Shown piece after piece: positions 1 through 53,561 of a DNA stretch of 53,561 nt. Made by a program: the position numbers and the translations under genes. The notes beneath the pieces were generated by a model, which worked only from the letters and a program-made list of their open reading frames with translations, was not told the origin of the DNA and made no database searches. The stretch comes from Paludibacter jiangxiensis (GTDB lineage Bacteria > Bacteroidota > Bacteroidia > Bacteroidales > Paludibacteraceae), in assembly GCA_945870155.1 (NCBI GenBank), contig CAMBSB010000018.1, positions 1-53,561 on the forward strand, read 5' to 3'. Numbering within the stretch: position 1 is the first letter of the stretch; the number at the start of each line of letters is the position of its first letter.

Positions 1-71
1 AAATGCCAACACTACAAACTCCAATAAATTGGGAAGAACTTCTGCCTTGAAAATTACCTCTATATAATACC

Positions 72-114
72 AAAAGCGGGTTTCCAGTGTATGCTTCACT
101 GAAAATCCGCTTTT
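72..114 (+). terminator. Rho-independent terminator of a gene left of the window
   Basis: A long hairpin (arms about 72-89 and 97-114, 7-base loop, one imperfect position) is followed by a T-rich run. No complete gene precedes it inside the window, so it probably ends a transcript entering from the left. The remaining bases up to 190 show nothing recognisable. Confidence 0.7.
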
Positions 115-192
115 TATTTATTAAATACGGCTAATTTGGGATGCTTACATAACTTTTGACTTAATATGTTTACATTATTAGACATAAATCAT

Positions 193-200
193 TACTTTTG
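193..200 (+). promoter_or_regulatory. Bacteroidota -7 promoter box (TACTTTTG)
   Basis: An exact TAnnTTTG match lies 16 bases before the ATG of the TPR gene. This is the usual Bacteroidota -7 element. No convincing -33 TTTG was found at the right spacing. The implied 5' leader is very short. Confidence 0.5.
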
Positions 201-216
201 CAAAAAACTGTGAGTT

Positions 217-1593
217 ATGAGTAGAAAGCTATCTTACTCCCTTGATGATGAATCAACTGATTTAATTAAAAAATACGAACTATTTCTTGAGGGAAATGGT
301 GCGGGCTATTTTGATGTTGAAGAGTTGGAAACCATTGTTGACTATTACTTACGAAAAGGCAGAACCAAGGAAAGTTCCAATGCATTGGAATTTGGATTGA
401 AACTTCATCCTGCAAGTAGCACGCTTAAAACCAAAAGAGCAAAAATATATTTAGCCATAGGCGAAACTAAAAAAGCATTTCGAATACTTGATTCGGTAAA
501 CGAAACTGATGATTATGAAGTTGTTTTGTTAAAAATAGAAGTGCTTATTAAAATGGGTCGTGCCAAGGAAGCCGGAAAACTTGCCAATATGATGCTTGAA
601 GCTGAAATTGAGGACATTGATAACATAACACTCGATTTGGCTTTTATCTATATTTCACAACTTAATTTTGAAATTGCGCTTCAATTCCTGCTAATTGGCG
701 ATAAATACAATGACGAAAATATTGATTTACTTTTCGAATTGGCATTTTGCTATGAACAATTGCTGAATAATGAGAAAGCAATTGAAACTTATAACCGAAT
801 TATTGATATAGATTCCTATCTATCGGAAGCTTGGTTTAACCTGGGGCAAATTTATTTTGTGATGCAGGATTTCACAAATGCTGTTGATGCTTATGATTTT
901 GCCTTGGCAATAAATGAGAATGATTCGCTCACCAGTTTACAAAAAGCACATGCACTGTTTCAGTTAGAAGAATATTCAAAGGCTATAGAAACATATCAAA
1001 GTCTTGAAAATTTAACCATAGAGCCCTGGCAAATAAATTTATTTATAGCTGAGAGTTACGAAAAGATGGAAAAATATGATGAAGCCATAGAGTTTTATCA
1101 AAAATCATTGACGCTGGAAACAGAAAATTTCGATGCTTTAACGGGAATAGCCATCTGTTATCTAGAAAAAGAAGAATTTACTGAAAGTTTACTATTTATA
1201 CGTAAAGCCATTGAAATACAAGAAAATGCGCACGATGCATGGGTTTATCTGGCTGAAGCATTAATTGGTCTGGATGACATAGAAGATGCCTTGGTGGCTT
1301 ACTTAAAATCAATTTCCATTGAACCAAATCAACCCGACACTTTGATGGCTATAGCCAATATTTGCATGGATACATCTGAATATGCAACAGCCTTACAATA
1401 CTATTTAGCTGCTTATGAATTAGATAGCACTTTGGAATATATTGAATTATTTATTGCAGTTGCATTTTACAAAACAAACAATATATCGGCATCAAAACTA
1501 TATTTAAATAAGGCTAAGGTTTTAAATTTAGATGCAACAAAACTTTTTTTAGAAATTTGTCCTGATGCAGACCAAACAGAATTTAACTTTTAA
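217..1593 (+). CDS. Tetratricopeptide repeat protein
   Basis: The 458-residue protein is built almost wholly of TPR-like helical pairs. Repeats of the pattern AWFNLGQIYF..A...YD.AL.I or A..IYQ.SL.L are visible from about residue 45 to 440, with a short acidic N-terminus. There is no signal peptide or membrane segment, so it is probably a cytoplasmic scaffold for protein-protein contacts. It is the first gene of a + strand run with dedA, aroE and a small HEFGH protein; the gap to dedA is 18 bases, suggesting co-transcription. The ATG was chosen because it follows the -7 box at 193-200. The binding partner cannot be read from sequence. Confidence 0.85.
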   Translation: MSRKLSYSLDDESTDLIKKYELFLEGNGAGYFDVEELETIVDYYLRKGRTKESSNALEFGLKLHPASSTLKTKRAKIYLAIGETKKAFRILDSVNETDDYEVVLLKIEVLIKMGRAKEAGKLANMMLEAEIEDIDNITLDLAFIYISQLNFEIALQFLLIGDKYNDENIDLLFELAFCYEQLLNNEKAIETYNRIIDIDSYLSEAWFNLGQIYFVMQDFTNAVDAYDFALAINENDSLTSLQKAHALFQLEEYSKAIETYQSLENLTIEPWQINLFIAESYEKMEKYDEAIEFYQKSLTLETENFDALTGIAICYLEKEEFTESLLFIRKAIEIQENAHDAWVYLAEALIGLDDIEDALVAYLKSISIEPNQPDTLMAIANICMDTSEYATALQYYLAAYELDSTLEYIELFIAVAFYKTNNISASKLYLNKAKVLNLDATKLFLEICPDADQTEFNF

Positions 1594-1611
1594 AAATTAT
1601 ATATTGACATT

Positions 1612-2331
1612 ATGCTAAAAAATTCCATCATTTGTGCTTTACTTTTCACTTTTAGTCTTACACTATTTTCACAAGAACAAAATGCAACTTCTATAGTTGA
1701 AAAGAAGACAATAATCCAGGAGGTTGAACATTGGTACGAAAACAACATGAATTATGGAAGTATAACTGTTTTAATGATTATTGAAAGTTCATTTATTCCA
1801 TTTCCTTCCGAAGTAGTTATACCACCGGCAGCATACATTGCAAGTAAGCCCGACAGCAAATTGAATATATTTTTAGTTGTGCTATTTGGCACAATAGGTG
1901 CTCTAATTGGAGCATATATCAATTATTTTCTGGCTTTGTGGTTAGGAAGACCGGTTTTATATAAACTTGCCGACAGTAAAATGGGGAAAATTTTGCTACT
2001 ATCAAGCGAAAAGATAATTAAATCTGAGAAATATTTCAATAATCACGGTAAAATTTCAACTTTTATTGGTCGATTATTGCCGGGTATACGTCAGCTGATA
2101 TCAATTCCGGCTGGCTTGGCTCGAATGAACTTTGTTAGCTTTACAATATATACAGTGTTGGGTGCAGGACTATGGAATATAATTTTAGCCCTAATTGGTT
2201 ATATAGCTCATGGACAAGCCGATTTGATAAACACTTACAGCCATGAATTAAGTGTAGCAGTTATGATTATATTCGGATTGTTTGTACTTTACTTCGTTGT
2301 TAAACAAATTATCAAAAAACTCAAAAAGTAG
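1612..2331 (+). CDS. DedA/VTT-domain membrane protein
   Basis: This 239-residue membrane protein has an N-terminal hydrophobic, signal-like segment ending near FSQEQ, then the DedA (SNARE-associated, VTT) core. The family signatures are visible: a P-rich ESSFIPFPSE motif near residue 58, a glycine-rich membrane segment, the FIGRLLPGIRQ motif (F..R..P..R) near residue 150, and a C-terminal hydrophobic helix. DedA proteins are polytopic inner-membrane proteins; some members recycle undecaprenyl phosphate or translocate phospholipids. The extra signal-like N-terminus is a small departure from the shortest DedA proteins. It lies between a TPR gene and aroE. The exact substrate is not inferable. 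Confidence 0.85.
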   Translation: MLKNSIICALLFTFSLTLFSQEQNATSIVEKKTIIQEVEHWYENNMNYGSITVLMIIESSFIPFPSEVVIPPAAYIASKPDSKLNIFLVVLFGTIGALIGAYINYFLALWLGRPVLYKLADSKMGKILLLSSEKIIKSEKYFNNHGKISTFIGRLLPGIRQLISIPAGLARMNFVSFTIYTVLGAGLWNIILALIGYIAHGQADLINTYSHELSVAVMIIFGLFVLYFVVKQIIKKLKK

Positions 2332-2377
2332 TTTGATTAAAAATTTAAGCTCTTTGCTTGCCACAAAACAAAACAAT

Positions 2378-3115
2378 ATGCAACATTTTGGCTTAATAGG
2401 CTATCCTTTAGGACATTCATTCTCAAAAAAATATTTTAGTTCAAAATTTGAGAAAGAGAAAATTGACGCAACTTACGATTTATTTGAACTGGCTAACATA
2501 CAAGAGTTTACTGACTTAATAAAAAAAATCCAACTTACAGGCTTAAATGTAACTATACCCTATAAAGAGCAAATAATTCCATTTTTGAATGAATTAGATG
2601 ATACTGCGGCAAAAATTGGTGCTGTAAATGTGATAAAAATATCGCTTAAGGGTGGGGAAGTTTACTTGAAAGGATACAATTCAGATGCAATAGGTTTTGA
2701 GAATTCAATAAAACCTTATCTAAAAGCTCATCATACCAACGCGCTTATACTCGGTACCGGAGGTGCTTCCAAAGCCATTAAGTACGTGCTTAACAAGTTA
2801 GGAATAGTTACTACTTTTGTTAGCCGTACACCAAAAGCTGATATGTTGAGCTACTCGCAACTCGATGAAAAATTATTACGTGAAAACACTATAATAGTGA
2901 ATGCTTCACCCATTGGAACATTTCCTCATACCGACGAATGTCCGGACATTCCATATCAGTTTATAAACGACCAACATTTGTTTTTCGACGTAGTTTACAA
3001 TCCATCTGAGACCTTGTTTTTACGAAAAGGATGGGAAAGAGGGGCTCAAGGACTTAATGGCGAAAACATGCTTATTCAACAGGCTGAGGCAGCCTGGGCT
3101 ATTTGGAATCAATGA
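2378..3115 (+). CDS. aroE: Shikimate dehydrogenase
   Basis: It reduces 3-dehydroshikimate to shikimate with NADPH in aromatic amino acid synthesis. The 245-residue product shows the substrate-binding PLGHSFS near the N-terminus, NVTIPYK with the catalytic Lys, NSDAIGF with the catalytic Asp, the Rossmann loop GTGGASKA, and the C-terminal GENMLIQQAEAAW. An in-frame extension to 2282 would overlap dedA and adds residues absent from the family, so I start at the ATG that gives MQHFGLIGYPLG. The length fits the shorter Bacteroidota AroE. The next gene begins 3 bases after the stop. Confidence 0.93.
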   Translation: MQHFGLIGYPLGHSFSKKYFSSKFEKEKIDATYDLFELANIQEFTDLIKKIQLTGLNVTIPYKEQIIPFLNELDDTAAKIGAVNVIKISLKGGEVYLKGYNSDAIGFENSIKPYLKAHHTNALILGTGGASKAIKYVLNKLGIVTTFVSRTPKADMLSYSQLDEKLLRENTIIVNASPIGTFPHTDECPDIPYQFINDQHLFFDVVYNPSETLFLRKGWERGAQGLNGENMLIQQAEAAWAIWNQ

Positions 3116-3118
3116 TAT

Positions 3119-3472
3119 ATGACACAAGCAAAAAGTTTTGAAGGAATAAGGGTGTTTCTGTTAGATAGAAAAAAGTTTAATCAAGGCTCAGCAATTAGCA
3201 TCCCTGGAATTGGTATTATCATCGGCAAATCGCAAACAAGAAACAATCAATTACTTATGCATGAGTTTGGGCACATTTTGCAATATCGCGAAAAAGGATT
3301 TTTCTTCTTTTGGTTCAAAATTGCTCCCTCGAGTTTATATAGTGCATATCGTAATCACAAAAAAGGACATTTACACAAAAATTATTGGACCGAGATATCG
3401 GCTAATAACTTGTCATACAATTACTTTAAAAATACAGCAGACTGGGATTTTAAAAACTTCCCCATAAAATAA
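3119..3472 (+). CDS. Small HEFGH-motif protein, possible zinc metallopeptidase-like
   Basis: I do not recognise a named family. The 117-residue protein has a zincin-type motif HEFGH at residues 48-52 and a conserved-looking TEISANNLSY 40 residues later, whose Glu92 could be a third metal ligand. A hydrophobic aromatic patch (FFFFWFKI, about 61-68) may touch a membrane. There is no signal peptide. It starts 3 bases after aroE and so is probably translated from the same mRNA. It ends 13 bases before the convergent rsmD. A catalytic or a structural zinc role are both possible. Confidence 0.6.
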   Translation: MTQAKSFEGIRVFLLDRKKFNQGSAISIPGIGIIIGKSQTRNNQLLMHEFGHILQYREKGFFFFWFKIAPSSLYSAYRNHKKGHLHKNYWTEISANNLSYNYFKNTADWDFKNFPIK

Positions 3473-3485
3473 ATTTAAGCTGCTA

Positions 3486-4025
3486 CTATTCTTTTTCGGC
3501 AAAAAAACTGAAATTTACATTCCCATAATTCCGATGATCAATAAAATTTGGGTGTTTGTCGAACTGATTTTTTGCAGAATGTTCTAAAACAAACAAACCA
3601 TCCGCTTTTAAAAGTTTTTTATCGAAAATAATTTGCGGTATATCAGCCAGTTCCTTTAACTCATAAGGTGGATCAGCAAAAATCATATCAAACTTGGAAT
3701 GACATGCATTGAGAAACTTAAAAACATCCATTTTGAGCAAAGATAAGTTGCTTATTTTGAGCTCAGTGCAAACTTTACGAATAAAAGCACATTGTCTTTC
3801 GTTTTGCTCAATGCTTATTACACTTTGACAATCTCTCGACACGAACTCCACTCCTATCCCACCCGTACCTGCAAACAAATCAAGCACATCAATTCCTTCA
3901 AAATCTATTCGATTATTCAGCAAATTAAACAATCCTTCCTTGGCAAAATCGGTTGTTGGACGAGCAGTAATATTACTTGGTGCACTTATTCTTCGGCCTT
4001 TAAATTTGCCACTTATTATTCTCAT
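3486..4025 (-). CDS. rsmD: 16S rRNA (guanine(966)-N2)-methyltransferase
   Basis: It is an SAM-dependent methyltransferase of 179 residues acting on G966 of 16S rRNA in the assembled small subunit. Visible are the N-terminal MRIISGKFKGRRI typical of RsmD, an RPTTDFAKEGLFN segment, the SAM-binding motif DLFAGTGGIGVE at 49-60 and the catalytic DPPY at 118-121. It lies downstream of a DUF3822 gene on the same strand, with 121 bases between them that contain a G/C palindromic repeat. Confidence 0.93.
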   Translation of the reverse strand: MRIISGKFKGRRISAPSNITARPTTDFAKEGLFNLLNNRIDFEGIDVLDLFAGTGGIGVEFVSRDCQSVISIEQNERQCAFIRKVCTELKISNLSLLKMDVFKFLNACHSKFDMIFADPPYELKELADIPQIIFDKKLLKADGLFVLEHSAKNQFDKHPNFIDHRNYGNVNFSFFAEKE

Positions 4026-4068
4026 TGGATTGATTAATTTTTTTAGTGAAATTCAGCCCCCAATTCCA

Positions 4069-4093
4069 GCCCCCTAACCCCCTAAAGGGGGAA
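4069..4093. repeat. G/C-rich intergenic palindromic repeat, copy 1
   Basis: The core is CCCCCTAAAGGGGG at 4078-4091, preceded by a C-rich arm (CCCCCTAA). The same pattern recurs near 8236, 32222, 42197, 42753 and 44241. In this AT-rich genome such G/C blocks stand out. It lies between rsmD and the DUF3822 gene. Confidence 0.7.
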
Positions 4094-4146
4094 TGTTGCA
4101 GGGGAGTTAAGGAGTGCTTGTCAGGGTTAATTTGTAAAATCACACA

Positions 4147-4857
4147 TCAGCAAATTTCGTAATTTTTAATATAGGTTTTAATTAACAGCTCAAGTGCTGA
4201 GTTTGATTTGTTTGTATTTAAGAACGTAACACACTGATTAACATCCAATTTCAGTTGCTCGTAAACTTTCAAAATATAAAAAAGGGCAGTTTCCGGGCTT
4301 GCATATTTAAATGAATTGACTAACTGAAAGGTACCTTTTTCTATGGCAATAACATCAATCATTTCATTGCGGTCAATAACAAATATTGAACTTAATTTTT
4401 GAAGTGGAACTTTGTCATTAATAAAAGAATAGATATGATGTTGCAGTTCAATTTCAGGAAATATTTTGGATAAAACCTCATGCAGATTATTGGGTACTGC
4501 AAAAGCTATATAAATGTCCCAGGCTAATAAGTGATTATATGCAAAATTTTCAAATTTTTTCGACTCAGGATGTTGTAAATAAAGAAAATGCTGAATATTA
4601 TCTATATCGAATAATTTATATGGAATTAGGGTATACTGATTTGTTTCATAAATTATTCGGATACTTTTAAAATTAAGCTTCAATTCACGAGTATTATCCA
4701 ATATATAATGTAACTCATCAATTGTTTGCTTAATCAATTCAAATTCAACTGTTTTTGAGCTTATAAGTTGATTATTTTCATCGTGTATATATAAAGAAAA
4801 TCCATCCAAACTGAACCGGATGGATAAACTATTTGATGTTATATTTGATATAATCAT
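4147..4857 (-). CDS. DUF3822 family protein
   Basis: The 236-residue soluble protein matches the Bacteroidota DUF3822 family in length, in composition and in its position just upstream of rsmD. The N-terminal half (SIRFSLDGFSLYIHDE) and the later FVIDRNEMIDVIAIEKG resemble the two repeated beta-rich halves of an actin-like ATPase fold; that comparison is an inference from pattern. It has no signal peptide or membrane helix. Function is unknown. A TATATTTG box lies 15 bases upstream of the ATG on the same strand. Confidence 0.75.
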   Translation of the reverse strand: MIISNITSNSLSIRFSLDGFSLYIHDENNQLISSKTVEFELIKQTIDELHYILDNTRELKLNFKSIRIIYETNQYTLIPYKLFDIDNIQHFLYLQHPESKKFENFAYNHLLAWDIYIAFAVPNNLHEVLSKIFPEIELQHHIYSFINDKVPLQKLSSIFVIDRNEMIDVIAIEKGTFQLVNSFKYASPETALFYILKVYEQLKLDVNQCVTFLNTNKSNSALELLIKTYIKNYEIC

Positions 4858-4871
4858 TTTAAATTTTTTGA

Positions 4872-4879
4872 CAAATATA
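4872..4879 (-). promoter_or_regulatory. Bacteroidota -7 promoter box for the DUF3822 gene
   Basis: TATATTTG on the minus strand fits TAnnTTTG. A TTTG lies further upstream at 4904-4907, but the 24-base spacing is longer than usual. Confidence 0.45.
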
Positions 4880-4921
4880 TGCGAGAAAACTATCTGATAT
4901 TGTCAAATGAGAAAAATGAAA

Positions 4922-5605
4922 TTATTCCCAGTTTCCTGCGTTGTTGTTAGGTTCTATAACAGAACCAACTTTTAAACCCGGAAATTTATCTAATTTTTCT
5001 TGAATATCAATTGCATTCAACATTTCCTGATGATTTACATCATTTAAATATGCTTTAAAATGAGCCTTTGCTTCGAATAATGGAATTTTAATGTTATTGC
5101 TGTTAGTATAATCATTATTAACTTCAAGCTCAAATTTTTCATTTTTCGAAAAAGGAATTATAGCTATTTGATCAATCGTTTCTTCAGTAAATTTTTCAGG
5201 ATATAAAGCCTCTAGCATACTTACGTAAGCAGTATCACGACGGAAACCATCTAATCCGTTTGCCATAATTTCCGCTCTATTTCCACTTCTTACAATTTTT
5301 GCTGCTTTAGCTTCTGTTAAACCGGCTTCTAATTGCTTATCTGACAATGAACCTTCTTTTAAAACTGATTTTTTCTTGGCAGATTTTAGGAACTGAATAA
5401 GATCTTCAAATTTATCAGTATAAACGCCTTTTTGATCACGATATTCAACTTGTGCTTTACGAATATCAATTAAACGTTGAATAATTACGATTTCTCTTTC
5501 TGATTTGGTCTCTTCGAATTGAATTGGTGTCACAATACTCATGACACAAAAATAAGTAAGTAAAATGATTGAAATTGAAAGTAAAATCTTGATTAATGTT
5601 TTCAT
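4922..5605 (-). CDS. Membrane-anchored protein of unknown function
   Basis: I do not recognise the family. The 227-residue protein begins with a short basic stretch and a hydrophobic segment at about residues 4-28, so it is anchored or secreted. A charged helix follows (SEREIVIIQRLIDIRKAQVEYRDQKGVYTD), superficially like the helix-plus-early-loop layout of pseudopilins. The rest is hydrophilic and ends in an Asn-rich tail. It is upstream of the DUF3822-rsmD pair on the same strand with a 64-base gap. The pilin resemblance is weak: there is no prepilin cleavage motif. Confidence 0.65.
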   Translation of the reverse strand: MKTLIKILLSISIILLTYFCVMSIVTPIQFEETKSEREIVIIQRLIDIRKAQVEYRDQKGVYTDKFEDLIQFLKSAKKKSVLKEGSLSDKQLEAGLTEAKAAKIVRSGNRAEIMANGLDGFRRDTAYVSMLEALYPEKFTEETIDQIAIIPFSKNEKFELEVNNDYTNSNNIKIPLFEAKAHFKAYLNDVNHQEMLNAIDIQEKLDKFPGLKVGSVIEPNNNAGNWE

Positions 5606-5692
5606 GCTGAAATATTTATTATTAAACTTGATAATTTTATGCTATTTTTATAGAATTCAGTGCTTATAAAACGATTTTCATTTTTCAGTTTG

Positions 5693-5700
5693 CAAATTTA
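5693..5700 (-). promoter_or_regulatory. Bacteroidota -7 promoter box (TAAATTTG)
   Basis: A minus-strand TAnnTTTG match lies 87 bases before the membrane-anchored gene ending at 5605. It is back to back with the + strand box at 5827-5834, giving a divergent promoter region with relA. Confidence 0.4.
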
Positions 5701-5826
5701 AAAAAGAAAATCCAATACACCATCGTTTATAGCGTTTTTTTTCGCTGTTTTTTTTATTTATTTCTAAAAATGTGCTTTTCCATATTTTTTTTTGTTTAAT
5801 TTTTCAAATTCTTCGTTTTTGTGTAG

Positions 5827-5834
5827 TATATTTG
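5827..5834 (+). promoter_or_regulatory. Bacteroidota -7 promoter box (TATATTTG) for relA
   Basis: An exact TAnnTTTG match lies 43 bases before the relA start. A T-rich tract precedes it, but there is no clean -33 TTTG at 19-21 bases. Confidence 0.5.
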
Positions 5835-5877
5835 CAAATATATTTTCACTCTTAATTTTTTATTTTCATAATTATCT

Positions 5878-8064
5878 ATGTTTATGAATAATAACACATT
5901 ACAATCAATTTATAAAAGATTACTATATAAACACACTTCGCTTTTTACTTTTGAAGAAAGGCAATATATAAAAAAATATCTCACAGAGTATTATTTAAAT
6001 AATTCGCAGCTAGTAATTCCATTTGGCCGAAGTATTTACGATAAGCTATGTATTTGTGAAACCATATTAAATGAAATTGGCCTTGGAAAAGCGGCTGTAT
6101 TAAGTATACTTTTTCAGGATTTAGTTGATAATAAGGCAATTAATATTGCAGAAATTGAAAAAAAATTTGCAACTAATGTAAGTACAATCATACAGGGTAT
6201 GTCACGTGTAAGTGAATTGTATGAGAAAAAAACATCGCTTGAAACCGAAAATTTCAGAAAATTATTTTTGACGTTTGCTGAAGATATTAGAGTAATTTTA
6301 ATAATAATTGCTGAACAGCTACATATAATGCGTACGCTTGACGCATACGAATCGGATAACAAACAAAATGTAGCAAGAGAAAGCTCATTTTTATATGCTC
6401 CTTTGGCACATCGTATGGGTTTGTATGCTATTAAAACCGAGCTGGAGGATCTTTCTTTAAAACATACAAATCGGGAGATATTTAAAGACATTGCAGAAAA
6501 ACTAAATGAAACTAAGCGTTCGCGCGATAAATATATTCATGAGTTTATCACACCTCTAAAATTGAAATTGAATGAGTTGGGATTTAATTTTGAAATTAAA
6601 GGTCGAACAAAATCAATTCATTCCATATACAATAAAATTAAAAAGCAACAAACTGCTTTTGAGAATATCTATGACCTTTTTGCCATACGAATAATTTTCG
6701 ATGTGCCAATTGATAAAGAAAAAGCTGCATGTTGGCAAGCTTATTCTATTGTTGCCGATATGTACCAACCTAACCCAAAAAGACTTAGAGACTGGTTATC
6801 TATACCAAAATCAAATGGTTACGAGAGTCTTCACACCACAGTTTTAGGTCCACAAGGTAAATGGGTGGAGGTGCAGATAAGAACCGAACGCATGGACGAA
6901 GTTGCTGAAAAGGGATTGGCTGCACACTGGAAATATAAAGGCATAAAAAGCGAATCGGGTATGGACGAGTGGTTAAAAAACATTCGTGATATTCTTGAAA
7001 ATCCTGAATTAAATGCGGTAGATTTTATGGATGAGTTTAAGCTAAACCTTTATGATAAAGAGGTTTTTGTTTTTACTCCCAATGGTGATTTACATAAACT
7101 GCCAAAAGGTGCTACGGTATTAGATTTCGCTTTTTCCATTCACTCCGGATTGGGATGCAAATGTGTAGGTGCAAAGATTAATGGGAAAAATATGCCCATA
7201 AAACATGTTTTGAATAATGGTGATCAGGTCGAGATTTTAACATCACCAACTCAAAAACCAAATCCAGCATGGCTCAATGTGGTAACCACGTCAAAAGCAA
7301 AGAATAAAATTCGGCAAGCGTTGAAAGAAGTTGAGTTTAAAGATGCTGAAATAGGTCGAGAAACAATTTTACGCAGGTTTAAAAATTGGAAAATTGATTT
7401 GGATGATGGTAAAATATCGCGTTTAGCCAAGAAAAAAGGTTATAAAACAGTTAGCGATTTTTATCAGGAAATTGCACAAGAAAAGTTAGATATCCTTCAT
7501 GTACGTGAGGCATATCTTGAATTAGACAAGCAGGACAATCCATTAAATCAAGTAGAAACACGTAGTGCAGAAGGCTTTACAAACGATTTCACGGCAAAAG
7601 AACCCGCGGGAAAAGATGATGTATTGGTTATAGGTCAGGATTTAAAAAATGTAGAATTTAAACTTTCAAAATGTTGCAATCCTATATATGGTGATGAGGT
7701 TTTTGGTTTTGTTTCAGTTACGGGAGGTATAAAAATACACCGCAACGACTGCCCCAATGCACCACAAATGATTGCTCGTTTTGGCTATAGAATTGTAAAA
7801 GCACGTTGGTCGGGCAAATCGGTTGGTTCACAATATCCTATAACCTTACGCATTGTTGGGCATGATGATATTGGTATTGTTACCAATATTACTTCACTAA
7901 TTTCCAAAGAAAAAAATATTTTGCTTCGTTCTATATCTATCGATTCGAATGCAGGACTTTTTCAGGGCAATTTAACGATTTTAGTCAACGACAACAAAGA
8001 ATTAGAAGTGATAGTGAAGAAAATTCAACAGATAAAAGGTGTTAAAAACGTATCCCGATCGTAA
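5878..8064 (+). CDS. relA: RelA/SpoT-family (p)ppGpp synthetase with degenerate hydrolase domain
   Basis: The 728-residue long RSH protein makes the (p)ppGpp alarmone. The N-terminal HD region (about 1-190) has lost its metal ligands: the HD pair is Gln80-Asp81, the usual LADR segment is AEQL (145-148), and no His matches the first ligand. Hydrolysis is therefore unlikely. The synthetase region (about 240-350) is intact, with GRTKSIHSIYNKI, PKSNGYESLHT and EVQIRT. It is followed by TGS (about 390-450), a Cys-rich segment (KCCNPIYGDE) and a C-terminal ACT domain. A second RSH with hydrolase activity is expected elsewhere in the genome. An alternative ATG lies two codons in. Confidence 0.9.
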   Translation: MFMNNNTLQSIYKRLLYKHTSLFTFEERQYIKKYLTEYYLNNSQLVIPFGRSIYDKLCICETILNEIGLGKAAVLSILFQDLVDNKAINIAEIEKKFATNVSTIIQGMSRVSELYEKKTSLETENFRKLFLTFAEDIRVILIIIAEQLHIMRTLDAYESDNKQNVARESSFLYAPLAHRMGLYAIKTELEDLSLKHTNREIFKDIAEKLNETKRSRDKYIHEFITPLKLKLNELGFNFEIKGRTKSIHSIYNKIKKQQTAFENIYDLFAIRIIFDVPIDKEKAACWQAYSIVADMYQPNPKRLRDWLSIPKSNGYESLHTTVLGPQGKWVEVQIRTERMDEVAEKGLAAHWKYKGIKSESGMDEWLKNIRDILENPELNAVDFMDEFKLNLYDKEVFVFTPNGDLHKLPKGATVLDFAFSIHSGLGCKCVGAKINGKNMPIKHVLNNGDQVEILTSPTQKPNPAWLNVVTTSKAKNKIRQALKEVEFKDAEIGRETILRRFKNWKIDLDDGKISRLAKKKGYKTVSDFYQEIAQEKLDILHVREAYLELDKQDNPLNQVETRSAEGFTNDFTAKEPAGKDDVLVIGQDLKNVEFKLSKCCNPIYGDEVFGFVSVTGGIKIHRNDCPNAPQMIARFGYRIVKARWSGKSVGSQYPITLRIVGHDDIGIVTNITSLISKEKNILLRSISIDSNAGLFQGNLTILVNDNKELEVIVKKIQQIKGVKNVSRS

Positions 8065-8201
8065 TTACTTTAAACTTACAAAATATCGTGACAACTCAGG
8101 TCTTGAAAAATCATATTTTATCATTTTAAACTAAATAAATGCGGATATTAAATATTGGTCATATTGAGTGTTAAAACTCTAATATAAATAAAATCAAGTG
8201 T

Positions 8202-8215
8202 TTTTAACGTTAAAA
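8202..8215. repeat. Perfect 14-base palindrome
   Basis: TTTTAACGTTAAAA lies in the space between convergent relA and the YjjG-like gene, about 140 bases after relA. It could be part of a weak terminator or a protein-binding site. It has no T-run typical of a strong terminator. Confidence 0.35.
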
Positions 8216-8235
8216 CATATAATATCACTATACAA

Positions 8236-8263
8236 ACTCCACCTTCAGGGGGTTGGGGGGCAG
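8236..8263. repeat. G/C-rich intergenic palindromic repeat, copy 2
   Basis: The reverse-orientation copy of the repeat reads on the minus strand as CTGCCCCCCAACCCCCTGAA followed by GGTGGAG. It lies just after the stop of the YjjG-like gene. Confidence 0.7.
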
Positions 8264-8268
8264 AGTAG

Positions 8269-8961
8269 TTACAAAATATCGAACAATTCATTTAATGAAC
8301 GAATTGTATAAGTTGAAGTTTGCTCTTTTAGAATATTTTCAGCGTGTAGAGGATAGTAAATCTGATCAATTCCGGCATTTTGAGCTCCACGAATATCGGC
8401 TTCGTAGCTATCACCAATCATGATAGCTTCGGTTTTATTCGCATTATTAAGGCTTAGAGCATATTCAAATATCTTTTTGTCCGGTTTAAGGGCTTTGGCT
8501 GATTCGGAAAGTACAATGTGCTTAAAATATTTTTCTATATCAGAACTTCGCATTTTTTTATATTGAACTTCCACAAATCCATTCGAAATTAATGTAAGTG
8601 GATATTTGGGATATAGATAATCCAGCAATTCCTTTGCATAAGGCATAAGAGTGGTTTTTGTAGGAAGTATATCAAGATATTGAATGCCAATCTCTTCGGC
8701 TAACTCCACATCGTCAAGTCCCATTTTCGACAAAGGGTATCTAAATCGTTCGGACATCAAAAATTCCTTGGTAATTTCGCCTTTGCCATATTGTTCCCAT
8801 AATTCAATATTCCTTTTAGCATATATCTGAAAAAACTCATCAAAATCAGTAAAGTATTGAGCAAGTTTTCGTTGTTCAAACATATCCTGTAACGACAGTC
8901 GGGCATTGGTGTGAAAATCCCAAATAGTGTCATCCAAATCGATAAAAATATATTTATACAT
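8269..8961 (-). CDS. YjjG family HAD nucleotidase/phosphatase
   Basis: This 230-residue HAD-superfamily hydrolase carries motif I IDLDDTIWDF (nucleophile Asp8, acid/base Asp10), motif II LISNGF, a Lys in the ALKPDKKIFEYAL segment, and motif III GDSYEADIRGAQNAG. DLDDTIWDF and the helical cap fit the YjjG family, which dephosphorylates non-canonical pyrimidine nucleotides as a house-cleaning activity. The cytoplasmic location fits the lack of a signal peptide. It is transcribed alone on -. Substrate assignment is by family only. Confidence 0.85.
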   Translation of the reverse strand: MYKYIFIDLDDTIWDFHTNARLSLQDMFEQRKLAQYFTDFDEFFQIYAKRNIELWEQYGKGEITKEFLMSERFRYPLSKMGLDDVELAEEIGIQYLDILPTKTTLMPYAKELLDYLYPKYPLTLISNGFVEVQYKKMRSSDIEKYFKHIVLSESAKALKPDKKIFEYALSLNNANKTEAIMIGDSYEADIRGAQNAGIDQIYYPLHAENILKEQTSTYTIRSLNELFDIL

Positions 8962-9028
8962 AAGTTTTTTTAGTTTAAAATGTTATATTCGTCAGTAAAT
9001 AAACAAATTAGCGATTGACTAGTATAAT

Positions 9029-9066
9029 AAAAATGCGTTTTCATTTTGAGTTGAAAACGCATTTTT
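9029..9066 (-). terminator. Terminator after the coiled-coil lipoprotein gene
   Basis: A 14-bp A/T-ended stem (9029-9042 with 9053-9066, 10-base loop) lies 33 bases past the stop of the minus-strand lipoprotein gene. A T-rich run follows on the minus strand. Confidence 0.8.
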
Positions 9067-9099
9067 TAATCAATAAATGTGTGTTATCTAACAATTTTT

Positions 9100-9969
9100 T
9101 TAGTCAACCTCAATAACCAAATACTTACTTATACTCCAGAAATCTTTAGTGTCAACAATAATTAAAACAAAGTTACCATTTTCTTTATCAAGTGTGTACG
9201 ATGATTTTGGATGAGAAGTTAAAATTTTAGCTCGTGTGGAATAAAGTGGAATTGATTTAGTTTTACGCGCATCAATACGTACAAAATAACTCTTATTGAA
9301 ATCACTCTGAAGCACTTTTTTATCACTAAAAAATCCATCAGAAGTTATAATATTTTGTTCTTTCAATTCTTTCCTTGTGCCAAAAACATACCAAGCAGTG
9401 TGTATGGTTTCATCTTGTTCAATAATTTTTGACTCTTTAGTTTCAACGTCAGTTTTTAGGGCTTCAATATCTTTACCCATTACATCTACAGTAGTTCCCA
9501 AAACATTTATCAATGAGTCTTTCGCGGCTAATTCGGTTTGTAAAATTGCAACTTTACTACTTTGTTCCTCTAAAGATTTTGTAAGTCTGTTTAATGTTCT
9601 TTCCAGTTCGGCCGATTTAAAAGCACTGTGTTTAATCTTCTTTTTTAAACTTGCCAGCTCATCTTTATTGGTTTGAAGCATTTCATTTAAATATACCAAA
9701 TCCTGATTTATCTTATCCCTATCTTCTGAGGCCATCTCTGTTCCAACCTCTTGGGTTGACAATATACCTTGAGACTCTTTTATCTTTTCAATATTTTGCT
9801 CTATTTGATTCATAGCAGAGAAATAACCATCCACTTCTTCCTGCATTTGGTGTTTCACTCTTAAAAGGGAATCGTTTTGTGCTTTCAGTGCCTTGTTTTC
9901 GGCAGATTGAAAATTACACGAGGAAAAAACAAACAATGTTATAGAAAAAATTAAAAATAGCGGTTTCAT
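9100..9969 (-). CDS. Coiled-coil lipoprotein resembling Cbp1 collagen-binding adhesins
   Basis: The 289-residue protein has a type II signal peptide with lipobox FSSC (Cys near residue 17). A long heptad-rich coiled coil follows (about 22-185). The C-terminal globular part includes GTRKELKEQNIITSDGF, ILTSHPKSSYTLDK and DFWSISKYLVIE. The layout and C-terminal signature resemble the Bacteroides Cbp1 family of collagen-binding glycoproteins as I remember it. Adhesion is therefore possible but not shown. It is probably exported to an outer-membrane face. A terminator follows and promoter-like boxes precede it. Confidence 0.72.
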   Translation of the reverse strand: MKPLFLIFSITLFVFSSCNFQSAENKALKAQNDSLLRVKHQMQEEVDGYFSAMNQIEQNIEKIKESQGILSTQEVGTEMASEDRDKINQDLVYLNEMLQTNKDELASLKKKIKHSAFKSAELERTLNRLTKSLEEQSSKVAILQTELAAKDSLINVLGTTVDVMGKDIEALKTDVETKESKIIEQDETIHTAWYVFGTRKELKEQNIITSDGFFSDKKVLQSDFNKSYFVRIDARKTKSIPLYSTRAKILTSHPKSSYTLDKENGNFVLIIVDTKDFWSISKYLVIEVD

Positions 9970-10013
9970 TTGTAAAAAAATTAATTTTTTATTGTCACTT
10001 AAAATTCAGTAAT

Positions 10014-10042
10014 CAAATTTATATTTAGTTGCTTAGTGCAAA
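10014..10042 (-). promoter_or_regulatory. Bacteroidota promoter for the coiled-coil lipoprotein
   Basis: The minus strand carries TAAATTTG at 10014-10021 (-7) and TTTG at 10039-10042 (-33), 17 bases apart. A second minus-strand TAACTTTG at 10122-10129 lies just past rsmI and could be an additional start. Confidence 0.5.
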
Positions 10043-10132
10043 TTTTCAACACTTAAATCTGAAATGCAGCTAAATTCTCATTTTCAAAAAAAGACAAAGT
10101 AAAATCTATAGATTTCGAGTGCAAAGTTAGTG

Positions 10133-10858
10133 TTATTCTTCTAATCCTGCAACAATTATAACAATTTCACCTTTAGGTTGATAAGTTTCAAAATATTGTG
10201 CTAATTCCAGCAGTGTACCACGTTTAGTTTCTTCGAAAAGTTTCGATATTTCGCGCGATACTGATGCTTTTCTCTCCACACCCAAAACTTCTGACAATTG
10301 CGTTAGTGTTTTAACTAATCGAAAAGGTGATTCATAAAAAATCATAGTCCTGGTTTCAGCAATTAAAGCATTTATTTTTGTTTGTCGGCCTTTCTTTTGA
10401 GGAAGAAATCCTTCAAAACAAAAACGGTCGTTGGGCAAACCTGACGTTACAAGTGCCGGCACAAAAGCTGTGGCTCCGGGCAAACATTCAATATCTATTT
10501 CGTTTTCTACACATTGCCTTACAACTAAAAAACCGGGATCGGAAATTGCAGGAGTTCCCGCATCGGATATTAATGCTACATTTTGACCACTTTTAATGCG
10601 CTGAACCACATTTTCGACCGATTTGTGCTCGTTAAATTTATGATGCGATTGCATAGGAGTGTCAATGCCAAAATGTTTGAGTAAAAAGCCACTTGTACGT
10701 GTGTCTTCAGCCAAAATCAAATCCACTTCCTTTAAAATACGAATAGCTCGCATTGTCATATCTTCTAAATTGCCTATAGGCGTTGGAACCACAAAAAGTT
10801 TAGCGCTTTGAGGTGCTTGTTTTGTGAATCCTAATGATTCTTTATTGGGCTTACTCAT
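10133..10858 (-). CDS. rsmI: 16S rRNA (cytidine(1402)-2'-O)-methyltransferase
   Basis: This 241-residue tetrapyrrole-methylase-fold enzyme 2'-O-methylates C1402 of 16S rRNA. Clear motifs are LFVVPTPIGNLEDMT near residue 21, LAEDTRTSGFLL near 53, LISDAGTPAISDPG near 100 and PGATAFVPALVTSGLP near 129. It starts 20 bases after the end of the uncharacterised gene upstream on the same strand, suggesting one transcript. The gene diverges from tdk as part of that pair. Confidence 0.93.
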   Translation of the reverse strand: MSKPNKESLGFTKQAPQSAKLFVVPTPIGNLEDMTMRAIRILKEVDLILAEDTRTSGFLLKHFGIDTPMQSHHKFNEHKSVENVVQRIKSGQNVALISDAGTPAISDPGFLVVRQCVENEIDIECLPGATAFVPALVTSGLPNDRFCFEGFLPQKKGRQTKINALIAETRTMIFYESPFRLVKTLTQLSEVLGVERKASVSREISKLFEETKRGTLLELAQYFETYQPKGEIVIIVAGLEE

Positions 10859-10878
10859 GTTTAATACATTAATTTTTT

Positions 10879-11691
10879 TTACTGAAATCGGCGACGAATA
10901 ATCTGAAAGAAATCTTCAGTAACTTCGTTTTTTTCGTCCCAATTGTATTTTGATTTTAAAAAGGATATTACTTCGTTCAGGCTTGCTAGTTGATTGATAT
11001 AGCTCAAAGTCTTATTCATATCCTCGCCATTTCCTTTAAATAGTTCACGTTGAAAACGAAATCTGTCACCAATGCTGATGGCTTGTTTTATATCTTCTAT
11101 CTTTTTATTGGCCAAAGTGGCACTGAATGAGTTATCCACTTTCGACATAAGTTCGTTGCGCGAAATGGTAGGTTGAATTATTTTATCTGCAATCGTGTTC
11201 TTTTTAGTTTCCTCGCTACTAATTCTTTTTTCGTGACTTTCAAAGCTTTGTTTTACTTCAATTAACTTGTTATTTTCGATAAAAGTTTCTTTTCGTTCAT
11301 CAATTTCGTCAAAACTTATATCGGTTATAAACTCCACAACAGGTGCTTCTGAGTTAATAAAATTATCCTTATTCTCAGTATTTAAATCAATTTTTGTTGA
11401 TTTTGCAGTTAGTATAGTTGGTTCATTAGCAATTTCTAATTGTGGATTAACACTGGTATGCGCCTCAGCAGCAATAGGTTTTGAAACAATTTCTTTTGAA
11501 TTTTCAATGTTAGTTTGCGCGTTTTTATTATCGGCTAATTGCTCCAGAATTGTTTGAATATCTTGTGTTTTTCTTTGTGCCAAAAATATGATAGCAGTTG
11601 GATATTCATTCATTTCCATAAAGCTCTCGGTAATCATATTTAAATCTTCAATATTTTTTTGAAGTAGGCTAACTAATAATTTTCTGTTCAT
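10879..11691 (-). CDS. Uncharacterised protein upstream of rsmI
   Basis: I do not recognise a characterised family. The product (270 residues from the ATG at 11691) has an N-terminal helical module (LLVSLLQKNIEDLNMITESFMEM), a long low-complexity, acidic and Lys-rich middle (about 65-180) likely to be disordered, and a C-terminal helical module (IKQAISIGDRFRFQRELFKG, SLNEVISFLKSKYNWDE). An upstream in-frame start at 11748 adds 19 residues; I prefer the internal ATG because it opens directly into the structured helix. No signal peptide is present. Its tight spacing with rsmI suggests co-expression. Confidence 0.6.
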   Translation of the reverse strand: MNRKLLVSLLQKNIEDLNMITESFMEMNEYPTAIIFLAQRKTQDIQTILEQLADNKNAQTNIENSKEIVSKPIAAEAHTSVNPQLEIANEPTILTAKSTKIDLNTENKDNFINSEAPVVEFITDISFDEIDERKETFIENNKLIEVKQSFESHEKRISSEETKKNTIADKIIQPTISRNELMSKVDNSFSATLANKKIEDIKQAISIGDRFRFQRELFKGNGEDMNKTLSYINQLASLNEVISFLKSKYNWDEKNEVTEDFFQIIRRRFQ

Positions 11692-11732
11692 ATCTTTTTT
11701 CTGAAAACGATTTATAACATTGTATTTTTTTA

Positions 11733-11740
11733 TAACTTTG
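11733..11740 (+). promoter_or_regulatory. Possible -7 box (TAACTTTG) for tdk
   Basis: A + strand TAnnTTTG match lies 82 bases upstream of tdk. No -33 element is seen at the right distance, so a chance match is possible. Confidence 0.35.
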
Positions 11741-11822
11741 CCAAACAAATAAAATTCGGGTGTAAAGTTACAATTTTCGCTACATAAAATAATAAAAATA
11801 TTCTAAATTTCAACAAAATAGC

Positions 11823-12401
11823 ATGATTTACTCAGAACAAAACCATCCTTTGCAACAAAAACGAGGCAGTATTGAAGTTATATGCGGATCCATGTTTTCG
11901 GGCAAAACCGAAGAACTAATCAGACGCCTTAAAAGAGCAAATTTTGCAAAGCAACGTGTTGAAATTTTTAAACCCAAAATTGATACCAGATATTCAGATG
12001 ATGAAGTGGTTTCGCACGATAAAACTTCTATCCGCTCTACACCTGTCGATTCATCAGGAAGCATTTTGCTTATGTCGGGCGAAGTGGATGTGATAGGCAT
12101 TGACGAAGCTCAGTTTTTTGACGAAGGGTTGATAGATGTTTGTACACAATTGGCAGATCAGGGAATCAGAGTAATTATTGCAGGATTGGATATGGATTTT
12201 CAGGGTGTTCCTTTTGGACCCATGCCAGCATTGTGTGCTATTGCCGAGGATGTGTATAAAGTACATGCTATTTGTGTACGATGTGGTGCTTTGGCTTATG
12301 TTTCGCACAGGTTAGTTGAAAGCAACAAAAGAGTTTTACTGGGCGAAATGACTGAATATGAACCTATTTGCAGAGATTGTTACAATAAAACTAAAAAATA
12401 A
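11823..12401 (+). CDS. tdk: Thymidine kinase (type II)
   Basis: It phosphorylates thymidine to dTMP in nucleoside salvage. The 192-residue product has the P-loop GSMFSGKT (22-29), the lid/catalytic segment DEAQFFD (94-100, catalytic Glu95), and a structural zinc site of two Cys pairs: C151/C154 (CVRC) and C183/C186 (CRDC). The length is typical. It diverges from the rsmI transcript. No partner gene follows closely. Confidence 0.95.
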
Positions 12402-12510
12402 ATTGATAGTATTTCTTTAGTTTTATAATTGGCTTTTCCAAATAAACTCTTAGATTATCGGACTTAAATTACACAAAAATAAATTTTTCAGACAATAAAA
12501 ATTTTTAGCT

Positions 12511-13626
12511 ATGGATACTACCAAACCATATACCTTCGATCGGGTTGTTCGCATAATTATTGGAGTCATTGTAGTGTTTTTCGTGTTTTTTTTAATCAAT
12601 AGGCTGAGTGGCGTATTATTACCTTTCCTTGTTGCCTGGCTTATTGCTTACCTACTTCAACCCTTTGTTTCATTTTTTCAATATAAATTAAAGTTCAAAA
12701 ACCGAATATTATCTATAGTAGCCACTTTCTTATTGCTATTAATTCTAATTACAGCTCTTGTAATTACAATTACGCCACTGGTAAGCAATGAATTTGAAAA
12801 AATAATTAAACTAATAAACCTGTACACTCAAGGCTTAAAAGTGGACTCGTTTATACCCATAGCCTGGCAAAACGAAATTCGCAATTATCTTCTACAGCTT
12901 GATTTGCAATCGATACTAAATGATGAAAATATAATGTTGGCGGTAAAAAAAATAACCCCTCAACTATGGAATGTTTTTAATGGAACTTTAAGTATATTTT
13001 GGGGACTTACGGTAATAATCATAGTTTTTTTGTATTTGATTTTTATTCTTGTTGATTACGAAAAAATTACGGCTGGTATGTTTAAAATTATTCCTTTAAA
13101 ATACAGACCTCTTATTTCGGACATTGTTAATGATTTAGAAGTAGGAATGAACAGTTATTTCCGTGGACAAGCTTTGGTTGCATTAATAGTAGGAATTTTA
13201 TTTGCTATTGGATTCAGTATTATTGGATTACCGCTTGCTATAGTATTTGGTTTATTTATAGGAGTTTTGAATTTGGTTCCTTATCTACAAACTTTTTCTG
13301 TAATTCCGGCTTTGTTTTTGGCATACCTTCAATCCATCGAGACAGGTCAAACTTATGGTAGTGTTTTACTTTGGATTGCCTTAGTTTATATTATTGTACA
13401 ATCCACACAGGATATATTTTTAGTACCCAAAATTATGGGAAAAGTTACCGGCATGAAACCGGCAGTCATTTTACTATCCTTGTCAATTTGGGGTTCGCTT
13501 ATGGGTATGGTTGGACTTATTATTGCTTTACCCATTTCCACCTTAATTATTTCATATTATAAACGCTTTGTATTACACGAAACCAAAAAGGAAATTGGTG
13601 AATTAGATGATTCACAAATTGAATGA
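12511..13626 (+). CDS. AI-2E family transporter (PerM-like permease)
   Basis: The 371-residue polytopic membrane protein has paired N-terminal helices (about 10-60), an amphipathic extracellular/periplasmic stretch, and C-terminal hydrophobic helices. Family hallmarks are LVPYLQTFSVIPA, GLFIGVLNLVP and the terminal IIALPISTLIISYYKRF. Members of the AI-2E transporter family include quorum-signal exporters, Na+/H+ antiporters and many of unknown substrate, so no specific transport is claimed. It appears monocistronic. Confidence 0.88.
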   Translation: MDTTKPYTFDRVVRIIIGVIVVFFVFFLINRLSGVLLPFLVAWLIAYLLQPFVSFFQYKLKFKNRILSIVATFLLLLILITALVITITPLVSNEFEKIIKLINLYTQGLKVDSFIPIAWQNEIRNYLLQLDLQSILNDENIMLAVKKITPQLWNVFNGTLSIFWGLTVIIIVFLYLIFILVDYEKITAGMFKIIPLKYRPLISDIVNDLEVGMNSYFRGQALVALIVGILFAIGFSIIGLPLAIVFGLFIGVLNLVPYLQTFSVIPALFLAYLQSIETGQTYGSVLLWIALVYIIVQSTQDIFLVPKIMGKVTGMKPAVILLSLSIWGSLMGMVGLIIALPISTLIISYYKRFVLHETKKEIGELDDSQIE

Positions 13627-14012
13627 TATTGCTGGTTTTAAAATTTCTTTCGATTGTTTGTTATAATATGACAATATTCTATAAAACGGACAATACTGTA
13701 TCATTCATCCTACAAATTCAATTAAACACTACATTAGCTAATTAGCAAATCATCAAACACTTACCTGTTTTTATTTTCTTAAATGGATTTTAACCCCAAA
13801 TCATGTATTGTACCTCGAATACATTGTGATAATTCTAATTTAATTATCTCAAATTGGGATAAATAACATGGAAAAAAATTCACAATATATATAAACAAGA
13901 AAGGTAAAAACAGTAATTATGTATATTAGGTTTATATAAAAAACTATTAGAGAATGAATTATTATACCAATTTAAAAATGTATTTTTGCAGCACTTAAAA
14001 AAACAATTCAAT
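13627..14012. other. 386-base intergenic region
   Basis: This AT-rich stretch between the AI-2E permease and pepT has no ORF with coding character on either strand, no RNA gene I recognise and no strong hairpin. Its only identifiable element is the -7 box at its right end (13981-13988). Confidence 0.6.
13981..13988 (+). promoter_or_regulatory. Bacteroidota -7 box (TATTTTTG) for pepT
   Basis: An exact TAnnTTTG match lies 24 bases before the pepT ATG. It overlaps the alternative upstream TTG start at 13986, which argues that TTG is not used. Confidence 0.55.
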
Positions 14013-15236
14013 ATGACAATCACAGAACGCTTTTTAAAATATGTAAGTTTCACAACTACATCCGACGAAAATACAAAAATGACTCCAAGTACTCCGGGTC
14101 AATTGGTTTTTGCTCAATACCTATTGGAAGAATTGAAATCAATTGGTTTACAGGAAGTTGATTTGGATAAAAATGGCTATGTAATGGCAACTTTGCCGGC
14201 CAATACCAATAAAAATGTACCCACTATCGGGTTTATATCGCACATGGATACCAGTCCCGATATGAGTGGTAGAAATGTGAAGCCACGCATTGTAAACAAC
14301 TACGATGGCAATGATATTTTGCTCAATGATGAAAAAGTTATAGTCCTCGAAACCGAAAAATATCCCGAAATTTTACAATATAAAGGTCAGGATATAATAG
14401 TTACCGATGGTACAACTTTGCTTGGAGCCGATGACAAAGCCGGATTAGCTGAAATAGTAAGTGCCATGGAGTATTTGATAGCTCATCCCGAAATTAAACA
14501 TGGCAAAATTCGCATTGGTTTTACTCCTGATGAAGAAATAGGACAAGGAGCCGACCACTTTGATGTTCAGAAATTTGGAGCTGAATGGGCTTATACCATG
14601 GATGGCGGAGAAATTGGAGAACTTGAATATGAGAACTTTAATGCTGCGACTGCCAAAATTACTTTTCAGGGACTGAATGTGCACCCGGGTTATGCCAAAC
14701 ACAAAATGCTGAATTCCATGCGGGTTGCTCAGCAATTCGCGTCAATGCTTCCACGACACGAAACACCTGAACATACTGAGAAATATGAAGGATTTTACCA
14801 CTTGGTAGGAATGGAAGGTACGGTTGAAAAATCATCATTAACTTATATCATACGTGACCATGATAGGGATAGGTTTGATCGCCGCAAAAAAGAAGTACAA
14901 CATTTGGTAAATAAAATTAATGCAGAATTCGAAGAAAATACTGCTACGCTTGAAATGCGCGACCAGTATTATAATATGCGCGAAAAGGTAGAGCCTGTAA
15001 TGCATATAGTTGATTTAGCATTTAAAGCTATGGAAGCTGTAGGCGTGAAACCCAATGTAAAACCAATTAGAGGTGGTACTGATGGTGCACGATTGTCGTT
15101 TGAAGGACTTCCATGTCCGAATATTTTTGCCGGTGGACATAATTTTCATGGTAGATTCGAATATGTGCCTGTTCAATCGATGGAAAAAGCCATGATGGTC
15201 ATTGTCAATATAGTGTCAATTCTTGAAGCTCAATAA
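14013..15236 (+). CDS. pepT: Peptidase T (tripeptide aminopeptidase)
   Basis: This 407-residue M20 di-zinc peptidase removes the N-terminal residue of tripeptides in the cytoplasm. The metal motifs are HMDTSPD (His77, Asp79), GADDKAG (Asp140), the catalytic TPDEEIG (Glu174/Glu175), [17 protein letters not shown] and a late GGHNFHGR histidine. The dimerisation/lid region contains [10 protein letters not shown]. The ATG at 14013 was chosen over an in-frame TTG at 13986 because the -7 box overlaps the latter. Confidence 0.95.
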
Positions 15237-15269
15237 ATTAATTTGGTTCTAAATATATAAATTAAAACT

Positions 15270-18080
15270 ATGCACAAAGCTAAAGTAATACTTTTTTCTT
15301 TTATAGCTCTTTTATGTATCTTAAATTTAAATGCAAAACCAATTTCAGCGGCTGATGCATTAAGAAAAGCACAAGAATTTTACGCGAAAAACATATCATC
15401 TGAAAGTGGGAAGAATTTAGTTAAATCCAATTCAAATTTCCAATTGGTTTATACTGCAAGTGATACTGAAAGACCTGAAAAGGTTTTGGGCAATGTTGCT
15501 GAAGAGACTGAACAAGTAGCTGAATCACTTAACAATACTTACTTTTATGTTTTTAATGATAAAAATCAAAAACGTTTTGTGATTGTTTCTGCCGATGATG
15601 CTACAAAATCCATTTTAGCTTATTCCGATGAAAGTGAATTTGCGCCAGAGAACATCCCTGATAACTTAAAATACTGGCTGGACATTTACAAATCGGAAAT
15701 AAAATACGCAAAAATAAGTGGATTAAAAGCTCCCTTGATTAATACGATAGAAAATGAAGCTAATCCAACAGTTGCACCATTATTAGGTGGTTTAAAATGG
15801 AATCAGGGAAGTCCGTATAATTTGCTTTGCCCACCTGCTACAGGCGAAAAGGCACTTACAGGCTGTGTGGCAACAGCCATGGCGCAAATTATGTGGTATC
15901 ACAAATGGCCAACCACAGGAGCGGGTTCACACACATACACACATGCAACTTATGGAGCACTTTCGGCTGATTTTGGAGCGACAAGCTACGACTGGGCGAA
16001 TATGACTGAGACTTACAATAGCTCGTCAACTACTGCACAAAACAATGCTGTTGCTACATTAATGTATCATTGTGGTGTAGCAGTGGATATGAATTTTGGA
16101 TTGTCGGCAGCAGGTGGCAGTTCGGCAGTAACCCGAAATACGGGTATTGCTCTGGTGAATTATTTTGGTTATGACCCTGATATACAATTTTATGATAGAG
16201 ATAACTTTACATATACGGATTGGAAGCAAATAATAAAAACTGAACTAAATGCAGCAAGGCCCATTATTTATTCGGGCAGGACTGATGATGGTGGACATGC
16301 ATTTATCTGCGATGGTTACGATAGCAATAATTTGTTTCACATTAACTGGGGTTGGGGTGGTCAAAGCAATGGTTATTTTGAGTTGAGTTCGTTAAATTCT
16401 GCTGCTCCCGACATTCGTTTTTCACCCGGTGGTTATAGTCAAAGTCAATCTATAATAATGGGAGTGCAAAAAAATGATGGTATAAGTAATCCATTTTACT
16501 CACTGAATTTTTTCCAAAATGGACTTTCTGCTACTACTTCAACTATTTCATATATCCCATCGCAAACCTTTAATGCTAGTTTTGGTTATCTAAATAATAA
16601 TTACTCCACTTTTTCGGGAAAAGTGGGTTTAGGACTTTATTTAAATGGTATTTTTCAAAAAATACTAAGTCAAAAAACCATAAGTTCTCTTGCGCCTAAT
16701 TATGGAAATACTTCTAGTTTATTTTCTTCCATTTCACTTAATGGGTTAACATCTAGTACTTATCAAATTTTTCCGGTTTTTCAAGTAACAGGACAAAGTG
16801 ATTGGACTAAATTCAGCCAAACAATAGGTTTAAACCGTTCGTTGGAAGTTAATATCAATGGTTCATCAGCCACAATTTTTCAAACATTAGCTCAGCCCAC
16901 ACTAGAATTAACATCAGCTTTGAGTGCAAGTTCAAATCTTTATCAAAACAAAACTACTAATTTTAAATTCTCTGTAAAAAATACAGGTGGTGAATTTTAT
17001 TCTTATTTGGGTGTATATTTGTACAATGCCGATAAATCTGTAACGCAATATATAAAAACCGGTGTTTTGTGCATTCCATCAAACGAAACAATTAGTTTTG
17101 AAATACCGGGAAGTATTACTGTTGCGCCGGGAAATTATTCAATAGCTGTAGTTGCAGATAGTACCAATTCATATGCAACAAAATATAAAATTATAGGCAA
17201 GTCGCCATTTAATCCTATCAATGTGAGCGTGCAGGCAACACCCGCAGCTCCAGTATTAACACTAGGTGCTGTTGCCATGGAAAAAACTACTATGGTAAGG
17301 TATGATACAAACACACTTACTGCAACTATAACCAACACTGGAGGTTATTACGATTATAAAACTTATGCATATATTTTACCCAGTACCGGTGGTACTCCAT
17401 TAGGGAATTTTAATCCACAAATTTTGTATATTGATAATAATTCTACAAAGACAGTAACTTTTACTGGAAATGTAGATTTAACACCGGGGAATTATTATAT
17501 GAAAATATATTATTACAATGGAACAAAATATCAATATGATACTAATCCGGCCTATTTCACAATTATTGCACCTACTTTAAGCTTTTCGGCAGCTACTTTA
17601 AACATTGCTAAAACAGTAGTAAGTAATAATACAATTTCTGTAAACTCAAATACTTCATGGGCTGCCGTTTCCAACCAATCTTGGTTAACAGTGAGTCCGT
17701 TGTCGGGAAGTGGAAATAAATCACTTACTCTATCTGCGTCAGCTAACAGCGGAAATATACGTGAAGCAATAGTTACAATTTCCACAAATGGAGTCGAGAG
17801 TCAAACATTAAAAGTGGTACAGGCGGGATTAAATTCAGCCATATCCACCGCAAATGGGAATATTAATATTTCAATTTATCCAAATCCAACTACCGATGTT
17901 TTGCATGTAGAAACACTGGAAATGGTAAAACTCTTGCAAGTACAAGATTTAACCGGAAGGATTTTAGCGAATTCGGTAAATACTAAATATATTTCGACTA
18001 TCGACTTAAAATCAGGAGTTTACTTGTTATATATTGAAACTGAGCATGCTAAAACCACCCAAAGATTTGTTAAGAAATAA
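15270..18080 (+). CDS. Secreted C10 (streptopain-like) cysteine peptidase with BACON and T9SS signal
   Basis: The 936-residue secreted protease has a signal peptide (about 1-27) and a Spi-like inhibitory propeptide (about 28-165). The C10 catalytic domain follows, with nucleophile Cys199 in LTGCVATAMAQIM and His343 in GGHAFICDGYD, then HINWGWGGQSNGY. A long region with repeated immunoglobulin-like beta units comes next, then a BACON-type domain (about 765-855, SNTSWAAVSNQSWLTVSP). The last 75 residues are a T9SS type A sorting domain (YPNPTTDVLHVE..., SGVYLLYI, ending FVKK). The export route is inferred from that tail. A lipoprotein gene follows 10 bases after the stop. Confidence 0.92.
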   Translation: MHKAKVILFSFIALLCILNLNAKPISAADALRKAQEFYAKNISSESGKNLVKSNSNFQLVYTASDTERPEKVLGNVAEETEQVAESLNNTYFYVFNDKNQKRFVIVSADDATKSILAYSDESEFAPENIPDNLKYWLDIYKSEIKYAKISGLKAPLINTIENEANPTVAPLLGGLKWNQGSPYNLLCPPATGEKALTGCVATAMAQIMWYHKWPTTGAGSHTYTHATYGALSADFGATSYDWANMTETYNSSSTTAQNNAVATLMYHCGVAVDMNFGLSAAGGSSAVTRNTGIALVNYFGYDPDIQFYDRDNFTYTDWKQIIKTELNAARPIIYSGRTDDGGHAFICDGYDSNNLFHINWGWGGQSNGYFELSSLNSAAPDIRFSPGGYSQSQSIIMGVQKNDGISNPFYSLNFFQNGLSATTSTISYIPSQTFNASFGYLNNNYSTFSGKVGLGLYLNGIFQKILSQKTISSLAPNYGNTSSLFSSISLNGLTSSTYQIFPVFQVTGQSDWTKFSQTIGLNRSLEVNINGSSATIFQTLAQPTLELTSALSASSNLYQNKTTNFKFSVKNTGGEFYSYLGVYLYNADKSVTQYIKTGVLCIPSNETISFEIPGSITVAPGNYSIAVVADSTNSYATKYKIIGKSPFNPINVSVQATPAAPVLTLGAVAMEKTTMVRYDTNTLTATITNTGGYYDYKTYAYILPSTGGTPLGNFNPQILYIDNNSTKTVTFTGNVDLTPGNYYMKIYYYNGTKYQYDTNPAYFTIIAPTLSFSAATLNIAKTVVSNNTISVNSNTSWAAVSNQSWLTVSPLSGSGNKSLTLSASANSGNIREAIVTISTNGVESQTLKVVQAGLNSAISTANGNINISIYPNPTTDVLHVETLEMVKLLQVQDLTGRILANSVNTKYISTIDLKSGVYLLYIETEHAKTTQRFVKK

Positions 18081-18090
18081 AAATTGAAAT

Positions 18091-18669
18091 ATGTTCAGAA
18101 ATATGAAAACAACATTATATATAAGTGTACTTTTTGTCTTTGTTTTAATCTTCAATATGGCTTGTAAATCAAAGAAAAACATAGCGGAAGAGAATAATAT
18201 TATTGAAATAAAAGATGAGGCAGTTTCAGGCATTTCTAAAACTACTGCTTCGGCATTGGTTTATAAAACCCGTAAAGACTATTCGCAATTTGTGCCGGTT
18301 ATAATGAATGACGCAAAAACGGAAATCATTTCGTATCCTGACCCAACTGACGTGTATTACAAAGGTGCTTTGGCATTTCCCACTGTTCTAGCTAAAGGTT
18401 ATTTGCTTGACAATCGCGGTATTTCGCCCAATGTTGCGTTTTTAAATTATACTTATCAGGAATATAGTAAACTAAAAGGATCTCCTGCAATGGGTACTTT
18501 GATAAATAAAATTATGGATAAAAATCCACTTCTCGAATTGTGGAATTGTGGGTTGCGCACTAATTTCAAGAATGAAGTAGAAGAAATTAATGTGTTGATT
18601 AATAACAATTTTGCCGATTGCAAACAAGTTTTTGTTGAACCGATAACCAATGATTTACCAAAAGATTAA
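18091..18669 (+). CDS. Small lipoprotein of unknown function
   Basis: I do not recognise the family. The 192-residue product has a hydrophobic leader and lipobox NMAC (Cys near 25), then a polar stretch. The mature part carries compact motifs such as KTRKDYSQFVPVIMNDAKTEIISYPDPTDVYY, typical of a small globular domain. An ATG four codons in (18103) is an equal candidate start. It begins 10 bases after the C10 peptidase gene and is probably co-transcribed, so a surface or periplasmic helper or immunity role to the protease is conceivable but unproven. Confidence 0.7.
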   Translation: MFRNMKTTLYISVLFVFVLIFNMACKSKKNIAEENNIIEIKDEAVSGISKTTASALVYKTRKDYSQFVPVIMNDAKTEIISYPDPTDVYYKGALAFPTVLAKGYLLDNRGISPNVAFLNYTYQEYSKLKGSPAMGTLINKIMDKNPLLELWNCGLRTNFKNEVEEINVLINNNFADCKQVFVEPITNDLPKD

Positions 18670-18725
18670 AAACTCAAACAAGATCTGTTTTAAAACATTA
18701 AAATTCTGACTGTAACAAATTAATT

Positions 18726-19796
18726 ATGAAAACAACACCATTTACTGATATTCATATTTCTTTAGGTGCGAAAATGCACGAATTTGCAGGTTATAATATG
18801 CCAATAGAGTATTCCGGCATAAATGACGAACATCTTACAGTACGCAATGCTGTGGGTGTTTTTGATGTTTCGCACATGGGTGAATTTTGGGTAAAAGGAC
18901 CTAATGCCCTCAACTTTCTACAAAAAATTACTTCAAATGATGTTTCAGCACTCGAAATTGGGAAAGTGCAGTATTCTTGTTTTCCAAACGGAAAGGGAGG
19001 TATTGTGGACGATTTGTTGGTTTATCATTACGAACATGCTAAATACCTGCTGGTGGTAAATGCTTCGAATACTGAAAAAGACTGGAACTGGTGTGTTGCC
19101 AATAATACTGAGGGTGCAGAGCTCGAAAATGCTTCGGATTGGATGGCGCAATTGGCAATACAAGGACCAAAAGCCACTGAAATGTTACAAAAACTAACAA
19201 GTGTCGATTTATCAACCATACCCTATTATGCCTTTAAAGTTGGTGATTTTGCCGGAGTTGAAAACGTGATACTTTCTAACACGGGTTATACTGGTGCGGG
19301 CGGTTTTGAACTTTATTTTTACCCCGAACAGGCTATAAAAATATGGAATGCTTTGTTCGTAGTGGGTGCGGAATATGGAATTAAACCAATAGGATTGGGA
19401 GCGCGCGATACCTTACGTTTAGAAAAAGGGTTCACTTTGTATGGCAATGATATTGACGACACCACTTCGCCTATTGAGGCCGGATTGGGTTGGATTACAA
19501 AATTTGTGGAAGGTAAGAACTTTATTGACAGAGCATTGCTAGAAGAACAAAAGAAGAATGGCGTGAGTCGTAAATTGGTGCGTTTTGAGCTGCTTGAACG
19601 AGGTATTCCACGTCACGGCTACGATATTGTCAACGTAAACAATGAAATTATTGGTCAAGTTACATCAGGCACTATGCTCCCCGATAGTAAAAAAGGAATA
19701 GGGATGGGTTATGTTTTGACACAATATGCGCAAAAAGACTCAAAAATTTTTGTTCAGATTCGTTCCAAAAATTTAGAGGCGACAATTGTAAAATAA
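18726..19796 (+). CDS. gcvT: Aminomethyltransferase, T-protein of the glycine cleavage system
   Basis: It transfers the aminomethyl carbon from the lipoylated H-protein to tetrahydrofolate, releasing ammonia. The 356-residue product shows the N-terminal [34 protein letters not shown], the [13 protein letters not shown] segment and the C-terminal [20 protein letters not shown]. The length is normal. gcvP and gcvH are not nearby, so the system is dispersed in this genome. It is 56 bases after the small lipoprotein gene. Confidence 0.95.
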
Positions 19797-19863
19797 ATTA
19801 CAAATAAGGGTATTATTGTTTGGATTTCATTTATTTGTTTGATTTTAAAAAAAACAATTTTCA

Positions 19864-22014
19864 ATGAAAATAAATTTCTTACTTATAATACTGTTAAGTT
19901 TATCTTACCAAGTTTTTAGTCAGGAAAAACACAAGCTGATAAAAGACAGTGCGGATGCAAGTTCGATAACTAAGAAGATATTTCAGATTCAGGAACTTGA
20001 GGTTAAAGCTTCACTTACCGATGCCAATATAAAATCTGGCTCGACCGGGCTTTCAATTAATATTAAAGATTTGAAGCAATTGCCAACTTTGGTTGGAGAA
20101 TCAGACCCATATAAAGCTTTGCAATATATGGGTGGAGTTTCGCAAGCAGGTGAAGCAAGTGCCGGATTGTACGTACGAGGAGGAAATAACGACCAAAATT
20201 TGATTCTATTGAATGGAAGTTTAATTCAAAATCCCACCCATGTATTAGGCATTTTTTCGGTCTTTAATCCCGATTTAATTGAGAAAATGACCTTTATTAA
20301 ATCTGGCATTCCTGCCGAATATGGCGGTCGACTTTCATCGGTTGTTGATATCAATACTTTCAACAATATCCCTCAAAAATTCAAGGTAGATGGATCTATC
20401 GGTTTAATATCGTCACGCATTGCTACACAAATCCCAATAAGCCATAACTTTTCATTATATGCTTCGTTACGTGGAAGTTATATAAGCTCACTTATCCTGC
20501 CTACACTTACACATTTTGGCATCGACACGCTTCTTACCCAAAATAAATATGAGTATTGGGATTTAAATGCCGGTTTTATATATCAATTGGCACGAAAAAC
20601 CAAGTTAAGCGGACATTTTTATACAGGTAGAGATGATATTTCGATAATGCCGATGTCGCGCTTTTTGTTTGACAAAAATGCTACATATTGGCAAAATACA
20701 GCATCCGGTATTCAGCTATATCATTTTTTTAATGAAAAATGGAGCATGAATCACCAATTAAACTTTTCAAAATTTGAACTTGCGGCTAATATTGATTTGT
20801 TCAAATCATACAATGAGTTAAGCACACAACTTAAAACTTTCAATTACAAATTTGATTTTTTTAATTTTAAAGGCAAACATAATATACGATTTGGAAGCGA
20901 ATTTACATACAATATGGCTTCACCTCATTTCGTTAAGGTCGATTCAGTCATACCCATTGAAGTTGACAATCAGCACAATGACATACATTCCAGTCAAGTG
21001 GCACTATATTTCAGAGATGAGATTAATTTAAAAAACTGGCAATTTAATGTTGGACTCAGGGCCAATTTATATTCGCATCTGGGACCATACACCGATTATA
21101 ATGATAGTGGAAATACCTATTACTCACAAAACAAGATAATTAAATCTTATGTTGGGCTTGAACCTCGATTTTTTATGCGATATTTGTTTACCAACCAATC
21201 ATCACTAAAAATAACAACTTCGCGCCACATTCAATACCTGAATCAGATTCCCGTTTTTTCATTTGGCATTCCTGCCGATTTACAATTGCCTGCAAGCCTA
21301 AAAGTCATGCCACAAACATCCTGGCATTTTTCAGGAGGTTATTTTCGTAATTTTTCAGACAATGCCTGGGAAACAAGTTTAGAATTATATTATAAATCAT
21401 TGCAGCATCAACTTGAATTTAAAAGTGGTATTACAGAATCGTTTACCAATGGCAATATTGAGAAAAATCTACTTATTGGTAAAGGCTGGTCGTATGGAAC
21501 AGAATTAAAAATCAGAAAAAATACCGGAAAATTTACCGGTTGGATAGCATATAACTTGGCATGGGCTTACAGACAATTTGACCAAATCAACCAGGGAAAA
21601 GTTTTTTTAGCTCGTAATGATAGACGGCATGATATTTCAGTAGTAAGCATGTACGAACTGAATAAACGCTGGAGCTTTTCAAGTCTATTTGTTTATGCCA
21701 CAGGTAATAGACTGAATCTACCCTTAAGTTGGTTTGTGATAGACAAAAATATAATTTTAGAATATGGACATTACAATGCATTTGAAATGCCTGCCTATCA
21801 CAGACTTGATCTTTCGGCAAGTTTAAAGTTAAAACCAAGAAAAGCATTTCGTTCGGAATTAAATTTCTCCATTTATAATGTTTATAATCGGGCAAATCCG
21901 TTTCAAATTATTTTTGATACAAAAACTTCAGGCATAAATAAGCTTGATTTTAAATATAAAATGTCATATTTGATGCCGATAATTCCTTCGGTATCATGGG
22001 TTTTTCATTTGTAA
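19864..22014 (+). CDS. TonB-dependent receptor lacking an N-terminal carboxypeptidase-like domain
   Basis: The 716-residue outer-membrane receptor has a signal peptide ending near VFSQ, a short linker, a TonB-box-like LEVKA segment, then a plug domain (GGVSQAGEASAGLYVRGGNNDQNLILLNG) and a C-terminal beta barrel. The barrel ends in aromatic VSWVFHL, as expected for BAM insertion. Unlike many Bacteroidota receptors it has no carboxypeptidase-regulatory-like repeat before the plug. It is paired with a DUF4249 lipoprotein 9 bases downstream, a common receptor/lipoprotein pair in the phylum. The ligand is unknown. Confidence 0.88.
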   Translation: MKINFLLIILLSLSYQVFSQEKHKLIKDSADASSITKKIFQIQELEVKASLTDANIKSGSTGLSINIKDLKQLPTLVGESDPYKALQYMGGVSQAGEASAGLYVRGGNNDQNLILLNGSLIQNPTHVLGIFSVFNPDLIEKMTFIKSGIPAEYGGRLSSVVDINTFNNIPQKFKVDGSIGLISSRIATQIPISHNFSLYASLRGSYISSLILPTLTHFGIDTLLTQNKYEYWDLNAGFIYQLARKTKLSGHFYTGRDDISIMPMSRFLFDKNATYWQNTASGIQLYHFFNEKWSMNHQLNFSKFELAANIDLFKSYNELSTQLKTFNYKFDFFNFKGKHNIRFGSEFTYNMASPHFVKVDSVIPIEVDNQHNDIHSSQVALYFRDEINLKNWQFNVGLRANLYSHLGPYTDYNDSGNTYYSQNKIIKSYVGLEPRFFMRYLFTNQSSLKITTSRHIQYLNQIPVFSFGIPADLQLPASLKVMPQTSWHFSGGYFRNFSDNAWETSLELYYKSLQHQLEFKSGITESFTNGNIEKNLLIGKGWSYGTELKIRKNTGKFTGWIAYNLAWAYRQFDQINQGKVFLARNDRRHDISVVSMYELNKRWSFSSLFVYATGNRLNLPLSWFVIDKNIILEYGHYNAFEMPAYHRLDLSASLKLKPRKAFRSELNFSIYNVYNRANPFQIIFDTKTSGINKLDFKYKMSYLMPIIPSVSWVFHL

Positions 22015-22023
22015 ATTTATAAT

Positions 22024-22884
22024 ATGAAGAGGACAATATTTATATGCTGTTGTGTTTTGTTTTTCATGAATTCTTGTAAGCCCGATTTGAATTATGAAAT
22101 AAAAGGCTATACACAAAAAGTAATTGTTGAAGGGTCAATTGCCAGTGGCGAGTTTGCAGCTGTATATTTAAGTTTAAACGTGCCGGTATGGGAAAAGATA
22201 GATTCTGCAAACGTACTGAATCATGTAATCAGAACCGCTAAGGTAAGTGTTTCGGATGGTGAAAAAACAGAGATTTTAACTTCGGGTTGGGATAAAACAC
22301 ATTTTCCGCCTTATGTGTATAAAGGTACCGATTTAAGAGGCGTTGAAGGTAAAACATACACTATCAAAGTTGAATATAGCGGAATAACATTAAATGCTGT
22401 AACTACTATTCCTTTTGGAACAGATATTGATGAATTTTCTGATACAGAAGCAATTAATAATGATAGTTTGCGAAGCATATTAATGTCATTCACCATTGAT
22501 CCGAAAAAGAAAACAAGCTTTAAAGTTTATACAAAAAAGAAAAAGGATGGCTTTTATACCGCAACACCTTTACTTTTCAATTCAGAATTTACCTTGTCGG
22601 GCAAACAAAGTTTTAATATTAGTCCACGACCAAGCACCTCAGACCCGAGTTATAGTGAAAGTGCTAATTTTGCTTCGGGTGATACAATTCAGATTCGTTT
22701 TTGCGCTTTAGACAGCATATCAACTGATTTTTTCAAGGCCTTGACCTTTTATTCATCAAATTCAGGAATTGGTAGTGCATTTTTTGTTGGGGAAAAAAAT
22801 CCTTTGAAATCGAATATCAGTTTGCCCGGATTTGGTATATGGTATGGGTATGCGGTTAGGAAATATATTTATGTCGTAAAATAA
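22024..22884 (+). CDS. DUF4249 lipoprotein partner of the TonB receptor
   Basis: The 286-residue protein has a Cys-rich signal peptide and lipobox MNSC (Cys near 18). It starts VIVEGSIASGEFAAVYLSL, a hallmark of DUF4249, and is built of beta strands throughout. DUF4249 proteins pair with TonB receptors in Bacteroidota and are presumed to sit at the outer membrane as ligand-binding or plug-associated partners. The hairpin terminator that follows is shared with the convergent gene. Confidence 0.85.
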   Translation: MKRTIFICCCVLFFMNSCKPDLNYEIKGYTQKVIVEGSIASGEFAAVYLSLNVPVWEKIDSANVLNHVIRTAKVSVSDGEKTEILTSGWDKTHFPPYVYKGTDLRGVEGKTYTIKVEYSGITLNAVTTIPFGTDIDEFSDTEAINNDSLRSILMSFTIDPKKKTSFKVYTKKKKDGFYTATPLLFNSEFTLSGKQSFNISPRPSTSDPSYSESANFASGDTIQIRFCALDSISTDFFKALTFYSSNSGIGSAFFVGEKNPLKSNISLPGFGIWYGYAVRKYIYVVK

Positions 22885-22912
22885 AAAAGAGAGGAAAAAT
22901 CCTCTCTTTTTT
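22883..22912. terminator. Bidirectional terminator
   Basis: A perfect 13-bp stem with a 4-base loop (AGAGAGGA/TCCTCTCT core) is flanked by A and T runs. It separates the convergent DUF4249 gene and the lipoprotein gene at 22923, and can serve both. Confidence 0.9.
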
Positions 22913-22922
22913 ATTTTTAAAT

Positions 22923-24122
22923 TTATTGAGGAACAATGTCCTGATATTCTTCAAGTTTTGTTATTAAATCTTCAAATCCGGTTTCGATATAATTTTGTAT
23001 ATCAACTTTTGAACCATCGCTAAGCACAAAACGCGGTTGAAGTGAATACTCAACATCAAGACTGTTAATTTTACCATCGCCATTAATATCATAATCACTT
23101 GATTCTAAAACATAAAACTCAATATCAGCAAATTTCTGGTTATCATCAACATAATATCCATAACAAATTAAATGTTTATTTATAACGTCCGCTTGTGCTT
23201 CATATCCGGCTCTTGTTTCAGTATTGCTTATTGCATTCATATCGTCAACAAATGCTGACATATCTTTTAAACCTCCCAAAATAGCGATATTCATCATTTG
23301 GAAATAAATGGCTCCTGATTGCATAAATTCATCTGGATACTCAGCATCGGCATATTTTTCTGCTATTAAATCACCTTTGGCAGTTACTTCCATTTTAACT
23401 AAAGTTTCGCTCTTTAACTTAAACTCATAGGTTCCGGAAGCTTCTGTAGATTTGTTGTTAATTTCTGCTGACCAAGAGTAATCTCCCATTACCAGAGTTT
23501 GCTTTACTTTTATTGGTGTTCCGTCACTTTTATACGAACCACTAAATTCGGCTTCCATCACTTTCGAACCATCTACTTTCATTGTATAAGTTATCGATGA
23601 TGGATAATAATCTTCACTGTCAGGCACTTGAATGTCTGTTTCTACATATACAACGGTAATTTCAGCATTATTAGTTGTTGAAGTTTCAGTTGCCGGGAAA
23701 CGGTAAATGGCTTTGTTTGTTAATGTTTTTACTAATACGAAATCGTTCAAGGCTGGTTTCCATTCCCATTCACCCCACATTTCACTTTCTACGTACGATA
23801 CTCTTAATTGACGATCAAAGTTTCTTAATACATTGGTGTTTCTGTTTTTCAAATCAGCATGAAGTACTTTGAGTGGTGCAGCAGCAGCGGCATCTGTTTT
23901 GCCAATAAATTGCAATCCTGCCTTAAAGGCTTTGGTGTCTTGCATTCCATCCATTTTGTCGACAAAGTCAATTCCGCTTTTTTCAATTTTTTCCTTTTGT
24001 TCCTCTACAGTTAATTTAGAGAATTTCAAAGTTTTGTCCAAATCCAACTCATCCGTTTTACAGGAATTTAGTGCAAATAACATGGTAAAAGCACTAAGCA
24101 ATAAGTAAAATGCATTTTTCAT
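22923..24122 (-). CDS. Lipoprotein with one EF-hand-like calcium loop
   Basis: I do not recognise the family. From the ATG at 24122 the product is 399 residues with lipobox LNSC (Cys near 21). A beta-rich central part (FPATETSTTNNAEITVVYVETD, SYKSDGTPIKVKQTLVMGDYSW) suggests a jelly-roll or barrel-like fold. Near residue 345 a DINGDGKINSLDV loop matches an EF-hand/dockerin-type calcium loop, only once. An in-frame extension to 24167 was rejected because the promoter boxes at 24165-24196 would place transcription start inside it. It is transcribed alone, divergent from the antiporter. Confidence 0.7.
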   Translation of the reverse strand: MKNAFYLLLSAFTMLFALNSCKTDELDLDKTLKFSKLTVEEQKEKIEKSGIDFVDKMDGMQDTKAFKAGLQFIGKTDAAAAAPLKVLHADLKNRNTNVLRNFDRQLRVSYVESEMWGEWEWKPALNDFVLVKTLTNKAIYRFPATETSTTNNAEITVVYVETDIQVPDSEDYYPSSITYTMKVDGSKVMEAEFSGSYKSDGTPIKVKQTLVMGDYSWSAEINNKSTEASGTYEFKLKSETLVKMEVTAKGDLIAEKYADAEYPDEFMQSGAIYFQMMNIAILGGLKDMSAFVDDMNAISNTETRAGYEAQADVINKHLICYGYYVDDNQKFADIEFYVLESSDYDINGDGKINSLDVEYSLQPRFVLSDGSKVDIQNYIETGFEDLITKLEEYQDIVPQ

Positions 24123-24164
24123 TTTGAGTAATAATTTATGAGTTTGTGATATAAAAATATACGC

Positions 24165-24196
24165 CAAAAGTAATGATTTTTTGAATAATAAACAAA
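24165..24196 (-). promoter_or_regulatory. Bacteroidota promoter for the EF-hand lipoprotein
   Basis: On the minus strand -7 TACTTTTG (24165-24172) and -33 TTTG (24193-24196) are 20 bases apart, a near-ideal match. Confidence 0.65.
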
Positions 24197-24279
24197 AATA
24201 ATCGACAATATTTTTTGATTTTTCTATTTCTATTTTTGAAATTATAAAAATATCTTATGCAATAGTATACTGTCCGGAT

Positions 24280-24309
24280 TTTGATAAAACAAATAATATA
24301 CTAATTTTG
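24280..24309 (+). promoter_or_regulatory. Bacteroidota promoter for the NhaC antiporter
   Basis: On + TTTG (24280-24283) is followed after 18 bases by TAATTTTG (24302-24309), 29 bases before the ATG at 24339. Confidence 0.65.
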
Positions 24310-24338
24310 CAAAATGCTAATAAAGAAACAAACCAAAT

Positions 24339-25814
24339 ATGTCATCAAAAAACGCTATAAACAATAAAGATCAACAAATACATAAACTACCACATCCTTT
24401 ATTGGCCTTGTTACCTGTAATAATTTTAGTGATCCTGGTAGGTACTTCTGTGTCAATTTTTGGCAGTGATGCGCTGAACGGAGGAAGCCAGATGGCATTG
24501 CTTTTTGCAACCGCTATTTGTTTGATTGTTGGCAAAATAGCTGTTAATGTAAAATGGAGTTCATTTGAAAATTCATTGCACAAAAACATTAAAAATATCA
24601 CCACAGCCTTGCTTATTTTGCTCATTATTGGCGCGCTATCGGGAACATGGATGATAAGTGGCATAGTTCCAATGTTTATTTCGTACGGAATGAAAATAAT
24701 AAGACCTGAGATTTTTTTAGTTTCGGCTTTGGTAATTTGTTCTATAGTTTCGGTAGTTACCGGGAGCTCCTGGACAACTGTTGCAACCATAGGAATTGCA
24801 TTGATGGGAATTGGGAGAGCTCAGGGTTTTTCGGATGGATGGATTGCCGGTGCGATTATTTCTGGTGCCTATTTTGGCGATAAAATTTCGCCGCTCTCTG
24901 ATACAACTATTTTAGCATCATCAATTACAGGCACTCCGCTTTTTACGCATATAAGGTATATGCTGATAACTACTTTTCCATCGATGCTTATTTCTCTGGT
25001 AGTTTTTGGTATTGCAGGTTTCTTTAATGCCAATATTTCTACTGCGAATATTACTGAATATCAAAACATTTTGCATCACAAATTCAATATTTCACCCTGG
25101 TTATTGATAGTACCTTTAGTTACCATTTTTATGATAGCCAAACGTTATCCACCACTTGTTTCCTTATTTATTTCAATGCTTTTGGCAGCAATATTTGCAT
25201 TTATATTTCAAAAAGAACTTTTATTTGAAATTGCCGGAGGTAAAGGCACATTAAATGCCCTAAAAGGAACTTTAATTTCATGTTATGGCAGCACTTCTAT
25301 CAATTCGGGGAATGCTGAAATTAACAGTTTAATCGCTACACGTGGTATGCAGGGTATGCTTTATACTGTTTGGTTGATTATTTGTGCTACTTGTTTTGGT
25401 GCTGCAATGGCAGCAACTCGTATGTTGGAAAGTATAACAAACACACTGACACATTATATCCGAAATACCACTAGTTTGGTTAGTTCAACAGTAGCATCGG
25501 GTCTTTTGACGAATTTAACCATGGGAGATCAGTATTTATCACTTATACTTACCGGAAATATGTTTAAAGATTTATATGAAAAACGCGGTAACGAAAGCCG
25601 CTTGCTCAGCCGAAGTTTGGAAGATAGTATTACCGTAACTTCAGTCCTAATTCCTTGGAATTCATGCGGAATGACTCAAAGCACAGTGCTAGGAGTTGCA
25701 ACCTGGGTTTATATACCCTATTGTGTTTTTAACTATGTAAGTCCTTTGATGAGTATATTTATTGCATCAATTGGGTTCAAAATTTTCAATAAAAATCAAT
25801 CTCCTCAAAAATAA
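24339..25814 (+). CDS. NhaC-family Na+/H+ antiporter
   Basis: The 491-residue polytopic membrane protein has about twelve hydrophobic helices. Family signatures include SSWTTVATIGIALMGIG and the conserved GAYFGDKISPLSDTTILASSITGTPLFTHIRYM stretch, in two parts near residues 178-205. It probably exchanges Na+ and H+ across the inner membrane; malate/lactate antiporters share the fold. It is transcribed from its own promoter and diverges from a lipoprotein gene. No regulator is adjacent. Confidence 0.88.
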   Translation: MSSKNAINNKDQQIHKLPHPLLALLPVIILVILVGTSVSIFGSDALNGGSQMALLFATAICLIVGKIAVNVKWSSFENSLHKNIKNITTALLILLIIGALSGTWMISGIVPMFISYGMKIIRPEIFLVSALVICSIVSVVTGSSWTTVATIGIALMGIGRAQGFSDGWIAGAIISGAYFGDKISPLSDTTILASSITGTPLFTHIRYMLITTFPSMLISLVVFGIAGFFNANISTANITEYQNILHHKFNISPWLLIVPLVTIFMIAKRYPPLVSLFISMLLAAIFAFIFQKELLFEIAGGKGTLNALKGTLISCYGSTSINSGNAEINSLIATRGMQGMLYTVWLIICATCFGAAMAATRMLESITNTLTHYIRNTTSLVSSTVASGLLTNLTMGDQYLSLILTGNMFKDLYEKRGNESRLLSRSLEDSITVTSVLIPWNSCGMTQSTVLGVATWVYIPYCVFNYVSPLMSIFIASIGFKIFNKNQSPQK

Positions 25815-25947
25815 ATTTCAATAATTCTGCTTTTCTTTAATTAGTCAAAAATAAGACGATTGAATTTTATTCTAAAAAGAAAGGTCTTCTAAGTTATTTT
25901 TTTTATTTTTTAACCGCATTAAAGGTGTTAATTGTCAATATTTGATG

Positions 25948-25955
25948 TACTTTTG
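25948..25955 (+). promoter_or_regulatory. Bacteroidota -7 box (TACTTTTG) before the YfhO-like gene
   Basis: The exact match lies 45 bases before the chosen ATG at 26001. It sits inside the longer open frame from 25932, which supports the shorter start. Confidence 0.5.
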
Positions 25956-26000
25956 TATGATTTTTCCCATAAACTGCTCTTATACTTATTCTTTTTACAC

Positions 26001-28484
26001 ATGAATAATAAATTTGTAACCAATTTCACACCACACATCGTTGCTGTTCTGCTATTTACAGTAATTTCTTTTTTGTATTTTAAGCCTGTTATTGAAGGAA
26101 AACAACTTTTAGGACATGACTCCGAAAGTTGGATGTGTATGGCAAAAGAAACAATTGATCACAATGAAAAAAGTGACGATGTTACGCTTTGGACTAATTC
26201 TATGTTTGGTGGTATGCCTACTTATCAAATTTCGATGCAGCAACCTTACAATTTCATAAAATACTTTGAGGATGTAATCATGTTTTATCCAAATACAGTA
26301 TACAATTTAATGCTCTATTTATTAGGGTTTTATGTATTGTTACTTGCATTCAAAGTAAAACCCTGGTTGGCCATTGTTGGTGCAATTGCATTTTCTTTTG
26401 CATCGTACAACTTAATTATAATTCTTGCCGGACATAATTCCAAAGCGATTACGATTGCTTATATGGCACCACTTATCGGGAGCGTTTTCATGGCATTCCG
26501 GCAAAATAAAATTATCGGTAGTTTACTAACCGCCTTTTTTCTAAGTTTGGCAATTCGGGCTAATCACGTACAAATTTTATATTACACACTGATAATTCTT
26601 TTGTTTTTTGGCGTAGTTGAATTTATTTATAGTTTAAAAAACAAAGAAATAAAATCGTTCTTTCAGTCTGTAGGTTTGGTTCTTATTGCAGCTTTATTAG
26701 CAATAGGAATGAATGCAACTTCTCTAATAACTACTTATGAATATGGACAATACACCATGCGCGGCAATTCAAATGGGTTAACAGTTGATGCTCAAAACTC
26801 GCAACATGGTTTAAATAAAGATTATATTACTCAGTGGAGCTATGGCGTAGATGAAACAATGACTTTGTTGATACCAAATTTTAAAGGTGGTGCAAGCGCA
26901 GGATATTTGGATGCCAAAAGCGAAACCGGTGAGAAACTTAAATCGATGGGTGTGCCTAATGTGGAAACTATGATGAAGGAAATGCAACTTCCATTGTATT
27001 GGGGTGATCAACCGGGCACTTCAGGGCCTGTTTATTTAGGAGCTATCATTATTTTCTTATTTGTATTAAGTTTCTTTCTGGTAGAAAAAAGAATACTTTG
27101 GTGGTTAACACCTATGATTTTGCTCACATTAATGCTATCGTGGGGAAGAAATTTTATGTGGCTAACCGATATTTTTATCGATTATATTCCGCTTTATAAT
27201 AAATTTAGAACTGTATCGATGACTTTAGTCGCAACAGGTTTTGGAATTACGCTTTTAGCTATATTGGCATTGAAAGAGCTATTTAATCCGGATATTAACA
27301 AAGAAAAATTAAGTCGTCCGATAATTATAAGTGCCGCAATTACAGCCGGTATTTCACTTATTTTTGCTATATTGCCGGGCATGGCAGGTTCGTTTATTGG
27401 AGCTACCGATGCACAGCAATTTCAAGGTGATTATGCATTTCTAAATCAAACTTTACCCATGGATCGCAAGGCGATGCTGGTTGGCGATGCATTTCGTTCT
27501 TTTGGTTTTATAATAGCAGCAGCGGGACTTATTTGGCTTTACTCAAAAAACAAGCTAAAAACAAATCTTACCATTGTTTTGCTTGGAATACTATTTTTAG
27601 CCGATTTAGTTCCTGTGTGTAAAAGATATTTGAATGATGACAGTTTTACTCGCAAACGCAAGTTTGAAAATTTGAGTCAACCTACAAATGCCGATAATAT
27701 AATATTGCAGGATAAATCTGAATTTAGAGTTTTGAATGCTGAAGTAAGCATTTTTAATGATGCAAGTCCTTCGTATTTCCACAAAAACATTGGAGGTTAT
27801 CATGCAGCCAAACTCCGTCGTTATCAGGAACTTATCAATATGCAAATCGAAAAAGAAATTGGGCAACTTTTCGGAGCTTTTGGACGGGCAAAAACTTTTG
27901 AACAAATTGCACCTACGCTCGATTCATTGGGAGTACTGAATATGCTGAATATGAAGTATGTAATTTACAATAAAGATGCGGCACCTCTCAACAATCCTTA
28001 TGCTAATGGAAATGCATGGTTTGTAAACAAAGTGAGTATTGCTGCCAATGCAGATGAGGAAATGAAATTAGTAGGCGAAATTGATACAAAACATGAGTTG
28101 GTAGTAGATAAAATCTTTGCCCAGAATTTAATAACTAATTATAATCCCGACAGTACAGCTACAATTTCGTTGAAATCGTATAAGCCCAATCATTTAATAT
28201 ATAATTTCAGTTCCAAAACAGATCGCATGGCTGTTTTCTCCGAAATTTATTATGATAAAGGTTGGAACGCTTATATAAATAGTGAAAAAGTTCCTTATAT
28301 CAGAGCCAATTATTTATTACGTGCTATGCAGTTAAAAGCTGGCAATTACGAAATTGAATACAAATTTGAGCCATTATCATATAGCTTAGGCAACATAATA
28401 GCATTGGTTTCGTCAATTCTATTAAGTTTAAGTTTTCTTGTTTTCCTTTTTTTAAAATTGAAGAAAAACAAACAAACCAAATAA
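26001..28484 (+). CDS. YfhO-family polytopic membrane protein
   Basis: The 827-residue protein has many transmembrane helices (N-terminal TM at about 7-27, then a cluster up to about 520). After the first helix it carries LLGHDSESW, as in YfhO-like membrane glycosyltransferases. A large soluble region (about 560-780) follows, with a last TM helix and a Lys-rich cytoplasmic tail. YfhO-like proteins are implicated in attaching sugars to envelope polymers in other bacteria; here the role is inferred only. It precedes ftsX by 13 bases, so it heads the envelope block. Confidence 0.78.
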   Translation: MNNKFVTNFTPHIVAVLLFTVISFLYFKPVIEGKQLLGHDSESWMCMAKETIDHNEKSDDVTLWTNSMFGGMPTYQISMQQPYNFIKYFEDVIMFYPNTVYNLMLYLLGFYVLLLAFKVKPWLAIVGAIAFSFASYNLIIILAGHNSKAITIAYMAPLIGSVFMAFRQNKIIGSLLTAFFLSLAIRANHVQILYYTLIILLFFGVVEFIYSLKNKEIKSFFQSVGLVLIAALLAIGMNATSLITTYEYGQYTMRGNSNGLTVDAQNSQHGLNKDYITQWSYGVDETMTLLIPNFKGGASAGYLDAKSETGEKLKSMGVPNVETMMKEMQLPLYWGDQPGTSGPVYLGAIIIFLFVLSFFLVEKRILWWLTPMILLTLMLSWGRNFMWLTDIFIDYIPLYNKFRTVSMTLVATGFGITLLAILALKELFNPDINKEKLSRPIIISAAITAGISLIFAILPGMAGSFIGATDAQQFQGDYAFLNQTLPMDRKAMLVGDAFRSFGFIIAAAGLIWLYSKNKLKTNLTIVLLGILFLADLVPVCKRYLNDDSFTRKRKFENLSQPTNADNIILQDKSEFRVLNAEVSIFNDASPSYFHKNIGGYHAAKLRRYQELINMQIEKEIGQLFGAFGRAKTFEQIAPTLDSLGVLNMLNMKYVIYNKDAAPLNNPYANGNAWFVNKVSIAANADEEMKLVGEIDTKHELVVDKIFAQNLITNYNPDSTATISLKSYKPNHLIYNFSSKTDRMAVFSEIYYDKGWNAYINSEKVPYIRANYLLRAMQLKAGNYEIEYKFEPLSYSLGNIIALVSSILLSLSFLVFLFLKLKKNKQTK

Positions 28485-28497
28485 AAAAAATCCAACT

Positions 28498-29373
28498 ATG
28501 TCAATAAAACCCAGACAAAAAAATAGATTTAAAAAAATAAGTTTGACAACTACATTGAGTATGTCATTGGTGCTTTTCTTAATTGGCTTAGTTAGTTTGC
28601 TCATCTTTGTTGCTCGCGACTTAAGTGTATATGTAAAGGAAAATATAAATCTTTCTATTATCCTCGAAGATAAAATTATGCAGTCGGATATGGATAGAAT
28701 TGAAGAATTTATTAGCTTATCTCCATTTACAAAAAGTGTGGTATACATAAGCAAAGAAGATGCATTGAAAGATCACATAGCCTCATTGGGCGAAAACCCC
28801 GAAGATTTCTTAGGTTACAATCCTTTATTAGCTTCGTTGGAAGTGAAATTAAAAGCAGATTATGCGAATACAGACAGTGTTGCAGTAATTGAATCAAGTT
28901 TCAAGGATTTTGTTGGTATTAATCAAATTGCATATCAAAAAGATTTGGTAAGTTTAATTAATAACAATGTAAGTAAATTGAGTTTCTTGTTGCTTTGTTT
29001 AACCATAGTATTAATGATAGTTTCGGTAGCATTGATAAATAATACTGTTCGGCTTGCTGTTTTTTCAAATCGTTTTTTAATTAACACCATGAAGCTAGTG
29101 GGAGCCAATCGGTCGTTTATCTTAAAACCCTATTTAAAACAAGCCGTTATACATGGAATTGTGGCTGGCATTTTTTCACTCGTTTTACTAACATTTATGG
29201 TAGCTTATGTTCAAATAGAATTTGGCATGGTAGCGAAAATAATTAATCCTGTTTCAAGTATGATAGTTACACTTATCGTATTAGTTAGTGGTGTAATATT
29301 GTCTGGTCTTTCAACCTATTTTGCTGTAAGTAAGTATTTGAAAATGACCACAAATGAAATGTACGAATTATAA
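28498..29373 (+). CDS. ftsX: Cell division permease FtsX
   Basis: The 291-residue protein has the FtsX layout: a cytoplasmic N-terminal basic stretch, TM1 (about 20-42), a periplasmic domain (about 43-165), then three C-terminal TM helices with the conserved MKLVGANRSFILKPYL segment between them. FtsX pairs with the ATPase FtsE to regulate peptidoglycan hydrolases at the division site. ftsE is not in the window, a usual Bacteroidota arrangement in which ftsX travels with DUF3098 and uppP. Confidence 0.92.
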   Translation: MSIKPRQKNRFKKISLTTTLSMSLVLFLIGLVSLLIFVARDLSVYVKENINLSIILEDKIMQSDMDRIEEFISLSPFTKSVVYISKEDALKDHIASLGENPEDFLGYNPLLASLEVKLKADYANTDSVAVIESSFKDFVGINQIAYQKDLVSLINNNVSKLSFLLLCLTIVLMIVSVALINNTVRLAVFSNRFLINTMKLVGANRSFILKPYLKQAVIHGIVAGIFSLVLLTFMVAYVQIEFGMVAKIINPVSSMIVTLIVLVSGVILSGLSTYFAVSKYLKMTTNEMYEL

Positions 29374-29416
29374 TATAGTATTTTAAAGATTAACAATATA
29401 TTTAATGTAATTAATT

Positions 29417-29647
29417 ATGGAGAAGAACAGCGGTTTAACATTAGGTAAAACAAATATTTACTTAATTGCTATTGGATTTTTAATTATTGTTTTAGGTTTT
29501 ATTCTAATGAGTGGATCAACAACCATAGTAGAATTTAATCCCGATATTTTTAGTACACGTCGAATAACAGTTGCGCCAATGGTATCACTGTTTGGATTTG
29601 CTTTTGTAATTTTTGCCATACTTTACAAACCAAAAGCAAAAAAATAA
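29417..29647 (+). CDS. DUF3098 membrane protein
   Basis: The 76-residue protein has two TM helices (about 13-31 and 50-69) separated by a short loop, [18 protein letters not shown], which is the DUF3098 signature. Function is unknown. It is conserved between ftsX and uppP in Bacteroidota. Its stop overlaps the uppP start by one base, so translation is probably coupled. Confidence 0.88.
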
Positions 29648-30441
29648 TGAGTATTTTAGAATCAATTATTATTGCAATTGTTGAAGGAATTACAGAATTT
29701 TTGCCCGTATCGTCTACCGGACATATGGTTATTGCCCAAAGTTTATTGGGAATAGAAAGTTCAGATTTCGTTAAAGCTTTTACTGTAAATATTCAATTTG
29801 GTGCTATTCTTTCCGTTATAGTTCTATATTGGAAACGATTTTTACAAAGTTTCGATTTTTATCTAAAACTGCTAATAGCTTTTATTCCTGCAGCTATAAT
29901 TGGGTTTTTAGCAAGTGATTATATTGATCAAATGCTCGAAAGTGTATTTGTGGTAGCTTTGATGTTGGTAATTGGTGGCGTATTTATGTTATATGTTGAC
30001 AAATGGTTTAACAAACCCGAAGAAAATCAGGAAATGGACTGGAAAAGAGCTTTAAAGATCGGTTTCTTTCAATGTATAGCCATGATACCTGGAGTTTCGC
30101 GTTCTATGGCAACAATAGTTGGCGGTATGTCCACAAAATTGACACGGAAAAATGCTGCAGAATTCTCATTTTTTCTTGCAGTACCAACCATGGCAGCTGC
30201 TTCGGGATATAAATTGCTTAAACTTTTTTCTGAACCAACAGGGATAAACATGTTAAAAGAGAATATTTTGCTTTTGATTATCGGCAATGTAGTGGCTTTT
30301 ATAGTGGCTATGGCAGCAATAAAGCTCTTTATTGAGTTTTTAACAAAATATGGATTTAAAGCATTCGGATATTATCGCATAGTTGTTGGGACTATATTAT
30401 TAATTCTGTTGTACTTAGGTGTTGATTTGAAAGTGATATAA
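29647..30441 (+). CDS. uppP: Undecaprenyl-diphosphate phosphatase
   Basis: It dephosphorylates undecaprenyl diphosphate to recycle the lipid carrier for peptidoglycan and glycan export. The 264-residue polytopic protein has the catalytic motif [15 protein letters not shown] near residue 14 and the second motif [13 protein letters not shown] near residue 148. The start ATG overlaps the stop of DUF3098. It normally neighbours truB in this group, but an FkbM methyltransferase lies between them here. Confidence 0.95.
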
Positions 30442-30518
30442 GTTCAAGAACAACATATTTAATTGTTAAGAGTAATCAAACAATCAGTTTTTTTTATTTA
30501 AAAAAATGAGATTAAAAT

Positions 30519-31409
30519 ATGCAACAAATACTCTTTAAATTGAAATATCTTGGATTAAAGATCCTTAAAAAACTAGAAATTTTGAAATTTATTAATTTCA
30601 AAACAAGTATATATTTAAATGAAATAAAAATTAGAGTTCCATTTATCAATGGTATTGGGTTTACAAATTTTGTTTTAAGTAAAAATTGGATCGACTGTTT
30701 ATTGGAATCTTTTATTGAAAAGGATAAAACATTTGTTGATGTAGGAGTGAATATTGGACAAACACTTTTAAGGGTTAAAACTTTGCACTCAGAACTAGAA
30801 TATTTAGGATTTGAACCAAATTCATATTGTACATCATATACCAAACAACTGATAAAAATCAATCAATTTAATATTTGCATTGTTCAAAATTGTGCATTAT
30901 CCGATTCAGTTGCCAATTTGATACTTGAAAAATCATATTTAGAAGATTCGCGAGCGTCTGTTGTTTCATCTTTGCGGCCAAATTATTTCAATGAAAAGGA
31001 AAACGTTTTGGCTTTAGATTATCAGTCATTTTACATGGATAAAAATATTTCATTCGTAAAAATTGATGTTGAAGGTGCTGAATATGAAGTATTACAAGGT
31101 ATGAAAGATGCGCTTGTAAAATATAAACCAATTATTACTTGTGAAGTGTTGGATAGTCATACAATCGATACTTTTGATTTTACTCAAAAAAGAGCAAAAT
31201 TAGTATCTGAATTACTGAAATCCATTGATTATGAGATAGTCCAATTACATGCTAATGAAAAAAGTATCATTGCATTTAATAAAATTGATACGATATTGAT
31301 AAAACAGTGGACTGACGAAAGTGAATTTTTAAATGATTATTTGTTTTATCCTTCAGAAAAGAAGGAATCTGTTTTTGAAAAACTAAATAACATCATTAAT
31401 AGAAACTGA
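30519..31409 (+). CDS. FkbM-family methyltransferase
   Basis: The 296-residue protein has a SAM-binding core with motif FVDVGVNIGQTLLRVKTL (about residue 71), the acidic end of strand 2 in LGFEPNSY, and IDVEGAEYEVLQGM (about 187-200), a strong FkbM hallmark. Such enzymes O-methylate sugars or small polyketide-like molecules, and many sit in surface glycan loci. Its codon style is markedly AT-rich and it lies between uppP and truB, so a later insertion is plausible. The target is unknown. Confidence 0.85.
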   Translation: MQQILFKLKYLGLKILKKLEILKFINFKTSIYLNEIKIRVPFINGIGFTNFVLSKNWIDCLLESFIEKDKTFVDVGVNIGQTLLRVKTLHSELEYLGFEPNSYCTSYTKQLIKINQFNICIVQNCALSDSVANLILEKSYLEDSRASVVSSLRPNYFNEKENVLALDYQSFYMDKNISFVKIDVEGAEYEVLQGMKDALVKYKPIITCEVLDSHTIDTFDFTQKRAKLVSELLKSIDYEIVQLHANEKSIIAFNKIDTILIKQWTDESEFLNDYLFYPSEKKESVFEKLNNIINRN

Positions 31410-31516
31410 ATATAAAGCATAAATAAGACTTTAATCTTTTGAATATCAATGTAATTGCAATTTCATTTGATGTTTTTAAAATATTAATGAAATGAGTTAC
31501 TTAAAATATATTTTCG

Positions 31517-32209
31517 ATGAATTTTATTGACGGGGAGGTTCTGTATGTAAATAAACCTTTGCATTGGACATCATTTAATCTGGTGAGTAAGTTGCGTTGG
31601 AGAATGCAAAAAACACTAAAAATAAAGAAGTTAAAAGTTGGACACGCTGGAACTCTCGACCCATTGGCGTCAGGAGTTATGATAATTTGTACCGGAAAAA
31701 AAACCAAATTAATCGAAAGTTTTCAGTATCAAACTAAAGAATATCTGGCTACCCTAAAATTGGGAGCAACTACACCTTCGTTTGATTTGGAATTAGCGAT
31801 TGATGGAACTTATCCAACTGAACACATTGACCGTGCATTAATTGATAAAGTTATTCCAAGTTTTGTGGGTGAAATATGGCAAGTACCTCCTGTTTATTCA
31901 GCAGTAAAAGTTGAGGGGAAACGAGCATACGATTATGCACGTGACGGTCAGGAAGTTGAACTAAAAGCCAAGTTGTTGGTTATAGATGAGATTGAGGTAA
32001 TTGACTATGCCGCTGATATTTTAAAAATCAGAGTTGTTTGCAGTAAAGGCACATACATACGAGCGTTGGCACGCGATATTGGACTTGCTTTAGAAAGTGG
32101 TGCACACCTGATAGCATTAGAACGGACAAGAATTGGAGACGTAAGTTTGAAGGATTGCTGGGAAATTGAAGATTTGGTTACACATATTACGAATATATCG
32201 GAAGTGTAA
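31517..32209 (+). CDS. truB: tRNA pseudouridine(55) synthase
   Basis: It isomerises U55 in the T-loop of tRNAs to pseudouridine. The 230-residue product has KPLHWTSFNLV, the catalytic loop GHAGTLDPLASGV with nucleophile Asp48, the YSAVKVEGKRAYDYAR segment and C-terminal KGTYIRALARDIG. It is the short type without a large PUA domain. It stands in the uppP-truB-queA neighbourhood, 107 bases after the FkbM gene. Confidence 0.95.
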   Translation: MNFIDGEVLYVNKPLHWTSFNLVSKLRWRMQKTLKIKKLKVGHAGTLDPLASGVMIICTGKKTKLIESFQYQTKEYLATLKLGATTPSFDLELAIDGTYPTEHIDRALIDKVIPSFVGEIWQVPPVYSAVKVEGKRAYDYARDGQEVELKAKLLVIDEIEVIDYAADILKIRVVCSKGTYIRALARDIGLALESGAHLIALERTRIGDVSLKDCWEIEDLVTHITNISEV

Positions 32210-32221
32210 TTTATTATTCAC

Positions 32222-32246
32222 TGCCCCCTAACCCCCTGAAGGGGGA
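32222..32246. repeat. G/C-rich intergenic palindromic repeat, copy 3
   Basis: Just after the truB stop: TGCCCCCTAACCCCCTGAAG followed by GGGGA. The core CCCCCTGAAGGGGG is a perfect 14-base arm pair around GA/TGAA. It is in the same orientation as copies 1 and 5. Confidence 0.75.
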
Positions 32247-32496
32247 AAATTAAGGGCTAAATGTTGTTTTACTGAAGCAGAATTAATTTACTTTAGTTTT
32301 GAGTTTTTCTAATATAATTATAATTTTATAATGTTCAATTGTTCATTACAATTTCAAAAAATGGATTATTCAATACTTTATTGAAAAATATCGAAAACAA
32401 ATAAATGTTTGCAATGTGCATAAATAGAGCTTTTTAGCAATAATCAGATATAATGCAAGTTGCATGGAACAAAATTAAATAAATAAAGACGAAAGT

Positions 32497-33546
32497 ATGA
32501 AACTATCGAAGTTTAAATTTAAATTACCGGAGGAACTAATTGCGCAATATCCGGCAAAACATCGTGATGAGTCACGTTTAATGGTAGTGCATCGCAAAAC
32601 CGGTGAAATTGAACATCGAATTTTTAAAGATGTCCTTGAATATTTCAAAGAAAAAGATTTATTCATTTTCAACGATACAAAGGTATTTCCTGCCCGACTT
32701 TTTGGGAATAAAGAAAAAACAGGTGCTCAAATTGAAGTTTTTCTACTTCGTGAGCTCAATCACGAAATGCGTTTGTGGGATGTTTTAGTAGAACCTGCAC
32801 GCAAAATAAGAATTGGAAACAAACTCTATTTTGGGGATGATGATTCGGTTGTAGCTGAAGTTATTGATAATACTACATCGAGAGGTCGCACATTAAGATT
32901 TTTGTTTGATGGAACGCACGAAGAGTTTAAAAAGAGTTTATATAGTTTAGGCGAAACTCCACTACCTCATAATATTAAACGTGCTGTAGAAGAAGAGGAT
33001 GCGGATAGATTTCAAACAATATTTGCAAAAAACGAAGGTGCGGTTTCGGTTCCTGCTGCTGGTACTCATTTCAGCCGTGAATTATTAAAACGTATGGAAA
33101 TTAAAGGCATTGAATCTGCTTTTGTTACATCGCACATGAGCTTAGGAAATTTTCGCGAAATTGATGTGGAAGATTTGACTAAACATAAAATGGATTCAGA
33201 GCAAATGAATATCACTACCGAAACGGCTGATATTGTAAATAAAGCCCGCGATGAAGAGAAAAGTATCTGTGCAGTAGGTGTTACCGTAATGCGTGCTTTG
33301 GAAACTGTAGTTGGTACCGAAGGCAAAATTAAACATTATACGGGTTGGACCAATAAATTTATTTTTCCACCTTACGATTTTACTGTGGCCAATTCATTGA
33401 TTACTAATTTTCATTTACCATACAGCACACTTTTAATGCTAACAGCTGCATTTGGCGACTACGATTTGGTAATGAAAGCTTATGAAATAGCTATTGAAAA
33501 AGAATATAAATTCGGTGTTTATGGCGATGCCATGTTAATTATTTAA
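32497..33546 (+). CDS. queA: S-adenosylmethionine:tRNA ribosyltransferase-isomerase
   Basis: It transfers the ribosyl moiety of SAM to 7-aminomethyl-7-deazaguanine in tRNA, giving epoxyqueuosine. The 349-residue product starts [26 protein letters not shown], and shows [40 protein letters not shown] and a C-terminal [19 protein letters not shown]. It is full length. A strong terminator lies 30 bases after the stop. Confidence 0.95.
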
Positions 33547-33576
33547 TTAAATTACAACCCGATTTGCTCTTAACTG

Positions 33577-33612
33577 AAAAAGTCTGCTGAAATCACTTTC
33601 AGCAGACTTTTT
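33577..33612 (+). terminator. Rho-independent terminator after queA
   Basis: A perfect 16-bp stem (GTCTGCTGAAA arm) with a 4-base loop is followed by Ts. It ends the ftsX-uppP-truB-queA run. Confidence 0.92.
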
Positions 33613-33714
33613 TATTATTTCGTGTTTAGCGTTTCGTGTTTCCGAATGATAGTATTCAAAATGAGGAAGTTAAATCAGAATTTTTTAATTTAATTCATTA
33701 ATCATAGGAATACA

Positions 33715-33786
33715 TTCTTCCATTTCTACATTCTTACATTTCTCTTGTCTTTAATCTTTTGTCTTTGTTCTTTGCTCTTTAATCTA
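33715..33786. repeat. AAAGA-rich degenerate repeat, inverted copy
   Basis: The + strand is pyrimidine-rich (TTGTCTTTAATCTTTTGTCT and similar). On the minus strand it reads AAAGAGCAAAGAACAAAGAC and so on, resembling the purine-rich stretch at 35699-35775 in reverse. It lies just downstream of nadC. Confidence 0.6.
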
Positions 33787-33789
33787 ATC

Positions 33790-34629
33790 TCAAACAGCCT
33801 TAAAACTCATATCCAAACTTTTAACCGAGTGAGTCAAAGCACCTACCGAAATAAAATCAACGCCACATTCGGCATATTCACGCAAAGTATTGAATGTTAT
33901 TCCGCCCGAAGATTCTGTTTCAAATTTCCCAGCAATAATTTCTACTGCTTTACGAGTGTTTTCGACACTAAAATTGTCGAGCATTATTCTATCAACACCG
34001 CCAATTGCCATTACCTGAGCCAATTCATCAAAATTGCGAACTTCAATTTCAATTTTCAGGTTTTTGTTTTTCTCCTTCAAATACTCTTGAGCTCTTAGAA
34101 TTGCTTTGTCAATTCCACCGGCAAAGTCAACATGATTGTCTTTAAGTAAAATCATGTCGTACAATCCAATGCGGTGATTAACTCCACCACCAATTTTTAC
34201 AGCTTCTTTTTCGAGCAAACGCAATCCCGGAGTAGTTTTACGTGTGTCCAGAACATTTGTTTTTGTACCTTCAAGCATTTTTACATATTCCCTGGTGCGT
34301 GTTGCTATTCCACTCATTCTTTGCATAATGTTGAGCATCAATCGCTCTGTTTGTAAAAGTGATTGGGTTTTACCTTCAACCACAAAGGCTATATCACCTT
34401 TTTTTACTTCAGCACCATCGTTTATAAAAACGGTCATTTTCAATTCGGGATCAAAAGCTTTGAAAATTTCACGTGCTACTTCTACACCGGCAATTACACC
34501 ATTTTCCTTAATTATAAGTTGCGATTTGCCTATGGCAGTTGCTGGGATGCACGACAAAGTTGTGTGATCACCATCGCCTATGTCTTCAGCAAACCAAAGC
34601 GAAATAAGTTTTTCGAAATCATTAGTCAT
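33790..34629 (-). CDS. nadC: Nicotinate-nucleotide pyrophosphorylase (carboxylating)
   Basis: It converts quinolinate and PRPP to nicotinate mononucleotide in NAD synthesis. The product (279 residues from the ATG at 34629) shows AEDIGDGDHTT near the N-terminus, MSGIATRTREYV, DTRKTTPGLRLLEKEAVKIGGGVNHR, KDNHV, and IEIEVRNFDEL/DRIMLDNF with ESSGGIT at the end of the barrel. The in-frame TTG at 34641 adds four residues but is less likely. The start overlaps the DUF4783 gene end by 8 bases, so they are translationally coupled. Confidence 0.95.
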   Translation of the reverse strand: MTNDFEKLISLWFAEDIGDGDHTTLSCIPATAIGKSQLIIKENGVIAGVEVAREIFKAFDPELKMTVFINDGAEVKKGDIAFVVEGKTQSLLQTERLMLNIMQRMSGIATRTREYVKMLEGTKTNVLDTRKTTPGLRLLEKEAVKIGGGVNHRIGLYDMILLKDNHVDFAGGIDKAILRAQEYLKEKNKNLKIEIEVRNFDELAQVMAIGGVDRIMLDNFSVENTRKAVEIIAGKFETESSGGITFNTLREYAECGVDFISVGALTHSVKSLDMSFKAV

Positions 34630-35023
34630 TAGAGGGCTCAATTCTAAGTTGTTGTATTAATATTTGATTGGCAGATTTACGCGTAAGTATATAAACGCGA
34701 TATACTCCACTATTTGTTTTAAGCTCGCCGATAGTAAAACTTGCAGCATCTTTGGTACCTTTATGTAAAATCAGAAAGGAACTTACATGATTGCTGCGAA
34801 AAAAATCGGTAATAATGCCCGAAGCTTGTGGTTTACTAAAAACATCGTTTTTAGTGCCTATAACAAGCTCTACGTTAGTATTTAAATAGCTTGAAATCTT
34901 ACTTGCATTGCCAACATTAAATGCCGAAACCAAATCGGTAGGTACTTCTGAATTTTGCGTAAATACGAAAGGCAAAAAACAAAGTAAAAACATACTGATT
35001 AAAATTGACTTTATTGTCTTCAT
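34622..35023 (-). CDS. DUF4783 family secreted protein
   Basis: The 133-residue protein has a signal peptide ending near VFTQ. The mature domain has NTF2-like spacing: LVSAFNVGNASKISSYLNTNVELVI, then a SFTIGELKTNSGVYRVYILTRK sheet. It matches DUF4783 in length, motifs and neighbourhood beside nadC and rlmH in Bacteroidota. Function is unknown. It is likely periplasmic. Confidence 0.85.
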   Translation of the reverse strand: MKTIKSILISMFLLCFLPFVFTQNSEVPTDLVSAFNVGNASKISSYLNTNVELVIGTKNDVFSKPQASGIITDFFRSNHVSSFLILHKGTKDAASFTIGELKTNSGVYRVYILTRKSANQILIQQLRIEPSND

Positions 35024-35112
35024 AATTAAATTTATTTTATGTAAATAGGAATTCTAATTCTGTAATATCATTAAAAATTGCCATATTTGCACTGATTTAA
35101 ATATTCATGCTG

Positions 35113-35145
35113 CAAAAGTACATTTTTTAATTCGTAGCAGCCAAA
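35113..35145 (-). promoter_or_regulatory. Bacteroidota promoter for DUF4783-nadC
   Basis: The minus strand carries -7 TACTTTTG (35113-35120) and -33 TTTG (35142-35145) with a 21-base spacer. Confidence 0.65.
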
Positions 35146-35208
35146 TATTTATGTTGTTTTTTAATACATCAAATAACGAACCAAAATCAATCTATTGCAT
35201 AAAATAAG

Positions 35209-35682
35209 ATGAAAATAATTTTTTTAGTCGTTGGTAAAACCTTAAATTCGAATTTAATTGAACTCCAGAATGAATACCAGGGGAGACTGAAGCATTATGT
35301 TACATTTGAAACTATAACTATCCCTGAACTAAAAAACACTAAAAATTTATCATTTACCGAACAAAAGGAAAAAGAAGCAGATTTAATTCTTAAATGTCTT
35401 GAAAATTCTGACGAAGTAATTTTACTTGATGAAAAAGGAAAACAGCACACATCCATAGGATTTTCAGAATTTATTGAAAAAAAATCCTTAACTTCATTAA
35501 AACGCATGGTTTTTGTTGTTGGAGGACCGTATGGTTTCTCACAGCGCATATATCAAAGGGCAAATGCCCTGATATCGCTATCAGCCATGACTTTTTCGCA
35601 TCAAATGATACGGGTGATTTTTTTAGAGCAACTATACCGAGCTTTTACGATACTTAAAGGTGAACCTTATCATCATGAATAA
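35209..35682 (+). CDS. rlmH: 23S rRNA (pseudouridine(1915)-N3)-methyltransferase
   Basis: This SPOUT-class enzyme methylates pseudouridine 1915 of 23S rRNA on the assembled 70S ribosome. The 157-residue protein shows LLDEKGKQHTSIGFSEFI, VFVVGGPYGFSQ (SAM knot) and the C-terminal ISLSAMTFSHQMIRVIFLEQLYRAFTI followed by YHHE. It is full length and diverges from the DUF4783-nadC operon. Confidence 0.95.
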   Translation: MKIIFLVVGKTLNSNLIELQNEYQGRLKHYVTFETITIPELKNTKNLSFTEQKEKEADLILKCLENSDEVILLDEKGKQHTSIGFSEFIEKKSLTSLKRMVFVVGGPYGFSQRIYQRANALISLSAMTFSHQMIRVIFLEQLYRAFTILKGEPYHHE

Positions 35683-35698
35683 AGAAGATTGGGGTTTG

Positions 35699-35775
35699 AA
35701 GACAAAAGACAAAAGACAAAAGATGAAAGAACAAAGAGCAAAGATCAAAGAACAAAGATATTAGACAATAGACTG
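35699..35775. repeat. AAAGA-rich degenerate repeat array
   Basis: Short units of the form GACAAAA / AACAAAGA / GCAAAGA repeat without an exact period immediately after rlmH. It resembles in inverted orientation the tract at 33715-33786 and shares the word AAAGAGCAAAGA with it. It has no coding character. Confidence 0.6.
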
Positions 35776-35809
35776 CAGACAACAAACATTAGCCCCATGT
35801 TTTCTGAAG

Positions 35810-35845
35810 CTCCTTTGGAGAATGGGACTTGCCTGACGGCAGGCA
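35810..35845. repeat. Tandem pair of short inverted repeats
   Basis: CTCC-TTT-GGAG (35810-35820) and TGCCTG-ACGG-CAGGCA (35830-35845) stand next to each other before the sensor kinase gene. Both are more G/C-rich than their surroundings. They may be part of an interspersed repeat or regulate the kinase mRNA. Confidence 0.4.
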
Positions 35846-35888
35846 GGGTTAAAACATAAAATATATCATTTAATATTCTCAGTTATTT

Positions 35889-38800
35889 ATGACAAAAACA
35901 TATAAATATTTAATTATCGTTTTTTTTACTAGCTTATGTTTAGGCTGGCTAAGCGAGTTTATGTACATCAAATCGCCTCAAAAAGCGATTGATGTGGAAC
36001 AGTTTCAGTCAGAACTTAAAATAAAACAAGAGCTTGCGACAAAAACACTTGAAAAAATCAAGGACATTCTGATTCATAGATCTTTAGACTCCGTAACTCA
36101 TGCTACTTTCCCTGATAATGAAATTACTTATTATTTGTTTTCAGAAAATCAACTCGTATTTTGGTCTGAGAATCATATTGATACCGAAAACTTTTATCCT
36201 ACAACGGAATTTGATTGGGAATACTCATTGCTGCCGAACGCACATTGTATAGCAAAATGTATTCGGGTAGATAATTATTATATATTAGCGCTTATTACAA
36301 TTAAATATAATTATCCATATCAAAATGAAACTCTTAAAAATACTTTTGCTAAAGGTTTTAGCACCAATGATTTAATTGAAATACAGCACGACGATCTTTT
36401 AAAAGAAAACTCAATTCGAAACAACAATACTGACTATTTATTTACTTTGGTCAATCCCGAAGTAAATATTTTTAGTGATTTCTGGGGCTATCTTGGGTTG
36501 ATACTACATACTATTTCGTTTTTAATTTTGTTTTTTCTATATACCAACATTGTTCAATTTACCAAGCGTAAACACATTAGCGTTCAGTTTTTTTTACTCA
36601 TCTTTTCAATTCTCACGCTTATTTTAGGTTTAAGTTTGTACTTCGATCAACCTTCATTAATTTATTGGAATAAACTGTTTTCTCCTTTTCAATATGCTTC
36701 AAATCCATTTTTAGCATCCATAAGTCACTTAGCAATAGTGAGTTTGTTTTTTCTGGCTTCAAATTATATTTTTTATTTTAACGTTAAATTGAGCAGCAAA
36801 GTTCAAACATACAAGGCTTTTATTTTACAATTCGTTTTTGCATTACATTTTGTATTGGTGTACTTTATTATTAGCGGTTTAATTACGCATTCAAGTATTC
36901 AAATAAGCATTTTAAAATTTAACGACATCTCGGTCATTAGTATTTTTACTCACTTTCTGATTCTACTTTGGGGAATTGGATTAACTCTGTTATTCTATAA
37001 AACCCACAATTGGCTAAAAAAAGAGCATAAAATTAAGACTGCAATTTTATTTGATATTATAATAATAATTTTGATATTGGTTTTATCCATTATTTTCAGC
37101 AAAGAAGATGTTTATAGATTAAGTATTTCATATTCAGCTTTATTAGCAGTTTATTATTTACCCTATATTTCGCGAAAACGAAGAAGTGTTTATATTTATC
37201 TGGCTGGGTGGGTTCTGGTTTATGTTGTTTTTTTTATTGTTAATTCACTGCTTATTAACAATGAAAAAACAATAAGTAAATACCATGTGCTTGCTGAAAA
37301 TATAATGATAAATGGCAATACAGAAAATGATAAAATGGCCGACATTTTACTTGAAGAACTTGATTTGCAGATATTCAACGATAAAAATATTCAGCGTATC
37401 AACACCCTGCCCGACACGATTATAAGCATAAATAACTACATAAACGACAATTACTTACGTGGCTTTTGGAACAAGTACGAAATGAGATTAAATGTGGCAA
37501 GTCCAAATAGTGAAATACAATTTCAATACGAGAATTTTTTCAAAAGTAGCGGTTCTAAAATCAAAAATACTCACTTCTATTCTGTGCCTACTTCATATCG
37601 CGACATGTCGTATTTGGGCATTTTTCCTATAAAAAACATCAACAATGATTCAATTTGGATGTATATGGAGTTTTACCCTCGAAAAAATTTCAAAAGCTAC
37701 AGTTTTCCCAATTTATTGATAACTTCAATGCCAGATATTCAGACTCAATTGGGTATTGTAGTTGCAAAATACGAAGGGCAACGTTTAATATATGCTTCTG
37801 GAAAGTCCGATTTTCCTAAATTGCAAAACTGGATTCCTAAACGCGCATCAAGCTTTTATTCAGTTTATTACAACAACAAAATTTATTATGTTTACAGTCC
37901 TGATAAAAATAATTATATTGTAATCAGCGAAATTAAGCCCTACCATCTAAGTGCATATTTACTTTATTTTAGTTACACATTTTTAATTTCGCTTTTGCTG
38001 TGTTGGTTCATCATCTGGTCGTTTAACCGCGTACATGTCAGAACTGAATATCATATTGGGCTAACTGCTAAATTTCAATATTCATTTATTATTTTGATGA
38101 TAATCAGCTTTGTAGGAATATTTTATGTGTCGGTAAATTTTATTCAGAATAAATATAAAGAAGAACAAATTCTGCATATTACAAATAAAAAGAGTTATAT
38201 TCAAAATGCCTTACAAGAGCTTTATTACTGGAATCAGGATTTAATAAATGTAAATCAACAACAATTAAATTTCGATCTTCAGGAACTTTCATACCGCTAT
38301 CAGACTGATATACATGTATATGACAATAGAGGTGAGTTGGTTGGCAGTTCGCAGCCATTAATTTTTAATAAAAATCTGATTAGCAAGCAAATATCACCCA
38401 AGCCGTTTTTTTCAAAATTTTCAGATTTTAATCAGGATGAACATATTGGCGAATTGAAATACTTAACCGGTTATACCGATTTTTTAAATGGTGATTTTCT
38501 GCAAATTGGTTATATAGCTGTTCCTCAGTTTTTTAGTCAGGAAGAAATTCGCAGTGAAATTGAAAGTTTTTTAGCAGTAGTAATTCATATTTATCTGATA
38601 ATTATATTTATAGCCATTATTTTAAGTCTGTTTATTGGCCGTCAACTTTCGGCACCACTTAAAATGATAGAAAATAAATTGAAACAGATGAGGTTTGGAC
38701 ATAGAAACGAAAAAATTGAATACCAATTGAACGACGAAATAGGAAAACTTGTGGCACAATATAACCGAACAGTAGATGAATTGGAGAATAGCGCCAAACT

Positions 38801-39488
38801 TTTAGCACAGTCGGAAAGGGAAACTGCATGGAAAACCATGGCTCGACAAATTGCACACGAAATAAACAATCCTCTGACTCCTATGAAATTGACTATTCAA
38901 CAATTGCAAAGGACAAAAAGTCTTGATGCTGAGAAGTTTGATGCTTATTTCGAAAAATCGTCAGCAATTCTTATCGAACAAATTGATAATCTTTCGCGCA
39001 TTGCAGGAACTTTTTCAAACTTCGCACGTATGCCCGAAGCTCAGTTTGAAAGAGTTGACATTGCACAAAAACTTTTTTCGACAGTAGAATTGTTTGCAAA
39101 TAACAATGAATCGATTAATATTAATTTCAAAGGGAATAAAAATGATATATTTATTATTGCTGATCCTGAGCAGTTGATACAAGTATTTAATAACTTGATG
39201 AAGAACGCGATACAATCAATTCCTACCAACGAAAAAGGAAAAATAGATGTGGAAATAAAACACGATTCTAAAAGAGTTACAATCAATTTTATCGATAATG
39301 GATGTGGAATTTCGGAAGAAGTAGGATTGCAAATTTTTAATCCGAATTTCACTACCAAAAGCACTGGTATGGGACTTGGGTTAACAATTACCAAAAATAT
39401 AATCGAAATTACCGGTGGTGAAATTAGTTTTACAACTAACAAAGACAAAGGAACAAGGTTTACACTAAGTTTTCCTACCGAAGATTAG
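35889..39488 (+). CDS. Large NtrY-like sensor histidine kinase
   Basis: The 1199-residue kinase has one N-terminal TM helix (about 7-25), a first extracytoplasmic part (to about 195), and a multi-helix membrane module (about 198-455). A second extracytoplasmic stretch (to about 690), paired helices (about 690-745), another sensor part and a TM helix (about 893-915) follow. The cytoplasmic part has HAMP (about 917-970), an H-box with ARQIAHEINNPLTPMKLTIQ (phospho-acceptor His990), the N-box NNLMKNAIQSI, DNGCGIS and GMGLGLTITKNI. The H-box resembles NtrY. No response regulator is adjacent, so it is an orphan. The signal is unknown. Confidence 0.85.
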   Translation: MTKTYKYLIIVFFTSLCLGWLSEFMYIKSPQKAIDVEQFQSELKIKQELATKTLEKIKDILIHRSLDSVTHATFPDNEITYYLFSENQLVFWSENHIDTENFYPTTEFDWEYSLLPNAHCIAKCIRVDNYYILALITIKYNYPYQNETLKNTFAKGFSTNDLIEIQHDDLLKENSIRNNNTDYLFTLVNPEVNIFSDFWGYLGLILHTISFLILFFLYTNIVQFTKRKHISVQFFLLIFSILTLILGLSLYFDQPSLIYWNKLFSPFQYASNPFLASISHLAIVSLFFLASNYIFYFNVKLSSKVQTYKAFILQFVFALHFVLVYFIISGLITHSSIQISILKFNDISVISIFTHFLILLWGIGLTLLFYKTHNWLKKEHKIKTAILFDIIIIILILVLSIIFSKEDVYRLSISYSALLAVYYLPYISRKRRSVYIYLAGWVLVYVVFFIVNSLLINNEKTISKYHVLAENIMINGNTENDKMADILLEELDLQIFNDKNIQRINTLPDTIISINNYINDNYLRGFWNKYEMRLNVASPNSEIQFQYENFFKSSGSKIKNTHFYSVPTSYRDMSYLGIFPIKNINNDSIWMYMEFYPRKNFKSYSFPNLLITSMPDIQTQLGIVVAKYEGQRLIYASGKSDFPKLQNWIPKRASSFYSVYYNNKIYYVYSPDKNNYIVISEIKPYHLSAYLLYFSYTFLISLLLCWFIIWSFNRVHVRTEYHIGLTAKFQYSFIILMIISFVGIFYVSVNFIQNKYKEEQILHITNKKSYIQNALQELYYWNQDLINVNQQQLNFDLQELSYRYQTDIHVYDNRGELVGSSQPLIFNKNLISKQISPKPFFSKFSDFNQDEHIGELKYLTGYTDFLNGDFLQIGYIAVPQFFSQEEIRSEIESFLAVVIHIYLIIIFIAIILSLFIGRQLSAPLKMIENKLKQMRFGHRNEKIEYQLNDEIGKLVAQYNRTVDELENSAKLLAQSERETAWKTMARQIAHEINNPLTPMKLTIQQLQRTKSLDAEKFDAYFEKSSAILIEQIDNLSRIAGTFSNFARMPEAQFERVDIAQKLFSTVELFANNNESININFKGNKNDIFIIADPEQLIQVFNNLMKNAIQSIPTNEKGKIDVEIKHDSKRVTINFIDNGCGISEEVGLQIFNPNFTTKSTGMGLGLTITKNIIEITGGEISFTTNKDKGTRFTLSFPTED

Positions 39489-39576
39489 TTTTTTTGAACT
39501 GCTGTAAAAATCACCACACTTATTTTTTACAACTGCTTTAAAATCTTTAAGTTCACGACTTGAACTTAATTCTGCT

Positions 39577-39584
39577 TATCTTTG
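39577..39584 (+). promoter_or_regulatory. Bacteroidota -7 box (TATCTTTG) for the YgiQ gene
   Basis: The exact TAnnTTTG match lies 45 bases before the start. A TTG upstream is too close (14 bases) to be a normal -33. Confidence 0.4.
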
Positions 39585-39629
39585 TTCATACAATCAAAAA
39601 AACAACAATTTTCATTCTGACTTTTTATA

Positions 39630-41492
39630 ATGATAAACTACATAAAACAAAATAAAATTACTCCGGCAAAGATGAATCATGAATTTCAGCTGACCGATTT
39701 TTTGCCAACAACTAAAAAAGAGCTCGAAATTCGTGGTTGGGACGAATTAGATGTGGTTTTTTTTACCGGCGATGCATATATTGATCATCCTGCTTTTGGT
39801 GCAGCCGTCATTGGGCGCATGTTGGAAGCCGAAGGTTTGAAAGTTGCCATTGTACCACAGCCAAACTGGCGCGACGATTTACGCGATTTCAAAAAAATGG
39901 GGCGACCACGCTTATTTTTTGCTGTTTCGGGAGGTAATATGGATTCTATGGTAAATCATTACACAGCCAACAAACGTTTGCGTTCCGACGATGCTTATTC
40001 GCCTGATGGTAAACCAAATATGCGACCCGATTATGCAACTATCACTTATTGCAATATAATAAAAAAACTTTTTCCTGATGTTCCCTTGTTAATTGGAGGA
40101 ATTGAAGCTTCTTTGCGTAGGTTCACGCATTACGATTATTGGTCGAACAAATTGATGCCAAGCATTTTAGTGGATTCAAAAGCAGATTTTTTAGTGTATG
40201 GCAATGGCGAAAAACCCTTGCGCGAGATTGTAAATCGCTTTAGAAAAGGACAGACTTTTAACGAAATGACTGATATTCCACAAACTTCATTCCTTTCGAA
40301 AGAGCTTCCACAAACCGAATGGCATGACATCACTTTGGTTTCGCACGAAACTTGCCTGACCGACAAAAAGCTTTATGCTTCCAACTTTAAACACATCGAG
40401 GAAGAATCGAACCGCTTTGAGGCAGACAGACTTTTGCAAAAAACCGCTAATCGTTGGGTAGTTGTAAATCCTCCATATTCACCTTTGAGCGAGTCTGAGT
40501 TGGATGCTTCTTTCGATTTGCCCTATACCCGGGTTCCACATCCAAAATACAAAGGCAAGACCATACCGGCTTACGAAATGATTAAGTTTTCGGTAAATAT
40601 GCACAGAGGATGTTTTGGTGGTTGTGCATTTTGTACTATTTCGGCACATCAAGGCAAGCACATAGTTTCGCGCTCGAAAGATTCTATAATGAACGAGGTA
40701 AAGAAAGTAACCGAAATGCCAGATTTTAAGGGATATATAAGCGATTTAGGCGGCCCTTCGGCCAATATGTATGGATTGAAAGGTATAGATTTGGAAATAT
40801 GCAAAAAATGCAAAAAACCATCCTGCATTCATCCTAAAGTTTGTTTTAATTTGGATACTGACCATAGCAAACTCATTGATATATACCGTTCTGTAGATAA
40901 ATTACCCGGGGTTAAAAAATCATTTGTAGGTAGTGGAATACGTTATGACTTGCTGCTAAGTGATACCAAAAGCGAAGAAGCCAACAAAAGCCATGCAGAA
41001 TATATTCGCGAATTAATCACAAACCATGTTTCGGGCAGATTAAAAATTGCTCCTGAACATACTTCCGACAATGTGTTGAAATTGATGCGCAAACCTTCGT
41101 TCGAGTATTTTGCGAAATTTAAGGCGCAATTTGAAAGAATTAATCGCGAAGCTGGTCTGAATCAACAGCTTATTCCCTATTTTATTTCTAGTCATCCGGG
41201 TTGTAAAAACGAAGATATGGCCGACTTGGCGGTGCTTACCAAAAAACTTGATTTCAAATTGGAACAAATACAGGATTTTACGCCTACTCCCATGACTTTG
41301 GCAACCGAAATTTATTACTCAGGCTACCATCCATATACACTGGAGCCCATATTTACGGCCAAGAGCAAAGAAGAAAAACTGGAACAACGTAAATTCTTTT
41401 TTTGGTACAAACAAGAATACAAACAGCAAATAATCAAAGATCTACAAAAAATGAAACGCCCTGATTTGCAGAGCAAATTGTTTAGCAGATAA
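39630..41492 (+). CDS. YgiQ family radical SAM protein
   Basis: The 620-residue protein matches the YgiQ family. The N-terminal domain has WDELDVVFFTGDAYIDHPAFG and LIGGIEASLRRFTHYDYWS; the radical SAM core has a 4Fe-4S motif HRGCFGGCAFCTI (CxxxCxxC) near residue 330; the C-terminal part has RLKIAPEHTS and PYFISSHPGC. Two extra Cys pairs (CKKCKKPSC) near 390 may bind a further metal. An ATG 14 codons in (39672, MNHEFQLTDFLP) is an alternative start. The substrate of YgiQ proteins is not established. Confidence 0.9.
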   Translation: MINYIKQNKITPAKMNHEFQLTDFLPTTKKELEIRGWDELDVVFFTGDAYIDHPAFGAAVIGRMLEAEGLKVAIVPQPNWRDDLRDFKKMGRPRLFFAVSGGNMDSMVNHYTANKRLRSDDAYSPDGKPNMRPDYATITYCNIIKKLFPDVPLLIGGIEASLRRFTHYDYWSNKLMPSILVDSKADFLVYGNGEKPLREIVNRFRKGQTFNEMTDIPQTSFLSKELPQTEWHDITLVSHETCLTDKKLYASNFKHIEEESNRFEADRLLQKTANRWVVVNPPYSPLSESELDASFDLPYTRVPHPKYKGKTIPAYEMIKFSVNMHRGCFGGCAFCTISAHQGKHIVSRSKDSIMNEVKKVTEMPDFKGYISDLGGPSANMYGLKGIDLEICKKCKKPSCIHPKVCFNLDTDHSKLIDIYRSVDKLPGVKKSFVGSGIRYDLLLSDTKSEEANKSHAEYIRELITNHVSGRLKIAPEHTSDNVLKLMRKPSFEYFAKFKAQFERINREAGLNQQLIPYFISSHPGCKNEDMADLAVLTKKLDFKLEQIQDFTPTPMTLATEIYYSGYHPYTLEPIFTAKSKEEKLEQRKFFFWYKQEYKQQIIKDLQKMKRPDLQSKLFSR

Positions 41493-41494
41493 AA

Positions 41495-41540
41495 AAAACA
41501 CCAAATAGTTCACTTACAAAAATGAAGTATTTGGTGTTTT
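41495..41540. terminator. Bidirectional terminator between ygiQ and osmC genes
   Basis: A 13-bp stem (AAAACACCAAATA with TATTTGGTGTTTT) encloses a 20-base loop and is flanked by A and T runs. It separates convergent genes. Confidence 0.82.
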
Positions 41541-41565
41541 AGTTTGAGGTTAATAGTCGTGCAAA

Positions 41566-41991
41566 TTACGCTTCAATAATTTTAATTTCTGATGTAACTT
41601 CTATGGCTTTGCGGTATAGTGCACCTACGCCACAATAGGTTTCTTCGGACATTTTCACCGCTTTTTCCAGTTTTTCCAAAGGCAAATTTTTACCTGTAAA
41701 TGTATAAATTACGTGCATTTTGAAATAATGCTTTGGATTTTCGTCGGTTACATCACCCTGCACTTCAATATTTACATTGCTAAATTCTACGCGCATTTTT
41801 TGTAATATGGACACTACATCCATACCGGTACAGCCACTCAAAGCGGCGAGCATTAATTTCTTGGGACTCGGGCCTAAATCCTTTCCACCCGCCATTTCGG
41901 GAGCATCCATTATAATTTTGTGATTTCCTATTTCAGACTGAAAAGTTAAATTCCCTTTCCAATCGGTCTTTACAATGTGCTTGTCTGACAT
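41566..41991 (-). CDS. OsmC family peroxiredoxin-like protein
   Basis: This 141-residue OsmC/Ohr-fold protein has both conserved redox cysteines: Cys54 in LSGCTGMDVV and Cys120 in EETYCGVGALY. The segment GGKDLGPSPKKLMLAAL fits the family. Members reduce organic peroxides via the Cys pair, though the physiological substrate is often unknown. Transcription is monocistronic, with a shared terminator downstream. Confidence 0.9.
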   Translation of the reverse strand: MSDKHIVKTDWKGNLTFQSEIGNHKIIMDAPEMAGGKDLGPSPKKLMLAALSGCTGMDVVSILQKMRVEFSNVNIEVQGDVTDENPKHYFKMHVIYTFTGKNLPLEKLEKAVKMSEETYCGVGALYRKAIEVTSEIKIIEA

Positions 41992-42196
41992 ATTTCTGAA
42001 TTTTAGTTGATAATTTTAAAGTCTAACGTTTAAAAATCGGCTTTGTTCGTATAAATTAGAGATTTTTTGGATTAAATATTCCCTTCTGAACTTAGATATA
42101 ATATTTTCAAAGAAATCCATATTTTGCTTCACTTTATTAAACGGACTAGGATTATTACAATGTTAAGTTAAACTGAAAAAATAGTTTTGTGCTAAA

Positions 42197-42215
42197 ACTC
42201 CCCTTTAGGGTGCAG
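42197..42215. repeat. G/C-rich palindromic repeat, copy 4 (short)
   Basis: A reverse-orientation, shortened copy reads ACTCCCCTTTAGGGTGCAG on +. It keeps the flanking ACTCCCC and TGCAG of the family but lacks the middle C-block. Confidence 0.5.
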
Positions 42216-42237
42216 AGTTGCAATTTATTTATTTGTT

Positions 42238-42726
42238 TTACAGTTGTTTATTCATAAAACAAACTCTAAATGGTAAATGATCAAAATCTTTATAACCGGT
42301 TTCAGTGAATCCTTGAGCAATATACCAATTTTTCAGTTTGGTATTCGAATCAATAAGCGCAATGGATACAGTTTTTCCACCTAATTCCTTGATTTTTAGT
42401 TGAGCAAAATCCATCATTTTTACTCCATATCCTCGGTTACGATATTCGGGAATTACCGAAACTTTTTCAATATAAAATGTACCCGGTTCTTTCAGCGATT
42501 TCTCAATTGCAATACAAGCTATAAATTTGTCATCCAGCGACATGGCATACAAATCAATCCCTTTTTTCAATTGGAACCTCAATGATGGCGTATCAATAAA
42601 TGCATTGTTAGAAGGATTGTTGTCTTTAGTAAATCCAAATTCCTCAGCAACAGTTCCATGTGATATATTCAAAACGGTTACAATAGCCGATAATTCACTA
42701 TCCGGGTTTATTAATGAAATGTCCAT
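42238..42726 (-). CDS. GNAT family N-acetyltransferase
   Basis: The 162-residue acetyl-CoA-dependent acetyltransferase has motif A VSVIPEYRNRGYGVKMMDFA (R..G.G), and motif B ALIDSNTKLKNWYIAQGFTETGY. The N-terminus is more divergent. GNAT enzymes acylate small molecules or proteins; the acceptor cannot be deduced. G/C palindromic repeats lie on both sides of the gene, at 42197 and 42753. Confidence 0.85.
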   Translation of the reverse strand: MDISLINPDSELSAIVTVLNISHGTVAEEFGFTKDNNPSNNAFIDTPSLRFQLKKGIDLYAMSLDDKFIACIAIEKSLKEPGTFYIEKVSVIPEYRNRGYGVKMMDFAQLKIKELGGKTVSIALIDSNTKLKNWYIAQGFTETGYKDFDHLPFRVCFMNKQL

Positions 42727-42752
42727 ACATTTTTTTTAAAAATTAAGTATTA

Positions 42753-42783
42753 AGCCCCCCAACCCCCTGAAGGGGGAGTTTTA
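42753..42783. repeat. G/C-rich intergenic palindromic repeat, copy 5
   Basis: AGCCCCCCAACCCCCTGAAG followed by GGGGAGTTTTA. It is the longest and cleanest copy, nearly identical to copy 2 in reverse. Confidence 0.75.
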
Positions 42784-43101
42784 GAGCGTTATTCAATATT
42801 AAATCAATCATAGAATATCAATTTACAGTTTTTTTTAGTGTCATTTATTTATAAGATTACTATATACTACATGTGCTAAACTATTGAATTAATGCAGATT
42901 AGTTGCTTTAGTTCTTTATATTACTTTTATCAACGAAATTACTTGTTCTCAAAAGAGTTTTTCTGCTTTTTAAATATTGATTTCACTTGTTAATATGGCT
43001 TCAAAGATACAAGTTCTATATTATAACGACAAGATTATTTGACTTAATTTTGAGTTTTAAATTAAAATGTTTTGTGAAGCTTAGTAGTTGCAATTTTTGA
43101 C

Positions 43102-43109
43102 TATCTTTG
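43102..43109 (+). promoter_or_regulatory. Bacteroidota -7 box (TATCTTTG) for the lactonase gene
   Basis: The exact TAnnTTTG match lies 18 bases before the ATG. No good -33 element was found. Confidence 0.5.
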
Positions 43110-43127
43110 ACGCAAAAATAAAGATGT

Positions 43128-44231
43128 ATGAAAAAGTTAATGGTATTATGCATAGTTATGACTAGTTTGATTCAGCTCAAAGCACAAAACAATACATATC
43201 AGTTTCTAATTGGAACCTACACGGTTAATACCACCAGTAAAGGTATTTACTCGCTGAACTTTGATGCAGAAAACAATAAAGCTAACTTGATTTTAGCTGC
43301 CGATAGTCTGTCGAATCCAAGTTTTATCACATTTTCGAGCGATAAAAAGTTTTTATATGCCGTTAATGAATCAGGTGAGCAAAGTAAAGTTGTAGCCTTT
43401 CAATTTGATAAAAAAACAGCTAAGCTGAAAAAAATAAATTCAGTTTCGGCTGTAGGATTGGGACCATGTCATATCACTTGTTCTGCTAGTCATGTTTTTA
43501 CAGCTAACTATACAAGTGGAAGTGTTTGCGTTTTCGAACGTAAGCCTGATGGTAGTTTGTCTGAAGCAATTCAAGTTGTTCAACATCAAGGCAAAAGCAT
43601 TAATGTGACACGCCAAAATGTTCCTCACGCACATCAAACTACACTTTCGCCTGATGGTAAGTTTTTACTAGTAAATGACCTTGGGACTGATTATTTAACG
43701 GTTTATGCTTACGACAAAAATGCAAAAAATGATGTTTTAACGCTTCATGACAAAATGCTGGTTAAACCCGGTAGTGGACCGCGCCATCTTACATTTAGCA
43801 AAAATGGAAAATCAATTTATTTGTTACATGAACTCGATGGAACAATCACACATTTGGCTTTAAATGAGGGAAAATTAACCAAAAAACATGAAACTACAGT
43901 AATCAGAAAAAAAGACATAATAGCCGGTGCTGCCGATATTCATATTGATCATAAAGGTAAATTTCTTTATGCAACTAACCGAGGCAATGCCAACGATATT
44001 AGCTGTTTCAAAATTTTAAAAAACGGTGATTTACAATTTGTTCAACAAATTTCAACTTCAGGGAGCAGTCCCAGAAATTTTGCTATAACTAACGATGATA
44101 AGTATATTTTGGTTGGTAATCAGAAAACAAATCAGATTGTTGTTTTTAATATTAACAATAAGACAGGAGAACTTACAGAAAATAAAAACAAAATTGATTT
44201 GGGTGCACCAGTCTGTATATTAGAGTTTTGA
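43128..44231 (+). CDS. Secreted lactonase-family beta-propeller protein
   Basis: The 367-residue product has a signal peptide (to about residue 20) and a seven-bladed beta-propeller of the 6-phosphogluconolactonase/YbhE type. Blade repeats are visible, such as LSPDGKFLLVNDLGTDYLTVY, GPRHLTFSKNGKSIYLLHE, HIDHKGKFLYATNRG and SPRNFAITNDDKYILVGN. The periplasmic location argues against the classical cytosolic 6-phosphogluconolactonase role; another sugar lactone or a different substrate is possible. Repeat elements lie downstream, one possibly acting as terminator. Confidence 0.87.
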   Translation: MKKLMVLCIVMTSLIQLKAQNNTYQFLIGTYTVNTTSKGIYSLNFDAENNKANLILAADSLSNPSFITFSSDKKFLYAVNESGEQSKVVAFQFDKKTAKLKKINSVSAVGLGPCHITCSASHVFTANYTSGSVCVFERKPDGSLSEAIQVVQHQGKSINVTRQNVPHAHQTTLSPDGKFLLVNDLGTDYLTVYAYDKNAKNDVLTLHDKMLVKPGSGPRHLTFSKNGKSIYLLHELDGTITHLALNEGKLTKKHETTVIRKKDIIAGAADIHIDHKGKFLYATNRGNANDISCFKILKNGDLQFVQQISTSGSSPRNFAITNDDKYILVGNQKTNQIVVFNINNKTGELTENKNKIDLGAPVCILEF

Positions 44232-44240
44232 CAATAAAAA

Positions 44241-44272
44241 ACCCCCTTACCCCTAAAGGGGGGAAAGAGGGA
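44241..44272. repeat. G/C-rich palindromic repeat, copy 6
   Basis: The stretch after the lactonase gene reads ACCCCCTTACCCCTAAAGG followed by GGGGAAAGAGGGAA, with arms CCCC/GGGG. A terminator role is possible although no T-run follows. Confidence 0.6.
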
Positions 44273-44317
44273 ATGTTTGAAATGAATTTAAAATATTTAA
44301 CTATTTCTTAAACTTGA

Positions 44318-44830
44318 TCAAATAACCAATGACGGAGCAGCAAAAACCCTCGTTGATAATTCAGCATCAAGCATATACAATCCACGGGCATCTGTGCCAA
44401 ACAATTCATAACGTTTGCAAAGATCATTCGATTTTTGTTCTTCTTCGCCTTGTTCTTTCACAAACCAATCTAGGAATTGCATCGTTTTAAAATCCTTCAA
44501 TTCATAAGCCACCACATAAATATCGTTAATCCATTTCGAAATTAACAATTCATGCTGATAAGTTTCTTCTAAAACCTGAGCTATATTATTCAATTCAATA
44601 TCAGGTTTTGCAATGGCATCAAGTACAACTTTCTCTCCATTGTTTAACATATATTTAAGAAACAACATGGCATGTGCATATTCTTCCTGAACCTGTATCC
44701 CAAACCAGTTTCCAAAACCGTTCAGGTTTTGATCATAAAAATAATTCGACATATCTAAATACAAATACGACGAATAAAATTCTTTGTTAATTTGACTATT
44801 GATTAAGTCAACAATTCTTTTGTCTAACAT
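44318..44830 (-). CDS. Ferritin (bacterial non-haem)
   Basis: The 170-residue protein forms a four-helix iron-storage subunit. All ferroxidase ligands of the FtnA type are at equivalent positions: Glu17, Glu50, His53, Glu94, Gln127 and Glu130. It oxidises Fe(II) and stores it as a mineral inside a 24-mer shell. It starts 36 bases after the end of murA on the same strand, but its unrelated function makes an independent promoter likely. Confidence 0.95.
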   Translation of the reverse strand: MLDKRIVDLINSQINKEFYSSYLYLDMSNYFYDQNLNGFGNWFGIQVQEEYAHAMLFLKYMLNNGEKVVLDAIAKPDIELNNIAQVLEETYQHELLISKWINDIYVVAYELKDFKTMQFLDWFVKEQGEEEQKSNDLCKRYELFGTDARGLYMLDAELSTRVFAAPSLVI

Positions 44831-44866
44831 AAATATTTAATTTTTAGATTAATGATTATTTGAATA

Positions 44867-46171
44867 TTAAATTCTTTCAATTTTTGCACCAAGTGCATTG
44901 AGCCTTTCGTCAATTTTTTCGTAACCTCGATCAATTTGGTCAATATTATGAATCGTACTTGTACCTTCGGCGGCCAATGCAGCAATTAGGAGTGCTATTC
45001 CGGCCCTGATATCGGGCGAACTCATAGTTGAAGCGCGCAAATGAAGTTGATTGCCCAATCCGATTACGGTTGCCCTGTGCGGATCGCAAAGTATAATTTG
45101 AGCGCCCATATCAATTATTTTATCCACAAAAAACAATCTGCTCTCGAACATTTTTTGATGAATAAGCACACTTCCTTTCGCTTTTGCTGCAACAACAAGA
45201 AACACACTTAATAAATCGGGAGTTAAACCCGGCCAAGGTGCATCAGCAATGGTCATAATTGAGCCATCTATAAATGATTCAATTACATAACCATCTTGCT
45301 GTGGTATAAAAATATCATCATTTCGGAGTTCTAGTTTAATGCCCAATCTTCTGAAACTTTCAGGAATTATTCCCAAATCAATGTATGATACGTTTTTGAT
45401 TGTAATTTCTGACCCTGTCATGGCAGCCATTCCAATAAAACTTCCCACCTCTATCATATCTGGTAGAATACGATGAGTACATCCACTTAGTTTTTGAACA
45501 CCTTCGATGGTCAAAAGGTTCGAGCCTACACCCGAAATTTTTGCTCCCATGGCATTCAACATTTTGCAAAGTTGTTGCAAGTAGGGTTCGCAGGCGGCAT
45601 TATAAATTGTTGTAATTCCTTTTGCTAAAACCGCAGCCATCAAAATATTAGCTGTACCTGTAACTGATGCTTCATCAAGCAACATATAACAACCTTTTAA
45701 ATCTTTAGCTTCAATTTTATATTGCTTTTTATCAGGGTCGTAGTTAAAATCGGCACCTAACTTTTGGATTCCTAAAAAATGCGTATCCAATCGTCTACGT
45801 CCTATTTTATCACCTCCCGGCTTGGGTATAGATGCTTTGCCAAAGCGAGCTACTAACGGTCCAACAATCATTACCGAACCACGTAATGAAGAACTTTGTT
45901 TGTAAAATTGTTCGGTTTCGAGATAATTTAAATCAATGTTTTTGGAAGTAAAACGGTAGGAATTTCCATCTAATTTATCTACTTCAACCCCCAAGTCACG
46001 CAACAATTGAATTAAATTATTAACATCCAGTATGTCAGGAACATTACTAATTGTAATACTTTCAGGACTTAATAAAACTGCGCAAAGTACCTGCAAAGCT
46101 TCATTCTTTGCACCTTGGGGTGTAATCTCACCCGATAATTTACGTCCACCTTCTATTCGAAATGAAGTCAT
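44867..46171 (-). CDS. murA: UDP-N-acetylglucosamine 1-carboxyvinyltransferase, Asp-type
   Basis: It transfers enolpyruvate from PEP to UDP-GlcNAc, the first committed step of peptidoglycan synthesis. The product (434 residues from the ATG at 46171) has GAKNEALQVLCAVLL (catalytic Lys region), RGSVMIVGPLVARFG, TGTANILMAAVLA, DMIEVGSFIGMAA and TDGS-like IADAPWPGLTPDLLS. In the PEP-binding loop the usual PGGC is PGGD: Asp121 replaces the Cys that fosfomycin alkylates. The nearby in-frame start at 46198 was rejected because MTSFRIEGG opens the known fold. Confidence 0.95.
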   Translation of the reverse strand: MTSFRIEGGRKLSGEITPQGAKNEALQVLCAVLLSPESITISNVPDILDVNNLIQLLRDLGVEVDKLDGNSYRFTSKNIDLNYLETEQFYKQSSSLRGSVMIVGPLVARFGKASIPKPGGDKIGRRRLDTHFLGIQKLGADFNYDPDKKQYKIEAKDLKGCYMLLDEASVTGTANILMAAVLAKGITTIYNAACEPYLQQLCKMLNAMGAKISGVGSNLLTIEGVQKLSGCTHRILPDMIEVGSFIGMAAMTGSEITIKNVSYIDLGIIPESFRRLGIKLELRNDDIFIPQQDGYVIESFIDGSIMTIADAPWPGLTPDLLSVFLVVAAKAKGSVLIHQKMFESRLFFVDKIIDMGAQIILCDPHRATVIGLGNQLHLRASTMSSPDIRAGIALLIAALAAEGTSTIHNIDQIDRGYEKIDERLNALGAKIERI

Positions 46172-46196
46172 AGTACATAAAATTGCCCCCCATCCC

Positions 46197-46214
46197 AACC
46201 CGATAAAACGGGTT
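46197..46214. repeat. Inverted repeat AACCCG-ATAAAA-CGGGTT
   Basis: A 6-bp stem between murA and the DUF4290 gene, preceded by GCCCCCCATCCC. It may be a divergent relative of the G/C palindromic family, but the core differs. Confidence 0.4.
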
Positions 46215-46288
46215 AAATGGCTGGGAAATGAAATATTATAATGTATTGATTTGAAAAATGTTGTTAAAAAAAACCGACTTCTTGAATA

Positions 46289-46873
46289 TTATTTTCTTCT
46301 CGTTTTGTTCTTTCTGTTTTGCAAAACATCTTTAGAAGCTACCAATTTAAGAAAATCTTCGGAAACATCTAATTTTCCTTTTGATAATTCACGTAAATCA
46401 TCAAAAATCTTTTTATTATCAACCACTTCTTTGTTCCAGGTAAGGAAGCATTTTTTCATCTGGTTGGCAATCAATCTGATAAGCTCATCTTTTTCTTCAC
46501 CTTCGGGATAATCACCCACTTTTTCAATCATTTCCTCCAAGGTGCGTCCGTAGTGCTGATATTTTATGCGAGAATTTTTATAAGGAATACTTTCGGGGCG
46601 AGTGTACAGATTTTCGGCAGAAACTATTTCGTAAGGGAAATCAATATCCAGTTTAAAATCGGACATAATGGCAACATGGTCCCACAATTTGTGTTTAAAA
46701 TCATTCACATCGCGTAAATATGGGAACATATTTCCCATAATATTGATAATTGTTTGAATGCATCTGGTTCGCTCTTCTCTGTCTTCAATAGTTAAAGCAT
46801 GGGTAACCATTTGCTGTATGTTTCGCCCATATTCGGGCATAATAAGTTTTCCTTGTAAAGTAGGATATTCCAT
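46289..46873 (-). CDS. DUF4290 family protein
   Basis: The 194-residue cytoplasmic protein matches the DUF4290 family: PEYGRNIQQMVTHALTIEDREERTRCIQTIINIMGNM near the N-terminus, LWDHVAIMSDFKLDIDFPYE in the middle, and HYGRTLEEMIEKV later, ending in a basic tail. Function is unknown; it is conserved beside murA in Bacteroidota. The ATG at 46873 is chosen because the upstream in-frame TTG at 46903 falls in the -7 box. Confidence 0.88.
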   Translation of the reverse strand: MEYPTLQGKLIMPEYGRNIQQMVTHALTIEDREERTRCIQTIINIMGNMFPYLRDVNDFKHKLWDHVAIMSDFKLDIDFPYEIVSAENLYTRPESIPYKNSRIKYQHYGRTLEEMIEKVGDYPEGEEKDELIRLIANQMKKCFLTWNKEVVDNKKIFDDLRELSKGKLDVSEDFLKLVASKDVLQNRKNKTRRK

Positions 46874-46900
46874 TTTTTTTAATTTAATTAGGATAGAATA

Positions 46901-46908
46901 CAAAAGTA
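46901..46908 (-). promoter_or_regulatory. Bacteroidota -7 box (TACTTTTG) for DUF4290-murA
   Basis: The minus-strand match lies 27 bases before the chosen DUF4290 start. It likely drives both genes of the pair. Confidence 0.55.
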
Positions 46909-47008
46909 AGGTTTTTTTTTTAGATAGCTAGCTTAAACATCAATAAATCATGTATTAACTATTTATTAAAAGTTCAATTTAGAGTTAAATTTGTAGAATC
47001 AGAAAAAC

Positions 47009-47044
47009 ACAAAAGCGAAAATGATTTTACATTTTCGCTTTTGT
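47009..47044 (-). terminator. Terminator after the EEP gene
   Basis: A perfect 15-bp stem (ACAAAAGCGAAAATG arm) with a 6-base loop lies 34 bases past the stop, followed on the minus strand by a T-rich run. Confidence 0.88.
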
Positions 47045-47077
47045 ACGCTACAAACAATCAATTTAACTTATTGATTT

Positions 47078-48166
47078 TCATTTTGTTTGAGCTTTGGATC
47101 CTTCAACTTCTTTCACCAGATAAATCATGGTAGGCAAGTGGTCGCTATAACCATTTAGCCAAACTCCGCCTGAATGAGTACGCAAAGGAGATCCTTTATA
47201 TCTACCTTCTTGTTGAATCAGAAAATTGCGGTAAAAGATTTCAGACTTCCAAAACTTCAATTTACTTTTTTCGGCATTAAGTAAATCGTTGGATATAATT
47301 ATCTGATCAAAAAGATTCCATTGGTTATTGTACGATAAGGTTCCTATGCCTTTTTCAAGTGTTTTCCAAAAAACATTGTATAAATCACCAGTTTTCACAT
47401 CCTCTGCATTTTTCTTAGCACCTAAAATTGTAGCACAACTTTCATTAAATGGGTCATCGTTTAAATCGCCCATAACTATCACTTTCGATTTAGGATCAAC
47501 TTTGTAAAGGGAATCAACGATTGAACGTGTTAAAGCAGCTGCAGCATTTCTTTTTTCACGAGAATCCATTTCACCACCCGACCTTGAAGGCCAGTGATTT
47601 ACAATAACGTGAATTTTCTCGTTTTGTAAATATCCACTAACCATCAATTGATCACGTGTTAAAAAATTCGGATCTGCCATTTTTAAACGATATGATTTGC
47701 TGTTGGTTACAGTAAAATAGCGCGGATTATAAATTAAACCTACATCTACCCCACGGCGGTCGGGACTATCATAATGTACAATTTGTAACGATCTGTTTTT
47801 CAATGCGGGCTGTTTCACTAAATCTTCCAAAACCCCCTTGTTTTCAAGTTCCGAAACGCCTATCAGCGATATTCCTCCAGGGCAATCTTCCATGCCAATT
47901 TGTGAAATTACTGTCGACATATTGTGAAGTTTTGCATTATACTTCATCGAATTCCACTTGTTTACACCATTTGGAAGGTATTCCTCATCATTGTTTTCAT
48001 TGTTAATTGTATCAAACAAATTTTCTAAATTGTAAAATGCAACACAATTAATACTGACGTTTATTTTTTTTTCAGGACTTGTAACTAAATTGCTTTTTGG
48101 CTTACACGAAAAGCTGAGAACAATTGTAAAAAGAATTATTAGATTGAAATTACTTAATTTTTTCAT
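47078..48166 (-). CDS. Lipid-anchored endonuclease/exonuclease/phosphatase (EEP) enzyme
   Basis: The 362-residue protein has a type II signal peptide with lipobox SFSC (Cys near 21). The EEP (DNase I-like) fold is complete: AFYNLENLFDT, ISLIGVSELEN (metal-binding Glu), DRRGVDVGLIYNP, VIVNHWPSR (catalytic His), VIVMGDLNDDPFNE (Asp/Asn), and GYSDHLPTMIYL (final Asp-His). The fold cleaves nucleic acids, phosphoinositides or other phosphodiesters; the lipid anchor places it outside the cytoplasm. It diverges from a TonB receptor and DUF5689 genes, suggesting a joint scavenging role. Confidence 0.88.
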   Translation of the reverse strand: MKKLSNFNLIILFTIVLSFSCKPKSNLVTSPEKKINVSINCVAFYNLENLFDTINNENNDEEYLPNGVNKWNSMKYNAKLHNMSTVISQIGMEDCPGGISLIGVSELENKGVLEDLVKQPALKNRSLQIVHYDSPDRRGVDVGLIYNPRYFTVTNSKSYRLKMADPNFLTRDQLMVSGYLQNEKIHVIVNHWPSRSGGEMDSREKRNAAAALTRSIVDSLYKVDPKSKVIVMGDLNDDPFNESCATILGAKKNAEDVKTGDLYNVFWKTLEKGIGTLSYNNQWNLFDQIIISNDLLNAEKSKLKFWKSEIFYRNFLIQQEGRYKGSPLRTHSGGVWLNGYSDHLPTMIYLVKEVEGSKAQTK

Positions 48167-48545
48167 GCACTTGGTTTTTTATTTGTAAATATATAATTGA
48201 AAAGGAAGGCAAAAGTGAGAAAAAAAACTGATATTAAGAAACATATTTATGAAAATTAGATTAATTCTTTCAGAATAGTACCTTATGGTTTTTAAATGGG
48301 CTATATTTACAGTTCAATATCAATAGATTATTTTTTCAATTGAATTTAATATTTAGTTGATATACAGAAGATAAAACTCTGTAAGTTTTTTTTTATTGGC
48401 TTGTTAGCGTACTTTTGTATAAAAATAAAGAAAAACATCGAAAATATTGATTCAAGTTTCACAAAAAGGTTGTAAATTGCAGCCCTTTTTTCCGAAAGAT
48501 TTTTTTAAACATTGAATGTAAAAATAATTTAGAATTGCTAATAAT
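48167..48545. other. 379-base divergent intergenic region
   Basis: It lies between the EEP enzyme and the TonB receptor gene and so probably holds both promoters. A TACTTTTG box at 48410-48417 points to the receptor. On the minus strand a weaker CACTTTTG lies at 48210-48217. The implied receptor leader is about 120 bases and AT-rich. No ORF or strong hairpin is seen. Confidence 0.6.
48410..48417 (+). promoter_or_regulatory. Bacteroidota -7 box (TACTTTTG) for the right-end TonB locus
   Basis: The exact match lies 128 bases before the receptor ATG, implying a long 5' leader. No clear -33 element is in place. Confidence 0.45.
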
Positions 48546-51332
48546 ATGAGAAAAATTTCAACAATAATTTTAGTCTTTTTTATTACTATAGCAGCAGTCT
48601 CAGCTCAAACCAGGGTGAGAGGTGTAGTTAAAATTGGGGGGGGAGATAGACCTTTGCAAGCCGTGAAAGTGACACTGTTAAAACAAAACATCAGTACTCA
48701 AACCAATGCTAATGGTGAGTTTTTGTTAAGTTATATTAATTCAGGAGATGAAGAAATAGGCTTAAGCATTGAAGGTTATTTTAGTCAGATTAAACTTATA
48801 AATATTAAAGAAAATGAAACAACCGATTTAGGGGTATTTTATCTTAATTCAGATGTTTTAAATGATTCAAAAAATGAGAGAATTATGCAATTGAGTGAAT
48901 CGGAACTTGAATCGGAAGATCTCAAATCTCAGAATATTGCTGTCACATTAAATTCAAATGATGTTTATTCATCACAAACAAGTTATTCGTTTAGTGCCAT
49001 GCGTTTTCGCACACGTGGTTACGACAATAAATACGAATCGACTTATATAAATGGAGTACATTTTATAGATGCTGAGCGCGGAAGTTTTAATTATTCATCA
49101 CTAGGTGGCTTGAATAATGCTTTTAGAAACAAAGATATTACCTTCGGCACAACGCTCAATAGCTATTCTTTCGGAAATATAGGAAACAACACCAATATTA
49201 CAGCTAAGGCAAGTGAATATGCAGCCGGTTCACATGCAAACATGGCTTTGTCCAATCGTTCTTACAGAGTGCGAGGACAGTTTACACATGGTACCGGAAT
49301 TATGAATAATGGTTGGGCATTTGCCATTTCGGGGGTAATACGCTGGGCAACGGGCGATGGATTATTACAAAGCAATGTGGAAGGAAATTTTTATAACTCG
49401 GGAGGTCTTTTCCTTTCGGCTGAAAAAAGGATAAACGATAAACACAGCATTTCCCTTTCAGCATTTGGTGCTCCTACCCGCAGGGCAGGACAGTCGGCAG
49501 TAACTAAAGAAACACACGATTTAGTTGGTGGTTCAGTATATTACAATCCTTATTGGGGATATCAAAATGGTGAAGTTCGTAATTCAAGAATTGTTGAAAC
49601 CTTTGACCCAACCGCCATTCTTGCTCACGATTGGAAAATTAGCGAAACTCAACGCTTGCGTACCGGTTTAGGTTTTCATCATAGTTGGTACAGTAATTCT
49701 GCATTTTCGTACGATGGCTTAAATCCAGGATCGGACTATTATCGTAATATGCCAAGTTTTATTTCGGATGATGCTTCGGCACAAGAACAACTTACAAATC
49801 TTTGGAAAAAAGATGAATATACCCAACAAATTAAATGGGATGAAATTTATCGTGCCAACAAGGTAAATAATGATGATAATCCGAATGGTCAAGCACGCTA
49901 TATATTGGAACGCCGACACAATGATTTGATGGAAACCATTTTAAACTCAGTTTACACAAATCAAATAAATAAAAACTTTAAACTTTCAGCTGGTTTAGAA
50001 GCACGTGTATCGAAAGGAATGCATTATGTAACAATTGATGATATGCTTGGTGCAAACAAGTATATTGACAAAGACACTTATGCCGAACGTGATTTGGTTG
50101 GTGGAACTTTGCAAGATGCCGATCCACGCATTATTGAAAATGACATAAATGATCCTGATAAAATAAAAAATGTAGACGACATAATTCGTTATAATTACGA
50201 TATGAATGTGACTACAGCAAATGTTTTTGCACAGGCAGAATGGAAATTCTCACAGTTTAATATTTTTGCAGGAACAAAAGCAAGCTATACACAGTTTTAC
50301 CGTTTTGGCCACATGGAAAATGGACGAGCCTGGTATCTTCGCGAAGTGGAAGGAAAAAATGTAAATTCTTACGGAAAAAGTCAAACCTGGTTTTTTACCG
50401 ATCCTTCTGTGAAAGCCGGTTTCTCGTATAATATTGATAATAGAAGCCAAATTTTAATTAATGGTCTGGCCGAAACAAGAGCACCATTAGTACAAGATGC
50501 TTATGTTTCTGAACGTATCAAAGATGTCCTTTCAAAGAACTTAAGTAGTGAAAAAATTCTTTCATACGATTTGACCTATTCATTTAATTATAAAGTAATT
50601 CGAGGTCGCTTGAGTGGTTTTCGCACCCATGTGAATGATGCAGTAAAAAAACTCGGATATTTTGATGATGAATATAGAACATTTATAAATCACCTGTTAA
50701 GCGGTGTAAATAAAATATACCAAGGTGTTGAATTAGGCGTTTCAGTACCAATTAATTCAATGTTTTCAGTTTCAGCAGCAGGAACTTATGCCGATTATCA
50801 CTATACAAGTAATGCTACGGGTATAAAAAGTTATGAAAATGGTGCTGTAGATGATATTACAGAAACTGTTCTGACAAAAGGTTTACGCATTAATTCCGGT
50901 CCGCAAATGGCTGCCAATTTCACCATCGACTTTTTTAGTAACCTTTGGTTTGCTGATGTAACATTAAATTATTACGACAATAACTATCTTGATTTTGCTC
51001 CTAACCGTTTTACCGAAAACAACCAACAGGTTTTGAAAAATTATCCTGATCTTTACGAAAAATTAGGAAAACAAGAAAAGCTTCAAGCAGGTTTTATGCT
51101 AGATGCATCTATTGGGAAACTTATTTATTTGAAAAATAGAAAATCGTTGAATTTCAATTTAAGTATGAGTAATATTTTGAACAATACGAATATGGTTACA
51201 GGAGGATATCAACAAGCACGTATGCCAATGAGTAGCGGTGCTATTAACCCAAAAGGAGCAGATTGGTTTGCTAACAAGTATTATTATGCATGGGGATTTA
51301 ATATGTTTTTCCATGTTGGCTATAAATTTTAA
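48546..51332 (+). CDS. TonB-dependent receptor with carboxypeptidase-like N-terminal domain
   Basis: The 928-residue receptor has a signal peptide (to about residue 20, VSAQ) and a carboxypeptidase-regulatory-like beta domain (about 22-98). A plug follows (SYSFSAMRFRTRGYDNKYESTYINGV), then a large 22-strand-type barrel ending in aromatic FHVGYKF. Codons 31-33 are eight consecutive G (48636-48643), right after the signal peptide, so a one-base slip would stop translation early. It leads a + operon with DUF5689 (13-base gap) and DUF6359 (39-base gap) lipoproteins. The ligand is unknown; the adjacent EEP enzyme suggests a phosphodiester product. Confidence 0.9.
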   Translation: MRKISTIILVFFITIAAVSAQTRVRGVVKIGGGDRPLQAVKVTLLKQNISTQTNANGEFLLSYINSGDEEIGLSIEGYFSQIKLINIKENETTDLGVFYLNSDVLNDSKNERIMQLSESELESEDLKSQNIAVTLNSNDVYSSQTSYSFSAMRFRTRGYDNKYESTYINGVHFIDAERGSFNYSSLGGLNNAFRNKDITFGTTLNSYSFGNIGNNTNITAKASEYAAGSHANMALSNRSYRVRGQFTHGTGIMNNGWAFAISGVIRWATGDGLLQSNVEGNFYNSGGLFLSAEKRINDKHSISLSAFGAPTRRAGQSAVTKETHDLVGGSVYYNPYWGYQNGEVRNSRIVETFDPTAILAHDWKISETQRLRTGLGFHHSWYSNSAFSYDGLNPGSDYYRNMPSFISDDASAQEQLTNLWKKDEYTQQIKWDEIYRANKVNNDDNPNGQARYILERRHNDLMETILNSVYTNQINKNFKLSAGLEARVSKGMHYVTIDDMLGANKYIDKDTYAERDLVGGTLQDADPRIIENDINDPDKIKNVDDIIRYNYDMNVTTANVFAQAEWKFSQFNIFAGTKASYTQFYRFGHMENGRAWYLREVEGKNVNSYGKSQTWFFTDPSVKAGFSYNIDNRSQILINGLAETRAPLVQDAYVSERIKDVLSKNLSSEKILSYDLTYSFNYKVIRGRLSGFRTHVNDAVKKLGYFDDEYRTFINHLLSGVNKIYQGVELGVSVPINSMFSVSAAGTYADYHYTSNATGIKSYENGAVDDITETVLTKGLRINSGPQMAANFTIDFFSNLWFADVTLNYYDNNYLDFAPNRFTENNQQVLKNYPDLYEKLGKQEKLQAGFMLDASIGKLIYLKNRKSLNFNLSMSNILNNTNMVTGGYQQARMPMSSGAINPKGADWFANKYYYAWGFNMFFHVGYKF
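48636..48643 (+). repeat. G8 homopolymer tract in the receptor coding region
   Basis: Eight consecutive G in a strongly AT-rich gene encode Gly31-Gly33. Such tracts can vary in length through slipped-strand mispairing. Only one length is visible here. Confidence 0.9.
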
Positions 51333-51345
51333 TTACAATTGAAAT

Positions 51346-52281
51346 ATGAAAACTACATTTAAAATTACAATAACTACAACTTTAATATTTGCTTTTGTAG
51401 CTTGCTCACAATATAATTTTGAGCCTGAAAGTGGATTAGCGAAAGGAGAAAAACTTAGTACGACTATATCTGTATCCGAGTTAAGATCCACCTACATGAT
51501 ATCTCCTGAATTTTTTACTGCCGATAGAATTAATTCGAACAAAGATCTTGTAATCAACGGAATAGTTACAAGTACCGATATTGAAGGAAATGTGTACAAA
51601 TACATTGCAGTGCAAGAGGAAACTCCCAATGGACAAGCTATTCGTATTTCGATTGATGCATCCGGTATTTCATCTATCTACCCGCTTGGACAAAGAGTTT
51701 CGGTAAAACTCAACGGTTTATTTATTGGCAAGTATGGTGATAGTCCGCAGGTTGGAGTATATTACTTGCGCCCAAAGGATGGAAGGATTTCACCGGGATC
51801 CATTCCTATGCCCATTGCAAGGCAACATGTTATTCCTTACGGAGAGCCTGAACCCAAAGCTGTTATAGCGGATACTATGACTATATCGCAAATTCTTGCT
51901 GCACCCCGTGAAGAAATGCATTACCGACTGGTTTGTATAAAAAATGTATGGTTTACAGGTAAAGGTTTTGATTTCGGGAAACCTGCTACAATAGCCGAAA
52001 AAGATAAAATCTTTGCTCCAGGAACCGGGGGTATAGGATATCCACAATCCAGAGAAATTCAAGATGGTACAGGCAGCACCGTAGTAGCAACCAGCGAATT
52101 CGCGAAATTTGCTCAACATCCACTTCCTGCATCCACTTACAAGGGAAATATTACTGTTATTGCAAGTTGGTACAGAGATAAAGCAACTACTGCAGGTAAC
52201 TATCAACTCACACTTCGCACATTAGGCGATCTTGGCAAAGGATTTGATGGTTATTTAACTTCAGTAAATTATGTAAGATAA
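51346..52281 (+). CDS. DUF5689 domain lipoprotein
   Basis: The 311-residue protein has lipobox FVAC (Cys near 20). The DUF5689 region (about 50-160) is visible: LVINGIVTSTDIEGNVYKYIAVQEET..GQAIRISIDASGISSIYPLGQRVSVKLNGLFIGKYGD, an OB-fold-like beta barrel. A second beta-rich half with TGGIGYPQSREIQDGTGSTVVATSEFAKFA follows. In Bacteroidota such proteins accompany TonB receptors and secreted nucleases; ligand binding at the surface is inferred. Confidence 0.82.
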   Translation: MKTTFKITITTTLIFAFVACSQYNFEPESGLAKGEKLSTTISVSELRSTYMISPEFFTADRINSNKDLVINGIVTSTDIEGNVYKYIAVQEETPNGQAIRISIDASGISSIYPLGQRVSVKLNGLFIGKYGDSPQVGVYYLRPKDGRISPGSIPMPIARQHVIPYGEPEPKAVIADTMTISQILAAPREEMHYRLVCIKNVWFTGKGFDFGKPATIAEKDKIFAPGTGGIGYPQSREIQDGTGSTVVATSEFAKFAQHPLPASTYKGNITVIASWYRDKATTAGNYQLTLRTLGDLGKGFDGYLTSVNYVR

Positions 52282-52320
52282 TAAATTCAAAATAAATAAA
52301 TTATTAAAAATTAGACTGTT

Positions 52321-53325
52321 ATGAGAAAAATAAAATTTTTTAGCTTTTTGCTTTTTGCTTTTGCATTGAGCTTTACTGCATGTACTAATGTTGACGAACC
52401 AGATCCAGACCCAATTGTTGTAGTAGGTGATGGAACAAAAACTAAACCTTATTCGGTTGCAGAAATTATTAAACTTAATCCAAAAAGTACCACAGAGGCT
52501 GTTAAAACAGCAGTTTGGACAAAAGGTTTTATTGTAGGTTATTATAATAGCACTCCAAATCCAGCCATTGTTGAAGCTGTAGCTCCATTTACCGATGATG
52601 TAAATATAATGTTGGCTGCTGTGGCAGGGGAAACTGATAAAACTAAAATGTTGTCGATTCAGTTACCTGCAGGTGCTGTTCGCACAGCGTTAGGACTTAA
52701 AACTACACCTGCCAATATTGGAAAGGAAATTTTAATCTATGGTGATATTTTAATGTATAATACATTCCCTGGAGTAAAAAATTCAACAGGTTATTGGTTT
52801 GTACAAGCAAATATTGGATTAGAACCTATTGATATTTCGAAAGCTTTACTAAACGAAACATTTGCTTCAAATCAAGGAGCATTTACCATTCAGGATGTTG
52901 TTTTACCAGAAGGTTCAACTTATGTTTGGAAATGGGATACATATAAATATATGAAAGCAAGTTCCTTTATTGGAAGTGCAAAAGCTTCAGAAGGTTGGTT
53001 GATTTCTCCTGCAATAAATCTTACAGGTAAAACTACAGCAGTTTTAAGCTTTGAACACACTGGAAAATATTTTACTGCTAATAAAATTACTGAGCAGGCT
53101 CTACTTGTTTCAACAAATTATTCTTCCGGTTTACCCTCAACTGCTACATGGACAACACTTACTATTCCAACATGGCCAACTGGAAACGATTGGACATTTG
53201 TAAATTCAGGTGATATTTCATTATCATCTGCGTTGGGTCAGTCAAACGTAAGGTTTGCGTTTAAATATTCAAGCACAACTGCTGGCGCATCAACATGGGA
53301 AATTAAAAATATATTAGTGAAATAA
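52321..53325 (+). CDS. DUF6359 / choice-of-anchor-J-like lipoprotein
   Basis: The 334-residue protein has lipobox FTAC (Cys near 21). Its N-terminal domain (GTKTKPYSVAEIIKLN...VWTKGFIVGYY) matches DUF6359, an OB-like module related to the one in the preceding gene. The C-terminal half (about 172-334) is a jelly-roll-like domain of the choice-of-anchor-J/DUF5017 type (ASEGWLISPAINLTGKTTAVLSFEHTGKYF, ending WEIKNILVK). It is the last gene before the IS element and appears complete. Confidence 0.8.
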   Translation: MRKIKFFSFLLFAFALSFTACTNVDEPDPDPIVVVGDGTKTKPYSVAEIIKLNPKSTTEAVKTAVWTKGFIVGYYNSTPNPAIVEAVAPFTDDVNIMLAAVAGETDKTKMLSIQLPAGAVRTALGLKTTPANIGKEILIYGDILMYNTFPGVKNSTGYWFVQANIGLEPIDISKALLNETFASNQGAFTIQDVVLPEGSTYVWKWDTYKYMKASSFIGSAKASEGWLISPAINLTGKTTAVLSFEHTGKYFTANKITEQALLVSTNYSSGLPSTATWTTLTIPTWPTGNDWTFVNSGDISLSSALGQSNVRFAFKYSSTTAGASTWEIKNILVK

Positions 53326-53347
53326 TATCTTCAATAAGATAAAAACC

Positions 53348-53390
53348 AAAAAGAGGCTGTCTCAAAAGGAAAGACAGCCTCTTTTTTTTG
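53348..53390 (+). terminator. Strong hairpin at the IS left end, terminator for the DUF6359 gene
   Basis: A 15-bp stem with arm AGAGGCTGTCT, 9-base loop and T8 run. It is part of the insertion element end, where it may also shield the transposase from outside transcription. Confidence 0.85.
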
Positions 53391-53421
53391 TTTGATTTTT
53401 CAAAAAAATGGCATCAAATAA

Positions 53422-53453
53422 TTTGTTTATTTGTAATATATTTTGTATCTTTA
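53422..53453 (+). promoter_or_regulatory. Promoter of the IS1182 transposase
   Basis: TTTG at 53422-53425 and TATCTTTA at 53446-53453 (one mismatch to TAnnTTTG) are 20 bases apart, upstream of the transposase ATG at 53479. Confidence 0.5.
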
Positions 53454-53478
53454 TGGCTGTAAATCAAAGATGTAAGAT

Positions 53479-53561
53479 ATGGCAAAAGCAATTTTCAAGT
53501 CATACAGTCAAGGTCAAGTAAGCCTTTTTCCAGCGAGTTTGGATGAGAAAATTCCACAACA
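53479..53561 (+). CDS. IS1182-family transposase, N-terminal fragment (runs off window)
   Basis: The last 83 bases start MAKAIFKSYSQGQVSLFPAS and continue with LDEKIPQ, matching the conserved opening of IS1182 transposases (FK.Y...Q..L.P.SLDE.IP). About 27 codons are visible. The DDE catalytic domain lies outside the window, so integrity is unknown. Confidence 0.8.
   Translation, partial: MAKAIFKSYSQGQVSLFPASLDEKIPQ

What the first reader, a model, noticed from the sequence alone, without database searches (positions are those of the whole stretch)
47078..53325. Candidate phosphodiester or nucleic-acid scavenging locus
A lipid-anchored EEP (DNase I-like) enzyme with all catalytic motifs diverges from a TonB-dependent receptor followed by two lipoproteins with OB-fold-like DUF5689 and DUF6359 domains and a jelly-roll. 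Seen: motifs, lipoboxes, tight spacing of the three + genes. Known: TonB receptors import scarce ligands with surface lipoproteins, and EEP enzymes cut phosphodiesters. Inferred: extracellular DNA, RNA or another phosphodiester is cut and imported. The pairing with DUF6359 makes the unit look like a distinct system.
Basis: partly seen in the sequence, partly recalled or inferred. Interest (0 to 1): 0.7.

Follow-up and report, generated by a model that had tools for sequence, protein, structure and literature searches.

The report
Likely DNA-import locus of a Bacteroidota
This gene cluster in a bacterium of the Bacteroidota resembles genes that a relative needs in order to take up outside DNA into its genome, and it comes with a linked DNA-cutting-type enzyme and a surface protein shaped like DNA binders, which makes the poorly understood DNA-uptake route of this large group testable.

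Summary
The four genes are real and lie at the stated coordinates. A TonB-dependent-transporter-like protein of this type ('type A') is in 76 of 296 sampled Bacteroidia genomes. A PF19580 EEP gene lies within 10 kb in 63 of these 76. The Riemerella anatipestifer version, recognised by published comEC primers, reads EEP | transporter - DUF5689+choice-of-anchor-J, a few genes from comEC and recA. By gene order these are RA0C_RS04910, RS04915 and RS04920. Deleting RS04915 or RS04920 abolishes natural transformation (PMC8459023). The best reading is therefore an outer-membrane DNA-import module for transformation rather than a nutrient-scavenging locus. The EEP enzyme, not tested in that paper, is a candidate for its missing nuclease. 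The DUF5689 model resembles tandem OB folds of DNA-binding proteins, mostly HIN-200 domains, at low TM-scores. Against it: two nearly complete relatives with an intact module lack a detectable comEC, the DUF5689 lipoproteins are mostly acidic, 13 of 76 genomes lack a nearby EEP, and nothing was tested in this organism. Ten literature searches of the open-licence library found no paper linking the EEP gene to transformation.

The parts
47078..48166 (-). EEP-fold (DNase I-like) enzyme, PF19580, with lipobox by eye; candidate DNA-processing nuclease; counterpart of R. anatipestifer RS04910 by gene order
48167..48545 (.). divergent intergenic region; one Bacteroidota-type -7-like motif TAnnTTTG at 48410-48417 facing the receptor (consensus recalled; no full -33/-7 match)
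48546..51332 (+). TonB-dependent-transporter-like outer membrane protein with N-terminal CarboxypepD_reg-like domain and divergent plug, 'type A'; counterpart of RS04915
51346..52281 (+). DUF5689 lipoprotein, model resembles tandem OB folds of DNA-binding proteins; counterpart of the DUF5689 part of RS04920
52321..53325 (+). DUF6359 plus choice-of-anchor J lipoprotein; its C-terminal part matches the C-terminal part of the M949_1556/RS04920 family
53413..53561 (+). contig end shared exactly with the start of contig C87, where a 549-aa transposase-like ORF (named by eye) runs on: probable insertion sequence that broke the assembly; not part of the module

Best explanation
The locus is an outer-membrane DNA-import module used for natural transformation in Bacteroidota. 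Surface lipoproteins (DUF5689 tandem OB folds with a DUF6359/choice-of-anchor-J partner) bind double-stranded DNA. The TonB-dependent-type transporter carries it across the outer membrane, powered through TonB. The EEP enzyme cuts or trims the DNA at the surface or in the periplasm, and the rest passes to a ComEA-like HHH protein and ComEC. Shown elsewhere: deletion of the counterpart transporter or DUF5689 gene abolishes transformation in R. anatipestifer. Shown here: that the window genes are their counterparts, the class-wide linkage of the EEP, and the predicted folds. Inferred: DNA as ligand, TonB power for this transporter, the step done by the EEP, and that the window's organism is transformable.
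For: (1) PMC8459023 (results and discussion read): markerless deletions of RS04915 and RS04920 are below detection; wild type 5.4e-5. (2) A comEC qPCR primer of PMC8383284 matches 2 of 320 family genomes, G643 and G641, same genus; both primers of the pair fall in one ORF in each. I cannot tell which of the two is R. anatipestifer; both have the same arrangement: recA-dinB-sdhB-sdhA-sdhC-comEC-x-x-EEP | transporter - DUF5689/J (gene names by eye). The published tags RS04870 recA, RS04895 comEC, RS04915 and RS04920 fit at five units a gene, making the EEP RS04910. The lipoprotein of G643 passes NF052645 'M949_1556' at 599 bits, cut-off 475. (3) A type-A profile built from 45 rows without Riemerella and its kin g46 scores the two Riemerella-genus transporters 778 and 794 bits; a paralogue-B profile gives 201 and 202. 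(4) 63 of 76 type-A genomes have a PF19580 gene within 10 kb; orientation changes while linkage persists (divergent, upstream or downstream in line, 17-base overlap in P. bennonis L194). (5) All 35 PDB matches of the DUF5689 model at E<=0.001 are OB-fold-bearing nucleic-acid proteins, about 29 of them HIN-200 type (some labels recalled). (6) tonBA and tonBB mutants transform less, tonBA without loss of iron acquisition (PMC8383284 abstract and TonB section). (7) The window genome has a ComEA-like triple-HHH protein and pieces of comEC.
Against: No function was tested in the window's organism. Among 40 relatives searched, G023 (97% complete) and G025 (99%) have an intact module but no detectable ComEC; G012 (87%) has the transporter without ComEC. 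comEC in the window genome is found only as two pieces on two contigs. ComEA-like proteins are in 284 of 296 genomes and the module in 76, so co-occurrence gives no support; module carrier G239 has no ComEA-like match. 13 of 76 module genomes have no EEP within 10 kb, and 111 of 220 genomes without the module have an EEP. A blastp search with Riemerella comEC, recA, dinB and HHH proteins found nothing in 131 other module loci, so comEC proximity is not conserved in them. DUF5689-row lipoproteins are acidic (median pI 5.0 of 23; the window's is 8.4). TM-scores to the 35 matches are low (0.20-0.31 by query, at most 0.45 by target), and no control protein was folded. RS04910 is not among the published screen hits. 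The tonBB effect was ascribed by its authors to iron. Flavobacterium johnsoniae has homologues but was not transformable in published tests (PMC8459023 discussion; PMC7965970 abstract).
Confidence: 0.66

Rival explanations
1. Nutrient scavenging: extracellular DNA or RNA is cut by the EEP enzyme and the fragments are imported as a source of phosphate, nitrogen or nucleosides; any role in transformation is a by-product.
For: Transporter plus surface lipoproteins plus surface enzyme is the usual anatomy of Bacteroidota nutrient loci (general knowledge). The window EEP has a lipobox. G023 and G025 carry the module without detectable ComEC. A system that imports DNA as food would also fail in transformation when deleted. 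A review says P. gingivalis may scavenge DNA as food (passage of PMC5907639).
Against: The only phenotype found is loss of transformation (PMC8459023). Phosphate omission lowers transformation in R. anatipestifer (PMC8383284 abstract). Transformation needs long DNA, so the route must pass more than nucleotides. No phosphatase or nucleoside transporter is apparent by eye among the window genes at 43128-46903 on the left; the right side is cut by the contig end.
Confidence: 0.2
2. Import of another phosphodiester (phospholipid head group, inositol phosphate, cyclic nucleotide, polymer) processed by the EEP enzyme.
For: The EEP superfamily includes such enzymes (general knowledge). No PDB chain matches the window EEP or its alignment by sequence at E<=0.01, so the substrate cannot be read from a solved relative.
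Against: Its only NCBIfam match is the extracellular DNase subfamily ExeM/NucH, far below cut-off (21.7 against 300 bits). The DUF5689 model resembles nucleic-acid-binding OB pairs. The counterpart genes are needed for transformation.
Confidence: 0.07
3. The EEP gene is only a neighbour (for example a surface DNase that limits DNA binding or loosens biofilm), and the DNA-import unit is transporter plus lipoprotein alone. (A separate question from the two rivals above.)
For: 13 of 76 module genomes lack a near EEP, as do 4 of 12 genomes of the genus of P. bennonis; 111 of 220 genomes have an EEP without the module. The R. anatipestifer screen did not hit RS04910.
Against: 63 of 76 linked, in several orientations; in line in the operon in 8 of 12 genomes of the genus of P. 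bennonis. All 76 module genomes have a PF19580 match somewhere (rows compared by eye). The screen of 3000 mutants need not have been saturating (inference).
Confidence: 0.35

Closest known systems
R. anatipestifer transformation genes RA0C_RS04915 / RS04920 (PMC8459023)
   Same: Same two families in the same order: CarboxypepD_reg transporter, then DUF5689 lipoprotein; choice-of-anchor J present; the same divergent EEP neighbour (RS04910 by gene order).
   Different: 26% identity of the transporters; in the window the lipoprotein is split in two and the second carries DUF6359; the window EEP has a lipobox, the Riemerella one a plain signal peptide by eye; no comEC on the window contig was looked for beyond the genome search, which finds it on other contigs; function untested.
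SusC/SusD-type nutrient uptake pairs
   Same: TonB-dependent transporter followed by a surface lipoprotein.
   Different: No SusD, Plug, barrel or SusC model hit on any of the four proteins at E<=0.01.
ExeM/NucH extracellular DNases (NF033681)
   Same: EEP-fold secreted enzyme with weak similarity.
   Different: 21.7 bits against a cut-off of 300.
HIN-200 domains of IFI16/AIM2-type DNA sensors
   Same: Tandem OB folds, top structural matches of the DUF5689 model.
   Different: No sequence match, TM-scores below 0.5; a resemblance of fold, not membership.
Paralogue type B transporter plus choice-of-anchor J lipoprotein (G000 contig C51)
   Same: Related transporter (24% identity) followed by a J-domain lipoprotein.
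   Different: Separate clade; has a Pfam Plug match; no Pfam match on its lipoprotein; no EEP beside B in the 7 loci looked at.

Membership tests
Riemerella-type outer-membrane transformation module | Transporter orthologous to RS04915 | tested here: met
   Full-length blastp match 1-928, E 2e-88, 26%; on the type-A side by profile scores, 778/794 against 201/202 bits, and tree
Riemerella-type outer-membrane transformation module | DUF5689 lipoprotein directly downstream | tested here: met
   PF18942 144 bits, 13-base gap; same order in G643, 190.5 bits
Riemerella-type outer-membrane transformation module | Choice-of-anchor J domain fused to DUF5689 | tested here: not met
   Both domains present but on two neighbouring proteins
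Riemerella-type outer-membrane transformation module | Neighbouring PF19580 EEP gene | tested here: met
   for the window; for G643; 63 of 76 class-wide. Not claimed as part of the system by the published work
Riemerella-type outer-membrane transformation module | Required for natural transformation | not testable with these tools
   Needs deletion mutants; known only for R. anatipestifer (PMC8459023)
Riemerella-type outer-membrane transformation module | Rest of the pathway in the genome (ComEA-like, ComEC, DprA, ComF) | tested here: inconclusive
   ComEA-like protein present; comEC matched in two pieces on two contigs; DprA and ComF not searched
SusC/SusD nutrient system | SusC/Plug transporter models and a SusD lipoprotein | tested here: not met
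   No such hit at E<=0.01 in Pfam or NCBIfam
ExeM/NucH DNase subfamily | Score above NF033681 cut-off | tested here: not met
   21.7 against 300 bits
TonB-dependent transporter fold | Beta-barrel with plug | tested here: met
   Model pLDDT 86.7; TM by target 0.55-0.73 in the 50 listed matches, solved transporters. Strands not counted; no canonical TonB box recognised by eye
HIN-200 domain | Sequence or fold kinship | tested here: inconclusive
   Best structural matches but TM below 0.5; no sequence match

The most novel reading that the evidence does not exclude
Bacteroidota take up transforming DNA by a TonB-energised transporter instead of a pilus-and-secretin route: DUF5689 lipoproteins are HIN-like tandem-OB receptors for double-stranded DNA, a plugged TonB-dependent transporter is the DNA pore, and the linked EEP enzyme is the missing nuclease that prepares the strand for ComEC. 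The window, with its split lipoproteins and lipid-anchored nuclease, is one lineage's version.
Probability: 0.33. Interest if true: 0.9.

Novelty: new variant of a known kind. Interest (0 to 1): 0.62.

Why it matters
How Bacteroidota move transforming DNA across the outer membrane is open. The R. anatipestifer authors noted that their genes resemble no known machinery and left the nuclease unidentified (PMC8459023). This analysis links a nuclease-type gene to the module across a class and offers a fold for the DNA receptor. It also finds the transporter in Bacteroidales, including Porphyromonas bennonis, Dysgonomonas capnocytophagoides, Alloprevotella tannerae and Paludibacteraceae MAGs, where that paper had found RS04915 homologues only in Flavobacteriaceae. 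Each step becomes testable by single-gene removal or biochemistry, and bears on gene exchange among these bacteria.

Tried and rejected
Plain nutrient (SusCD) reading: no SusC/SusD models match. Sequence search of the PDB for the EEP, DUF5689 and DUF6359 proteins: no useful match. Co-occurrence with ComEA-like HHH proteins as a test of competence: no power, since they are in 284 of 296 genomes. ComEC in relatives: 36 of 40, with exceptions that count against me. Conserved proximity to comEC or recA: none found in 131 loci. Is the module in P. gingivalis, a known transformable species? Not settled: 12 of 12 genomes of the genus of P. bennonis carry type A, but the P. gingivalis 16S primer (recalled) matched none of the 12, so I cannot say that P. 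gingivalis was among them. Paralogue B as the true counterpart of RS04915: rejected by profile scores and tree (quick tree, SH-aLRT only, midpoint root; 53 of 56 rows, three of 1000 aa or more dropped; one gene, of G031, stands twice in the 45-row profile). Charge of the lipoproteins as support for DNA binding: it speaks against. The class counts rest on at most three scored candidates per genome (output) and are lower bounds. Rows under 460 bits were left out of the 76; the next lower match is 362 bits. One search, my first script, failed through my own error and was redone.

Full report
1. Observation. The window holds the four genes as stated. The EEP gene (47078-48166, -) diverges from a receptor (48546-51332) followed, after 13 and 39 bases, by two lipoproteins (51346-52281; 52321-53325). 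Families: PF19580, CarbopepD_reg_2, DUF5689, DUF6359, and choice-of-anchor J at the end of the last protein. The EEP residues N46, E106, H191, D234, N236, D342 and H343 are invariant in 20 aligned sequences, and in 34 in a second set apart from two rows with gaps at the last two. The window is the whole contig C18 of a 5.8-Mb, 339-contig genome. Its last 149 bases equal the start of contig C87, where a transposase-like ORF runs on, so an insertion sequence probably broke the assembly. The nearest named relative by the receptor is a Paludibacter sp. MAG (78% identity), so the host is probably a Paludibacteraceae (inference).

2. The lead. DUF5689 occurs in one paper of the library, DUF6359 in none. 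That paper, PMC8459023 (abstract, results and discussion read), reports a transposon screen in R. anatipestifer. Markerless deletion of RA0C_RS04915 (CarboxypepD_reg outer-membrane protein) or RS04920 (DUF5689 plus choice-of-anchor J) abolished natural transformation. The authors proposed that RS04920 binds DNA and RS04915 transports it, and left the nuclease unidentified.

3. Is the window the same thing? A published comEC primer matches 2 of 320 family genomes, G643 and G641 of one genus. Both primers of the pair lie in one ORF in each fetched region. One of these genomes is presumably R. anatipestifer and the other a close sister; I cannot tell which, and both have the same arrangement. The gene order, counted against the published locus tags, makes the gene divergent from RS04915 an EEP enzyme, RS04910 (some gene names by eye). 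In G643, PF19580 scores the EEP 333 bits and DUF5689 scores the lipoprotein 190.5 bits; NF052645 scores that lipoprotein 599 bits against a cut-off of 475. A type-A profile built from 45 rows, leaving out Riemerella and its kin g46, scores the two Riemerella-genus receptors 778 and 794 bits. A paralogue-B profile gives them 201 and 202. Seven B proteins score 1263-1436 with their own profile and 321-394 with the A profile. The midpoint-rooted tree separates B with SH-aLRT 100.

4. Distribution and linkage. Within the window's own genus, 13 of 24 genomes (window included) have a strong receptor match, one of them partial and one with an inner stop. In 296 class genomes, 76 have a type-A receptor at 460 bits or more and 187 have a PF19580 gene; all 76 are among the 187 (rows compared by eye). 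From listed rows, 60 of 76 have the EEP within 10 kb, 50 of these within 600 bases. Fetched regions added G214, G257 and G218, giving 63 of 76; 13 are not linked (G227's lies 12.7 kb away; some, such as G204, G303 and G135, lie near contig ends). A Fisher test of EEP presence with and without the receptor (76/76 against 111/220) gives p about 6e-19, uncorrected for kinship. Among 80 named loci, 33 show an EEP in the fetched flank and 77 show a DUF5689-, DUF6359- or J-type gene (counted by eye); several flanks are cut short. Positions vary: divergent, upstream in line, or downstream in line, with a 17-base overlap in P. bennonis (L194). In the genus of P. bennonis 12 of 12 have type A, 8 of 12 with the EEP in the operon.

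5. Folds. The receptor models well (pLDDT 86.7) and matches plugged TonB-dependent transporters, though Pfam's Plug model does not match it but does match paralogue B. The DUF5689 protein models with pLDDT 89.8. Of its 35 PDB matches at E<=0.001, about 29 are HIN-200-type DNA sensors, three Teb1, one telomere-end protein, one BRCA2 and one lysyl-tRNA synthetase (some labels by recall). I read this as tandem OB folds. TM-scores are low, so it is a resemblance of fold only. OB pairs in the PDB are mostly nucleic-acid binders in any case (general knowledge), and no control protein was folded.

6. TonB. In R. anatipestifer, tonBA and tonBB mutants transform less. The tonBA mutant does so without loss of iron acquisition, while the authors ascribe the tonBB effect to iron (PMC8383284, abstract and sections on primers, qRT-PCR and TonB seen). 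This fits TonB-driven uptake but does not prove it.

7. Results against. Two nearly complete relatives with an intact module have no detectable ComEC, G012 (87% complete) carries the receptor without it, and the window genome's comEC is in two pieces. ComEA-like proteins are nearly universal and so say nothing (284 of 296); one module carrier, G239, lacks a match. No comEC, recA, dinB or HHH homologue was found in 131 other module loci. DUF5689-row lipoproteins are mostly acidic, median pI 5.0 of 23. The EEP was not a hit in the published screen and is not always linked. F. johnsoniae has the genes but was not transformable in published tests (PMC8459023 discussion; PMC7965970 abstract and passages).

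8. Verdict. Its purpose (scavenging) and its claim of distinctness through DUF6359 are not supported. Best explanation: an outer-membrane DNA-import module of natural transformation, 0.66; scavenging 0.2; other phosphodiester 0.07. Whether the EEP is merely a neighbour is a separate question, 0.35. What seems new, within the library searched (open-licence PMC only, listings seen), is the class-wide linkage of the EEP enzyme to the transformation pair, the HIN-like model of DUF5689, and the spread of the RS04915 family beyond the Flavobacteriaceae.

Noticed in passing
L089:8490-13931 (Riemerella-genus genome G643): Cas2-, Cas1- and Cas9-like ORFs (named by eye) lie just downstream of the transformation pair; similar ORFs lie near it in sister genome locus L091.
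   Followed up: no
L119:1333-3192 (G000:C22), also G016:C54 and G013:C64: A large secreted protein with a weak HHH_3 match (26, 37 and 29 bits, cut-off 27); possibly a second DNA-handling envelope protein.
   Followed up: no
L027:6845-10770 (G000:C51): Paralogue B: related transporter plus choice-of-anchor J lipoprotein without EEP, a separate clade found in several Bacteroidales; ligand unknown.
   Followed up: partly
L134-L141, L143-L144, L146-L150, L156, L161-L163, L169: Paludibacteraceae/Bacteroidales MAGs, many from ruminant or horse gut by title, have longer type-A receptors (over 1000 aa) and no EEP in the fetched flanks.
   Followed up: partly
class genomes, e.g. G161, G116, G199: In many type-A receptors the profile match starts between positions 22 and 108, so most or all of the N-terminal CarboxypepD domain may be missing.
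   Followed up: no
window:53413-53561 and L026:67-1716: A transposase-like ORF (by eye) at the contig end just behind the module; the contig break is probably an insertion sequence.
   Followed up: partly
L158: The module lies in a MAG labelled Clostridium sp.; probably a mislabelled or mixed bin.
   Followed up: no
L167:6962-9724: The receptor is split into two ORFs in a Candidatus Azobacteroides MAG: decay or an assembly fault; left as it is.
   Followed up: no
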